From the NCBI GenBank assembly GCA_028532765.1, contig JAQQAR010000067.1:1-48003 (forward strand): DNA of 48,003 nt, in the 5' to 3' direction. The stretch is from Sphaerochaetaceae bacterium. GTDB taxonomy: Bacteria; Spirochaetota; Spirochaetia; Sphaerochaetales; Sphaerochaetaceae. Of this stretch, positions 1 to 48,003 are shown piece after piece; within the stretch, counting starts at the first letter, position 1; every line of letters begins with the position of its first letter. The notes under the pieces are model-generated. The model was not told the DNA's origin. It made no database searches and saw nothing but the letters and a program-made list of their open reading frames with translations. The translations under genes and the position numbers were made by a program.

Positions 1-87
1 GTAGGTCCAGGAGTTCCCCACCCGCGTCACACGCAGAAAGACCTCCGAGCTCGGCGAAAGCGCTAGCCACCCGTGCTCGGTCGCTGC
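1..87. other. GC-rich patch at window edge
   Basis: Bases 1-90 contain 58 G or C by hand count, about 64%, against a clearly AT-rich neighbourhood. The patch coincides with the point where the methylase frame stops looking like its family. It could be a mobile-element end, a recombination junction or an assembly artefact. I cannot tell which. Confidence 0.4.
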
Positions 88-486
88 TTTCACTCCAATA
101 GGAACATTGAAAACGCCGTTTTTATTTTCACGATACATCCCATTAAAGCAAGTTCTATTTAAGTAAAGGAATCTAGCCGCTTGTTCAATTTCTCCTTCTG
201 GAATATTAGTACGTGTTAGGTAATAATAATCAGGGCTGTGTTGTTCCTGATGAAATTGAAGAATTTTCCCCAGTTGCAAATAATGCTTTCGCATAATTTG
301 GTAAACGTTAATCAAATCACTATTGATATCCGCAAGTATCGCATTTTCCGGTAAAAGATAAAAAAACACCGATCCTCCCCCTAAAAAGGGTTCGATATAA
401 TTCTTTTCAATTTTCTTAGGGAGGTAATTATGATGTTTCGAAATAAACCATCGCTTACCTCCGGGCCACTTGAGAAAAGTATTCAT
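1..486 (-). CDS. dam: D12-class (Dam-type) DNA adenine methyltransferase, 3' part outside the window
   Basis: This gene transfers a methyl group from S-adenosylmethionine to adenine N6. The visible 162 codons begin MNTFLKWPGGKRWFI, the usual FxxPGGK SAM-binding start of Dam-type enzymes, followed by EPFLGGGSVFFYL and by LADINSDLINVYQ, both standard in the family. The later segment FLYLNRTCFNGMYRENKNGVFNVP is also typical. Family members are about 260-290 residues, so roughly 40% is missing beyond base 1. The last 29 codons (about bases 1-87) are unlike the family and sit in DNA of about 64% GC, so the open frame may leave the true gene there. It lies 112 bp downstream of, and on the same strand as, the DGQHR/HEPN gene and is probably co-transcribed. 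The family assignment is secure; the role (restriction-modification, defence or housekeeping) is inference. Confidence 0.85.
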   Translation of the reverse strand, partial: MNTFLKWPGGKRWFISKHHNYLPKKIEKNYIEPFLGGGSVFFYLLPENAILADINSDLINVYQIMRKHYLQLGKILQFHQEQHSPDYYYLTRTNIPEGEIEQAARFLYLNRTCFNGMYRENKNGVFNVPIGVKAATEHGWLALSPSSEVFLRVTRVGNSWTY

Positions 487-598
487 CTATCAATATCCAT
501 ATTCTTAGAAACCATTAAAATTCCTATTAGTCAGATACTATAAGAACAACTTGGAAAAGTCTTTTTGAGGTTAATTACCATTGATGCTATCTATTCAA

Positions 599-2899
599 CT
601 ATACATTTTTCTTTGTAACTACTAGCCACTTGTAAATCTCGCTAAGAAAGTTGAAATCTTCTAGGCCTACAGGATTGTTGTGATGACTTTTATTTCGAAT
701 AGTATTCAGTTGAACCATCCATTTGGTTTTTTCAGTCTTCCCTCCTGAAATTTTCTGTTCTCCTGGCCTGGTATAGCATTTTTCAAACAAAGTCTGCCAA
801 TTTTTACCATGAATAGCAATCTCCCGATAATTTATAAGTACCAGACAGTCCCATGGATTCGTTGTGCCTACAGGCAAATTGTTCTCATAGTCCTTATCCC
901 TTGCAAGCCTTGTTGCATTATCATAGACGGATTTAGAAACACCCGACGTAAACCATGATTGCCCATACTCCGATTCTAGCTTTTCCCTGAAATCCTTATT
1001 CAATCGAGTTTCAATCTCATTGATCATTCTGAAAGACTCAACATTATATTCAGTTGTATTTTTCTCTTTCCAATCTTCAAGCCCATCGGGATTGAAGATG
1101 TTAATTGAATCAGAAATTACCTTTTGATAAATCCTCCATACCTTTGTCTTTCCTCCGCTACCATAAGATGTCCTGATTTCAGTCTTCTGATCTATGGAAA
1201 TCGATTGATAATAACTAATGAGTGGGTCAACATAGCATTTTGTATTCTCAAAAGCTTCATGTATATTATTAACAGGTATGCTTAGCGCCTTTTGTTTGAC
1301 CAAATGGTTAACAACATCATTCAAGATTCTGATGATGGCATGAATGCTATTGTTGCTAGTTAAAACGTCCTTTCCGTCTTTATTTCCTTCCCAGTCTTTA
1401 ATTAAATTATTCTTAATATAGCTAAATACATTCTCCAGATAGCTATACAAATTGTTCAACGTAGTTTCGCAATCATCACTATCAAAAGTACCTTGAGTTG
1501 ATAATTTATTATCTTTCGAATAGATATTGAGAAAATCAGCCAATTTAATTGCATTTTCAATTGTATCGATAGTAATAAGTGCCTTCGAATCCCTTTCGTT
1601 TTCACCAATACGAATCCGTTGATACAAAGGGGATGTTTGCCGTTCTCCGAAGCGAATTGCTATACGTTGTCGTAATGCTAACCTTCGATTATTTAAGTTT
1701 CCATCATCCCATAACAGATCTGCATTCAGTGTATTTCTCAGATTCTTAGGTACTGATTTCTGATTCTCATTAATTTGCATAAAAAGTTCGACTTGCTTTG
1801 TTCTGTCAAGGTTTTCGAATGCAACAACAGGAACTTCATTGTTACTTAAATATTTTGTGCTAGTATATCCATACAATCTATGTTGGCCATCGATGATATA
1901 TGCTGTTCCATAACATTGTGGTAAATGAAGTATTCCAATCTTCGTCCTATCTGAATCACCCCGTAATTCCTTTGGGGCAGAATCAAATCTCAAGGTTTGC
2001 TCTCCAGTATTTAAACTGACAATAATAGAATTGGGGAAATACCCTCCGTTGTTGATAAATTGTCTGATAGCTTTTAGTCGATTCTTTTTAATAATTCGTT
2101 GATAAGAGGGCATCATATCATCGTTGGCTTCTGTCCTATGTAATACATAGGAGATTTTTAACAACTTCTCAGGTTCGATTGTGAATGAATAGTAAGTAGT
2201 ACCTCCCATTTTCCCTCGGATTGCAGGTACTTTATTCTCCATTGCACCAATGCATTGGCCTTCGAAGAGTTTACTAAGAAACTGGTAACGAGCAGCTGAG
2301 CCCAAGTGAGACACTAATTCTGTGTAATATCTAATTGTATGAGCTTCATGGTGAGCAATTCCGAAAGATTTCATTATTTCACTATCTTGGTCAGAAATTT
2401 GATAATTTTTTGTAGCAAGTACAAATTTAGGCTTTCTCTTCGGTTGATCCGGAAATGCGTTTTTGACTGTTTGGATCAATCCCCCTCTATAGCCATTCAT
2501 TTTTACAAGGTCATCTTTAAAATCTCCTAATTGCCAGTTCTCAGAACATTTACATTTGATAAAAAGTATCGTTTCATCATCCATAGCAAATACATCAATT
2601 TGCTGAGCAAGATCCGCTTTTTTATCATCAAAGGGTATCTTGATCGGATTGTCATGATTTAATATCTCAAATCCCAGAGACGCGAGCATTACCCAGATTT
2701 CATCAATAAACTGTTCATCCAGAGGTTTCAGCCGTCTCATTTTATTAACTGTCTTGAACTCCTTCTGGAGTTCCCAGCCATCTTCGATAAATGCATTTGT
2801 GAGAGTTTTATTGATGCTTTTATGCACATGTTGATCACTTCGAACCTTTTGATTCCTTTTAATTTGATCACCGTAAATCAACCCATCAGTCCATACCAT
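599..2899 (-). CDS. DGQHR-domain protein with degenerate nuclease-like N-terminus and HEPN-like C-terminus
   Basis: The protein is 766 residues. Residues 337-341 read DGQHR in the context AYIIDGQHRLYGY, the signature of the DGQHR/DndB-like family linked to DNA modification and phage defence. Residues about 60-165 resemble a PD-(D/E)XK nuclease core: IDVFA at 101-105 supplies the Asp, but the ExK position reads FIKCK (113-117), with Lys where the catalytic Glu is expected, so this domain is probably inactive. Near the C-terminus, R735-N-K-S-H-H740 fits the RX4H motif of HEPN RNases, within a helical, Swt1-like tail. The start at 2899 is preceded by GGAGG about 6 bases upstream. The Dam-type methylase follows on the same strand. 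Membership of the DGQHR family is seen in the sequence; the defence role and RNase activity are inferred. Confidence 0.8.
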   Translation of the reverse strand: MVWTDGLIYGDQIKRNQKVRSDQHVHKSINKTLTNAFIEDGWELQKEFKTVNKMRRLKPLDEQFIDEIWVMLASLGFEILNHDNPIKIPFDDKKADLAQQIDVFAMDDETILFIKCKCSENWQLGDFKDDLVKMNGYRGGLIQTVKNAFPDQPKRKPKFVLATKNYQISDQDSEIMKSFGIAHHEAHTIRYYTELVSHLGSAARYQFLSKLFEGQCIGAMENKVPAIRGKMGGTTYYSFTIEPEKLLKISYVLHRTEANDDMMPSYQRIIKKNRLKAIRQFINNGGYFPNSIIVSLNTGEQTLRFDSAPKELRGDSDRTKIGILHLPQCYGTAYIIDGQHRLYGYTSTKYLSNNEVPVVAFENLDRTKQVELFMQINENQKSVPKNLRNTLNADLLWDDGNLNNRRLALRQRIAIRFGERQTSPLYQRIRIGENERDSKALITIDTIENAIKLADFLNIYSKDNKLSTQGTFDSDDCETTLNNLYSYLENVFSYIKNNLIKDWEGNKDGKDVLTSNNSIHAIIRILNDVVNHLVKQKALSIPVNNIHEAFENTKCYVDPLISYYQSISIDQKTEIRTSYGSGGKTKVWRIYQKVISDSINIFNPDGLEDWKEKNTTEYNVESFRMINEIETRLNKDFREKLESEYGQSWFTSGVSKSVYDNATRLARDKDYENNLPVGTTNPWDCLVLINYREIAIHGKNWQTLFEKCYTRPGEQKISGGKTEKTKWMVQLNTIRNKSHHNNPVGLEDFNFLSEIYKWLVVTKKNV

Positions 2900-3977
2900 A
2901 TTTATCCTCCATGAAGAATTAAAGAATACTAGTCACAGACAGGCTACCCTATCAACCTCCATCGAATTAGCTTAGATTATTTGGATAATACCTGCCAAAG
3001 TTTCTCAATCTGTATCAAATAGAACAATCCCCAACATTATCATCAATTGATTTCAGGATCAGTGTAGCTTGCCATCTCTCCTTCTTCACGAATATCTTTG
3101 CTTTGGGTGGTAAATATTGAGACAGTCTATGATTATTATACACATAAATTTCAATATTAATAGAACAAATTTCAAAAGGGTCTCTTGGAGTCAGTTGTTA
3201 TGATTTTCACCGATGATTTGAAGTAAGATTCCATACAATTGCCAATAGAGTTTTCCCATCTCTCAGGCATCGTTTTTAAATATTTAAAGATGGTTTTTAG
3301 GTAAAAACTTTTGCCTTTGATATGGTTATGCAATAGTTTACACTTCTGCAAGTGACGGCACGCGCTTTGGAAACACTTTCTGCTCGCCTGCCTTCGTTAT
3401 GGTTTACAATCATCAACATCAAGATCGGCTTTCGACTTCCCTTACAGCGCACTCCCAGTGTAAGTTGTCTTCGTCCCATGATGTCTCCGTGTATTTTTGA
3501 TTTGTGGTAAAACCAAGAATATCACGGTTCCCATGGAATCCTCTTTTTTCTTCATCTCTTATTTTTTTGGGTGGACACTTAATGTTACTGCCCGCGCCAG
3601 ACGCATAAATCAAAACAGGACCTAAATATATCGACATATTTCGCCATTGAGCTGACAGAGAATTATAACCTTAAGCTTTACACATCATTAACCAAGTAAA
3701 GCGATGTTAGAATATTGAGTTGGGAAAGTGGAGTTCAAGTGATTATAGAGACGGCCCCGGGCCCGTAGGCAACCGGAGCTCGATCACTCACTTGGACCCT
3801 AATGCTACACATGCAAAAAGTCAATGCAAAGACCAACTATTGAAGGGCTTTCTAACTGTAAAAAGTACCAATACATGTACCAACTCCAGGATGTTTCTCC
3901 CTGATTTTTATTATTTCATAATGCTTATCAATAAATGAATTATAATCAGTTTCCAACCTACCGCTGCTTCAGCACCA
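2900..3977. other. 1.08-kb stretch without a convincing gene
   Basis: Only short open frames (60-72 codons) occur here, on both strands, and none resembles a family I know. The sequence is mostly AT-rich, with a short GC-rich block around 3750-3790. It may hold decayed insertion sequence or defence-gene remains, but I see no terminal repeats or transposase motifs that would prove it. Confidence 0.5.
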
Positions 3978-4226
3978 TTAATACCGCGAATCCTCGTTCA
4001 GGTAAAATTCAAGGTCCAGGTAGATATCCTCAAGCTTTGTACGTGCCCAAAGGTTCTTGCGTAGGAACTTCAAGCTGGATTTGATGCTGGGGTCGTTATA
4101 GAAGCATTGTAGTTGCACCATGTCGTACAGTCCTTTCCAGCCGTAGTAATCGACCAGACGGATAAGCAGATTCTCCAGTGTTATGCCATGCAGGGGGTTA
4201 TTCACTTGTGTAGTTGAATTGGTCAT
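3978..4226 (-). CDS. VF530 family DNA-binding protein (DUF2132)
   Basis: This is an 82-residue protein matching the small VF530/DUF2132 family: [22 protein letters not shown] is followed by [22 protein letters not shown], the most conserved block of the family. The family fold is a small helical DNA-binding domain; its cellular role is unknown. The start ATG overlaps the stop of a ywbE remnant (ATGA), showing the two were translationally coupled in an ancestral operon. The first 78 bp of this gene are duplicated at 15999-16077. The whole gene survives here although its upstream partner has been cut off. Confidence 0.85.
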
Positions 4227-4308
4227 GTCTGTGATAGAATCTCCTTCACACGCCCTACTTCACCACTCTCAAGACGGACCTTGATACCATGCGGATGCAT
4301 GCGAGAGT
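4148..4308. repeat. Left copy of 161-bp direct repeat (ywbE/VF530 junction)
   Basis: This segment matches 15999-16159 in the same orientation at a constant offset of 11851 bp, with no gaps. By eye there are 5 mismatches (4235, 4238, 4277, 4289, 4301), all in the ywbE half; the first 87 bp are identical. It contains the start of VF530 and the end of ywbE. Confidence 0.95.
4223..4308 (-). pseudogene. ywbE C-terminal remnant
   Basis: The frame reads [18 protein letters not shown] and onward to the same stop as the intact ywbE at 16074-16274. Only about 28 C-terminal codons are left, with no start or ribosome site; homology to the intact copy stops abruptly at 4308. The base differences from the intact copy are silent or nearly so. 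This is the outer stub left where the island boundary cuts the ancestral gene. Confidence 0.85.
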
Positions 4309-4425
4309 ATTGAATCAATGAGTGTTCCTGTACATCATAACTAGAAGCGATTGTTTTTTGGTACAGGGTGATATACTTTATATCATAGATATCCAATTGG
4401 CTTTATTCCATCTGCATATACCGTA
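4309..4425. other. Short spacer between repeat and pdxA2-like gene
   Basis: No gene is visible. A small perfect hairpin, TGATATA-CTT-TATATCA, lies at 4369-4385, just downstream of the minus-strand operon. It has no clear T-run on the minus strand, so it is at best a weak terminator. Confidence 0.35.
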
Positions 4426-5427
4426 TTACTCAGCTGTGAGATGATTGGCCATACGAGAGGCCATCTTGACAGCATTCTCAAACGCACGTGTCTTTACAAT
4501 ACCCGTTCCTGCGATATCGTACGCAGTACCGTGGGCACAGGTGACAATTGGTGCTGGGAATCCTCCTGCAATCGTGATTCCCTCGTCAAAGCCAGTAAGC
4601 TTCAATGCAATTTGACCTTGGTCGTGATACATCGTAACCACACCATCGAAATCCCCTCTCAGAGCCTTGATGAATGTGATGTCACTGGGGTAGGGCCCGG
4701 AGGCATCAATACCCATCGCTTGTGCTTTTTCAATCGCTGGCTCAATAACTTCAATCTCCTCACGACCGCACATCCCATGCTCACCAGCATGAGGATTGAG
4801 TGCTGCAACAGCCAGACGAGGCTTATCAATACCACTATTCCTTATGGATTTGTTTACAAGTCGAACAGCACGCAGGATGCTTTCGACACTCAGATGGTTG
4901 CTGACCTCACTGATGGGTATATGGCTGGTAGTCCTGCTGGTCCAGAGATTGCCCAATACATTGATCTCCCCAAACGGTTCTGTATGGTTGAACAAGTTTG
5001 CAAGAAAGTGTTGTTCGCTCTCGGCCTTGATACCCGCTTCCTTAAGACCTGCTTTATTGAAAGGGGCGTAGCAGAACCCTTCGATTTCCTTTTTCTTATA
5101 CAACGCTACGCACAATCTCAAACCATCTAGATTGGCTTTTCCCGCTTCTACAGTGAGTTCACCAAAGGGGATTCTGTCAGGATCTTGGTTCTTCTGATCA
5201 AGTACAGCCAGGTTTCCTTCCCAATCGATATGATTAATATCAGAGACGACCTGTAACTCTCTTGATGCTTTAATCACCTGGAATGCACGTTCAAGAAGGC
5301 GTACATCACCAACGATGACAGGCTTGCAGTACGACTCATAGAACTTCTGTATAGCGAGCTTTGCTACAATCTCCGGACCGACTCCGGCCCCATCCCCGAT
5401 CAATATAGCAATTACTGGTCTTTTCAT
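4426..5427 (-). CDS. PdxA2-type 4-phospho-D-threonate/erythronate dehydrogenase
   Basis: This is a PdxA-family NAD-dependent metal enzyme, 333 residues from ATG 5427. An upstream TTG at 5439 is also in frame, but MKRPVIAILIGDGAGVGPE is the usual family N-terminus and an AAGG lies upstream. The metal-binding histidines appear in ALNPHAGEHG, MYHDQGQIALK and CAHGTAYDIAGTG. True vitamin B6 PdxA and the catabolic PdxA2 look alike; here the next gene upstream is a DUF1537 kinase, the diagnostic partner of PdxA2. In that established pathway the kinase makes 4-phospho-D-threonate or -erythronate, and PdxA2 oxidises it so that it decarboxylates to dihydroxyacetone phosphate. It is the last gene of the minus-strand sigma-54 operon. 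The exact stereochemistry of the substrate cannot be read from sequence. Confidence 0.85.
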   Translation of the reverse strand: MKRPVIAILIGDGAGVGPEIVAKLAIQKFYESYCKPVIVGDVRLLERAFQVIKASRELQVVSDINHIDWEGNLAVLDQKNQDPDRIPFGELTVEAGKANLDGLRLCVALYKKKEIEGFCYAPFNKAGLKEAGIKAESEQHFLANLFNHTEPFGEINVLGNLWTSRTTSHIPISEVSNHLSVESILRAVRLVNKSIRNSGIDKPRLAVAALNPHAGEHGMCGREEIEVIEPAIEKAQAMGIDASGPYPSDITFIKALRGDFDGVVTMYHDQGQIALKLTGFDEGITIAGGFPAPIVTCAHGTAYDIAGTGIVKTRAFENAVKMASRMANHLTAE

Positions 5428-5505
5428 TATCAATACCAACCTTTGGCCTTCAAAAAGACCCTTCCCTTTTCCAATGCTGACTCAAGAAGGAACTTATCCT
5501 GTTCA

Positions 5506-6771
5506 TCAAGCATGCAAACAATCCTGTGCCTTTTTAAAAAAATCAACGGACCCGAAATTTCCCGACTTGAGCGCCAGATGAATTTCCTTGTTTACTGCTC
5601 GTACCCAAGGAACCCCTGGATCGATCTGAGGCCCGATCAAGAAACCCTCAATTCCCAACCTCTTCGCAACCACACCAGAAGTCTCACCCCCTGCAATAAT
5701 GTAGTTTCTTATGCCAATATCATAGAGCGCAATTGATAACTGTGCGAAGAATCGTTCGACCTCCTGGCCGATATCGATATGTGGATATTGCAACCCAAGT
5801 TCTTTGACCCTCTCTGCAGATTTTGTTGCATATACCAGTGGGGCATAGGAATGATTAATATTCTCTGCGACCCAAGCCGTAATGTCAGCAACATATTCGT
5901 AATTGTTCTGGTCATAGGCTCCGATGTCAAAAGAGACTGAAGGGGCAATCGCTTTGTATGCATCCACTTGGAGGTTTGTCGCTTGTGAACATGAACCAGC
6001 AAGGATGATGGATTTTGAAAGTTTTGGCTTACCCTTCTCAATTGCTTTCTCTTTTTCCTGCGAACTTTTCTTTGTCAATTTTGCCAAGCTTTCGGCAACA
6101 CCCGATCCTCCGGTCAACAATACAAGATCTTTCGTTGCGCGGGCGATAATGTCCAAATGGTTTTGCTTTAAAGCATCCACCACAACATAAGAAAAGCCAC
6201 TGTCTCTTGCCTCTTCTATGCAGCGCTTCAGATGATTCGATCCCTTCTCCACTGCTTCAACATGGATTTCACAAGCCTTGTGAGCGGATTGTGCTTCCAT
6301 CAACCGAAGGAGCTTGGCATCATGCATCGGAGTAACAGGATGATGTCTCATTCCTGATTCATTAAGCAGAACATCTTGGACAAACAAGTAACCTTTATAC
6401 ACGGTGCGTCCATTAATCGGAAGAGCTGGGCATATAATGGTAATTGTACTTCCCAATGCCTCCATCAGGGCATCAGTAACCGGACCAATGTTCCCCTTAG
6501 CTGTGCTGTCGAACGTGGAACAGTATTTAAAATAGAATTGTGTACAACCCTGTTCCTTAAGCCACATCAAAGCCTTCAAACTCTCATCGATTGCCTCTTG
6601 CTTCGGGCATGACCTGGACTTCAGACTAACAACGATGGCTTGGACTGTATCTTCCAGCTTGATGGAAGATACCCCATTGGTCTGGACTGTAACAACACCA
6701 TTTGCAGCGAGAAAGCCTGCGATATCAGTAGCTCCTGTAAAATCGTCTGCAATAACACCAAGCTTGTTCAT
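5506..6771 (-). CDS. Four-carbon acid sugar kinase (DUF1537 family)
   Basis: The 421-residue protein starts MNKLGVIADDFTGATDIAG, the hallmark N-terminus of the DUF1537 kinases, where the Asp-Asp and Thr-Gly residues shape the acid-sugar site. The C-terminal nucleotide-binding half shows SIILAGSCSQATNLQ and later IIAGGETSGVVAKRLG, both characteristic. These kinases phosphorylate D-threonate, D-erythronate or 3-oxo-tetronates at O4 in the cytoplasm. It lies 9 bp downstream of the SAF-domain gene and 78 bp upstream of pdxA2, in one operon. Family members are typically 410-440 residues, so this is full length. Which of the known acids it uses is not decided by sequence alone. Confidence 0.9.
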   Translation of the reverse strand: MNKLGVIADDFTGATDIAGFLAANGVVTVQTNGVSSIKLEDTVQAIVVSLKSRSCPKQEAIDESLKALMWLKEQGCTQFYFKYCSTFDSTAKGNIGPVTDALMEALGSTITIICPALPINGRTVYKGYLFVQDVLLNESGMRHHPVTPMHDAKLLRLMEAQSAHKACEIHVEAVEKGSNHLKRCIEEARDSGFSYVVVDALKQNHLDIIARATKDLVLLTGGSGVAESLAKLTKKSSQEKEKAIEKGKPKLSKSIILAGSCSQATNLQVDAYKAIAPSVSFDIGAYDQNNYEYVADITAWVAENINHSYAPLVYATKSAERVKELGLQYPHIDIGQEVERFFAQLSIALYDIGIRNYIIAGGETSGVVAKRLGIEGFLIGPQIDPGVPWVRAVNKEIHLALKSGNFGSVDFFKKAQDCLHA

Positions 6772-6780
6772 AGTTCTTCC

Positions 6781-8175
6781 TCAACCCTTCTTCAAGAACA
6801 AATCATCCTGCTCTCTACGCAGTGCCCAAAGAATTGCAGAAGCATTTTCAACCAGCATGTTTGCTGTTAGAAGTTCTCCGGCTTTAACATCCTGGTTGAG
6901 CACCATATTGTCAGCAAGGTAGTAAGGCAGTTGTACATTCTCGTCAATAGACCGTGCTGGACGTAGGATTGCTTCAAATCCATCAATTACATGATGATGT
7001 CCCAGAGCCCGTAAATGAGTTCCCTTGGGAGCATCACAGGTTGCTCGGGCAACTAAATCATAGCGTGGCGTTGGATTGTTCGATCCAGTGGGAAGGCCTA
7101 AGCGTCCAACAGACAAAACGCTGAAGAGTGCTTCGAATCCAAGGTAATGGGCAGGGTAGTAAATCAATGCACAACGGCCATTCCTGCTGACCGGGGTGCC
7201 TTTTTCCTGAAGCACCTTCCAAGTCTCTTCATCATCACACTCAACTACTACATACACCCCGCCTTCAAGACTCTGCTCGTCAGAGCGACGGAGACAGTTG
7301 ATTACATCAATCCTGTTGTAGTCGGAGAACAAACCGCCCATCTCTTTTGTACACATCAAGTCTGGAATTTCTATAGCTCTTGATATCGGGCAATGGAATG
7401 ATTCGATATCGGGATTGAACTGAGGAAGATGGTTGCTCACAATCGCCATCTCTGCAAGATCAGGAATAGCGCGCTGGCCAAAGGAGGAAAGGAGTAAACT
7501 TCTCTTTTTGATCGTGGCGATCGGATCATCTCCAAGATCCCAACAAGAGGCAAACTCCTTTAGGACAATTTCCCGCTCCATCACCTTGATAGTCTGCTTC
7601 TTTACATCATAGATAAAGTCATATTCACTTGCTTTTCCAATACTGACGATCTTCAGTCCAGCCGCCTTTACCCAAGTGACCAACCCAACCAACAGGGAAG
7701 GCTGGTCGCCTTCTGCAAGCGAGTAGATAACCCCTTGCTCACGCGCTTTGGCTGCTAATAATGAACCGATGACCGAGTCGGCTTCTTTGGTTACCATGAT
7801 GACATGCTTCTTGTTCTCTATTGCGCTCAAGGCGAAACGAGCGGCAGCTTCAGGGTTTCCGGTACCTTCCACCACTACGTTGATAGGCATCTTCATGGCC
7901 AGGGATACATCATCAAATACCAAATACTTGCCTGATCCAAAAAAACGGAGTCCTTGCTGTTCATCAGAAACATGTACGATGTCCTGCTCTGAAATTCCAA
8001 TGCTCGTATAGGCATCAATACAGGTCTGGACATTCCTGCCGCAAAGGACTCGGATGGAAACTTGTGAGCTTCTTGATCCATAGACGAAAAGAGAGTGATT
8101 GAATCCTTTTACTCCAATAATTGCGAGTTCAACTTTTTCCCCTTCATTATCCGAAAACAGTAGGTCATAGTTCAT
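6781..8175 (-). CDS. NAD(P)-binding homoserine dehydrogenase-like / SAF-domain protein
   Basis: The 464-residue protein belongs to a family with an N-terminal Rossmann domain related to homoserine dehydrogenase and a C-terminal SAF domain. Visible support: VVVEGTGNPEAAARFALSAI around residues 100-120, then KKHVIMVTKEADSVIGSLLA, and a C-terminal LADNMVLNQDVKAGELLTANML that fits the SAF fold. The track-length frame starts earlier, but ATG 8175 has GGAGA 7-8 bases upstream and lies just downstream of the sigma-54 promoter, so the longer start at 8238 would precede the transcript. It is first in the operon with the kinase and PdxA2. A likely role is oxidising or isomerising the sugar acid before phosphorylation; that is inference from context. 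Confidence 0.75.
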   Translation of the reverse strand: MNYDLLFSDNEGEKVELAIIGVKGFNHSLFVYGSRSSQVSIRVLCGRNVQTCIDAYTSIGISEQDIVHVSDEQQGLRFFGSGKYLVFDDVSLAMKMPINVVVEGTGNPEAAARFALSAIENKKHVIMVTKEADSVIGSLLAAKAREQGVIYSLAEGDQPSLLVGLVTWVKAAGLKIVSIGKASEYDFIYDVKKQTIKVMEREIVLKEFASCWDLGDDPIATIKKRSLLLSSFGQRAIPDLAEMAIVSNHLPQFNPDIESFHCPISRAIEIPDLMCTKEMGGLFSDYNRIDVINCLRRSDEQSLEGGVYVVVECDDEETWKVLQEKGTPVSRNGRCALIYYPAHYLGFEALFSVLSVGRLGLPTGSNNPTPRYDLVARATCDAPKGTHLRALGHHHVIDGFEAILRPARSIDENVQLPYYLADNMVLNQDVKAGELLTANMLVENASAILWALRREQDDLFLKKG

Positions 8176-8212
8176 AATGTATCTCCATCTTTGGCGTGTA
8201 GTAACCAAATGA

Positions 8213-8229
8213 TGCAAGAACAATGCCAA
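8213..8229 (-). promoter_or_regulatory. Sigma-54 (-24/-12) promoter for the acid-sugar operon
   Basis: On the minus strand this reads TTGGCATTGTTCTTGCA: GG and GC dinucleotides separated by exactly 10 bases, embedded in TTGGCA and TTGCA, an almost ideal RpoN promoter. It lies 38 bp upstream of the chosen start codon at 8175. The adjacent divergent gene encodes a sigma-54 activator. Confidence 0.85.
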
Positions 8230-8267
8230 CACTACCAATATTTTGGGTGGTCAGTGAAAAACTACCA

Positions 8268-8306
8268 ATGTAATAAGAGAATTTGGAACGAATTCTCTTA
8301 TTACAT
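8268..8306. promoter_or_regulatory. Perfect 16-bp inverted repeat between divergent genes
   Basis: Arms 8268-8283 and 8291-8306 are perfectly complementary (arm core TAATAAGAGAATT) around a 7-base loop, TGGAACG. It lies about 40 bp upstream of the minus-strand sigma-54 promoter. There is no T-run, so an operator or structural element seems likelier than a terminator. Confidence 0.6.
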
Positions 8307-8411
8307 CAATAATTACAAATTAAAGCTGTGAGAATCATATTCAGCCAATCTTGATTTTCTCCTTGTATGACCTTTGTGATTACGAATCTACGTAAAATTG
8401 TTACCTTCTCT

Positions 8412-8427
8412 ATTGCAATCATGCAAT
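8412..8427. promoter_or_regulatory. Candidate activator-binding palindrome ATTGCA-N4-TGCAAT (site 1)
   Basis: The sequence is ATTGCAatcaTGCAAT, with an extra ATTGCA half-site at 8433-8438. It lies about 183 bp upstream of the minus-strand sigma-54 promoter and 34 bp before the activator's own start codon. The same palindrome with a different 4-base spacer recurs at 10356-10371, upstream of the second sigma-54 promoter. This places it as the upstream activating site of the PrpR-type regulator, possibly also used for autoregulation. Confidence 0.7.
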
Positions 8428-8461
8428 AATAGATTGCATCAGTACAATTGAGGAGAAATGG

Positions 8462-10339
8462 ATGATCAAGATTAGCTTCATAGTCCCTTACGCATCGCTG
8501 CAGCTTATGGTAAAGGAGATTCTTGAACAACACCCACAACGAGAAATCCTTGAGTACTCCATCATCCCCAAAACAGTAGACAAAGTTGAGCAGAAAGATC
8601 TTGCTGCTGATATCGTAATTGCACGTGGTTTGACTGCCCAGCATGTGAAAGCCTTATCTGTCCCTGTAATCGATATGGCTGTTACCGGTTTTGATATCAC
8701 CATCGCCCTGCATACCTGTATGCAGAAGTATAACCCAAGCAAAATCGCAGTTGTTGGACCTATAAACACCATCTATGGCATTGAAGAGCTCAAGGATGTC
8801 TTTCCCTGTGAATTGGAAAGTTACCTTCTTGATGATTCTGAGAAGGTGAAGGAAGTTGTTTCCCAGGTACGTAAGGAGGGGGCGGAGGCAATTATTGCTG
8901 GATTGACGGTCTATAGTTACTGTATCGATCATGCTATCGCTTGTACGTTGATTGAGACAGGCCGGAAGACAATTCGTCAAGCAATCGATGAAGCGATCAG
9001 GTCGGTACTGTTCATGAAGCGGGAACAAGAGAGAACTGATCGATTCAAGAGCATCATGGATTACTCGATGGAAGGAATCATATCAGTAAATCATGATAGA
9101 GTGGTGACCGTGGCGAATGCCTTTGCATTGAGGGTGTTCCCGCAACTTGAGCATCTCGAGGAAAATCCAATCAAGATAGACCAGTTGTTTCCACAAATCA
9201 GCGTCCCTTCTGTTATTAAGGAAGGGTGCAAAGTGTTGGGAGAACTCATAGCCATCAGGGATCGAACCTATACGATAAATTGTGTTCCTTCAGGTGATAC
9301 CGGAGCGGTTATCACCTTCTCCACGGTCTCAAAAATTCAAGAGATGGAAGGAAGAATCAGAAGTAAGCTTCATAAAAAAGGTCTTATCGCAAAATACACA
9401 TTCGATGATATAGTCGGTACGGATAATAGTATTGTGCATGTGAAACACATAGCACAGAAATATAGTCGTGTAGATTCCAACATCTGTATTCTTGGGGAAA
9501 CCGGTACAGGAAAAGAGTTGTTTGCTCAAAGTATTCACAACGCTAGTGAGCGGAAAAATGAACCTTTCGTTGCTATCAACTGTGCAGCCCTTGCCGAGGA
9601 CCTTTTGGAGAGTGAGCTTTTTGGGTATGAAGAGGGAGCTTTTACCGGGGCGGTTAAAGGAGGAAAAACCGGTCTGTTCGAACTGGCTCACAACGGAACA
9701 ATTTTCCTCGACGAAATTGGAGACATCACGTTAAAAATGCAGAGTCGGTTGCTTCGCGTCATCCAAGAACGGGAAATCATGAGAATAGGGCATGGACGGG
9801 TGATTCCTATTGATATACGAATCATAGCTGCATCGAATAAAAATCTTAGAAGGTTGGTTGCAGAAGGTCAATTTCGAGAGGACCTCTACTACCGGCTCAA
9901 TATTCTTCAGTTGACGTTACCCCCTTTGCGGGAACGAAAGCGAGATATTATCGCGTTGTGCGACTATTTTATTCAGTTGAATGAACTAAGTGGTTCTACT
10001 TCGAACAAGGTGCTGACACCTGCGGCAAAACATCGCCTAATCGATTACAGCTGGCCTGGGAATATCCGCGAACTCTCGAATTTCTGTGAACGCCTGAGTG
10101 TTCTTTCAGAGGAAGCCTCCATTGATACAGATATTGTAGATGTCTGCATCGATCAGAGCTTATCTGATGAACAGGAACAGGATGATATGGGTGCCTTGAG
10201 TTCTCAGAATGCAAAACATGAACGAGAAATGATTGCAAATGCACTCTCAATATGTACGACAAAGCGGGAAGTTGCAGATTTGCTCGGTATTAACCCCAGT
10301 ACGCTCTGGAGGAAGATTAGAAAATATGGGTTGGAGTAA
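8462..10339 (+). CDS. PrpR-type sigma-54-dependent transcriptional activator
   Basis: The 625-residue protein has a PrpR_N sensory domain at about 5-180, a PAS-like region at about 195-290, an AAA+ domain at about 315-545 and a C-terminal Fis-type helix-turn-helix at 601-622 (REVADLLGINPSTLWRKIRK). Walker A is GETGTGKE (345-352), the sigma-54 contact loop GAFTGA is intact (392-397), and Walker B is GTIFLDEI (412-419). It should therefore be an active enhancer-binding protein. AGGAGA precedes the ATG at 8462; an ATG 4 bases earlier soon meets a stop. Two sigma-54 promoters flank it, one for each neighbouring operon, so it very likely controls acid-sugar uptake and breakdown in response to a small carboxylic acid. 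Ligand identity is inferred only from context. Confidence 0.9.
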   Translation: MIKISFIVPYASLQLMVKEILEQHPQREILEYSIIPKTVDKVEQKDLAADIVIARGLTAQHVKALSVPVIDMAVTGFDITIALHTCMQKYNPSKIAVVGPINTIYGIEELKDVFPCELESYLLDDSEKVKEVVSQVRKEGAEAIIAGLTVYSYCIDHAIACTLIETGRKTIRQAIDEAIRSVLFMKREQERTDRFKSIMDYSMEGIISVNHDRVVTVANAFALRVFPQLEHLEENPIKIDQLFPQISVPSVIKEGCKVLGELIAIRDRTYTINCVPSGDTGAVITFSTVSKIQEMEGRIRSKLHKKGLIAKYTFDDIVGTDNSIVHVKHIAQKYSRVDSNICILGETGTGKELFAQSIHNASERKNEPFVAINCAALAEDLLESELFGYEEGAFTGAVKGGKTGLFELAHNGTIFLDEIGDITLKMQSRLLRVIQEREIMRIGHGRVIPIDIRIIAASNKNLRRLVAEGQFREDLYYRLNILQLTLPPLRERKRDIIALCDYFIQLNELSGSTSNKVLTPAAKHRLIDYSWPGNIRELSNFCERLSVLSEEASIDTDIVDVCIDQSLSDEQEQDDMGALSSQNAKHEREMIANALSICTTKREVADLLGINPSTLWRKIRKYGLE

Positions 10340-10347
10340 CGAACAGT

Positions 10348-10385
10348 ATTGCAGAATTGCAAAACTGCAATCCCATCTCTGCAAT
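10348..10385. promoter_or_regulatory. Candidate activator-binding cluster ATTGCA/TGCAAT (site 2)
   Basis: A central palindrome ATTGCAaaacTGCAAT (10356-10371) is flanked by ATTGCA at 10348-10353 and TGCAAT at 10380-10385, making a nested inverted arrangement of four half-sites. It lies 140 bp upstream of the plus-strand sigma-54 promoter, the usual distance for an enhancer. It matches site 1 at 8412-8427. Confidence 0.75.
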
Positions 10386-10511
10386 CATCGGCAGTAGACT
10401 ACGTAGAATACCTGTTATTTTGAAAGTTTATCAATTTTGTTCATGAAGTATTTGTATCTTAAAGAGCGCTATTCCTGTCCGAAAGCAAGGAATGGCATTG
10501 TTAAATAATTC

Positions 10512-10528
10512 TTGGCCCAGTTCTTGCA
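10512..10528 (+). promoter_or_regulatory. Sigma-54 (-24/-12) promoter for the TRAP operon
   Basis: The sequence TTGGCCCAGTTCTTGCA has GG and GC separated by exactly 10 bases, and shares the TTGG and GTTCTTGCA ends with the minus-strand promoter at 8213-8229. Transcription would begin near 10540, leaving a leader of about 80 bases before dctM. Confidence 0.85.
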
Positions 10529-10618
10529 TTTATTGCTAGTAGGTGGATGTACGATGTATAGCAGTAATCGGTACATACGTCGATTCATTCACGAATCAGA
10601 AATAAAGGATAACTGACG

Positions 10619-11896
10619 ATGCAAGCTGAAGTGATTATCTTCCTCTTTTTTGTATTCATGTTTCTCGGTATTCCAGTTGTGGTATCACTGGGTGTTACAT
10701 CTGTTATTTACCTTCTGACCATAGGTATTTCACCCATAGTTGTGGTACAGCAGATGCTCAACAGCATGGATAAATTTACCCTATTGGCGATTCCTTTCTT
10801 CATTATGGCTGGAGGGATTATGCAAGAGGGGGGAATTTCCAAACGAATCGTCATGTTCTCGAAAAAACTCATGGGACCACTTCCTGGTGGGCTTGCTTTG
10901 GTTGTGGTGGGCGCAAGTATGATGTTTGCGAGTATGACTGGAGCCGGAGCTGCAACATGTGCTGCAATTGGAAGTATCATGCTTCCTGAGATGAAGAAGG
11001 ACGGGTACGATGAAAACTTCTCAGCTGCCCTCCAATCCTCAGCTGGCATCTTTGGTCCCATCATTCCACCAAGCATACTGATGGTCATCTATGCGATAGC
11101 AACCGATACATCAGTTGGCGATATGTTGCTTGCAGGGGTAATCCCCGGTATCGTGCTTGGTCTTATCATGATGGTCATTACATTCCGCATTTGTGTGAAG
11201 CGAGGGTATAAAGGCGAAGGTCATTTCTCATTCAAGGAATTAGTAAAGAGCTTTATTGATGCCTTCTGGGCACTGCTTACTCCGATTATTATCCTTGGAG
11301 GAATCTATACCGGCTTTTTTACCCCTACCGAGACTGCAGCTGTCGCAACGCTGTACAGTATTCTTGTAGGAATGTTTATCTATAAAAGTCTGACCTTCAA
11401 AAAAACGCTCTCAATTCTCTATGGATCGATGAAGCTTGCAGCGGGAATTCTTCTGATAGTGGCAGTTACACAAGCTTTTGGTTGGATTCTCACCAGAGAG
11501 CAGATACCCCAATTGGTTGCAGCATTCTTCAGTGGTGTCAGCCAGAACCCCATCGTTTTCTTATTCCTGGTCTTCTTTATGTTGCTGATTACCGGCATGT
11601 TTATCGATGCGGTCCCTGCTTGCAGCATCTTTGCCCCGATTATCACACCAGCGGCAATAATGCTGGGCATCGATACCGTGCATTTTGGAATCGTCATGGT
11701 TGTTTCGCTTTGTATTGGTTTGATTACTCCGCCTGTTGGAATGAACCTATTTGTTGTTTCCTCGATATCCAATATACCGGTGCATAAAATCACCAGGGAT
11801 TTGGGTCCTTTCTTGATTGCTTCTTTCATCGGCATTGTGGTGATCATACTGTTTCCGCAACTGTCCACATTCCTGCCGAGGTTGATCAATGCATGA
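10619..11896 (+). CDS. TRAP transporter large permease DctM
   Basis: The 425-residue, strongly hydrophobic protein has the typical DctM N-terminus (GIPVVVSLGVTSVIYLL) and the family signature around FFIMAGGIMQEGGISKRIV and MFASMTGAGAATCAAIGSIM. About 12 membrane segments are visible as hydrophobic runs. It carries out sodium-coupled uptake of an organic acid delivered by the periplasmic DctP protein. AAGGA lies about 10 bases before the ATG. It is the first gene after the sigma-54 promoter, ahead of dctP, which reverses the usual P-Q-M order. The family assignment is secure; a four-carbon sugar acid as cargo is inferred from the co-regulated enzymes. Confidence 0.92.
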   Translation: MQAEVIIFLFFVFMFLGIPVVVSLGVTSVIYLLTIGISPIVVVQQMLNSMDKFTLLAIPFFIMAGGIMQEGGISKRIVMFSKKLMGPLPGGLALVVVGASMMFASMTGAGAATCAAIGSIMLPEMKKDGYDENFSAALQSSAGIFGPIIPPSILMVIYAIATDTSVGDMLLAGVIPGIVLGLIMMVITFRICVKRGYKGEGHFSFKELVKSFIDAFWALLTPIIILGGIYTGFFTPTETAAVATLYSILVGMFIYKSLTFKKTLSILYGSMKLAAGILLIVAVTQAFGWILTREQIPQLVAAFFSGVSQNPIVFLFLVFFMLLITGMFIDAVPACSIFAPIITPAAIMLGIDTVHFGIVMVVSLCIGLITPPVGMNLFVVSSISNIPVHKITRDLGPFLIASFIGIVVIILFPQLSTFLPRLINA

Positions 11897-11979
11897 TGAG
11901 TCTTGGTAGAGGGTAAGAGATATCATTGGTATTAAAAATTTCTGATTCTTCGTTGTCACTATTAATTTGGAGGTTTTGT

Positions 11980-12990
11980 ATGAAGAGTTCAAAATGGAAG
12001 GTTTCGTTGCTTATCGGATTACTGATCATTTCAGTAGCTTTCACTGTTGGAGCAGCAGGAGGTGCTGAGCAGGGCCCTACGGTTGTAAAACTTACACTTG
12101 CTGGACCTCTTCCAGAGTCTACCCCCGGTGGTATCGGTTTGAATGTACTTGCAGAAAAGTTGAATGAGTATTCAAACGGCACGTTGCAAGCTACAGTCTA
12201 TCACAATGGAACGCTGGGTAATTCCACCTCGATGGTTGAAGGTGTCCAGCAGGGTACCGTGGATTTCGCAGTTACTGGAAATGCCTATTACTCAGGATTG
12301 GTCCCCGAGATCCAGGTTTTCGAGTTGCCCTATCTTTTCCAAGACAGAGCAGAGGTAGAAATGGTTTTAAATAGTGCTGTTGCGGATGAGTTGCTTGCTA
12401 AGTTTGAAGCCAAGGGCATGAAGGGAATGGCTTTCTGGGGAATCGGATTCAGAAGTTTGACAAATAATATCAGGCCAGTAAAGACACCTGCTGATACCAA
12501 AGGACTCAAACTCAGAACGTTGCCGGCTCCAATCCAAATCAAGCTCTGGAGTCTGCTCGGTGCGATCTCCACCCCGATTGACTCATCAGAAGTCTATACA
12601 TCTTTGCAGCAGGGAACAGTCGACGGCCAGGAGAATCTACTTACAGACATCTATTTCAACAAGTACTATGAAGTTCAGAAGTACATGACTATGACCAAGC
12701 ATACGTTCACTCCGTTCATGCTCAGTATGAGTCTTAGTACTTGGCAGAAATTGGACGCTGACCAGCAGGCAGCAGTGCTCAAGGCTGTTGATGAGGCAAC
12801 AGCTGCAACCAATAAGGAAGCTGCAGAGCTAGAGGACGAGATTCTCGCTGAGCTCAAGACTTTGATGGAAGTAGAGACTAATCCTGATGTGCGTGCATTC
12901 AAGGAGCAGTCGAAAGATTCGTATTCTGTTTTCACAGAGCAATATGGATCTGCATACTTGGATAAGGTTCATGCAATTCTCGGTAGATAA
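11980..12990 (+). CDS. TRAP transporter substrate-binding protein DctP
   Basis: The 336-residue exported protein starts at ATG 11980, with TGGAGG 9 bases upstream; an earlier in-frame ATG at 11926 has no ribosome site and would spoil the signal peptide. The signal sequence runs through SLLIGLLIISVAFTVGAAGG. The conserved binding-site region is present: GFRSLTNNIRPVKTPADTKGLKLR, whose Arg contacts the ligand carboxylate in this family, then EVYTSLQQGTVDGQENLL. It captures the substrate in the periplasm for DctQM. A strong hairpin follows directly after its stop, before the cyclase gene, and may protect its mRNA. Confidence 0.9.
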   Translation: MKSSKWKVSLLIGLLIISVAFTVGAAGGAEQGPTVVKLTLAGPLPESTPGGIGLNVLAEKLNEYSNGTLQATVYHNGTLGNSTSMVEGVQQGTVDFAVTGNAYYSGLVPEIQVFELPYLFQDRAEVEMVLNSAVADELLAKFEAKGMKGMAFWGIGFRSLTNNIRPVKTPADTKGLKLRTLPAPIQIKLWSLLGAISTPIDSSEVYTSLQQGTVDGQENLLTDIYFNKYYEVQKYMTMTKHTFTPFMLSMSLSTWQKLDADQQAAVLKAVDEATAATNKEAAELEDEILAELKTLMEVETNPDVRAFKEQSKDSYSVFTEQYGSAYLDKVHAILGR

Positions 12991-13004
12991 CACAACTTCA
13001 CTAA

Positions 13005-13034
13005 AGGGTTTTGCTTGAAACATAGCAAAACCCT
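13005..13034 (+). terminator. Hairpin after dctP (attenuator or mRNA stabiliser)
   Basis: AGGGTTTTGCT and AGCAAAACCCT form a perfect 11-bp stem around 8 bases. There is no T-run, and the next gene of the operon starts only 28 bp later, so partial read-through or mRNA protection is likelier than full termination. Confidence 0.6.
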
Positions 13035-13061
13035 GCTATTGCACAAACAAGGAGCATCCTT

Positions 13062-13721
13062 ATGAAGGTAATTGACCTTACACTACCCATCATCCCTCAT
13101 TGGCGTTATGGGTTTACCAGCAGCCCAGGCAAGGATATGAATAAAGGCGATGGTATCAATACGACAAACTATAGCTTGGGAAGTCATAACTATACCCATA
13201 TCGATTCTCCGAAGCATTTTCTCAAGGATGGTAAAAGTCTGAATGATTTTCCCCTGGAACTATTAATCGGAGATGCCCTTGTTCTTGATGTTTCTCATGT
13301 TGGAGCGAATCAGGAGATTACAGAGAAGGATTTGTCAGCAGCTGTAGGTACTCATCAAGTTCCAAACATTGTACTCATCAAGACAAGTTGGGATGCAAAG
13401 TGTTCTTGGGAAACAACGGAGTTTTGGGATACAGCTCCCTATATTGGTGTTGAAGGGGCAAAGTACCTTCAGACTCTGGGGTTTAAAGTCATTGGTTTTG
13501 ACTTTCCTCAAGACTATGATATTCGAAGACTACGATTTGTCTCTGAGAAGGAGACATATCAACCAACCCACGAGTTCCTGCTCAAGCATGATGTATTGAT
13601 GATTGAGTATATGTGCAACCTGCATAAGATTGATCGTCCGATAGTGAAATTCGCCGGTTTACCGATTAATTTGCAGAATGCAGATGGTGCTCAAATCAGA
13701 GTAGTAGCTATGTTGGATTGA
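13062..13721 (+). CDS. Cyclase-family (kynurenine formamidase-like) metal-dependent hydrolase
   Basis: The 219-residue protein belongs to the PF04199 cyclase family. It shows IDLTLPIIPHW at the N-terminus and the metal-binding motif GSHNYTHIDSPKHF (about 46-59), corresponding to HxGTHxDxPxH but with Ser-His-Asn-Tyr in place of the first part. AAGGAG lies 8 bases before the ATG. Family members hydrolyse N-formylkynurenine, lactones or other cyclic or amide bonds. It sits between dctP and dctQ of a TRAP importer in the acid-sugar island, so it may hydrolyse an imported lactone or ester to the free acid. No signal peptide is seen, so it should act in the cytoplasm. The substrate is inferred only. 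Confidence 0.8.
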   Translation: MKVIDLTLPIIPHWRYGFTSSPGKDMNKGDGINTTNYSLGSHNYTHIDSPKHFLKDGKSLNDFPLELLIGDALVLDVSHVGANQEITEKDLSAAVGTHQVPNIVLIKTSWDAKCSWETTEFWDTAPYIGVEGAKYLQTLGFKVIGFDFPQDYDIRRLRFVSEKETYQPTHEFLLKHDVLMIEYMCNLHKIDRPIVKFAGLPINLQNADGAQIRVVAMLD

Positions 13722-13804
13722 GGGGTAGCGGTTGTTTTTCTGGTAAACCGTTGTTTTGAGTGAGCGGGTGAATGGATGTGGTGCTTTTTACTGGAGGTGT
13801 ATAT

Positions 13805-14290
13805 ATGAACAGACTGAAACAATTTCTCAAATCAGGGAAAATTATCAGTACTATCACAGGACTTGCTGTTTTTGGGACAGTCATGCTTGCCAATCTGGCA
13901 GTTTTTTCAAGACATGCAAAAGTTTCCCTGCCGGCTGCAGAGGAGTTGCTTCGGTATGTCTTTGTATGGATCATCATGATTTGTACAGCAATCGGCTATG
14001 ATGACAGTGGGCTGATCAGTATTACCATGCTTGAAGAATCGCTGGAGAAAAGAGGTCGTGTTTTACCTGCTAGGGTAATCAAGGTTATCAATACACTATT
14101 TGTTCTTTTCTTTGCTGGCTTCTGCGTTTTATACTCAGCAAAAATAACTTTGTTGCAGATGTCTACGAATAAGCTGAGCCCTGTTATGGAAATTCCAATG
14201 TATCTTGTGTCATTAGGAATGACTGTAGGAGCGTTGCTCTGGTTGGCTGTAGCGATCAAGAAACTGTATGCCCTGATACGAGCAAAGTGA
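13805..14290 (+). CDS. TRAP transporter small permease DctQ
   Basis: The 161-residue protein has four hydrophobic segments and the family motif AEELLRYVFVWIIMICTAIGY, where the small subunit's conserved E-x-x-R-Y-x-F-x-W pattern lies. The start at 13805 has GGAGG 8 bases upstream; the longer in-frame start at 13772 lacks one. It pairs with DctM (10619) and DctP (11980), but is separated from both by the cyclase gene. It is the last gene of the operon, followed by a good terminator. Confidence 0.88.
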   Translation: MNRLKQFLKSGKIISTITGLAVFGTVMLANLAVFSRHAKVSLPAAEELLRYVFVWIIMICTAIGYDDSGLISITMLEESLEKRGRVLPARVIKVINTLFVLFFAGFCVLYSAKITLLQMSTNKLSPVMEIPMYLVSLGMTVGALLWLAVAIKKLYALIRAK

Positions 14291-14357
14291 TTTAATTTGC
14301 CAATGACAGCAGCTAATCCGTGCTCTTGGTTGCCTCCAAACACCCAGAAATCTAGCG

Positions 14358-14389
14358 AGAGCGTCTCTTCGGAGGCGTTCTTTGTTTTT
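14358..14389 (+). terminator. Rho-independent terminator of the TRAP operon
   Basis: GAGCGTCTC-TTCG-GAGGCGTTC forms a 9-bp stem (two G-U pairs) with a stable UUCG loop, followed by TTTGTTTTT. It lies 68 bp after dctQ on the same strand. Confidence 0.85.
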
Positions 14390-14464
14390 GGCTCATTTTC
14401 GTTCGGTAAAGTGAATTTGGATTTACAGGTCACAAAACCTCTTCTACAATGAATTGTTGAGATA

Positions 14465-14519
14465 TAACATTATAAATGAATAATAACAGTATTAATGTTA
14501 TTATTCATTTATAATGTTA
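14465..14519. promoter_or_regulatory. Perfect 24-bp inverted repeat overlapping a start codon
   Basis: Arms 14465-14488 and 14496-14519 are perfectly complementary around GTATTAA. The start ATG of the next gene (14514) lies inside the right arm. This would work as a self-repression operator or as a structure hiding the start. AbiEi-type antitoxins are known to bind inverted repeats at their own promoters. Confidence 0.7.
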
Positions 14520-15491
14520 AATAACAAAGATCCAGATATCCTACTCCTTCTCTCATACATTGAAAAAACCTTTGGGTTTAAAGGCAGCATCAGGCATTGG
14601 GAAGATGAACGGAAAATCCCACTTCTGCTCAAAGAACAGTACTCTTTTTATCTGCTTCGTTTATTAGATTCAGATAATCTTATTTTCATTGAGAATCGAG
14701 AAAACGGAAATACTCCGGCTGTCATTTCCAAACATTGCAAAATGCTTACAAACTATTGGTCCAAAGGAATTATCTATGTAAAAAATACGGTGTCTTCTAC
14801 TGATCGAACTAGACTGATTCAAGCCAAAATACCTTTCATTATTCCAGATAAACAGCTGTATCTACCATTTATGGGAATGGATTTCAAAGAAATCTTTCCC
14901 CCCGAGAAAAGAAAAACTGGAAAGCTCAGTCCTTCCGCCCAGCTATTGGTTCTTGGAAAACTATATAAAAGGGATTGGACCGGAAAATCACCCTTTGAAA
15001 TATCCCATAATTTACACATCTCAAACATGTCAGTAGGGCGTGCATTTAGTGAGTTAGAACTTCATCATATAGCATCCGTTCATACCTTAGGGAAAGAAAA
15101 GGTATTGGAATTCCATCTAAGTGGATTTGATCTTTGGAATACAGCACTGCCTATTTTAAGATCCCCTGTTACGTCAACAAAAACTTTCCCCTTTCAGGAA
15201 AGTAATAATCTGGTGCTTGCCGGAGAGTCTGCTCTTTCGAAATATTCTATGCTTAATGAACCACATATGACAACATTTGCCATATTTAATAGGTCAAAAG
15301 ATATTTTAATTCATCCAAATATCGATAATCCTAATGAAGATATGATTATCCAGAAATGGGCCTATGATCCTCGAACCTTTTCAAAAAATGGTGTTGCCGA
15401 TCCATTGTCTATATATCTTGAATTTAAAGAATCCGAAGATGAACGAATAGAACAAGCTCTTGAAGGGTTGATTAAGGATATACAATGGTAA
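14514..15491 (+). CDS. Winged-helix, antitoxin-like partner of a nucleotidyltransferase gene
   Basis: I do not recognise a named family with certainty. The 325-residue protein has a segment PSAQLLVLGKLYKRDWTGKSPFEISHNLHISNMSVGRAFSELE (about 140-185) that reads as a MarR-like winged helix. Its stop overlaps the start of the nucleotidyltransferase gene by 7 bp, the arrangement of AbiE-type (type IV) toxin-antitoxin pairs and related two-gene modules. No ribosome site is seen before ATG 14514; the transcript may be nearly leaderless. The start codon sits in a 24-bp inverted repeat, which fits autoregulation. The antitoxin role is inferred from layout and fold. Base composition is more AT-rich than the neighbouring TRAP operon, which fits separate acquisition. 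Confidence 0.65.
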   Translation: MLNNKDPDILLLLSYIEKTFGFKGSIRHWEDERKIPLLLKEQYSFYLLRLLDSDNLIFIENRENGNTPAVISKHCKMLTNYWSKGIIYVKNTVSSTDRTRLIQAKIPFIIPDKQLYLPFMGMDFKEIFPPEKRKTGKLSPSAQLLVLGKLYKRDWTGKSPFEISHNLHISNMSVGRAFSELELHHIASVHTLGKEKVLEFHLSGFDLWNTALPILRSPVTSTKTFPFQESNNLVLAGESALSKYSMLNEPHMTTFAIFNRSKDILIHPNIDNPNEDMIIQKWAYDPRTFSKNGVADPLSIYLEFKESEDERIEQALEGLIKDIQW

Positions 15492-15998
15492 AAGGATTAA
15501 ATATTTTCAGGGAACACTTTAAAGGATTTGAAGACCGTTATGTACTCATAGGAGGCACTGCTTCAAGTATCATTATGGAAGAAGCAGGGGCAGAGTTTAG
15601 GGCTACAAAGGACCTTGATATAGTACTCTGCATTGAAGCTCTGGATTCAGCTTTCGTACAAAAATTCTGGGATTTTATAGAAAATGGGGGATACTCAAAT
15701 AAACAAAAAAGTTCAGGGAAAAAGCTCTTTTATAGGTTTCATTCTCCAGCCGACAAGAACTTTCCAACAATGCTCGAACTATTTTCTAAAGTTCCAGATT
15801 CTCTTGAAGTTTCAGCAAAAGATTCAGAACTTACACCAATACCGGTTGATGAGGAAATTTCTAGTCTATCAGCAATCCTTCTGGACTCAGCTTATTATGA
15901 TTTTATCCATCAAAATATAACAATAATAGACAACCTGCCTATAATAGGATCCGAAATTTTAATTCCATTAAAAGCTAAAGCATGGTTGGATTTATCGG
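15485..15998 (+). pseudogene. AbiEii-like nucleotidyltransferase, 3' end lost at the repeat
   Basis: The frame begins MVKGLNIFREHFKGFEDRYVL and shows the nucleotidyltransferase core GGTASSIIMEE followed by TKDLDIVL, that is GG(T/S) plus DxD, as in AbiEii-type toxins. It runs well to IPLKAKAWLDLSE and then crosses into the 161-bp repeat at 15999. The open frame continues to 16135 only as antisense VF530/ywbE sequence. Relatives usually carry 40-100 further residues after the AKAWLDL segment, so the native C-terminus has been lost. The catalytic motif survives, so residual activity cannot be excluded. Confidence 0.75.
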
Positions 15999-16077
15999 AA
16001 TCGACCAGACGGATAAGCAGATTCTCCAGTGTTATGCCATGCAGGGGGTTATTCACTTGTGTAGTTGAATTGGTCAT
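15999..16077 (-). pseudogene. VF530 N-terminal fragment
   Basis: The frame starts with the same [20 protein letters not shown] as the complete gene at 3978-4226, base-identical across the fragment, and stops matching after about 26 codons, where the nucleotidyltransferase sequence begins. The ATGA overlap with ywbE is preserved. It cannot encode a functional protein. Confidence 0.85.
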
Positions 16078-16159
16078 GTCTGTGAAAGTATCTCCTTCAC
16101 ACGCCCTACTTCACCACTCTCAAGACGAACCTTGATACCGTGCGGATGCATACGAGAGT
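15999..16159. repeat. Right copy of 161-bp direct repeat
   Basis: This matches 4148-4308 without gaps (5 mismatches). Here it joins the 3' end of ywbE to the first 26 codons of VF530, and abuts the truncated nucleotidyltransferase at 15998/15999. Confidence 0.95.
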
Positions 16160-16274
16160 TAGTCAGGATGTCCTTGACCACACCTTTTGTTGTGGCACCA
16201 GTTGCTTGATCCTGCTTGAGGACAATAAGCACTTCCAGTCCAGCGTGTATATCAGCTCTTATCTTGCCATCCAT
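16074..16274 (-). CDS. YwbE family protein (DUF2196)
   Basis: The 66-residue protein from ATG 16274 reads MDGKIRADIHAGLEVLIVLK and ends in the conserved [20 protein letters not shown], matching the small YwbE family (about 65 residues, KOW-like, function unknown). The open frame extends to 16331, but GGGAGAGA lies about 6 bases before ATG 16274 and family members start here. It lies downstream of nagA on the same strand. Its stop overlaps the start of a VF530 fragment; the intact VF530 is now 11.85 kb away. Confidence 0.88.
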   Translation of the reverse strand: MDGKIRADIHAGLEVLIVLKQDQATGATTKGVVKDILTNSRMHPHGIKVRLESGEVGRVKEILSQT

Positions 16275-16417
16275 ATCGATCTCTCCCACACCCCTTACTC
16301 TACAGTAGAACGTAATATTGTTGAAGAGCAATCTGCATCAGATTTGTGCAGGTACCAAACAGCCAGCATCCCAGTGATATTCGCTATAGTTTACACCTTT
16401 GTGAGTGATAGCTTGTA

Positions 16418-17587
16418 CTATGGAGACACTTTCTCATCGGCTGCCTTGAATACCTCTAGAATCTCCATGTCAGAAGAGAGCATTACCAAGTCAGCCTTGT
16501 ATCCGAGTTTGATTTTTCCTCGATCTGTTTGAGAAAGCACCCGTAAGGGGTTCTCGGAAGCTACCTGAAAGAAGGATTGCTTGTCCAATAAGTTTTTATG
16601 AACAAGGGTTTTTGCTGATTCGCTGATCAGCATAGCTGAACCTATCAGTATGTCATTATCACGGTAATAACAGGCTTTTCCATTCGAATAGATTTGCTTG
16701 CCCAAATAGATACCTCCACCGGCACCCATGCCCGCCAAACTCATAGCATCAGAAATCAGACAAAGCCTCTCTGTGCCAAGTGAATTAATCGTCAAGTCAA
16801 TCACTGATGGATGCACATGCACTTCGTCGCAAACGAGTTCATACGTGGCATGACTGTATTCACGGACAAACGGCATGGCCGCCAAGCCTGGACGTTTGTG
16901 ATCTATACCGCTCATCGCATTGAAGAGGTGGGTAAGATGATTCTTTTCCCTAGGTTTCAAGGCATCCAGGGGACAGTCACTATGGCCATAGGCCACAACA
17001 ATGTTGTTCTGTTCCAAGATACTCGTGAGCTCCTCACTGCTTTGCAGTTCAGGAGCAATGGTCATGGAGGTGACAAGTGGCCTCTTTCCATACTTGATAG
17101 AAAGAATCCTCTCCAGATATTCCTTGTCAAAGGCCCTGATACCTGAAGGGAGAATGCCGCCCCTTTTCTCAGGTGCAATAAATGGCCCTTCGACATAGAC
17201 CCCAAGCAGATAGGATGAAAGGAAAGCACTCTCCTCCATTGCTTTTTTGATCTGGCCCAAAAGATCCAAATCCATGACAACTGCAAGCTGGAAACTCGTG
17301 ATTCCCTTCCCTGCAAGAAACAGGGCCATGCCTTCCAGGTTTCCCTGTACATTCCCTCTGGTTGAATCAAAGCCACCACATCCATGGATGTGCATATCGA
17401 CCAGACCTGGGCCCACAAGATTGCCCTTGGCATCAACCTGAACGAGATGCTGTACTCTCTTTTGATCATGCTTGCCAACATATGTAATGATTCCCTGCTC
17501 CACCACTACGGTGGCATCAGGCAGCAGGGCTCCATCCGTATAGGCCAAGGCATGGGTTATTGCATAGTTACTTTCATAATGAACCAT
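16418..17587 (-). CDS. nagA: N-acetylglucosamine-6-phosphate deacetylase
   Basis: NagA removes the acetyl group from GlcNAc-6-phosphate, giving glucosamine-6-phosphate. The 389-residue protein has the amidohydrolase metal site: DMHIHG, the bridging Glu in VEGPFIAPEKRG, His in YGHSD, THLFNAMSG, and the catalytic Asp in LISDAM. The C-terminal NPLRVLSQTDRGKIKLGYKADLVML is standard for the family. GGAG precedes ATG 17587. No nagB, transporter or regulator of this pathway is adjacent; the downstream genes ywbE and (ancestrally) VF530 seem to share its transcript. Confidence 0.93.
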   Translation of the reverse strand: MVHYESNYAITHALAYTDGALLPDATVVVEQGIITYVGKHDQKRVQHLVQVDAKGNLVGPGLVDMHIHGCGGFDSTRGNVQGNLEGMALFLAGKGITSFQLAVVMDLDLLGQIKKAMEESAFLSSYLLGVYVEGPFIAPEKRGGILPSGIRAFDKEYLERILSIKYGKRPLVTSMTIAPELQSSEELTSILEQNNIVVAYGHSDCPLDALKPREKNHLTHLFNAMSGIDHKRPGLAAMPFVREYSHATYELVCDEVHVHPSVIDLTINSLGTERLCLISDAMSLAGMGAGGGIYLGKQIYSNGKACYYRDNDILIGSAMLISESAKTLVHKNLLDKQSFFQVASENPLRVLSQTDRGKIKLGYKADLVMLSSDMEILEVFKAADEKVSP

Positions 17588-18031
17588 TTGCTACTGCTCC
17601 AAATCATAGAAGTCTTGGTGCTCATCACATACGTGGAGATTCAACTTCCTGCTTTTCAAATCCTTCAATCCTAGAGATACAGGCACAGGAGTAGCACCTT
17701 ACTATAAGAATTAAATTTATCATCGATATCAGGTACAATCATCATCTTTCCCACAGAATCCGGTGCTTTAAACCTCTGAAAGCGTGATATCACGAGGCTA
17801 GGACTTAAAAAAGTCCTTTTTATGTTGCATAAAGCATCGGTACACCCGTAACTTCGCGACAGTAACGTTCATGAAACGAATGTCACGCTTCGCAAGTATA
17901 GCATGACAATTCGTACTCATAGATATGGTTTCCAGAAAATTATCATACCAGTAGTACCATTATGGTAGTATACTCCGATTATGGTTCTACTTTATTGTGA
18001 GACTTGCATCCTATGACTTGGAGGTCGATAA
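17588..18031. other. 444-bp intergenic region with several palindromes
   Basis: No gene is visible. It holds CGTGATATCACG (17783-17794), a hairpin AGGACTT-AAAA-AAGTCCT followed by TTTT (17800-17821) that could terminate plus-strand transcription, and TACCATTATGGTA (17955-17967). It must contain divergent promoters for nagA and the 18032 gene; I cannot assign -35/-10 boxes firmly. Confidence 0.45.
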
Positions 18032-18904
18032 ATGAATGCTTCTGAAGCATTTTCCAATATGTATCCCATTGATGAGAGGGATCTATGGCAAAAGAATCAA
18101 AGGCTTATTGCTGATTTGAAGCAATCCTTCCTCTCTTTGGCATCAAATGAGACCGAGAGAGAATATGTTCAAGGGATTAACGCTGATGGATTCTATCCAT
18201 ATTATACTCATCAAAATGTGAAGATCCTTTTTATTGCGAAAGAATCTTTGGGCTTATATGGAAAAGATTACATCCAAGCGGTATTCGAAGGAATACAAGC
18301 AAATGATCCAAGAGGGAATAGAGAATGGAATGAGTGCCATCCTGATAATCCCTTCACTAAGGTTATCACCAATAATTCTGATCCCTTCCTATCAAAAATG
18401 CTCTATATTACTTACGGTTTGAATAATGAATGTTGTCCATACGAGGATATTCCTTGGGCTTCAGATATTGGGCAACAATTGTTTGGTAGAAAAGAGGGAA
18501 TAATTGGGACAAGTAGTGAAAGTGGTATTAGTTATGCTTTCATGAATTTTTCAAAATTTGACAACCCTTCAGAGGAATCATATGCAGCGGACAAGTACCG
18601 AATGCAGACGTACTTTGAGATGGCTAAGAAAAGTAGAGAAAACTGGTTTGCAAAACAAATTTCGCTCCTCAATCCAGATCTTATTATCGAAATGAATATT
18701 GGTCGTGAGAATTCCGATAGTTTGGGAACCAAGCCAATCGAATGGATAGAAAATGAAAATGAAAACTTCTGGGTTGGCTACCTTCCAATCGAGGATCAGA
18801 AGTATCTCATTTTTGAAACTTGGCATTTTTCAAGACCTGGAAAAAGTTTCAATACATATTTCTATCCCTTCATTGTTGATGCATGGAAAAGATACGGAGA
18901 ATAA
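18032..18904 (+). CDS. Hypothetical protein, possibly with a uracil-DNA-glycosylase-like fold
   Basis: I do not recognise a named family. The 290-residue cytoplasmic protein has NVKILFIAKESLGLYGKDY at about 63-81, a beta-strand plus loop like the first strand of UDG-like folds, LLNPDLIIEMNIG near 210, and ETWHFSRPGKSFNTYF near the C-terminus, where a His-Ser motif could match the second UDG motif. This is a weak structural guess. TTGGAGG lies 9 bases before the ATG, so it is well translated. A repeat protein gene follows 55 bp downstream and may share the transcript. Confidence 0.7.
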   Translation: MNASEAFSNMYPIDERDLWQKNQRLIADLKQSFLSLASNETEREYVQGINADGFYPYYTHQNVKILFIAKESLGLYGKDYIQAVFEGIQANDPRGNREWNECHPDNPFTKVITNNSDPFLSKMLYITYGLNNECCPYEDIPWASDIGQQLFGRKEGIIGTSSESGISYAFMNFSKFDNPSEESYAADKYRMQTYFEMAKKSRENWFAKQISLLNPDLIIEMNIGRENSDSLGTKPIEWIENENENFWVGYLPIEDQKYLIFETWHFSRPGKSFNTYFYPFIVDAWKRYGE

Positions 18905-18959
18905 ATCTTCTGCTCAGCAAGAGCTTATCTTGAAGTAAATAATACTAGGATGGTAAAGA

Positions 18960-19265
18960 ATGGCAATATCAGATGTCTCAATAAAGAATGACTGGATACA
19001 GGTATTCAATGAGAAAGGGAAAAAAGTATCAGAGATGACCGTTACAGGTAAGAAAATCCAAGGAGTAGCGTTAGATTTCTTTGTGGTAACTCATGGAGAC
19101 TGGATACAAACTTACGATGACAAATGTAAGAAAATCAACGAAATGACTGTTACGAATAAGATTGTGAAAAGTGTATCAGGCACGACTTTCATTGTTAAAT
19201 CAGGGTCATGGATTCAGACGTATGATAGAAATTGTAAGAAGATTAGCGAGAGACCTGGGAACTGA
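18960..19265 (+). CDS. WIQTYD-repeat protein
   Basis: The 101-residue protein consists of three tandem repeats of about 32-34 residues, each centred on WIQ-(V/T)-(F/Y)-(N/D): DWIQVFNEKGKKVSEMTVT, DWIQTYDDKCKKINEMTVT and SWIQTYDRNCKKISE. The second half of each unit carries alternating hydrophobic residues (GVALDFFVVTHG, SVSGTTFIVKSG), predicting short beta-strands, perhaps a small beta-propeller-like or solenoid sheet. No signal peptide or membrane segment is seen. The last unit is cut short, ending SERPGN. The function is unknown. Confidence 0.75.
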   Translation: MAISDVSIKNDWIQVFNEKGKKVSEMTVTGKKIQGVALDFFVVTHGDWIQTYDDKCKKINEMTVTNKIVKSVSGTTFIVKSGSWIQTYDRNCKKISERPGN

Positions 19266-19542
19266 ATACCTAGGAAAAGGACGAAGTACTAATCTGATTC
19301 GGTTATGCCTTAGTTAACACTTTTACAAGAGCCAACACGCACTTTAGACAATTTCTCCTCGATCATAGCATTGATGCAAGCAACCATACTGCAGTGATAC
19401 CACTGGGAACCTCATAATGCTAAAAGCATATATATGCTTCGATACCGGCTCTAAATAAAGTGATAGAAAAGCACGTTTCTTTCAGTCAGCACCACCTTAC
19501 AGCAACACTGCCTACAACCAAGGTGCGGTACGTACAAACCCT
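19266..19542. other. Intergenic spacer
   Basis: No gene, repeat or clear regulatory element was found. It separates the WIQTYD gene from a methyltransferase-like relic on the other strand. Confidence 0.4.
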
Positions 19543-19785
19543 TCACAGCTCAGCAGGCACTGTATCTTGGCCCAATCCCTGCATCATCGCAATCAATACT
19601 GGTCCTGCCAGCAATGAGTAGAACTCTTGCCCTACATCCATAGTATGTTGAAGGTAGTAGGAACTGTCAAGTAAAGCGATATATTGCTTCACGTTAAACT
19701 TTCTCGAATATGAAAACTCCCACTCATACCGCAAAGGTATTATTCCAGTAGGGGGAACGCTATGGTTTAATGGACTGAAGAGTTG
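19543..19785 (-). pseudogene. Possible C-terminal relic of a SAM-dependent methyltransferase
   Basis: An open stretch without a proper start reads SVPPTGIIPLRYEWEF, then KQYIALLDSSYYLQ, and ends near the stop with AMMQGLGQ. The pattern of a Tyr/Glu-Trp-rich strand followed by a YIALLDSSYY helix resembles the end of small class I methyltransferases. The N-terminal SAM-binding half is missing, and an in-frame stop lies just upstream. This is weak. Confidence 0.3.
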
Positions 19786-19815
19786 CTACATAGACCCAAT
19801 GCTTTATGAACCAAA

Positions 19816-20094
19816 TTAAAATAAATCACTATGTGTTCCAGTCCTTATCAGTTTTAGGATAAGTGTATCTTGTACTATCTTATATACAAGCAACCAATCC
19901 GGTTGGACGTGACATTCTCTCATCCCCTTATAGTCCTTTGAGTTGACAAGAGGATGATCATGAAATGATGATGGTAGTGGTTGTTCATTACAGAGAAAAG
20001 TAATTACCTCTTCCAACTTTTTAGGGTCACAACCTCTTTTTACTGCCTTTCTGTAGTCTTTCTTGAACTGTCCAGTGAATGAAGGCTTAAGCAT
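19816..20094 (-). CDS. yafQ: YafQ-type mRNA interferase toxin
   Basis: The 92-residue RelE/ParE-superfamily toxin reads FTGQFKKDYRKAVKRGCDPKKLEEVI at the N-terminus and GMRECHVQPDWLLVYKI followed by LIRTGTHSDLF at the end, the conserved YafQ block including the catalytic His and the C-terminal H-x-x-LF. YafQ cleaves mRNA on the ribosome and is held inactive by DinJ. It overlaps the upstream dinJ by 8 bp, the classic antitoxin-toxin layout. All expected catalytic-region residues are present, so it should be active. Confidence 0.92.
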   Translation of the reverse strand: MLKPSFTGQFKKDYRKAVKRGCDPKKLEEVITFLCNEQPLPSSFHDHPLVNSKDYKGMRECHVQPDWLLVYKIVQDTLILKLIRTGTHSDLF

Positions 20095-20365
20095 TATTTA
20101 GTGCATCCATCAGGCTTGAAACACTATCAAACGGGCCGTGCATATCCTTTCCTTCCTCAGCTGATTTCATTGCAGAGAGAGTCACATCATTGGGAGCATG
20201 TAAAACTACCTCAAAGGGAAACCCACTATGGTAAATGGCCTGTCGTAAAAAAACATTGATTGCGGTAGTCATGTCCATACCAAGCTCGGAAAAAATCATC
20301 TGCGCTTCTTCCTTAACTTCCCGATTCATACGGATTGTCATACTGGTATCGGCTTTTCCTGCCAT
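20087..20365 (-). CDS. dinJ: DinJ/RelB-type antitoxin
   Basis: The 92-residue antitoxin starts MAGKADTSMTIRMNREVKEE and continues FSELGMDMTTAINVFLRQAI, the ribbon-helix-helix DNA-binding domain of RelB/DinJ. The C-terminal part wraps and neutralises YafQ, encoded immediately downstream. GGAGG lies a few bases upstream of the ATG. Palindromes at 20392-20435 are likely operators for repression by the complex. Confidence 0.92.
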   Translation of the reverse strand: MAGKADTSMTIRMNREVKEEAQMIFSELGMDMTTAINVFLRQAIYHSGFPFEVVLHAPNDVTLSAMKSAEEGKDMHGPFDSVSSLMDALNNA

Positions 20366-20391
20366 CGTATTGGCCTCCTAACGTCTAGAAA

Positions 20392-20435
20392 TACAATCAA
20401 ATTGTACTACATAGAATGTCTATTGTAAATACAAT
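20392..20435. promoter_or_regulatory. Operators of the dinJ-yafQ pair
   Basis: Two palindromes use the same half-site: TACAAT-CAA-ATTGTA (20392-20406) and ATTGTA-AA-TACAAT (20422-20435). They lie 27-70 bp upstream of dinJ, where the promoter must be. RelB/DinJ proteins bind such repeats to repress their own operon. Confidence 0.65.
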
Positions 20436-20550
20436 GCACATATAAATGGTTTTTTCCTAATTGGATAATTGTATAGTAGAAGCATAATCACCAAGAAAAA
20501 CACGACCATCTTCCCTTTATATCTGTATTCATCCCACCTACTACTCACCC

Positions 20551-21138
20551 TTACAGAGGAATGTGAATGAGAACAGCAAAGCCCTTGCTTTCTTCTGATG
20601 AAAACCGTACCTGCCCGTCAAGCTGATCGATTCTCTCTCTAATACCTCTCAGCCCATTGCCTTCCTTTAGCTTGGAACACCCCTTGCCGTTGTCATGGCT
20701 CTGTATCCTAAGGATGCCATCATGGCATTCCATGGCAAGTTCCATGTTATTTGCTTGTCCATGCCGTATGCTATTGGTAATAAGCTCTTGGATTATTCTG
20801 TAGACGGGTATCTTAAGATCGTCAGAGAGGTCATCAGGAAGTTCAATATCGCCCTCAATATTGAAATTGTAGCTGTCTCGAGCTTCCTGTATCAATTGGT
20901 GTAAACATTCAGAGAGTGACAGCTCTTCAATGCCCAATGGGTTTAGTGCCTTTATAGCCCTTTTCACATCATTGAACCCAGATCTTGTAATCTCCTGACT
21001 CCGGATAATCGCTTCCAGGGCTTTATCTGAATTCTTATCGATGAGTTTTCTGGCAACTTCCAGCTGGATTATTGCACCGGTCAGGGAGTGTCCAAGTGTG
21101 TCATGGATCTCCCTGGCGATGCAGCTACGTTCCTTCAA
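20551..21138 (-). CDS. Sensor histidine kinase catalytic part (NarL/LiaS type), lacking its sensor domain
   Basis: The 195-residue protein has the HisKA_3 box ERSCIAREIHDTLGHSLTGA with the phospho-accepting His, and an HATPase domain with ELITNSIRHGQANN (N box) and HDNGKGCS then GNGLRGIRERI (G boxes). It starts at TTG 21138, overlapping the CPBP gene by 4 bp. It has no sensor or membrane region of its own. In its frame, 15 further codons upstream of the TTG read NPHEDKTLQLEEAGI, a coiled-coil linker typical of such kinases, so coding continues beyond the start. A one-base loss, or a -1 shift at the AAAA of 21182-21185, would fuse it to the CPBP protein. No response regulator gene follows, which is unusual for this class. 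Confidence 0.8.
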   Translation of the reverse strand: MKERSCIAREIHDTLGHSLTGAIIQLEVARKLIDKNSDKALEAIIRSQEITRSGFNDVKRAIKALNPLGIEELSLSECLHQLIQEARDSYNFNIEGDIELPDDLSDDLKIPVYRIIQELITNSIRHGQANNMELAMECHDGILRIQSHDNGKGCSKLKEGNGLRGIRERIDQLDGQVRFSSEESKGFAVLIHIPL

Positions 21139-21959
21139 TATACCCGCTTCCTCAAGTTGTAGGGTCTTGTCCTCGTGAGGGTTTTAGGCCCATATATGAT
21201 GACTATGGCTATGGCTACCAGAACTAGGACCGCAACAGTGATATACAGTGGAATGAGACTGTCGCCAGGCTTCATAGGCAGTATGGGCAATAGCCCTACC
21301 GTGGCATTGCTCGCAGCATGGAATAGGTGCACCAAGAGTAAACTGCCACGGGTATTGTTATAGATCCAAGTAAGGATGACCGCGAGCGCCACATCCTGAA
21401 GGATGAAAAGCAGAAAGGGAATATGTGCATGAAAATCGCCTTGTATGAGAAAAAGAGGGAGATGCCAAAATCCCCAGAACAACCCAATGATCAGGCTGGA
21501 GGAGAAGGCATTGTATTTTTTCTGCAACCGGGGAAGGAGGAATCCCCTCCAACCGAATTCTTCCCCAGCCACACTGAAGAACAGGACATATAGAAAAATC
21601 ACGGGAATGAGGTACCATTGTCCAGGGTCGTTGGTGTTCACCACTTCTCCCCCTGTCAGTCGGTAGATACCCAAGGATAACAATATGGCGCCCAGCGTAC
21701 TAAAAAGACTGAACACGTACCAGAAAAGGGACACCTTCCAGATGAGAACCTTGGCAAACAGTTCTTTTAGGCCACTTCTTCCTTTGGTTATACCGATGAT
21801 TAGGAGGGCAGAGACAGTTGGACCAAAACTTCCGAGTCCTTTGAGCCAACCCTGAGAGAAGATCACAAAAGGCATCCAGATTAACCAAGAAATCATGTAG
21901 GTCCCAACCAGAAACGCCAATACCTCATTATCTTTCAGTATCTCTTTACATTTCTTCAT
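21135..21959 (-). CDS. CPBP-family intramembrane protease-like protein
   Basis: The 274-residue membrane protein has about seven to eight hydrophobic segments. The CPBP/Abi motifs are complete: SVAGEEFGWRGFLLPRL (EExxxR), FWGFWHLPLF and HLFHAASN. Members cleave proteins within the membrane or serve in self-immunity to bacteriocins. Its 3' end overlaps the histidine kinase by 4 bp. The last residues (TRTRPYNLRKRVY) look like out-of-frame linker sequence, since the kinase frame in the same bases reads like a normal kinase linker. It may act as, or have been, the membrane sensor domain of that kinase. Confidence 0.85.
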   Translation of the reverse strand: MKKCKEILKDNEVLAFLVGTYMISWLIWMPFVIFSQGWLKGLGSFGPTVSALLIIGITKGRSGLKELFAKVLIWKVSLFWYVFSLFSTLGAILLSLGIYRLTGGEVVNTNDPGQWYLIPVIFLYVLFFSVAGEEFGWRGFLLPRLQKKYNAFSSSLIIGLFWGFWHLPLFLIQGDFHAHIPFLLFILQDVALAVILTWIYNNTRGSLLLVHLFHAASNATVGLLPILPMKPGDSLIPLYITVAVLVLVAIAIVIIYGPKTLTRTRPYNLRKRVY

Positions 21960-22067
21960 AACACCTTCCGTTGTAGTGATACTGTACCAAGAATAATACT
22001 ACAGTACACCCCAGAAACCTCTCTCGGTTATGTGATTATGCTTTTTTCCCTTCGTGGTTAATGAAAG

Positions 22068-22109
22068 GAACCCAACAAGCCTCCTTTAACGGGAAAACGT
22101 GTTGGGTTC
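22068..22109 (-). terminator. Hairpin downstream of the second TRAP operon
   Basis: GAACCCAACA (22068-22077) and TGTTGGGTTC (22100-22109) form a perfect 10-bp stem with a 22-base loop, 56 bp beyond the dctM stop. On the minus strand it is followed by CTTTCATTAA, a poor T-run, so termination is plausible but not certain. Confidence 0.5.
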
Positions 22110-22164
22110 TCAGAGAATCTTGATTATTGAGTACTTCTCTCACTCCATGTGGCTAGTGCGCTTT

Positions 22165-23445
22165 TTACATGAGATTATTGGGAATCCACATCACAATATT
22201 TGGAATATAGGTAATAGCAAACAAGAGCGCTATCATGACAGCTATCATTGGTAATATCTCTCGAATCACCCCACTTATCTTTGCCTTTCCTAGACCTGAG
22301 ACTATAAACAACAGCATTCCAAAGGGTGGTGTAGAGAGTCCAATCATCATATTCAAACAGATGACAACGCCAAAATGAACCAAATCAATGCCAAAGGCAT
22401 TTACCAAAGGGAGTACCATTGGGACGAAAACCAACTGGATGGTGCTGACATCAAGCACACAACCAAGCAGCAGGAACACAATATTGACAATAAACAGGAA
22501 GATATATTTATTCTCTGTAAGTCCCATAACAAAAGCTGCAATAACCCTTGGGACTTGTTCCAGAGATATAATGTAAGAGAACAACATCGAAGAACCTGCC
22601 AGCAATGCCAAGGTAGCAGTGTTAGCCGCACTTTTCTTTATGATCCTCCACATCTTCTTCGGCCCAAGGTTGTGATAGATGAGTATTGAGATGAGTATTG
22701 CATATGCAGACGAAAGCGCACCAGCTTCTGTTGGAGTCACAACGCCAAGATAGATACCTCCAAGCAATAATATAACAGTAAAAAGGGCGGGAAATGCCTC
22801 AAGAGTGACCCTTAAAAACATCCTGAATGCCATCTGCTCTCCACGAGGATATTTCCTCTTAATGGAAATAATAGCAACATAAATACCGAGCAAGAGCGAA
22901 AGAATGAGACCAGGAACCATCCCGCCCATGAAAAGCTTTCCTATTGAGGCACCAGAGATCATCGCATAGATGACCATAGGTATGGATGGTGGGAATATTG
23001 GTCCAACAGTTGCAGAAGCAGCAGTAAGAGCACAACTGAACTCAGTATCATACCCCTCTTTCTTCATCTGCTCAATTTCCATCAGACCAATACCAGAAGC
23101 ATCAGCAATAGCACTTCCGGTCATACCTGAAAATATCAAGGATGCGGCAACATTGACCTGGGCTGTACCTCCACGCATACGCCCAAAAAGACCATTGCAG
23201 AATCTGAAGAGCTTATCGGTAATCTCTCCTTCATTCATTACATTGGCCATGAATATAAAGAGAGGAGCTGCCAGCATCGTATAGTTGGAATACATGTTAC
23301 CTGTGAGAACTGATAGCACCTGTTCCATGTTTCTGCCACTCATTACAAAATAAGAAATCGAGGCAATAAGCATGGCAAAGGAAACAGGCATACGAATGAG
23401 GAAGCAAATAGCGAGAACAAGAAATAGCAGGAGTATTATATTCAT
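22165..23445 (-). CDS. TRAP transporter large permease DctM (second system)
   Basis: The 426-residue protein has the DctM N-terminus IRMPVSFAMLIASISYFVMSG, the conserved AAPLFIFMANVMNEGEITDKL and LIFSGMTGSAIADASGIGLMEI, and about 12 membrane segments. It overlaps the upstream dctQ by 4 bp (ATGA), which indicates coupled translation. With DctQ (23442) and DctP (24033) it forms a complete importer, in the usual P-Q-M order, unlike the first system. Cargo is probably a keto or sugar acid handled by the co-transcribed DapA-family lyase. Confidence 0.92.
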   Translation of the reverse strand: MNIILLLFLVLAICFLIRMPVSFAMLIASISYFVMSGRNMEQVLSVLTGNMYSNYTMLAAPLFIFMANVMNEGEITDKLFRFCNGLFGRMRGGTAQVNVAASLIFSGMTGSAIADASGIGLMEIEQMKKEGYDTEFSCALTAASATVGPIFPPSIPMVIYAMISGASIGKLFMGGMVPGLILSLLLGIYVAIISIKRKYPRGEQMAFRMFLRVTLEAFPALFTVILLLGGIYLGVVTPTEAGALSSAYAILISILIYHNLGPKKMWRIIKKSAANTATLALLAGSSMLFSYIISLEQVPRVIAAFVMGLTENKYIFLFIVNIVFLLLGCVLDVSTIQLVFVPMVLPLVNAFGIDLVHFGVVICLNMMIGLSTPPFGMLLFIVSGLGKAKISGVIREILPMIAVMIALLFAITYIPNIVMWIPNNLM

Positions 23446-23939
23446 TTTGGATTCCTCATCATACGTATCAGCTCATTCACATACACACGCAACTCAATAA
23501 TGCTTCTGATCATGACGTTAACAAACATATAAATAAGTGGTGCGAATGCAACAGTATAAGGAATTTTCAGAACACCGGTAATCATCTTCTTTTTAAGTAG
23601 TGAGTTGACTGAAGGAACCAGAGCAATTCCGATCAGCAGAACTATGAGTAGATTTGAGAGAATATCAAAAATCAACTGCTTGCGAGGACTTACATGATCA
23701 TAGAGAAGAGAGAATACTACATGCTCTTTCTGCTGCAGTGCTTTGCCTACTCCAAAAAACATTGTCCACATATACGCAAGAATACTCACTTCATAACTCC
23801 AGGTTACTGGGGTTTTCAGAATATACCGACTAATTATAGTGAGCATGAACGTTATAAAAATAATGATGAACGTTACGTTAGGTATTAACGTATCGAACAC
23901 ATAAATCAATTTCTTTCCTAAAGCATGTAATCGTTGCAT
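23442..23939 (-). CDS. TRAP transporter small permease DctQ (second system)
   Basis: The 165-residue protein has four hydrophobic helices, with the family motif TWSYEVSILAYMWTMFFGVGKAL in the middle (E-x-x-x-x-Y-x-W). It overlaps dctM by 4 bp and follows dctP after a 93-bp gap that contains a strong hairpin. Confidence 0.88.
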   Translation of the reverse strand: MQRLHALGKKLIYVFDTLIPNVTFIIIFITFMLTIISRYILKTPVTWSYEVSILAYMWTMFFGVGKALQQKEHVVFSLLYDHVSPRKQLIFDILSNLLIVLLIGIALVPSVNSLLKKKMITGVLKIPYTVAFAPLIYMFVNVMIRSIIELRVYVNELIRMMRNPK

Positions 23940-23967
23940 ATTATACCGTTCCTATTGTGCTATGTAT

Positions 23968-24004
23968 GTTTTCCTAAAGATCCAGCAAGAATCTTTAGGA
24001 AAAC
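23968..24004 (-). terminator. Hairpin after dctP (second system)
   Basis: Arms 23968-23981 and 23991-24004 (GTTTTCCTAAAGAT and its complement) form a perfect 14-bp stem with a 9-base loop, 28 bp after the dctP stop and ahead of dctQ. As transcribed, the last bases of the stem are AAAAC rather than a T-run, so partial termination or mRNA protection is likelier than a full stop. Confidence 0.6.
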
Positions 24005-24032
24005 AATAGTATACTAGGTCACCTGTTTGGTT

Positions 24033-25040
24033 TTACTTTGCAAGGCTCTGGACTTGTTCGTACAGATCCATATCCCAGCTAGAAACCATCTTGGTATTGG
24101 CAGCATATGCTGCTTGGACGTTTTCCCTGAATTCGTTGATGTCTGGAGTAGTCACTGTCAGGCCCTCTCCCTCAAAGAACTCCACCAAACTAGCTTCAGC
24201 CTCAAGCCTTGTCTTGTCGTTGTATTCAATAGCAATGGTCATTGCTTCCTGTACAGCCTCCTGCTGCTCTTTTGTCATGGAATTCCATTTGTCCAAATTC
24301 ACACAAGGAGTGACAGAGTCAATAACATGGTTTGTAAGAGCAAGATACTTGGTAACTTCATAGAATTTTGCACTTTCTACTGTTGGCAGGGGATTATCCT
24401 GTCCGTCAACTGCACCTGTCTGCAATGCTGAATACAATTCACTGAAAGAAAGAGGAGTAGGATTTGCACCAAGTGCTTCACCAAGGAACAACCAGGATTC
24501 AGAATTTGGCATGCGAAGAAGGAGTCCTTCCATATCAGCATAGCTGTTGATAGGTCGGTTACGAGTATTGATTACACGACTGCCAAGATAGAGGCTTCCC
24601 AGGGGCTGAACATTAATGACTTCACGGACTTCTGGCCAGATATGTTCATCCGCAATACTACCATTAAGCGTAGCAGTCATGTGCTCATAGGAACTGAAGA
24701 AGTAACCAGAACCAAACATGCTATATGAAGGAATCTGGGTTGCAATGGTGGGGAACGAAAGATACGCAATATCGGCCTCCCCACTTACAAGTGCATCGAA
24801 CTCATTCTCAGAAGAGAAAAGGGTTCCATTATCATACACTTTTACTTCAACACTACCATTGGTCAACTCTTTGACCTTATCAGCAAATACATACATGGCT
24901 TCAGTATGAGAGTCCCCCGACACTGAAATCGAAGTGAAAATCAGCTCAACTGGTTTCTCAGCACTTTCTGTAGATCCTGCTGCCCATGCAGATACGCTTA
25001 CCATCAAGAGGACAAGTAAGATAGTTGTAAAACGCTTCAT
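24033..25040 (-). CDS. TRAP transporter substrate-binding protein DctP (second system)
   Basis: The 335-residue exported protein has signal sequence MKRFTTILLVLLMVSVSAWA followed by AGSTESAEK, a spirochaete-style N-terminus without a lipobox Cys. Binding-site features are NTRNRPINSYADMEGLLLR (ligand Arg) and ELYSALQTGAVDGQDNPL. It delivers substrate to the DctQM pair downstream. The DapA-family lyase is 44 bp upstream on the same transcript. Confidence 0.92.
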   Translation of the reverse strand: MKRFTTILLVLLMVSVSAWAAGSTESAEKPVELIFTSISVSGDSHTEAMYVFADKVKELTNGSVEVKVYDNGTLFSSENEFDALVSGEADIAYLSFPTIATQIPSYSMFGSGYFFSSYEHMTATLNGSIADEHIWPEVREVINVQPLGSLYLGSRVINTRNRPINSYADMEGLLLRMPNSESWLFLGEALGANPTPLSFSELYSALQTGAVDGQDNPLPTVESAKFYEVTKYLALTNHVIDSVTPCVNLDKWNSMTKEQQEAVQEAMTIAIEYNDKTRLEAEASLVEFFEGEGLTVTTPDINEFRENVQAAYAANTKMVSSWDMDLYEQVQSLAK

Positions 25041-25084
25041 AAAATTCTCCTTTTTAATACAATTTTCTTATTTTCTAATGAAAA

Positions 25085-26008
25085 TCATTTTCCTAATACA
25101 GAAGTCTCAAAAAGCTTGACCGTTCTTCTAAGCTGTTCGACTTCAAGCCTCCTGCTGGAGGTGAACTTGGTAAAATCTTGCACACGGCTGAAAAGGTTGA
25201 GATCAAGCCCTTCCAATTGACAATGATATTTGGCATTCACCGGATAGTACTGGCACTCAACGATACTGGCCATACCCAATAGGTCTTGCACTTGTGAAGC
25301 TGTTTCTTTCTGTTTGGCATAATTTGCACAAAGCCATACATAGAGCCCAGCATGGAAGTTTGCCATGACACCACTGTATCCAGCGGCTCCCATCTTCAAG
25401 CTTTCCAGTAACGTGGCAGCATTTGCGTTATATATCTTGAGAGGTGTTCCCTCAACTGCCTTAATCTTTGCTTTCAATTCAGACAGGTTACAACAAGTAT
25501 CCTTGAGAAACCCAAACTTTTCTGTCTTTGCACACCATGAAAGCAGTTCTGGTGTCAACAGACGCTTGTAGGGATAGGGGCACTCATAGACACCGAAGCT
25601 GTTACCATCAATATTGGATAATAAGGTTTCAATCCGTTTTTTCGCGACATCATCACCTTCATCCTGAGATGCAAACTGATTCGAAATGAAGACATAGGAA
25701 TCGATACCAGTTTCAATAAACATATTAGCTTGTCTAATCTGCTCCTGGAGATCTTTTTCAACATGTCCTGAAGCAATGAGACCGAGTTTGCTAGGGAGAT
25801 TTTTCCGAATAAATGTGATGAGTTCCAAACGCTCTTCCCAAGTGAGAAAAAACATTTCACTCGATTGGCAAACCGCAAAAATACCACTTACATTCTGACT
25901 GTCATACCAGTGCAATAATTCCAATACGCCATCATAATCAATGGTATTATTTTCGGTGAAAGGTGTTATCATTACTGGCCAAACACCATCTGCAATGCCA
26001 TTATTCAT
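25085..26008 (-). CDS. DapA/NanA-family aldolase (class I Schiff-base lyase)
   Basis: The 307-residue TIM-barrel protein begins GVWPVMITPFTENNTIDYDG, standard for the dihydrodipicolinate synthase/N-acetylneuraminate lyase superfamily. The Schiff-base Lys is in KFGFLKDTCCN, and the catalytic Tyr probably lies in VYECPYPYKR, in place of the YNxP of true DapA. It heads a TRAP operon with a divergent AraC regulator, so it is catabolic: it probably splits or condenses an imported 2-keto acid. The sequence does not show whether this is sialic acid or a keto-deoxy sugar acid, and no nanE/nanK genes are present. Confidence 0.85.
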   Translation of the reverse strand: MNNGIADGVWPVMITPFTENNTIDYDGVLELLHWYDSQNVSGIFAVCQSSEMFFLTWEERLELITFIRKNLPSKLGLIASGHVEKDLQEQIRQANMFIETGIDSYVFISNQFASQDEGDDVAKKRIETLLSNIDGNSFGVYECPYPYKRLLTPELLSWCAKTEKFGFLKDTCCNLSELKAKIKAVEGTPLKIYNANAATLLESLKMGAAGYSGVMANFHAGLYVWLCANYAKQKETASQVQDLLGMASIVECQYYPVNAKYHCQLEGLDLNLFSRVQDFTKFTSSRRLEVEQLRRTVKLFETSVLGK

Positions 26009-26095
26009 GTATTATCTCCCTTCAAAAGAACAAGATGTTTTTTGCTTTTGTGCTGATATATGAACTATAATTCTACTTGAGTGTGAGCACATTCA

Positions 26096-26116
26096 GAATA
26101 ATATTTAGTATTATTC
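26096..26116. promoter_or_regulatory. Palindrome in the TRAP/AraC control region
   Basis: GAATAATA-TTTAG-TATTATTC is a perfect 8-bp inverted repeat 24 bp before the araC-type start codon. It could be an operator in this 132-bp divergent promoter region. Confidence 0.45.
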
Positions 26117-26140
26117 CAAACTTTATAAGGAGGGCCCTCT

Positions 26141-27037
26141 GTGGAAGAGATTATTGATACTTGGTGCTGGGAAGATCATAACAAAGTCATTACGTATGAC
26201 CAACATAAGATCCAAGGTCTGAAGAACATCACGTTCTCAAACCCTTCGACGGCAACACCACCTTCCCCTGAACACTATCACTCTGACATCATAGAGATCC
26301 ATTGCCTGATCAAGGGAAAACGTGTCTGCCATGTAAATAATGAAACATATACGGTTACCGGCAATGAAATGTTTCTTACCTTTCCATTTGAACCTCATCA
26401 TACATCGAGGTATCACTCCAGTCCCTATACCTTTTTTGGCTTGCAAATTGACCTGAAAGACCAGGATCACCTTCTGGGCCTGAATGTAGAGTATAGTCGT
26501 GCTCTGTATAAACTTCTCACTTCTTGCGAGTATCGTCACCTACGATTCCCTGCTAGTGATGCCCAATGGTTAAAACAGGGCTTTTCGTATATCAGTGATG
26601 GTAATGAATCATCAAAAATGCTTGGTGTACAATTTTTCACCAGCTTCCTGTTTAAGATACAGGATTTCATCCCCGTGAAACGAGACCAGAAAGTTATTTT
26701 CGACAGTAATATCAAACGTGTTATCGACCATATTGAAAAACAGGATTCGGAAAATACCAGCTTGCAAGAACTAGCTGCCATTTCTGGGTACTCCTTGTCC
26801 AGGTTCAAGAGCAAATTCAAAGAAGTTGTGGGATTTCCCCCTGCCAGTTACATTACACTTAAAAAACTTGAGCATGCGAAGCAGTTGCTTGCCCATACCG
26901 ATCTCTCCATAACCCAGATAGCGATGGATGCAGGTTTTTCATCAAGCAACTATTTTTGTACGAAAATGAAGAACCTTACTTCTTACTCCCCTATTGAATA
27001 TAGGAGAGCATCTCGAAAGAACAAAGATGAACAATAG
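26141..27037 (+). CDS. AraC-family transcriptional regulator
   Basis: The 298-residue protein has an N-terminal cupin sensor (SDIIEIHCLIKGKRVCHV and MFLTFPFEPHHTSRYHS) and a C-terminal double helix-turn-helix: SLQELAAISGYSLSRFKSKFKE and DLSITQIAMDAGFSSSNYFCTK. It starts at GTG 26141, with GGAGG 8 bases upstream. It is divergent from the lyase-TRAP operon and is the likely activator of it, with the imported acid or its product as inducer (inferred). Confidence 0.9.
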   Translation: MEEIIDTWCWEDHNKVITYDQHKIQGLKNITFSNPSTATPPSPEHYHSDIIEIHCLIKGKRVCHVNNETYTVTGNEMFLTFPFEPHHTSRYHSSPYTFFGLQIDLKDQDHLLGLNVEYSRALYKLLTSCEYRHLRFPASDAQWLKQGFSYISDGNESSKMLGVQFFTSFLFKIQDFIPVKRDQKVIFDSNIKRVIDHIEKQDSENTSLQELAAISGYSLSRFKSKFKEVVGFPPASYITLKKLEHAKQLLAHTDLSITQIAMDAGFSSSNYFCTKMKNLTSYSPIEYRRASRKNKDEQ

Positions 27038-27559
27038 AAGTCCACACAAGATATCGTTAACAATGATGCAATACACAAGATTATAGCCCCGTTGTGGGTG
27101 TTATACTCTTGTATATTGTTTTGCTATTGGCTTCGCCGTCGTTGCAAAGCCACATATCCGGAAAAAAATGAGCCAGCAACTGAGAGCCAAACCCTGCAAA
27201 CCTTTCCAGGGTGACAGGAACTATACAGTTGCTAATGGTTTTATGGAAGCCTCACCCATTGGTCAGGTCCCTCAAAAAAAAGAACTTGAATAATGACACT
27301 TGTACCCGGCCGAGTAAGGCTTGCTCCAAGGCAATGTTACCAAGAACTGTTAGCCAATTCTTTTGAGGGAGCTTGGTGCATATAATTGTGGAAATCGAAT
27401 CATAATGAGTTTTTTTCAATTCAAAGTGATGATTCACCCAGATCCTCTCCAGCGGTTGGTAAAGTCACTCCTCTTATCAGCAAGAACGTAAAGTGGCCAT
27501 AGTAGGGAATATGTTTCTCTTGCCTCACCAAATCAACCTTGTATACCTTCGGAAAATCT
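27038..27559. other. 522-bp intergenic region
   Basis: No convincing gene. A 61-codon minus-strand frame (27252-27437) has no family resemblance or ribosome site. This stretch separates the AraC gene from the convergent end of the mannoside operon; I see no strong terminator. Confidence 0.45.
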
Positions 27560-28546
27560 TCAAATGACAAACTCCTTTCCCTCTTGACTTGAGTGAAGAA
27601 TACCTTCGATTACCTTTACATCACGTACAACATCTTCCTGCCTCACTGATGCTTTTACATTCATAGAAAAAGCACTATAAAAATCCTGCCATTCTAGAAA
27701 AAAACTATCCTCTTTCTCAATCTTGATATTCTGTATTTTCCCATCAGATGAGTATAGTTGAATCTCATTATCACTGACAGACAAAGCCCCAGCAGTGCAG
27801 AACAGTTTCAGAACATCTTCAGGGCAAGCATGCTGTAATGCCATATTAAAGGATGTAACTACCCCGTTCTCATGTGTGAGGATTGCAAAACCCAAATCAT
27901 TTGTGCCAAGTTTTGGATTGATGCTTAACGTACTACCCATTACCTTTGTTACCGGGCCTGCAATCTGTTGGAGTGCATGTACATAATGCACCCCCCCATC
28001 CATGAGATAACCTCCTGAATACTCATTATACTGGCGCCAATGGGTATTATTGAATTTACTGTCCACTTCTGTAAATGAGAAGACATTCATCTGTACAGAA
28101 TGTAATGATCCTATTTGTCCACTCTCTATAATCTCTTTCGCCTTGATAATTGAATTTTTAAAGTGATGGTTCTCAGCTATCATATAGAGAGGTTTTTCAG
28201 AGGAGACAGATTCCATTGTCTTTTCAGCTTCCGCAGCATTGGCTCCTGCAGGCTTCTCACATAGCACTGCAATTCCAGCATCAAGGCAAGCCTTGCTCAC
28301 AGGATAGTTCAACGGTATCGGGAGAGCTATCAATACAGCATCTAAATCCTTCTGCTTCTGCAACATTGTCTCCCAACTAGTAAATATGGGAAGATTTGGA
28401 TTTCCTAAAAGGTCCCTTACAGTAATGGCTTTTCCCTCGCTGTGATTACAGAGGGCAACTACCTCAATTGTATCCTTCAACCTAATCAGTGCCGGAACAT
28501 GAGCTTCTTGGGTGATGATTCCACAACCAATAAGTCCTAACTTCAT
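27560..28546 (-). CDS. Gfo/Idh/MocA-family oxidoreductase
   Basis: The 328-residue protein has the NAD(P)-binding N-terminus KLGLIGCGIITQEAHVPAL and the family's catalytic motif AVLCEKPAGANAAEAEKTM (EKP), followed by DGGVHYVHALQQIAGP. Such enzymes oxidise or epimerise sugars and cyclitols in the cytoplasm. It is the last gene of the leftward LacI-controlled operon, 53 bp after lacI. The EKP Lys and the downstream Asp-His pair are present, so it should be active. Its substrate, presumably a sugar released by the mannosidases, is inferred. Confidence 0.88.
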   Translation of the reverse strand: MKLGLIGCGIITQEAHVPALIRLKDTIEVVALCNHSEGKAITVRDLLGNPNLPIFTSWETMLQKQKDLDAVLIALPIPLNYPVSKACLDAGIAVLCEKPAGANAAEAEKTMESVSSEKPLYMIAENHHFKNSIIKAKEIIESGQIGSLHSVQMNVFSFTEVDSKFNNTHWRQYNEYSGGYLMDGGVHYVHALQQIAGPVTKVMGSTLSINPKLGTNDLGFAILTHENGVVTSFNMALQHACPEDVLKLFCTAGALSVSDNEIQLYSSDGKIQNIKIEKEDSFFLEWQDFYSAFSMNVKASVRQEDVVRDVKVIEGILHSSQEGKEFVI

Positions 28547-28599
28547 CTTGTCCTCCTATTTGCTCGCCGCTAGGATAACATCAGTGGCAGCAACTATCA

Positions 28600-29589
28600 T
28601 CAAGAAGATTCCCTGACTATGAGTTTCGGCTCCAGCACATGACCAGGAGGATCAATTGCTTTCCCATTTATCAAATCAAGCAAATCCAAAGCTGCAAGTT
28701 TTCCGATATCTTTTATTGATTGAGATACGGTTGTTAGTGGTATTTTGCACAAAGAAGCAAGCTTGATATCATCAAACCCAATAATTGCTACTTGTTCGGG
28801 AATCTTGATTCCCATGTGGGATAGTTGGTGAGATACTCCAATGGCCACATTGTCATTGGTAATAAATAATACTGTCTTCTTCTTGCCGACATGATTTCTG
28901 GCAAGTAACATATTTGAGATTTCCAAACCATCCTCAAAGGTCTTGATACCATTATAACGAATAACACTATCTGAATAGTTCACTTTACTGTAAAACCCTT
29001 CAACACGATTATCCATTGTCTGATGAGAATACCCTGTTATCAAGACAACTTGTTCCTTTTCCAAAGAATTGATATATTCGGCAACAAGTTCTCCTCCTCT
29101 ATAGTTGTTGAAAGCAACATAGTTTAAACTTGAATCTTCGGGAATACAGTTAACCAATACAAAAGGGATATTTGAATGTTTCAGAAGATCAATGGTCTCC
29201 CCTTCGTTATTGATTGGAGCTAAAAGAATTCCATCGACTTGCTTACTGATAAGAGAGGAAACATGATGAAGTTCTTTCTCCTCTATCCATCGAGATGAGT
29301 ACAGTTGAAGGGAATAATCAAAATTACTTAGGATTCGATCAACCCCTTCAACAATCTCAATAAAAAAGCTATTGTAAAGCTCATCAACTATAATTCCAAT
29401 AGTCTTTGTTGAAACGCCAGCAAGCCCTTGAGCCAAATGATTAGGAACAAAAGAATTTTCATTCACAATTTTCATAACAGCATCTCTTGTAGTTTTTTTG
29501 ACCATAGAGGGATTAGACAATACTCTTGAGACTGTTGACTTCGAAACACCGGCAAGCTTGGCAATATCATTAATGGTAATCGGTTTCAT
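28600..29589 (-). CDS. LacI-family transcriptional repressor
   Basis: The 329-residue protein starts MKPITINDIAKLAGVSKSTV, then SRVLSNPSMVKKTTRD, a textbook LacI helix-turn-helix and hinge. The periplasmic-binding-like sensor shows VDGILLAPINNEG, IAIIGFDDIKLAS-type sequence (VAIIGFDDIKLAS) and the C-terminal TTVSQSIKDIGKLA. It lies inside the leftward operon it most likely controls. Two LacI-type operators (35289-35302 and 35462-35475) sit in the divergent control region, giving a simple autoregulated switch for both operons. Confidence 0.92.
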   Translation of the reverse strand: MKPITINDIAKLAGVSKSTVSRVLSNPSMVKKTTRDAVMKIVNENSFVPNHLAQGLAGVSTKTIGIIVDELYNSFFIEIVEGVDRILSNFDYSLQLYSSRWIEEKELHHVSSLISKQVDGILLAPINNEGETIDLLKHSNIPFVLVNCIPEDSSLNYVAFNNYRGGELVAEYINSLEKEQVVLITGYSHQTMDNRVEGFYSKVNYSDSVIRYNGIKTFEDGLEISNMLLARNHVGKKKTVLFITNDNVAIGVSHQLSHMGIKIPEQVAIIGFDDIKLASLCKIPLTTVSQSIKDIGKLAALDLLDLINGKAIDPPGHVLEPKLIVRESS

Positions 29590-29614
29590 CTAAATACCAT
29601 CCTCAACGTTTGGG

Positions 29615-32026
29615 TTAATAAGATTTTTCAAGTAAATCTGTTTCTCTTATTGTATAGTAATCATCTGAGATAAATATAGACTTAATTTCAAAAGGTTTAA
29701 ACTCAATCGATTCAGATGTATCACCAATAATCAATTTCTCCACATGATGCTCTCCACGTGTTTCAACAGCACGGAAAATCCAACCCTTCCTTGATTCAGC
29801 CTTCTTGAAAGCAGTAACAACCACTCCATCAATATCAAGATCAAGAATCGTCTTGCTCGATGGCAAGATCCCTTTGTGAGTCGACTCCACTAAGGAAATT
29901 GGTTGCTGATTAAACTGAACTGCTTCCTTGGTGAAACAGGAATTCTCTTTTCCATCTTTAATGAGAAACGAACAATTGAAAAAGCCCTGGTCTGTATACC
30001 GATGAAATGATGTGTCCCCAAGCACGGCTGGCTCATGGTGTGCTGCACCTGGGCTACGAAGCAAACCATATTCAAGAGTTGAAAATGACGAACTACAACT
30101 ATAGATGCCATCATTGATTATACCAACATAGGTCCCACCAGACAAACTCTTGGATATCCAGCGTTGACAAGGGTACTCTGTTTTATCACTATTTCTTTTT
30201 ATCCACCCATAGGGGATTTCAGAATAGAATTCTCTTGACTCCTCAGTATCAAATACGAGTTTGAGCATCTTTTGTTTCTCTGCCCAAAAAATATCACATT
30301 TTATTTCAATTGCATTTCGCACGAAATCAACATTCACCCGGAGTTTCAATGTACTGGAACCATACATATAGATGAGTTCATATTCTTCAAAAACAGGACC
30401 TGTAGAGAATACCTTTACATCCGTAATTTGAAGATATGTTCGCATACCATCATAACTGACCAATCCATGGGACCAAGCATCGGAAGGATCGTCTATGACA
30501 ACAGGTCGAATCCCTTTGAGAATAATCTTACCATCCTTTCGAATCTCACCAATCTCTCTCTTCTCAGAATCAAGAGAAACACTTAGGCTTTCATTTCCTA
30601 TGATACGGCTTGGTACCTTCAACTGTCCCAGCGTTGAAAAGTTTTCAGGATCCATTAGCGCATGCACCCCAATAAGTTTCCATGTGGCATATCCCAATGC
30701 AGGAACAGTCAGGGTCACTTTCGTATTATATGCGTAAAACCCGCTCGTAGGGACTGATTTTACAAACTGGAAAGGGATTTCATTTCCCTCTTTATCTATT
30801 ATATTCTCTACAAGACATTCTAGGTTTACAGTTTCAATTACTTCCCATGGGTGGCTGTTCAAAACTAAAAGACACATATCACCATCACTGGTATCCAGTC
30901 CGCTGCCAATTCTCTGGATTATCAGGTTTTCAATTTCTCTTACGTCATTGAGAACATGCCCATATCTATGAATCACACCTGCATGAACAGATGGGGCACA
31001 ACAACCGCCTAAGATATCATGGAATTGATTGAATAGAACCTTTTTCCAATTATCTTCAAACTTCTTGAAATCATAATCCAAATCAACAATATTACCAAAA
31101 GTTGCACTGAACTTTTCGGCCCTTAGGAGCCTATTCTCACATTGATTATTAAGATACTTGATGTCGGCCATGAGTGAATAACAACCTATTGCATGATGTT
31201 GCAGTTCGCCTTGGTATTCTGGAATTCTGATATCCTTTTTAGCAATGTAATCAAAGTAATCCCTCGTTGACCCGTGAACAATTGGGACCTCTGTTTCATT
31301 GCTGGAAATTGCATGATGAAGAACCTCAAGATTTTCCTTTGTTGGGCCACCTCCGTGGTTACCGATACCGAAAAAACACATTACAGGTTTTTCCTCTGTT
31401 TCTGATAGCTGAATAATCTCATTCAGTTTTTTTATGAGTTTTGTTCCCCATGCATCAACTGCAGTGTAGCTTATTGGCACTCTAGAAGCAGTGACCGATG
31501 TACCATCAATACCCTTCCATTTAAAAAGAAACTCTTTATTCTCTCTACACTCTTCTGGCGATGGTCTCATAAACACATAGGAATCCATATTCTGTTTACT
31601 GAGAATCTGAGGAAGGTTGGCATTATGTCCAAAAGAATCAACATTGTAGCCAGAAGTAGCCATAACACCAAAATGCTCCAGAAAGAATTGTTGGGCATAG
31701 AGACCTTGTCTAACAAAGGATTCACCGCTAGGGGCGTTGCAATCAGGCTGTAGGTACCAACCACCAACAATATGCCAGCGTCCGCTTTTCACTGCTATTT
31801 TTATTTCCTGAAAAAGGGAAGGATCACTATTGAGTACCATCTCATAATGAGCTGAACTAGCACTACTAAACACATGCTCTTTATATTCATTTATTCTATC
31901 GATAGCAGATCTGAATGTTGCACGTACCTCTTGAAAACCATCTTCATAGTCCCAAAGCCAACAAATATCCAGATGCGCATTACCTATAAGATATACAGCT
32001 GATTTTGTGTTCTCTTTTCTATTCAT
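29615..32026 (-). CDS. GH38 alpha-mannosidase-like glycoside hydrolase (first)
   Basis: The 803-residue protein (start ATG 32026, AAAGGA 8 bases upstream; longer in-frame starts exist at 32032 and 32062) belongs to glycoside hydrolase family 38. The zinc ligands are in NAHLDICWLW near residue 18, and GGWYLQPDCNAPSGES precedes the nucleophile Asp of YNVDSFGHNANLPQIL (about residue 130). The C-terminal half is the usual beta-sandwich. There is no signal peptide, so it cuts imported alpha-mannosides in the cytoplasm. It lies between the ABC permease and lacI genes. It is about 200 residues shorter than the second GH38 at 41018 and lacks that protein's N-terminal extension; the two probably cut different linkages. 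Confidence 0.9.
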   Translation of the reverse strand: MNRKENTKSAVYLIGNAHLDICWLWDYEDGFQEVRATFRSAIDRINEYKEHVFSSASSAHYEMVLNSDPSLFQEIKIAVKSGRWHIVGGWYLQPDCNAPSGESFVRQGLYAQQFFLEHFGVMATSGYNVDSFGHNANLPQILSKQNMDSYVFMRPSPEECRENKEFLFKWKGIDGTSVTASRVPISYTAVDAWGTKLIKKLNEIIQLSETEEKPVMCFFGIGNHGGGPTKENLEVLHHAISSNETEVPIVHGSTRDYFDYIAKKDIRIPEYQGELQHHAIGCYSLMADIKYLNNQCENRLLRAEKFSATFGNIVDLDYDFKKFEDNWKKVLFNQFHDILGGCCAPSVHAGVIHRYGHVLNDVREIENLIIQRIGSGLDTSDGDMCLLVLNSHPWEVIETVNLECLVENIIDKEGNEIPFQFVKSVPTSGFYAYNTKVTLTVPALGYATWKLIGVHALMDPENFSTLGQLKVPSRIIGNESLSVSLDSEKREIGEIRKDGKIILKGIRPVVIDDPSDAWSHGLVSYDGMRTYLQITDVKVFSTGPVFEEYELIYMYGSSTLKLRVNVDFVRNAIEIKCDIFWAEKQKMLKLVFDTEESREFYSEIPYGWIKRNSDKTEYPCQRWISKSLSGGTYVGIINDGIYSCSSSFSTLEYGLLRSPGAAHHEPAVLGDTSFHRYTDQGFFNCSFLIKDGKENSCFTKEAVQFNQQPISLVESTHKGILPSSKTILDLDIDGVVVTAFKKAESRKGWIFRAVETRGEHHVEKLIIGDTSESIEFKPFEIKSIFISDDYYTIRETDLLEKSY

Positions 32027-32093
32027 CCTCATTTTCCTTTTATGACTATTGCCCACTAACAATGTTATAATTTTCTAATGCCGAAAACTCATA

Positions 32094-32939
32094 TCAACCT
32101 TTGACTGCTCCACTCATCATGGCAGAGATAATGAACTTCTGTAAAAAGATAACTATGAGTATTGCTGGCAACAATCCCAAAACACTGGCGGCTGCCAGAT
32201 TCTGAATGGTGATATCCATAAACATCCCCTGAACCGTAAGAATACCAACAGAGACTGGGCGCATTTTATCTTGACTCAACAAAATGAATGGAAGCAAAAA
32301 AGATGACCAAGCATTAATTGAAAGAAAAATAATAGTACTGGAAACGCCTGACTTGGAACAAGGAAGAATTATCCTCGTCAGTATAGTAAATCTATTCGCT
32401 CCATCTATAGAGGCGGACTCATCCATAGCTTTAGGGATACTATCGAAAACTCCTTTCAATAGATAGGTAGCGAACGGAGTCTGTGTTGCAACATATACAA
32501 GACCGAGTACCCAGTATTGATTTAACAATCCAACGTTCGAAAGGAACCGAAACAAAGGAATACAAATTACTACATCACTTATCATCTGAAACATTAAAAT
32601 CGAAATGACGACTAGACTTTTATTCTTGAAATTAAATCTTGAAAGACCGTAGGCTGAAAGGGATGAAACAGTCAATGTTCCGACAACGGTGTACAAAACT
32701 AATATTAGGGAGTTCTTAATATACGTGGGCATTTTAGTTCGATTCCATACAAATGCATAGTTTTCTAATGTAGGTGATTTGGGAATGAGACTAGGGTTTC
32801 CAAATATTTCAGCTGGAGTTTTCAGTGAAATGGAAATGATACAAAGGATAGGGAATAAGAAAAAAGCAATGGTTATCATATAAAACAGATAAACCAAAAT
32901 ATCTGATTTCCTTTGTAAAAGCTTTGATTTCCTATCCAT
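32094..32939 (-). CDS. ABC sugar transporter permease, MalG/LacG type
   Basis: The 281-residue membrane protein has six hydrophobic segments and the EAA-loop signature DESASIDGANRFTILTRIILP. The start ATG 32939 lies 1 bp past the upstream permease stop, with GGGGAG 7 bases away. The annotated-length alternative at 32960 overlaps the upstream gene. It works with the MalF-type permease and the binding protein in the same operon. No ATPase gene is present here; a shared MsmK/UgpC-like ATPase elsewhere is the usual solution (inferred). Confidence 0.9.
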   Translation of the reverse strand: MDRKSKLLQRKSDILVYLFYMITIAFFLFPILCIISISLKTPAEIFGNPSLIPKSPTLENYAFVWNRTKMPTYIKNSLILVLYTVVGTLTVSSLSAYGLSRFNFKNKSLVVISILMFQMISDVVICIPLFRFLSNVGLLNQYWVLGLVYVATQTPFATYLLKGVFDSIPKAMDESASIDGANRFTILTRIILPCSKSGVSSTIIFLSINAWSSFLLPFILLSQDKMRPVSVGILTVQGMFMDITIQNLAAASVLGLLPAILIVIFLQKFIISAMMSGAVKG

Positions 32940-32940
32940 T

Positions 32941-33834
32941 TCATTTCTCCCCTTTTTCATTCATGAGTTTTATATATATCGAAGTCAGTATTACTGATAC
33001 AAATAAAAGGATAATAGCATACACACTACCTCTCCCAAGATTGAGATAGGTAAAAACAGATTTATAGGTCATCAAAGGAAGAACTGTTGTGCTATTCCCA
33101 GGGCCTCCACGGGTGAGGGAGTAGATTGAATCGTAAGTATTGATAGAATAGATTGAAATCAATACAAGGTTAATGAGAAGCATAGGCTTCAGTTGTGGTA
33201 AAGTGATATGAGCAAACACTTGCCTTGAGCTTGCTCCATCGAGACGTGCAGACTCAAATAACTCTGGTGGTATTGATTTGATTGCAGAATATTGCATTAT
33301 TCCGCTAAATCCAGTACCCCTCCAGATGTTTGCGATTAGAGCACTCATCAGAGCAAGCCAAGGGATTGAAAGGAATGAGACGGTAGTACCTCCCAACGCC
33401 TTGATAAAATTATTGAATACTCCCCAACTCGCACTACTATACAACATCTGCCAAACGACACCGGTTATTACACCTGGAACTACCCAAGCAATTGTCATAG
33501 AGAGCTTAACCAAACCCGCCCCTCTAAGATCCTTGTTAATCAGCATAGCTACGGCAAGACCTATCCCAAGCTGAAAAAAAACAGAACCCAATGCAAAAAT
33601 CAATGTAATTCTTAATGAATCCCATAGTTCTTTGTCAGCAAACACAGAACGATATGAATCCAAAGAATAGTTGAATGTGGGTTTCCCAATTCTGATATTT
33701 GTGAAGCTCATTCTAATAACATTCAAAACAGGATAAAGGTATATCATGCCTAACAGAAGAAACATTGGGACAAGCCACAACCACCACCTACTAGTTATCC
33801 CTTCACCTTTTCTCTTTACCTTTTGCTTATTCAT
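32941..33834 (-). CDS. ABC sugar transporter permease, MalF/LacF type
   Basis: The 297-residue membrane protein has six hydrophobic segments and the EAA loop ELFESARLDGASSRQVFAHITLPQL. The MalF-type N-terminus WWLWLVPMFLLLGMIYLYPVLNVIRMSF is clear. It follows the binding-protein gene after 82 bp containing a hairpin and is followed by the second permease at 1 bp. It forms the membrane channel for a mannoside-type sugar. Confidence 0.9.
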   Translation of the reverse strand: MNKQKVKRKGEGITSRWWLWLVPMFLLLGMIYLYPVLNVIRMSFTNIRIGKPTFNYSLDSYRSVFADKELWDSLRITLIFALGSVFFQLGIGLAVAMLINKDLRGAGLVKLSMTIAWVVPGVITGVVWQMLYSSASWGVFNNFIKALGGTTVSFLSIPWLALMSALIANIWRGTGFSGIMQYSAIKSIPPELFESARLDGASSRQVFAHITLPQLKPMLLINLVLISIYSINTYDSIYSLTRGGPGNSTTVLPLMTYKSVFTYLNLGRGSVYAIILLFVSVILTSIYIKLMNEKGEK

Positions 33835-33858
33835 TTAAAATGCACCTTATTTGATAAA

Positions 33859-33890
33859 TATCTCACATTCCCCACCGAGAATGTGAGATA
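33859..33890 (-). terminator. Hairpin after the ABC binding-protein gene
   Basis: TATCTCACATTC (33859-33870) and GAATGTGAGATA (33879-33890) form a perfect 12-bp stem with an 8-base loop, 27 bp beyond the binding-protein stop and before the permease genes. There is no T-run; it resembles the mRNA-protecting hairpins found after binding-protein genes. Confidence 0.6.
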
Positions 33891-33916
33891 CCTTTTCTAT
33901 TCAAACATCTAACTTG

Positions 33917-35260
33917 TTATTTTTTCCATTCTTCCCATTCTTTTAAGGCATCTTGCTGTAACTGATCAACGGCCTGAGTAGGAGTAAGTTCCCCAATGAG
34001 TACTTTCCCGAGCATCTTTGCGTTCAAGTCAGAAATTGCAGGATACAATGAAGAGGCTGGTCTTGAATGCCCAATCTCAAACTGTTCAAGAAATCTGACC
34101 ATATCTGGATCATTCTTAAAATACTCATGCTCGAAAACATCAGTCCTAACAGGAATTTGGCCATGAGCAATACAACGTGCAGCCATTGCTTCTTTACTAC
34201 CAATGACATCCATCAAGAAAGAAACTGCTGCTTTTTTCTTTTCAATGTTATCTGTTAGCACAGCCCAAGTCCAACCACCACAAGTATTAGAAAACTGATC
34301 AGCCTCAGCCATTGGAAGGAATGTATAATCCCATACTGAAGAATCTTCTACAATTTCAGCAACCTGGCTTACAGCCCAAGTACCATGAATGAACATTGCA
34401 ACATTATTTGCCGCAACTTCAGCCAAAATTGGATCAAAACCTGTCATACTTGCAATATCAATAGGAGCGGCACCTGAATCGATGAGTCTCTTCTGAAATG
34501 AGTAGACGTCAATCAACTTCTGGCGATTCTCACCTTCTCCAAGTACTGGCCGGGAATTCTCACCGAAAATTTCTCCCCCTTGTCCCCAGAAGTATGGCCA
34601 CGTACCCTCATTAGATGCTGCTTCAGACATGCCTGACGGTGTAAGGAAACCATGCATTCCTGTCTCTCTACTAACCTGTGTTGCAATTTCAATAAGTTCA
34701 TCCCATGTTCTTGGGGGAGTTGGAATCAAATCTTTACGATAGAACAAGAGGCGTGCATCTGTCTCACCCCACAATGCATATTGCTTACCATCACGAACCG
34801 TAATCTCTTTGGTCCAATCAAAGAAAGGATCAAGATCGTCTTGAGGAATAAATTCATTTAATGGTTGAAGAACTCCAGCATCAAGGAATGTTCCAACAAA
34901 AAATGAATCAAGATGGATAACGTCAGGGGCTACACCCAACTCAGCTTCTGTCAGAAATTTGCTCATTTCAACAGCAATCTGTGATGCATCAACATACAAT
35001 ATCTCAACACCATATTGAGGATTTGCATTAGCCCATGCAGTCTGTGTCTTGAGGGCCCATTCCCTTCTCTCAGGATAGGTGCTGGCAACAGAGTTATCTT
35101 TGTACATAGCAACAGTGATAACAGTCTCTGCATTAAGATTACCAATATAATCCTCATTCACTACAATCTCTGGTTTTTTTGCTTCTGATGAACCGCTTGC
35201 AAAAACCAAGAACCCGACACACATTAGCACTAATGCTAATACTAATCTTTTTCTTTTCAT
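33917..35260 (-). CDS. ABC sugar-binding protein (extracellular solute-binding family 1)
   Basis: The 447-residue exported protein has signal sequence MKRKRLVLALVLMCVGFLVF followed by ASGSSEAKKP; there is no lipobox Cys. Mature-domain signatures are DVIHLDSFFVGTFLDAGVLQPLNEF, YALWGETDARLLFYRKDL and TPPRTWDELIEIATQ, all typical of maltose/sn-glycerol-3-P type binding proteins. It is the first gene of the leftward operon, next to a LacI operator at 35289-35302. It should bind the glycan fragment later cut by the GH38 enzymes. Confidence 0.92.
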   Translation of the reverse strand: MKRKRLVLALVLMCVGFLVFASGSSEAKKPEIVVNEDYIGNLNAETVITVAMYKDNSVASTYPERREWALKTQTAWANANPQYGVEILYVDASQIAVEMSKFLTEAELGVAPDVIHLDSFFVGTFLDAGVLQPLNEFIPQDDLDPFFDWTKEITVRDGKQYALWGETDARLLFYRKDLIPTPPRTWDELIEIATQVSRETGMHGFLTPSGMSEAASNEGTWPYFWGQGGEIFGENSRPVLGEGENRQKLIDVYSFQKRLIDSGAAPIDIASMTGFDPILAEVAANNVAMFIHGTWAVSQVAEIVEDSSVWDYTFLPMAEADQFSNTCGGWTWAVLTDNIEKKKAAVSFLMDVIGSKEAMAARCIAHGQIPVRTDVFEHEYFKNDPDMVRFLEQFEIGHSRPASSLYPAISDLNAKMLGKVLIGELTPTQAVDQLQQDALKEWEEWKK

Positions 35261-35288
35261 CTAACTCCTCCATTTTTGTTTCTATTAA

Positions 35289-35302
35289 TGAAACCGGTTG
35301 TA
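35289..35302. promoter_or_regulatory. LacI-type operator (left)
   Basis: TGAAACCGGTTGTA is a near-perfect palindrome with the central CG-containing core typical of LacI/CcpA-type sites. It lies 29 bp upstream of the binding-protein start and can block the leftward operon. Confidence 0.7.
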
Positions 35303-35461
35303 GTATTAGTTTAACTATACTCTAGCATAATTGTCAAACATTATTTTTCTTATATTTTATACACAGAAAAATATTTTTTAATTATTTTAATATATGCTTT
35401 TATATTATTTCGTAATTCTATTATTTTAATTGACTATTTATTAATCATGTAATAGTATATA
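35303..35461. promoter_or_regulatory. AT-rich divergent promoter region
   Basis: This 159-bp stretch between the two operators is very AT-rich and must carry the promoters of both mannoside operons. I cannot pick single -35/-10 pairs with confidence. Confidence 0.45.
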
Positions 35462-35475
35462 TGAAAACGGTTGCA
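35462..35475. promoter_or_regulatory. LacI-type operator (right)
   Basis: TGAAAACGGTTGCA matches the left operator at 11 of 14 positions and lies 38 bp before the kinase-HAD start codon. The two sites are 173 bp apart, which would allow looping by a LacI tetramer or independent control of each operon. Confidence 0.7.
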
Positions 35476-35512
35476 TTTATAAGATTTTACAATAAAGGAC
35501 ACGAACGAAAAA

Positions 35513-37405
35513 ATGAGCGATAATACCCTTTCGAATCGTATTGATTCTATCTCAACAAATATTAGAAATTGTTCTGTTGCAATACTTGGTGATGTTTGTC
35601 TTGACCAATATTCTTTCATCGATTCTTCGATTTCTGAGATTTCAGCTGAAACAGGATTGAAAACAATATCAATCAAATCAGAAAAGCTTAGATTAGGAGG
35701 CGCATCTAATGTTGCCCTTAGCTGCAAAATTCTGGGAATTCCCAAAGTAGATATATATGGTGTCGTTGGAAACGACTATCAAGCAAATATTATTAGAGAT
35801 AAATTTCGCAATAATCAAATCGGAATAGAAGGGCTTATTACTCAAGACAAACATTGGAATACCCATGTATATCATAAAATAGTCCAGGTTAGGAAAGAGA
35901 TAAATCGATATGACCTCGGCAACTTCAACCATCCATCAAAGAAGACAGCCGATATTATATTAACAAAACTTAATGAGAATATTAGCAAATACCAATGTGT
36001 CATCATCAATGAACAAGTTATGAATGGGATACATAACGAATATTTCATATCCAAATTAAATGAAATAATCAAAAACAATTCTGAAAGCATTATCTGGATT
36101 GTTGATACCAGACATTTACTCGGCAGATACGAGAATGTAATTTATAAATTCAATAAAATTGAAGCAGCTACTTATTGTTCACATATATGTGAAAAAGAAC
36201 AATCTACCGTGGAATATGGCAAACTACTCAGCACAAGATGGAAGATGCCGGTGATTATTACCTGCGGCGAAGATGGGGCTATAGTTTGCACTAGCAAGTC
36301 TACCCATATTATCGATGGTATTGATTTCTTCCAAGAAATTGACCCAGTAGGGGCAGGCGATGCATTCCTTGCAGGAACCGCAGCAGCCATTCTTTCTGGA
36401 GAGGATATTAAAAATGCAGCAGAAATTGGAAATCTCACTGCCGCTGTCAGCGTATTAACGCTATTTGAGACGGGCCATCCAACACTGGAGGAACTAAAAG
36501 TCCATTCCCAGAATCTACTTTGGAGACATAATGCACATCTGGCCAAGTCTTTTCCTCGGTATCTCCCAGAAACACAAATAGAAATTATCGATCCTTCTTT
36601 TACACTGGGAAGAGCACTCCCAAAGATTGCGATTTTTGACCACGATGGTACCATCTCCACATTTCGTCAGGGATGGGAATCTGTTATGCAACAAGTAATG
36701 ATGCAGTATCTGATAGGTGATGCTGAGATTTCTGTACAGGAAAGAACTAATCTAGAATTGAAGGTTAAAGACCTCATAGACAAATCTACTGGTATTCAAA
36801 CCATAACCCAGATGAAGTATTTCGTTGAGATGGTTAATAAGGAGGGTCTGGTTCCTTCAATCGAAATCTTGTCGGCCGAAAACTATAAAAAGATTTATCT
36901 TGATGAGCTTATGAAAACCATGGAGCATAAGTTTAAGGCTCTGAAGAATGAGGAATTGAATGTAGAAGACTTCACCATAAAAGCATCGGTAAAGTTTCTT
37001 GAAAGGCTATACGAGAACGGTACAATTCTCTATATGGCTAGTGGTACTGATAGGGATGATGTCAGAAATGAAGCAAACATTCTTGGGTATAGCAAACTAT
37101 TTGAAGGTCGAATCTTTGGATCTGTCGGTAATGACGAAGAGGATCCAAAAAAACTGGTGATGCAACAAATAATTCATGATATTGAAAAATCTGGATATTC
37201 ACCGGAAGAATGTGCTGTTTTTGGAGATGGCCCTGTAGAAATGAGAGAAGGCTCAAAATATGGTTTTGAAACCATAGGGATAGTAAGTGATGAAAAACAA
37301 AGATTCGGTATAAACCCAACAAAGAGAGCGCGCCTCATCCTTGCTGGTGCTCATGTATTGATTCCGGATTTTTCACAAATTTCCAGCATCTACCCAGAGG
37401 AATAG
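35513..37405 (+). CDS. Fused PfkB-type sugar kinase (HldE domain-1-like) and HAD phosphatase
   Basis: The 630-residue protein joins two enzymes. Residues about 15-330 form a PfkB kinase most like the heptose-7-phosphate kinase half of HldE: VAILGDVCLDQY, RLGGASNVALS (61-70) and the catalytic DPVGAGDAF (277-285). Residues about 370-600 form a HAD hydrolase: FDHDGT (375-380, nucleophile D376 and D378), YMASGTD (507-513) and FGDGPVEMREG (570-580). All catalytic motifs are intact. HldE normally carries a nucleotidyltransferase as its second domain; here a phosphatase takes that place. It is first in the rightward LacI-controlled operon. A GmhA-like isomerase lies downstream, so kinase, phosphatase and isomerase for a C1/C7-type phospho-sugar are together. 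The true substrate is unknown. Confidence 0.85.
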   Translation: MSDNTLSNRIDSISTNIRNCSVAILGDVCLDQYSFIDSSISEISAETGLKTISIKSEKLRLGGASNVALSCKILGIPKVDIYGVVGNDYQANIIRDKFRNNQIGIEGLITQDKHWNTHVYHKIVQVRKEINRYDLGNFNHPSKKTADIILTKLNENISKYQCVIINEQVMNGIHNEYFISKLNEIIKNNSESIIWIVDTRHLLGRYENVIYKFNKIEAATYCSHICEKEQSTVEYGKLLSTRWKMPVIITCGEDGAIVCTSKSTHIIDGIDFFQEIDPVGAGDAFLAGTAAAILSGEDIKNAAEIGNLTAAVSVLTLFETGHPTLEELKVHSQNLLWRHNAHLAKSFPRYLPETQIEIIDPSFTLGRALPKIAIFDHDGTISTFRQGWESVMQQVMMQYLIGDAEISVQERTNLELKVKDLIDKSTGIQTITQMKYFVEMVNKEGLVPSIEILSAENYKKIYLDELMKTMEHKFKALKNEELNVEDFTIKASVKFLERLYENGTILYMASGTDRDDVRNEANILGYSKLFEGRIFGSVGNDEEDPKKLVMQQIIHDIEKSGYSPEECAVFGDGPVEMREGSKYGFETIGIVSDEKQRFGINPTKRARLILAGAHVLIPDFSQISSIYPEE

Positions 37406-37409
37406 TTAT

Positions 37410-37523
37410 ATGAATTTCCCACAGTTTTCACGTAAAAATATGAAATACTACCCTCTTGCTTCCAGACGGAGTTACGTTAGCATCAAGGAAGATCATATCG
37501 ATCCTTCAACGTATACCCCATAA
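37410..37523 (+). pseudogene. 5' end of the deoxyhypusine-synthase-like gene, ended by in-frame TAA
   Basis: An ATG 4 bp after the kinase-HAD stop, with GAGGA about 10 bases upstream, opens 37 codons (MNFPQFSRKNMKYYPLAS to STYTP) ending at TAA 37521-37523. The same frame continues directly after the stop as LSQEVNSRIKTIAKELMKSR into the gene at 37572. The segment KYYPLASRRSYVS resembles the expected N-terminus of that protein's family, so this looks like one gene split by a nonsense change. Confidence 0.7.
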
Positions 37524-37571
37524 CTCTCACAGGAGGTAAATAGCCGGATCAAGACGATAGCGAAGGAATTA

Positions 37572-38510
37572 ATGAAATCGCGAGAAAATGGTTCTTCACG
37601 AATGTGTGTATTCGGCGCACATACCATTAAAAATGGGTTAGGACTTACTCTTGCAGAGTTAATCAAAGAAGGTTGGTTCACCCATCTTGCAACCAATGGT
37701 GCAGGAATTATCCATGATTGGGAGTTCGCATTTCTTGGATGTAGCAGTGAAGATGTATCTACAAACGTAAAGGCTGGTAGATTTGGGACCTGGGAAGAGA
37801 CAGGACTCTATATTAATTTGGCGTTAGTAGTTGGTGCATTCGAGGGGCTGGGTTATGGGGAATCTGTAGGCAAGATGATTTCCCAGGATTTCTTGGAGAT
37901 TCCATCAAAAGAAGAGCTAGAAGAAATACTATGTAACAAGAATATCTTGCTTTCCAAAAGAGCAGCCGCCGCAGACCTACTCTATGAAATAGAAAGATTG
38001 GGTATACCGAGCAGTAGATATTCAATCAAACATCCATACAAAAAATATAGCATCCAAAGTGCATGTTATGAGAAAGGAGTTCCTTTCACAGGTCATCCTA
38101 TGTTTGGACATGATATTATCTATACTCATAAAGCTAATCTCGGCTCAGCGATAGGAAGGACAGCAGAAACCGATTTTCTCAGATATGTCAACTCGGTATC
38201 AAACCTAGAGGGAGGGGTTTATTTATCGATCGGCTCAGCCGTCATGTCACCTATGATATTCGAAAAGGCCTTGTCTATGTCCCGGAACATACTGCATCAA
38301 AATGATAAAGATATCAAAGATTGCGGGATACATGTCTCCGATCTACAGCAACAGACTTGGGATTGGAGCAGAGGTGAACCCCCTATGGACAATGCAGCAT
38401 ATTATCTCCGATTTATGAAATCATTTAGCCGAATGGGTTGTCGTGTCGATTATACATCAACAGACAACAGAGATTTTCTTGTAGGGCTGTATCAGGAATT
38501 AAACGCATGA
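37572..38510 (+). CDS. Deoxyhypusine-synthase-like protein of unknown function (N-terminally broken)
   Basis: The 312-residue frame shows FGAHTIKNGLGLTLAELIKEG, ATNGAGIIHDWEFAFLGCSSEDV, TGHPMFGHDIIYTHKANLG and GGVYLSIGSAVMSPMIFEKALSMSRN. This series fits an uncharacterised bacterial family with the Rossmann-like fold of deoxyhypusine synthase; I base this on remembered family patterns, not a search. Translation would have to restart at ATG 37572 (AAGGA just upstream), because the frame is interrupted by TAA at 37521. It overlaps the epimerase gene by 4 bp. Similar proteins would be expected to bind NAD or a nucleotide-like ligand. The role in a sugar operon is unknown. Confidence 0.7.
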   Translation: MKSRENGSSRMCVFGAHTIKNGLGLTLAELIKEGWFTHLATNGAGIIHDWEFAFLGCSSEDVSTNVKAGRFGTWEETGLYINLALVVGAFEGLGYGESVGKMISQDFLEIPSKEELEEILCNKNILLSKRAAAADLLYEIERLGIPSSRYSIKHPYKKYSIQSACYEKGVPFTGHPMFGHDIIYTHKANLGSAIGRTAETDFLRYVNSVSNLEGGVYLSIGSAVMSPMIFEKALSMSRNILHQNDKDIKDCGIHVSDLQQQTWDWSRGEPPMDNAAYYLRFMKSFSRMGCRVDYTSTDNRDFLVGLYQELNA

Positions 38511-39388
38511 TGTATAAAATCGGATCCAATCAACTCACTGTCGTGATTGACAGCCTAGGATGCCAACTCAAACGAATCACATCCCCAGAGATGAAAGAGT
38601 ATCTATGGACTGGAGATCCTGCAGTTTGGGAGGATTCAGCTCCATTGCTTTTTCCTTTTATTGGAAGATTACAAAACCAGAAATACATATATGACAATAA
38701 AGAGTATCCAGCCACAATCCACGGATTCATTTCCAAGAGAGAGTTCACGCTTGTCAAACAAGAACAGGAGATGTTAGTGATGAGCTTTCGTTCAACAAAA
38801 GAAGATAATGAACTATATATCTTTCCATTCGAATTAATGGTCACGTTCATCATTGCAAACAACTCATTGACCATTTCCTTCGAAGTGCGAAATATTGGAA
38901 CCTCTACAATGCATTTTGGCATTGGTTTTCACCCTGGGTTCAATGTTCCACTCTCACCAATAAGCAATCTGGTCTTCAAGGATTATTACCTACAATTCCA
39001 ACATCCAGCGATCACGGAACTCCACATGGAGAAAAATTGCCTCTATTCAGGGAAAGACACAAGCAGACAGCTCGAACACAACAACAGCTTAGCTCTGAGA
39101 CATGATTTGTTTGATAATGATGCGTTAATTTTCAAGAATTGGGGTTCCTCTGTCAGTTTGAAGGAAATCACAGAATCACAGGAAATAAGAATTGAAACAA
39201 ATGACTTTCCTTATCTCACCATATGGCACCATCCACATACACAAGATCCATTTATTTGCATCGAACCTTGCACTTCGTTCCCTGGGATGAATAAAAAAAT
39301 TGTTCATATAGCAGAAAAAGAAGATTACATTCATCTTGCTGCAAGCGAAACATACTCAACAAAAATATTGATAACATTTAGAGGATAG
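38507..39388 (+). CDS. Aldose 1-epimerase family protein
   Basis: The 293-residue protein has SAPLLFPFIGRLQNQKYIY and TIHGFISKREFTLV (conserved Arg and His of mutarotases), HFGIGFHPGFNVPL (catalytic His) and CIEPCTSFPGM (catalytic Glu). It interconverts alpha and beta anomers, feeding the sugar kinases. Start is the first of two adjacent ATGs at 38507, overlapping the upstream stop (ATGA), with AGGAA upstream; the frame also extends to 38438 but without a ribosome site. Confidence 0.88.
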   Translation: MMYKIGSNQLTVVIDSLGCQLKRITSPEMKEYLWTGDPAVWEDSAPLLFPFIGRLQNQKYIYDNKEYPATIHGFISKREFTLVKQEQEMLVMSFRSTKEDNELYIFPFELMVTFIIANNSLTISFEVRNIGTSTMHFGIGFHPGFNVPLSPISNLVFKDYYLQFQHPAITELHMEKNCLYSGKDTSRQLEHNNSLALRHDLFDNDALIFKNWGSSVSLKEITESQEIRIETNDFPYLTIWHHPHTQDPFICIEPCTSFPGMNKKIVHIAEKEDYIHLAASETYSTKILITFRG

Positions 39389-39393
39389 ATAAG

Positions 39394-40356
39394 ATGGAAA
39401 AATATTACCTGGGGCTAGATATTGGAGGAACTAAATGTTCAGCTGTACTTGCAAGTATTAAAAAAGGGACAAATTGTATTACTATTGTTTCAAGATTTGA
39501 AATACCAACAGCTGATTACTCTTATTTGGATACAATTAACTTATTACTCAACCATTGTATAATGATGCAAGAAATGAATAATGTAAAAGCCATTTCATTG
39601 GGTATTTCCTGTGGAGGACCTCTTGATGTTGATAAAGGGCTTATTTTATCACCTCCAAATCTTGTAGGGTGGGAGAAGGTACCTATCGTTCAATTATGCA
39701 AAGACCGACTTTCTATACCTGTATATTTACAAAATGATGCAAATGCCGGTGCTATGGCCGAATTTCTGTTTGGAGCAGGACAAGGTTGCCAGAACATGAT
39801 ATTTCTCACCTTTGGGACAGGCCTTGGAGCAGGTTTGATTCTCAACGGAAGGTTATATACAGGTGCATCGAACATGGCAGGTGAAATAGGACACGTCAGA
39901 CTGACAGAAGATGGACCTGAAGGATATGGGAAAAAAGGATCTGTGGAAGGATACTGCTCCGGAAGCGGAATTGCCAAGCTTGGCCGAATTATGCGTGAAA
40001 AAAGCAATGAAAAAACAGACTTGGCACAGATAAAAACACTATCAGCTAAAAATATTGCACATGCTGCTGAGAATGGAGATCCTTTATCGATTGCCATATA
40101 CAAGGAGTCTGGAAAACGATTAGGTCAGACTCTTTCAATCCTGATAGACATTCTTAATCCTGAAAAAATCATAATCGGTGGAGTCTTCGTGAAATCTAGG
40201 AATCTATTCATCTCAGTAATGGAGGAAGTAATTAAGCAAGAAGCCTTGGACTGCTCTGCATCTCATTGTCAGATAGTTCCAGCTAGGCTTGGAAATCAAA
40301 TTGGAGATTATGCATCAATCGCCATCGCTATCAAAGGAGAATTTGATGGAGTATAA
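39394..40356 (+). CDS. ROK-family sugar kinase
   Basis: The 320-residue kinase has the ATP-binding N-terminus YLGLDIGGTKCSAVL and the acceptor region LQNDANAGAMAEFLFGAG with the catalytic Asp, followed by GTGLGAGLILNGRLYTGASNMAGEIGHVRL. The usual ROK zinc motif CxCGxxGCxE is replaced by YGKKGSVEGYCSGSG, keeping only one Cys, as seen in a subset of the family. It phosphorylates a hexose such as glucose, mannose or fructose. It follows the epimerase after 5 bp and overlaps the SIS gene by 11 bp. Confidence 0.88.
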   Translation: MEKYYLGLDIGGTKCSAVLASIKKGTNCITIVSRFEIPTADYSYLDTINLLLNHCIMMQEMNNVKAISLGISCGGPLDVDKGLILSPPNLVGWEKVPIVQLCKDRLSIPVYLQNDANAGAMAEFLFGAGQGCQNMIFLTFGTGLGAGLILNGRLYTGASNMAGEIGHVRLTEDGPEGYGKKGSVEGYCSGSGIAKLGRIMREKSNEKTDLAQIKTLSAKNIAHAAENGDPLSIAIYKESGKRLGQTLSILIDILNPEKIIIGGVFVKSRNLFISVMEEVIKQEALDCSASHCQIVPARLGNQIGDYASIAIAIKGEFDGV

Positions 40357-40942
40357 GCTAATACAAGAACTGATAACTCGAATTCCTGAATTAGAGCAGT
40401 GCGAACTATCAATTGTACAGGCTTTTGAGATACTTAAGGCCACATATCGAAATACAGGAAAAGTACTGTGTTGCGGTAATGGAGGATCGGCTGCTGACTG
40501 TGAGCATATTGTTGGGGAATTGATGAAAGGATTTCTTCTCCCAAGAGAAGTAATCACACAATCTTTTCCAGATAGAAAACTACAGAATGGACTACCCGCA
40601 ATTTCACTTGTAAGCCATTCTGCCCTCATCAGTGCAATTGCAAATGATATTGGAGCTGATATGGTGTATGCACAACAGGTAATTGGCTATGGGAATGAGA
40701 AGGACTGCATGATAGGTATAACAACTTCAGGTAATTCAACCAACATCATAAATGCAATGAAGATAGCAAAAGAACGCAAACTGAATACTATTGGAATGAC
40801 TGGTAAACACGGAGGCTTATTAAAAAACATCTGTGACTGTTGCATCTGCGTTCCCTCAACAGAAACCTTTAGGATTCAAGAATACCATCTACCAATATAC
40901 CACACGCTTTGTGCGATGGTAGAAGCATATTTCTTCATGTAA
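40346..40942 (+). CDS. SIS-domain phosphosugar isomerase, GmhA-like
   Basis: The 198-residue protein from ATG 40346 (AAAGGAG 6 bases upstream; the open frame begins earlier at 40289) has KVLCCGNGGSAADCEHIVGEL, GITTSGNSTNIINAMKIAKERK and EYHLPIYHTLCAMVE, the phosphosugar site of the GmhA/DiaA family. GmhA converts sedoheptulose-7-phosphate to a heptose phosphate, but other SIS proteins act on different phospho-sugars. It lies in the operon with an HldE-like kinase and HAD phosphatase, which suggests a connected path. Confidence 0.85.
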   Translation: MEYKLIQELITRIPELEQCELSIVQAFEILKATYRNTGKVLCCGNGGSAADCEHIVGELMKGFLLPREVITQSFPDRKLQNGLPAISLVSHSALISAIANDIGADMVYAQQVIGYGNEKDCMIGITTSGNSTNIINAMKIAKERKLNTIGMTGKHGGLLKNICDCCICVPSTETFRIQEYHLPIYHTLCAMVEAYFFM

Positions 40943-41017
40943 AACAATTAGGCATCATGCATTCTCCGACTAGCTGCAAGTATCGATAAAAACAAAATAA
41001 AAGAAGAGAGTCCCCCA

Positions 41018-44000
41018 ATGATTAGAAACATCTATAACTTAGACAGAATTGAAAAACAAATAATGAATTTTACAGAACTTAGATATCTTAATCGTCGAGA
41101 AATCACTGAATTTAGAACAGCAACAGACGATGGAAGCATTGTTAATCCTAAACCAAAAGATTCAGCTCTCTTTACAGGTGATCTAAAAATCAATGATTAT
41201 TGGCATGGTAGAGACAAATACCTGTGGATTAAATTTGTGTTTACTATCCCACAAGATTGGAAAGGAAAGACTATTGTTGGCAAGTTTGACTTCGGTAGAA
41301 CGGGGATGGGAAACAACAGCGGCTTTGAATCACTACTCTACCTCAATGACACGCCTTACCAAGCAGTAGATTCAAACCACGAAGAAGTATTCATTAATTC
41401 AGAAGAGTATGAGGATAATATTGAGTTTAAATTTAGGCTCTGGAGCGGCCTCGAGGGGGGTGGGCCTGAGATTATTCAAACCTACCAGTTCAAGACAGCG
41501 TTCGTCTCATTGTTCTCTACTGACACAGATGATTATTATTATTTGATGTCTCACTGCATCTCCACTGCAAGAAGGCTTCCCCCCTCAGTTGCATTAAAAT
41601 ATAAACTTGAAGATTGCATTGTTTCTTCTTATAACATTGTTGATTTCACGAACCAGGAGAGCTTAGCGTTCCATGAGTCTGTCTCGGCTGCCTTGAAGCA
41701 CTTGCAAGACAAGCTTGCATCCTTTGATGATAAGACAGACTATACGGTTACCTGTATAGGGCATTCACACATCGACCTTGCATGGCTTTGGAGATATAAA
41801 CATACAAGAGAAAAAGGTGTCAGATCTTTCAATACAGTGAATCGCATGCTAGAACAACATCCTGAATACCTTTTCATGCAATCATCTCCTCAGCTTTATT
41901 CATCAATCAAAGAAGATGCTCCAGAACTATATGCAAAAATCACCCGTTGGGTACAAGAAAATCGTTGGGAAGCCTCAGGGGCGATGTGGGTTGAGGCAGA
42001 TTGCAACATCCCTAACGGAGAATCACTTGCGAGACAACTTTTGTATGGAAAAAAATACTTCAAAGAAGAATTTGGCATAAGTAGCAACTATTTATGGCTA
42101 CCTGATGTATTTGGATATTCGTATGCATTGCCACAGTTATTAAAATCTGCAGGAATCGATAATTTCATTACCACTAAAATCAGTTGGAATGACATGAACA
42201 GAATGCCTCACGATACGTTCTTGTGGAAGGGCCTTGATGGATCAGAGGTAATTACTCATTTCATTACAACACCAGAAGTCACAGCTGATGTTTCATTCTA
42301 TACGTATAATGGAATGATAACGTCGGAGACTGTTACAGGAGTCTGGGAAAACTATAAAGACAAGGCGCTTAACTCCAACATGCTCATCTGTTATGGATAT
42401 GGCGATGGAGGTGGTGGACCAACCAGGGATATGGTAAAATCTATCGAGAGTATCAAAAAAATTCCAGGACTCCCTGCTGTAAAGACTGGATTTGTACAGG
42501 ATTACCTAGACGAGCTAAATGCTACAGTCAATGAAAATGGTGAAGCTGTAGCGGTGTGGGATGGAGAGCTTTACTTCGAGCTTCACAGAGGTACCTATAC
42601 ATCTCAAGCTAGGATCAAGAAAACAAACCGTCAATTGGAACTTAAATATCGTGATGCCGAGATTTTCAGCACCTTAAGAGCAATCCAAGAACATAACATG
42701 AATGCTTACCCTGCTTGTGAATTGGAGAAGGGCTGGAAACTGATTCTTAAGAACCAATTTCATGACATTATTCCTGGCTCTTCCATCAAAGAAGTCTATA
42801 TGGACTCCGCGATTGAGCACCAAGAGGCAGACAAAATTGCTGAGGCTGCAATCCTGGGAGCTACCCAGGCATTGGTAGAAAGTGACGAAGATTTCACAGT
42901 ATTCAACACATTCTCAAAAAGTAGAAAAGGTTTGGTTAAAGTTGATGAAAAGCATTCAATACAAAACGGTTTCGCTTTGGTAGAGATTCAACCGTTTTCC
43001 CAGAATTCTCTTGAATCAATTATCTGCAGAGAGACTGAATTTGGGTCAATTGTATACATGGATAATTGTATTGAAACAGACCACTTGAGAGTTTGCTGGA
43101 ATGAAAAAGGACATCTTATTTCAGTATTTTTCAAAAAAGTGAATAGAGAGGTACTCTCATCAGAGGCAAACCTTCTGGAAATTTGTGAGGACCGCCCAAG
43201 AGCCTATGACACTTGGGAATTGGAGCCTACGCTTGTGATGAAGCAGGACATAATATCAGACCTGGTATCAGCCGAACTGATCGATGAAGGCCCACTGTTC
43301 ATCAAGTTTAAATTTACTTGGAAGTACAATAAAAGTACAATAAACCAGATTCTTATAGTTTACTCCTTTTCATCACGTATTGATTTTGTCACTGAAGTCG
43401 ATTGGCATGAGAAGCAGAAAACCCTTAGAACAGCTTTTCCAGTGAATATACGATCTCTAACTGCCAGATATGACATTCAATTTGGAAATATTGAGCGTCC
43501 TACTATCAAGAATACAAGCTGGGATGAAGCAAAATTTGAGACAATTGGACATCAATGGGCAGATTTCTCAGAAAGAGGATTTGGTGTTGCGCTACTGAAT
43601 GATTGTAAATATGGGTATGATATACATGGGAATGTGATACGACTATCTCTGCTGAAATCAGCCGAGAATCCAGACACTTTGGCAGAGGAAGGACGGCATA
43701 CTTTCACATATTCACTCTATCCTCATTCACGTGAATGGTACGATAGCGAATTACAGACAGAAGCATGGGACCTTAACTCACCATTGTTTGCTGTAAGAGG
43801 AAGTCTTCACAAGGATTTGCCATCTTTCAAATTTGATTGCAAAAACACCATGATCGATGCAATCAAGAAGAGCGAGAATAATGATGGTTTTGTTATTAGA
43901 TTGCACGAAAACACTGGGGGCCATGACTCTATTGTAATTGAACTCCCTGAATGTTTTGCTTCTTGGACGCAGACAAATCTTTTGGAGGAACCAATTATAT

Positions 44001-44077
44001 CTTTGCAAAATAGTACTCTTATAAAATATACGCTCAGACCATATGAGATTGTTAATTTTTTAGTTAAATTGAAATAG
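41018..44077 (+). CDS. GH38 alpha-mannosidase (second)
   Basis: The 1019-residue protein is of full GH38 length. An N-terminal beta-domain (about 1-235) precedes the catalytic domain: HSHIDLAWLWRY (249-260, zinc ligands H251 and D253), ASGAMWVEADCNIPNGES (319-336), and the nucleophile D363 in LWLPDVFGYSYALPQ. The substrate loop GYGDGGGGPTRDM is present. The C-terminal part is the all-beta mannosidase domain. There is no signal peptide, so it acts in the cytoplasm on imported oligosaccharides. It is the last gene of the rightward operon, 75 bp after the SIS gene, with only a weak ribosome site. Confidence 0.93.
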   Translation: MIRNIYNLDRIEKQIMNFTELRYLNRREITEFRTATDDGSIVNPKPKDSALFTGDLKINDYWHGRDKYLWIKFVFTIPQDWKGKTIVGKFDFGRTGMGNNSGFESLLYLNDTPYQAVDSNHEEVFINSEEYEDNIEFKFRLWSGLEGGGPEIIQTYQFKTAFVSLFSTDTDDYYYLMSHCISTARRLPPSVALKYKLEDCIVSSYNIVDFTNQESLAFHESVSAALKHLQDKLASFDDKTDYTVTCIGHSHIDLAWLWRYKHTREKGVRSFNTVNRMLEQHPEYLFMQSSPQLYSSIKEDAPELYAKITRWVQENRWEASGAMWVEADCNIPNGESLARQLLYGKKYFKEEFGISSNYLWLPDVFGYSYALPQLLKSAGIDNFITTKISWNDMNRMPHDTFLWKGLDGSEVITHFITTPEVTADVSFYTYNGMITSETVTGVWENYKDKALNSNMLICYGYGDGGGGPTRDMVKSIESIKKIPGLPAVKTGFVQDYLDELNATVNENGEAVAVWDGELYFELHRGTYTSQARIKKTNRQLELKYRDAEIFSTLRAIQEHNMNAYPACELEKGWKLILKNQFHDIIPGSSIKEVYMDSAIEHQEADKIAEAAILGATQALVESDEDFTVFNTFSKSRKGLVKVDEKHSIQNGFALVEIQPFSQNSLESIICRETEFGSIVYMDNCIETDHLRVCWNEKGHLISVFFKKVNREVLSSEANLLEICEDRPRAYDTWELEPTLVMKQDIISDLVSAELIDEGPLFIKFKFTWKYNKSTINQILIVYSFSSRIDFVTEVDWHEKQKTLRTAFPVNIRSLTARYDIQFGNIERPTIKNTSWDEAKFETIGHQWADFSERGFGVALLNDCKYGYDIHGNVIRLSLLKSAENPDTLAEEGRHTFTYSLYPHSREWYDSELQTEAWDLNSPLFAVRGSLHKDLPSFKFDCKNTMIDAIKKSENNDGFVIRLHENTGGHDSIVIELPECFASWTQTNLLEEPIISLQNSTLIKYTLRPYEIVNFLVKLK

Positions 44078-44438
44078 TCAGAATGGAATGCTAATATAAC
44101 GATACTTTAAAGTCTCCCACAGTATCGACTTCGATCCAGTGGGAGACCTGGTCATAGAGGCAGCAGAAGAGGTGGTAGGAAGTGAAAGAGCTTCCTTCAT
44201 TCCGACCATTAGCGATTGACTGAAGAAGATATTCAGTGGGAAGTTTGAACGATGAGAGGAGATAAAAGTGATCTGCATTTGCTCTTGGCCGCACACTTGG
44301 GGGTAGTTATACGTGCTATGATAAGCTCGTTTAAAACCTAAAGGGAACCAATCTCTTTCGAAGGACCTCACAAGTAGAAGATAATTTGATCAATGCTTAC
44401 CAAAATAGTTTGACAGGACCAAACATAGAATTTACTTT
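44078..44438. other. 361-bp intergenic region with a nested hairpin
   Basis: A strong hairpin at 44112-44147 pairs GTCTCCCAC with GTGGGAGAC and contains an inner stem ATCGA-CT-TCGAT. It lies 35 bp after the GH38 stop and could end the operon, although no T-run follows. Short minus-strand frames (44078-44371) overlap it; neither matches a family I know. Confidence 0.5.
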
Positions 44439-44441
44439 ACA

Positions 44442-44475
44442 AATATACTTATATTGATTATAATATACGTATATT
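44442..44475. promoter_or_regulatory. Twin operators of the AbiEi-like gene
   Basis: AATATACTTATATT (44442-44455) and the perfect palindrome AATATACGTATATT (44462-44475) differ at one base and are spaced exactly 20 bp apart, on the same face of the helix. They lie 19-53 bp before the gene, over its likely promoter. Outer arms ACAAATATAC/GTATATTTGT make a larger inverted repeat (44439-44478). Confidence 0.7.
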
Positions 44476-44494
44476 TGTCAATTTAGGTGAAGTT

Positions 44495-45088
44495 ATGAAT
44501 TACTTGGAGAAACTTGAAGAGCTCATACAAAAACACTATGGCACGATTCTAAGTGCTGATCTCGATAAAAACCAGATTCCAAGAGGGTATCTCCAGATGA
44601 TGGTGGCAGAAGGAACCCTTGAGAGAGTTAATCGAGGTGTTTATGTTTCCGTTAATTCAATCGAAGATGAAATGTATGCTTTGCAGACGAAATACCCAAA
44701 TATTATCTATTCTCATGAAACGGCACTTTTTATGCATGGCTTATCGGACAGAACTCCTTTCAAGTACTCAGTAACAGTTCCAAGTGGGCATAAAGTGGTT
44801 GGTGACGTAGCGGAAAGATGTAAAGTTTATTATATAAAAAGAGAGTTTCATGAGATGGGAGCAGAATTGGCAGAAAGCTCCTTTGGTAATCAAATCAGAG
44901 TATATACCATTGAAAGAACCATATGTGATCTCGTACGAAGTAGAAATCGTGTAGATATACAAATCTTTTCTCAAGCATTAACCCGTTTTGCTAAATTAAA
45001 ATCGACAGATTTCTCAACACTCATGGATATGGCAAGAAAACTCAAGATAGAAGCTGTGCTTAGAACATATCTTGAGGTGCTACTGTAA
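44495..45088 (+). CDS. AbiEi-family antitoxin-like regulator, no toxin partner
   Basis: The 197-residue protein has an N-terminal winged helix ending LERVNRGVYVSVNSIEDEMYALQ and a C-terminal domain with IYSHETALFMHGLSDRTPFKYSVTVPSGH, then YTIERTICDLVRSRNRVD. These are the hallmarks of type IV toxin-antitoxin AbiEi antitoxins. In complete systems a nucleotidyltransferase (AbiEii) follows at once; here no such gene lies within the next 230 bp before the SulP gene. It either acts as a solitary regulator, or neutralises a toxin elsewhere. The truncated nucleotidyltransferase at 15485 has its own different partner. Confidence 0.85.
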   Translation: MNYLEKLEELIQKHYGTILSADLDKNQIPRGYLQMMVAEGTLERVNRGVYVSVNSIEDEMYALQTKYPNIIYSHETALFMHGLSDRTPFKYSVTVPSGHKVVGDVAERCKVYYIKREFHEMGAELAESSFGNQIRVYTIERTICDLVRSRNRVDIQIFSQALTRFAKLKSTDFSTLMDMARKLKIEAVLRTYLEVLL

Positions 45089-45115
45089 GCTCAAATCCAC
45101 TGGGTTTAGTATATC

Positions 45116-45197
45116 TGTTTCTGTGACAGAAACAATATGTGTATAATATTCCTATCATAGGAACAATTTGGCAATTTTGTTCCTGCCTTAGGAACAA
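45116..45197 (+). promoter_or_regulatory. SulP promoter with three inverted repeats
   Basis: A -10 box TATAAT lies at 45142-45147, with TTCTGT at 45119-45124 as a weak -35 at 17 bp. Three palindromes surround it: TGTTTCTG-TGA-CAGAAACA (45116-45134) over the -35, TTCCTA-TCA-TAGGAA (45149-45163) at the start site, and TTGTTCCT-GCCTT-AGGAACAA (45177-45197) in the leader. The last two share GGAACAA half-sites. This is the layout of a tightly repressed promoter. Confidence 0.6.
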
Positions 45198-45318
45198 TAG
45201 CATTTTCAGACAAGAACGCTCAAATTACATACTTTCTAGAAATATCTCTTACAAATTCATCTACTACCCAATTGGCATATTATTGAAACTGGAGTATACC
45301 TCATCCAGGAGAGAAGAA

Positions 45319-46968
45319 GTGCGTAACAAGGAATGGGAACCAAAACTCTTTACCCTTATAAAAGAGGGGATTGGGAAAGAACAGATCAAGAAAGACATCA
45401 TCAGTGGGATCATTGTTGGGGTAATAGCCCTTCCCCTTGCAATCGCGTTTGCCATTGCCTCTGGAGTATCTCCTGAGACCGGACTGTTGACTGCAATCGT
45501 GGGAGGACTCATCGTCTCCCTCTTTGGAGGAAGCAGAGTCCAGATCGGAGGCCCCACTGGTGCCTTCATAGTCATCATTGTCTCCATCCTTACCACCCAT
45601 GGTATGGAGGGACTCCTTATTGCGACCTTCCTTGCAGGAATCATCCTGATCCTCATGGGTCTCTTCAAGATGGGCTCCCTGCTTAAGTACATTCCCCAGA
45701 CCCTTATCACCGGCTTCACCGGAGGTATCGCAGTCTTGATCTTCATGACCCAGATCAATGATTTCCTTGGGTTGCCAGAGAAAGATATTCCTAGCGAATT
45801 TCTGGAGAAACTCGTCTACTATGCAAGCAATCTCCATCTCACTGACCCTTGGTCACTGACAGTGGGTCTTGCAACCATAGCCATCATTCTTCTCCTACCA
45901 AAACTTACCAAGAAAATTCCTGCTGTCTTTGCTTCCTTGGTTCTTGTTACCCTGCTGTCTTCACTTCTGGGGGTTCCTGTAGAGACCATCGGGGACCGTT
46001 TTGGTGTGATTACCTTCCAGGTTCCAAAGCTCACGTTCTTCACGATCAACCAAGAAGTAATCTTGACCCTACTGCCTGCAGCCTTCTCCATCGCCCTCCT
46101 CGGTGCACTGGAATCCCTGCTCTCAGCCGTCGTTGCTGACAGCATGATCGGTGGACACCACCGGTCGAATGTGGAACTCATCGCCATGGGATTAGCAAAT
46201 ACCGCAGTCTCCCTGGTTGGAGGAATTCCTGTAACTGGTGCAATTGCAAGAACTGCAGCAAATGTGAACAACGGTGGTCGTACCCCAATTGCCGGCGTTG
46301 TGCATGCCCTCACCCTCCTGTTCATCTACCTGGTAGCAATGCCTGTCGTCAAGTTTGTCCCGATGGCTGCCTTGGCAGGCATCCTTATCATTGTTGCCTG
46401 GAGGATGAGTGAGATCCATGTATTCCTCAGTAGTCTGAAGGTGAACCGGTATGAGTCTGCTGTCCTGCTCACTACCTTTATACTCACCCTGTTGACCGAC
46501 CTTACCATCGCTATTCCGGTAGGATTTATGCTGGCTGTGATCCTCTTCATGAAGAGAATGGCTGACGGAGTGGAACTCAGCCCCTTGATGTACTCCAAGG
46601 TCGATGACCAGTTGATCTTCTCCCAAGAGCTTGGGGAGTATGACAAGAGGATACGGATTGTGGAGATCAACGGCCCCATGTTCTTTGGGTCGGTATTCCA
46701 TCTCCTGAACATTGAAGAGAAACTCGATAAAGGCTACAAGATACTTATCCTACGTTTCCGCTATGTGCCCATCGTAGACTCTGATGGAATAGCGAAACTA
46801 AGGTTACTTCTCTCCGATATGAAGAAAAAGGATATCCAGGTACTTTTCAGTGGCCTGAACGACAACCTGAAGGAGAAATTCCTGAAGCATCATCTCATAT
46901 CGGAATCCTCCATCTTCCCGAACATTGAAGAGGCAATGAGTAGTAGTCATGAGAGGTTGAAAATATAG
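45319..46968 (+). CDS. SulP-family anion transporter with STAS domain
   Basis: The 549-residue protein imports sulphate, bicarbonate or another anion across the inner membrane. It starts at GTG 45319, with AGGAGA 7 bases upstream; the open frame runs back to 45139 through the promoter region, which is clearly not coding. Membrane domain: DIISGIIVGVIALPLAIAFAIASGVSPETGL and the SulP signature FGGSRVQIGGPTGAFIVI, about 12-14 helices. C-terminal STAS domain (about 430-549): VEINGPMFFGSVFHL and VPIVDSDGIAKL. GC content is higher than in the neighbouring genes. The C-terminal domain appears complete. Confidence 0.92.
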   Translation: MRNKEWEPKLFTLIKEGIGKEQIKKDIISGIIVGVIALPLAIAFAIASGVSPETGLLTAIVGGLIVSLFGGSRVQIGGPTGAFIVIIVSILTTHGMEGLLIATFLAGIILILMGLFKMGSLLKYIPQTLITGFTGGIAVLIFMTQINDFLGLPEKDIPSEFLEKLVYYASNLHLTDPWSLTVGLATIAIILLLPKLTKKIPAVFASLVLVTLLSSLLGVPVETIGDRFGVITFQVPKLTFFTINQEVILTLLPAAFSIALLGALESLLSAVVADSMIGGHHRSNVELIAMGLANTAVSLVGGIPVTGAIARTAANVNNGGRTPIAGVVHALTLLFIYLVAMPVVKFVPMAALAGILIIVAWRMSEIHVFLSSLKVNRYESAVLLTTFILTLLTDLTIAIPVGFMLAVILFMKRMADGVELSPLMYSKVDDQLIFSQELGEYDKRIRIVEINGPMFFGSVFHLLNIEEKLDKGYKILILRFRYVPIVDSDGIAKLRLLLSDMKKKDIQVLFSGLNDNLKEKFLKHHLISESSIFPNIEEAMSSSHERLKI

Positions 46969-47049
46969 AGAGTAGCCTCCAGCTGTTTCTTTTTGTATAC
47001 CCTCTCAAGCAATCTTGTAATATCTTGCTCCTTACATTCTCTTCTACAT

Positions 47050-47490
47050 TTAGTTCTCTATTTCACGAAAAAACACCTCACTTGTAATTTCTTGATCAAA
47101 CTCTTTTTCGGCAACCCTGAGCAGCCAGGGAAATGTCCGTATGAACCTCATGAGTGCAAGAGCTGCTGCAGAGGGAACAATGTCCTCATTCTTCCACCTT
47201 GCAAGTGTTCTTGCAGGAAGGCCGAGAGAGCGTTCCATCGAAGCGTTTGTATACCCTTGTGCATTCAAGTAGGTAAGGATGTGTACCATCGATGATTGCT
47301 TACATACGGCAAGAGCATCTTGCAAGACACGATCGTTGTCCTCATGATCTTCTGCAAATCCACAGGTCTTACAAACCACCATCTTCACCGTTACTGTATT
47401 CACATCTGCAAAGGGCTCTGAGACTTCGACTTGGTCTTCTCTGATATCTACATCTTCATTTCCACAGTAGGAACATTTTTGTTTTTCCAT
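47050..47490 (-). CDS. MqsA-like zinc-finger/HTH regulator (orphan antitoxin-type)
   Basis: The 146-residue protein has a four-Cys zinc site, CSYCGN near residue 6 and CKTCGF near 45, and a C-terminal XRE-like helix-turn-helix around GYTNASMERSLGLPARTLARWKN. This is the MqsA/YgiT layout. Start ATG 47490 has GGAG 10 bases upstream; the longer frame to 47655 runs through the promoter. No MqsR-type toxin gene is next to it on either side in the window. A perfect palindrome at 47516-47534 is a likely self-operator. Confidence 0.75.
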   Translation of the reverse strand: MEKQKCSYCGNEDVDIREDQVEVSEPFADVNTVTVKMVVCKTCGFAEDHEDNDRVLQDALAVCKQSSMVHILTYLNAQGYTNASMERSLGLPARTLARWKNEDIVPSAAALALMRFIRTFPWLLRVAEKEFDQEITSEVFFREIEN

Positions 47491-47515
47491 GTTTTGATGA
47501 CTCCACCTTGTTACT

Positions 47516-47534
47516 ATTATACATAATGTATAAT
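47516..47534. promoter_or_regulatory. Operator palindrome of the MqsA-like gene
   Basis: ATTATACAT-A-ATGTATAAT is a perfect 9-bp inverted repeat 26 bp upstream of the start codon, overlapping the expected -10 region. Confidence 0.6.
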
Positions 47535-48003
47535 TAACTGCAAATAGTATGTATAGCTTACTACCATCATCCTTCTCTGAATCAATACACAGAAAGCAAT
47601 CATTCGTATTGCTTGGACTAGTTTGAATTCGTATAAACTTGATTGCTCCCCTCATGCAAATATCTCATTAAATTAGAACGATAGTAGATGAAAAATATCT
47701 TGGGTCCCACCACAATTGAGATTAAAAGAAATAGAGATTTCACAATTCCACTGCAGTAAGTAGAAGAAGGAAAATCAACATCTTACCATAATTGAAGAGC
47801 AGTAAAGATGAGCAGAATATTGGACATCCAAGTGACATTTCAAAAAAGAAGGAGCCCCGATCCCAATGTCATTAAGTTAAGGCAATGACATTCCGGTGAG
47901 ATCCAAACAACAAGGCAATATGTAGCTTCGGCTATGTGGTGCCTTGTTTTTTTGTATATTTAATAGTATCGAAACAATATAAATATGATATAATTAATTA
48001 GAG
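47535..48003. other. Terminal intergenic region with two inverted repeats
   Basis: No protein gene is seen. AATGTCATT (47865-47873) and AATGACATT (47884-47892) form a 9-bp inverted repeat shortly before the terminator-like hairpin. The context may be the end of a decayed mobile element or a small RNA. Confidence 0.4.
47909..47953 (+). terminator. Strong Rho-independent terminator
   Basis: AACAAGGCA pairs with TGCCTTGTT (47909-47917 with 47940-47948); an inner stem TAGC-TTCG-GCTA caps it, and TTTTTTT follows. It is a textbook plus-strand terminator, yet no plus-strand protein gene lies in the preceding 900 bp after the SulP gene, which suggests an untranslated transcript or a broken gene. Confidence 0.75.

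Follow-up and report, generated by a model that had tools for sequence, protein, structure and literature searches.

A conserved fusion of an HldA-like kinase and a HAD phosphatase in a putative alpha-mannoside operon of a Sphaerochaetaceae bacterium

Introduction

A 48,003-nucleotide stretch of Sphaerochaetaceae DNA (hereafter, the window) encodes a single protein in which an HldE-like sugar kinase precedes a HAD hydrolase, raising the question of which conversion such a pair might catalyze in an operon that also carries a GmhA-like isomerase and glycoside hydrolase genes. In Escherichia coli, GmhA is followed by the HldE kinase acting at C1, GmhB acting at C7, the HldE adenylyltransferase, and HldD (PMC10948575). 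Its structure and the genes around it suggest that the fusion would most likely perform the second and third of these steps, the C1 kinase and C7 phosphatase reactions. A conserved bifunctional enzyme of this kind would merge two steps of LPS-heptose synthesis, and it would do so in catabolic operons whose hosts are missing the step that follows. The original prediction held that the HldE kinase is normally fused to a nucleotidyltransferase; this needs qualification, as HldA kinases also occur unfused (PMC10948575).

Architecture and conservation of the fusion protein

The fusion gene and its two domains are located as follows:

35513..37405, + strand: HldA-like PfkB kinase/HAD phosphatase fusion, 630 aa (assigned from the ORF, Pfam, NCBIfam, and a structure model)
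35558..36457, + strand: kinase domain of the RfaE/HldE domain-I type, aa 16-315, base D283 in GAGD
36623..37279, + strand: HAD phosphatase domain, aa 371-589, in which a helical insert is predicted to separate motifs I and II

The reading frame is uninterrupted over all 630 aa, and its AlphaFold model has a mean pLDDT of 93.3. Pfam detects PfkB above cut-off (aa 54-315, 6e-25), as well as Hydrolase/HAD (PF00702; aa 371-577, 2e-8, 35.3 versus a cut-off of 26.4 bits) and HAD_2 (PF13419; aa 374-589, 30.5 versus 23.8 bits); together with the presence of all four HAD motifs, these matches place the C-terminal part in the HAD superfamily. The kinase active-site motif reads DPVGAGD, with D283 as the base, and the HAD motifs are DHDGT (D376/D378), SGTD (S510), K546, and GDGPVE (D572/E576). 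In an alignment of 50 fusion sequences from many phyla, D283, D376, D378, S510, K546, D572, and E576 are invariant. The open frame, the Pfam domains, and full-length homologues elsewhere thus confirm the predicted joining of an HldE-like kinase to a HAD hydrolase, and the conserved motifs support the claim that both active sites are intact. Motif IV, which has the form D-x-x-x-E instead of the commoner D-x-x-x-D, could be read as the mark of a simple sugar kinase whose attached HAD domain is inactive, but the invariance of all HAD catalytic residues, including this glutamate, makes such an arrangement very improbable.

The family is broader than the original prediction recognized. Full-length homologues are present in the window's own genome, in 15 of 59 relatives, and at 80 further loci from Spirochaetes, Bacteroidota, Planctomycetes, Acidobacteria, KSB1, Lentisphaerota, Verrucomicrobiota, Actinomycetota, and others, which rules out chance or mis-assembly as the origin of the fusion. 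In the tree, the window protein pairs with a Treponema sequence (49% identity). For the related loci, gene calls relied on homology and on the length of the ORFs, and BLAST was used for clustering; the many short contigs make the neighbor counts given below lower bounds, and since the genome comparisons rest on draft assemblies, absence may reflect missing sequence. One Sphaerochaeta-group genome encodes a second, shorter homologue (L040:9364-10800), which has the HAD domain and an N-terminal part with no Pfam kinase match.

Relationship to HldA, HldE, and GmhB

Both structure and sequence relate the kinase domain most closely to HldA and HldE. HldA of Burkholderia (B. cenocepacia) ranked first among the Foldseek structures for the fusion and was the closest solved structure in VIA-align (Z 36.0, next family 30.8); the alignment to 4e84 (Z 36.0) has an rmsd of 2.4 over 309 residues, in agreement with an HldA-type fold carrying an intact PfkB motif. 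The top-scoring NCBIfam kinase model was rfaE domain I (TIGR02198; aa 16-315, E 2.6e-36), and the SxE, RxD, NxxE, and GAGD positions of E. coli HldE are all shared (S44/E46, R132-x-D134, N214/E217, and GAGD). The fusion nevertheless differs from HldE in its low identity of about 20%, in a score of 125.3 bits that stays below the TIGR02198 equivalog cut-off of 345 bits, and in having a HAD partner in place of the adenylyltransferase. HldE is reported to phosphorylate heptose 7-phosphate at its anomeric carbon and to accept mannose as well (PMC10948575), so that a mannose-type substrate is conceivable for the fusion as well.

The HAD domain belongs to the same superfamily as GmhB, the heptose 1,7-bisphosphate 7-phosphatase, and is proposed to catalyze the same reaction. 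It differs from GmhB by its predicted helical insert and by its family assignment: the GmhB model TIGR00213 was not among the NCBIfam matches (E 0.01) of 26 HAD domains from the fusion family, and the domain is instead weakly similar to proteins of the HAD-IA and phosphoserine phosphatase types. The Foldseek and VIA-align lists for the whole fusion were filled by kinase matches.

We propose that the kinase domain would convert heptose 7-phosphate to the 1,7-bisphosphate (the HldA step) and that the HAD domain would then remove the distal phosphate to leave a beta-1-phosphate (the GmhB step), with both steps combined in one chain despite the missing GmhB family match. The fusion would thereby probably move a phosphate from the far end of the sugar to its first carbon within a sugar-inducible mannoside operon.

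Gene context and regulation

The fusion gene opens one of two divergent transcription units, fusion/ROK/GmhA/GH38 and ABC/GH38, whose features are:

27560..28546, - strand: Gfo/Idh/MocA oxidoreductase, last gene of the divergent unit
28600..29589, - strand: LacI-family regulator, whose orthologues adjoin the fusion in many Spirochaete loci
29615..32062, - strand: second GH38 alpha-mannosidase-type glycoside hydrolase, divergent unit
32094..33834, - strand: pair of ABC sugar transporter permeases, assigned by their sequence and by comparison with relatives
33917..35260, - strand: ABC solute-binding protein
35289..35302, no strand assigned: LacI-type operator-like site with the sequence TGAAACCGGTTGTA, 29 bp upstream of the binding-protein gene
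35462..35475, no strand assigned: LacI-type operator-like site with the sequence TGAAAACGGTTGCA, about 40-50 bp upstream of the fusion gene
37410..38510, + strand: GSU2086-family gene (NF052581) with a predicted deoxyhypusine synthase/ornithine cyclodeaminase-like NAD fold
38438..39388, + strand: member of the aldose 1-epimerase (mutarotase) family, which probably starts no earlier than the stop of the preceding gene
39394..40356, + strand: ROK family sugar kinase
about 40349..40942, + strand: GmhA-like SIS aldose/ketose phosphate isomerase (the listed ORF starts at 40289)
41018..44077, + strand: GH38 alpha-mannosidase-type glycoside hydrolase

Exactly two copies of the motif TGNAANCGGTTNYA are present in the 48 kb window (0.05 expected), one upstream of the binding-protein gene and one upstream of the fusion; the whole genome has six, with the palindromic site counted on both strands. 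The motif also lies close before the fusion or the binding-protein gene in many Spirochaete loci carrying the LacI gene, and we infer that it is the operator of the window LacI protein. These LacI-type operators, together with the ABC and GH38 genes, support the catabolic setting that had been proposed. The enzyme would belong to an operon of the LacI-type, induced by sugar and serving the use of imported alpha-mannoside-like glycans; in it, the ROK kinase and the GmhA-like isomerase may supply or drain sugar phosphate. Further downstream, at 44495-45088, an ORF resembles an AbiEi-type antitoxin by eye.

The predicted GmhA-like isomerase is indeed encoded in the fusion operon and is the only gene of its kind found in the window genome. 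It scores 150.9 bits (E 2.8e-44) against TIGR00441, below the GmhA equivalog cut-off of 209.45 bits. The residues H53, E57, Q177, and H185, which we take to be the zinc-site residues of GmhA, are invariant among eight sequences, as is the TSGN motif, so that the zinc and phosphate residues are kept.

The GSU2086 partner family

The most tightly linked partner of the fusion, overlooked in the original prediction, is a GSU2086-family gene, which lies near the fusion in 60 of 81 loci, mostly overlapping it or at most 10 bases away. The fusion and an above-cut-off GSU2086 protein were found in the identical 16 of 60 related genomes, which, given this relatedness, do not represent 16 independent events. 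The window protein scores 280.4 bits, above the NF052581 cut-off of 250 bits, and 303 bits over a frame that includes an in-frame TAA at 37521-37523. This frame is otherwise continuous with the homologues; the TAA may be a nonsense mutation or an assembly error. The longest intact ORF spans 37572-38510, and its ATG at 37572 is a possible restart.

In structure predictions, GSU2086 appears to share the fold of NAD-dependent deoxyhypusine synthase and of the AgrE/ArgZ C-terminal domain (ornithine cyclodeaminase), with Z about 18, and weak sequence matches agree with this assignment. The protein may thus bind NAD and would probably catalyze a further NAD-dependent step. The fusion in this way points to an uncharacterized family that is tied to heptose-type genes in several phyla, including in Geobacter, and the gene context makes its function testable. 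We found nothing direct on a kinase-HAD heptose fusion, heptose catabolism, or GSU2086 function in the open-licence literature.

Related modules occur with other architectures. In Geobacter sulfurreducens, hldE, GSU2086, and gmhA carry the consecutive gene numbers GSU2085-2087 (PMC5585712), which resembles the window in bringing together an HldE-type kinase, GSU2086, and GmhA; in contrast to the window, this operon is annotated as one for sugar biosynthesis, and according to the annotation the kinase has an adenylyltransferase rather than a HAD domain as its fusion partner. Searches of plasmids turned up a single fusion-related locus, from Chloroflexota, along with two loci for GSU2086, one in Chloroflexota and one in Solidesulfovibrio. 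On the Chloroflexota plasmid, an ABC transporter is followed by HAD, GSU2086, kinase, and GmhA, all adjacent and each encoded by its own gene. Plasmid pDCAR1 of Solidesulfovibrio carbinolicus likewise has adjacent genes for an RfaE-type kinase, GSU2086, and a GmhA-like SIS protein, but here one protein has the nucleotidyltransferase-kinase order and pseudaminic acid-type genes lie alongside.

Links to ADP-heptose genes and the likely reaction

No HldC/HldE-II-type ADP-heptose nucleotidyltransferase scored above cut-off in any of the 60 genomes searched; the best match in the window genome reached 63.8 versus a cut-off of 181.5 bits, leaving the ADP-heptose pathway incomplete there. The kinase, HAD, and GmhA-like proteins expected for heptose chemistry are present, but the claim that all heptose-type activities except nucleotidyl transfer are encoded was overstated, since HldD is also missing from the operon. 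These catabolic operons contain no nucleotidyltransferase to take up a 1-phosphate, which counts against the proposed reaction.

Six of the 81 fusion loci carry genes for an HldC-type nucleotidyltransferase and an HldD-type epimerase, without GSU2086 and in four cases with GmhA; the pair occurs in none of the 60 GSU2086-type loci, and 15 loci, several on short contigs, have neither. At locus L111, the nucleotidyltransferase scores 180.8 versus the cut-off of 181.5 bits (0.7 under) and HldD 388 versus 274.6 bits; the remaining five pairs were assigned by clustering with the L111 representatives. In the tree, the HldC/HldD context is nested among GSU2086-type loci and requires two or three changes. 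The fusion is the best HldA-like kinase found in the genomes of L089 and L097. A better-scoring HldE-like kinase is present in the other four, which rejects the idea that the fusion is the only HldA-like kinase in all six; GmhB-like matches occur in every one (one above cut-off), and the fusion may therefore share its role with other enzymes in these genomes.

The two-step conversion put forward in the original prediction is supported by HldA as the clearly closest structure and by these six loci, the activity itself being predicted; the regulated cycle offered as its alternative found no support of its own. A cycle or metabolite repair, in which the HAD domain would hydrolyze incorrect or surplus kinase product and the pair would carry out no net two-step conversion, is compatible with a kinase-phosphatase pairing on general enzymological grounds. 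It is improbable in view of the Chloroflexota locus, where a single module encodes HAD and kinase separately alongside GSU2086 and GmhA, and of the six loci with HldC/HldD-type genes, since the reactions known for these begin with the 1-phosphate.

A hexose substrate deserves more weight, although we consider it rather unlikely. Mannose released by GH38 would be phosphorylated by ROK and isomerized by the GmhA-like protein, and the fusion would handle mannose 6-phosphate or beta-mannose 1-phosphate. In 24 of the 60 GSU2086-type loci the fusion has GH38 or GH92 genes nearby, ROK and GmhA pairs also occur in sugar operons without the fusion (one with GH38), and the reported acceptance of mannose by the HldE kinase (PMC10948575) points the same way. 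Against this, the window genome and most relatives have a type I mannose 6-phosphate isomerase match, so that the set is not needed for ordinary mannose, and the fusion is linked to HldC/HldD-type genes elsewhere. The same ManA-type match rules out the GmhA-like protein as the only mannose 6-phosphate isomerase.

We therefore give an even chance to the complete reading, a bifunctional sugar-phosphate kinase/phosphatase that performs HldA-like and then distal-phosphatase steps in a catabolic operon, followed by a GSU2086 step. It draws on HldA as the top structure, RfaE as the top model, the invariant sites, the HldC/HldD linkage, the separate Chloroflexota genes, and the operators; against it stand the score of 125 versus 345 bits, the lack of a GmhB match, and the additional HldE-like and GmhB-like proteins in the HldC/HldD genomes. 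More tentatively, GmhA, the kinase-HAD fusion, and GSU2086 might form a pathway not described so far, in which heptose-type (or mannose-type) sugar phosphates are processed inside alpha-mannoside utilization operons without nucleotide activation, with the deoxyhypusine-synthase-fold enzyme carrying out an NAD-dependent sugar rearrangement or epimerization.

Some loci show further variation. In Treponema (L053, L058, L059, L060, and L062), a 6-phosphogluconate dehydrogenase gene precedes the fusion and a gene for a 341-aa protein, with no match to family models or the PDB, follows GSU2086. In Bacteroidota, two GSU2086-family genes lie side by side at L103, L104, L105, L108, L115, and L090.
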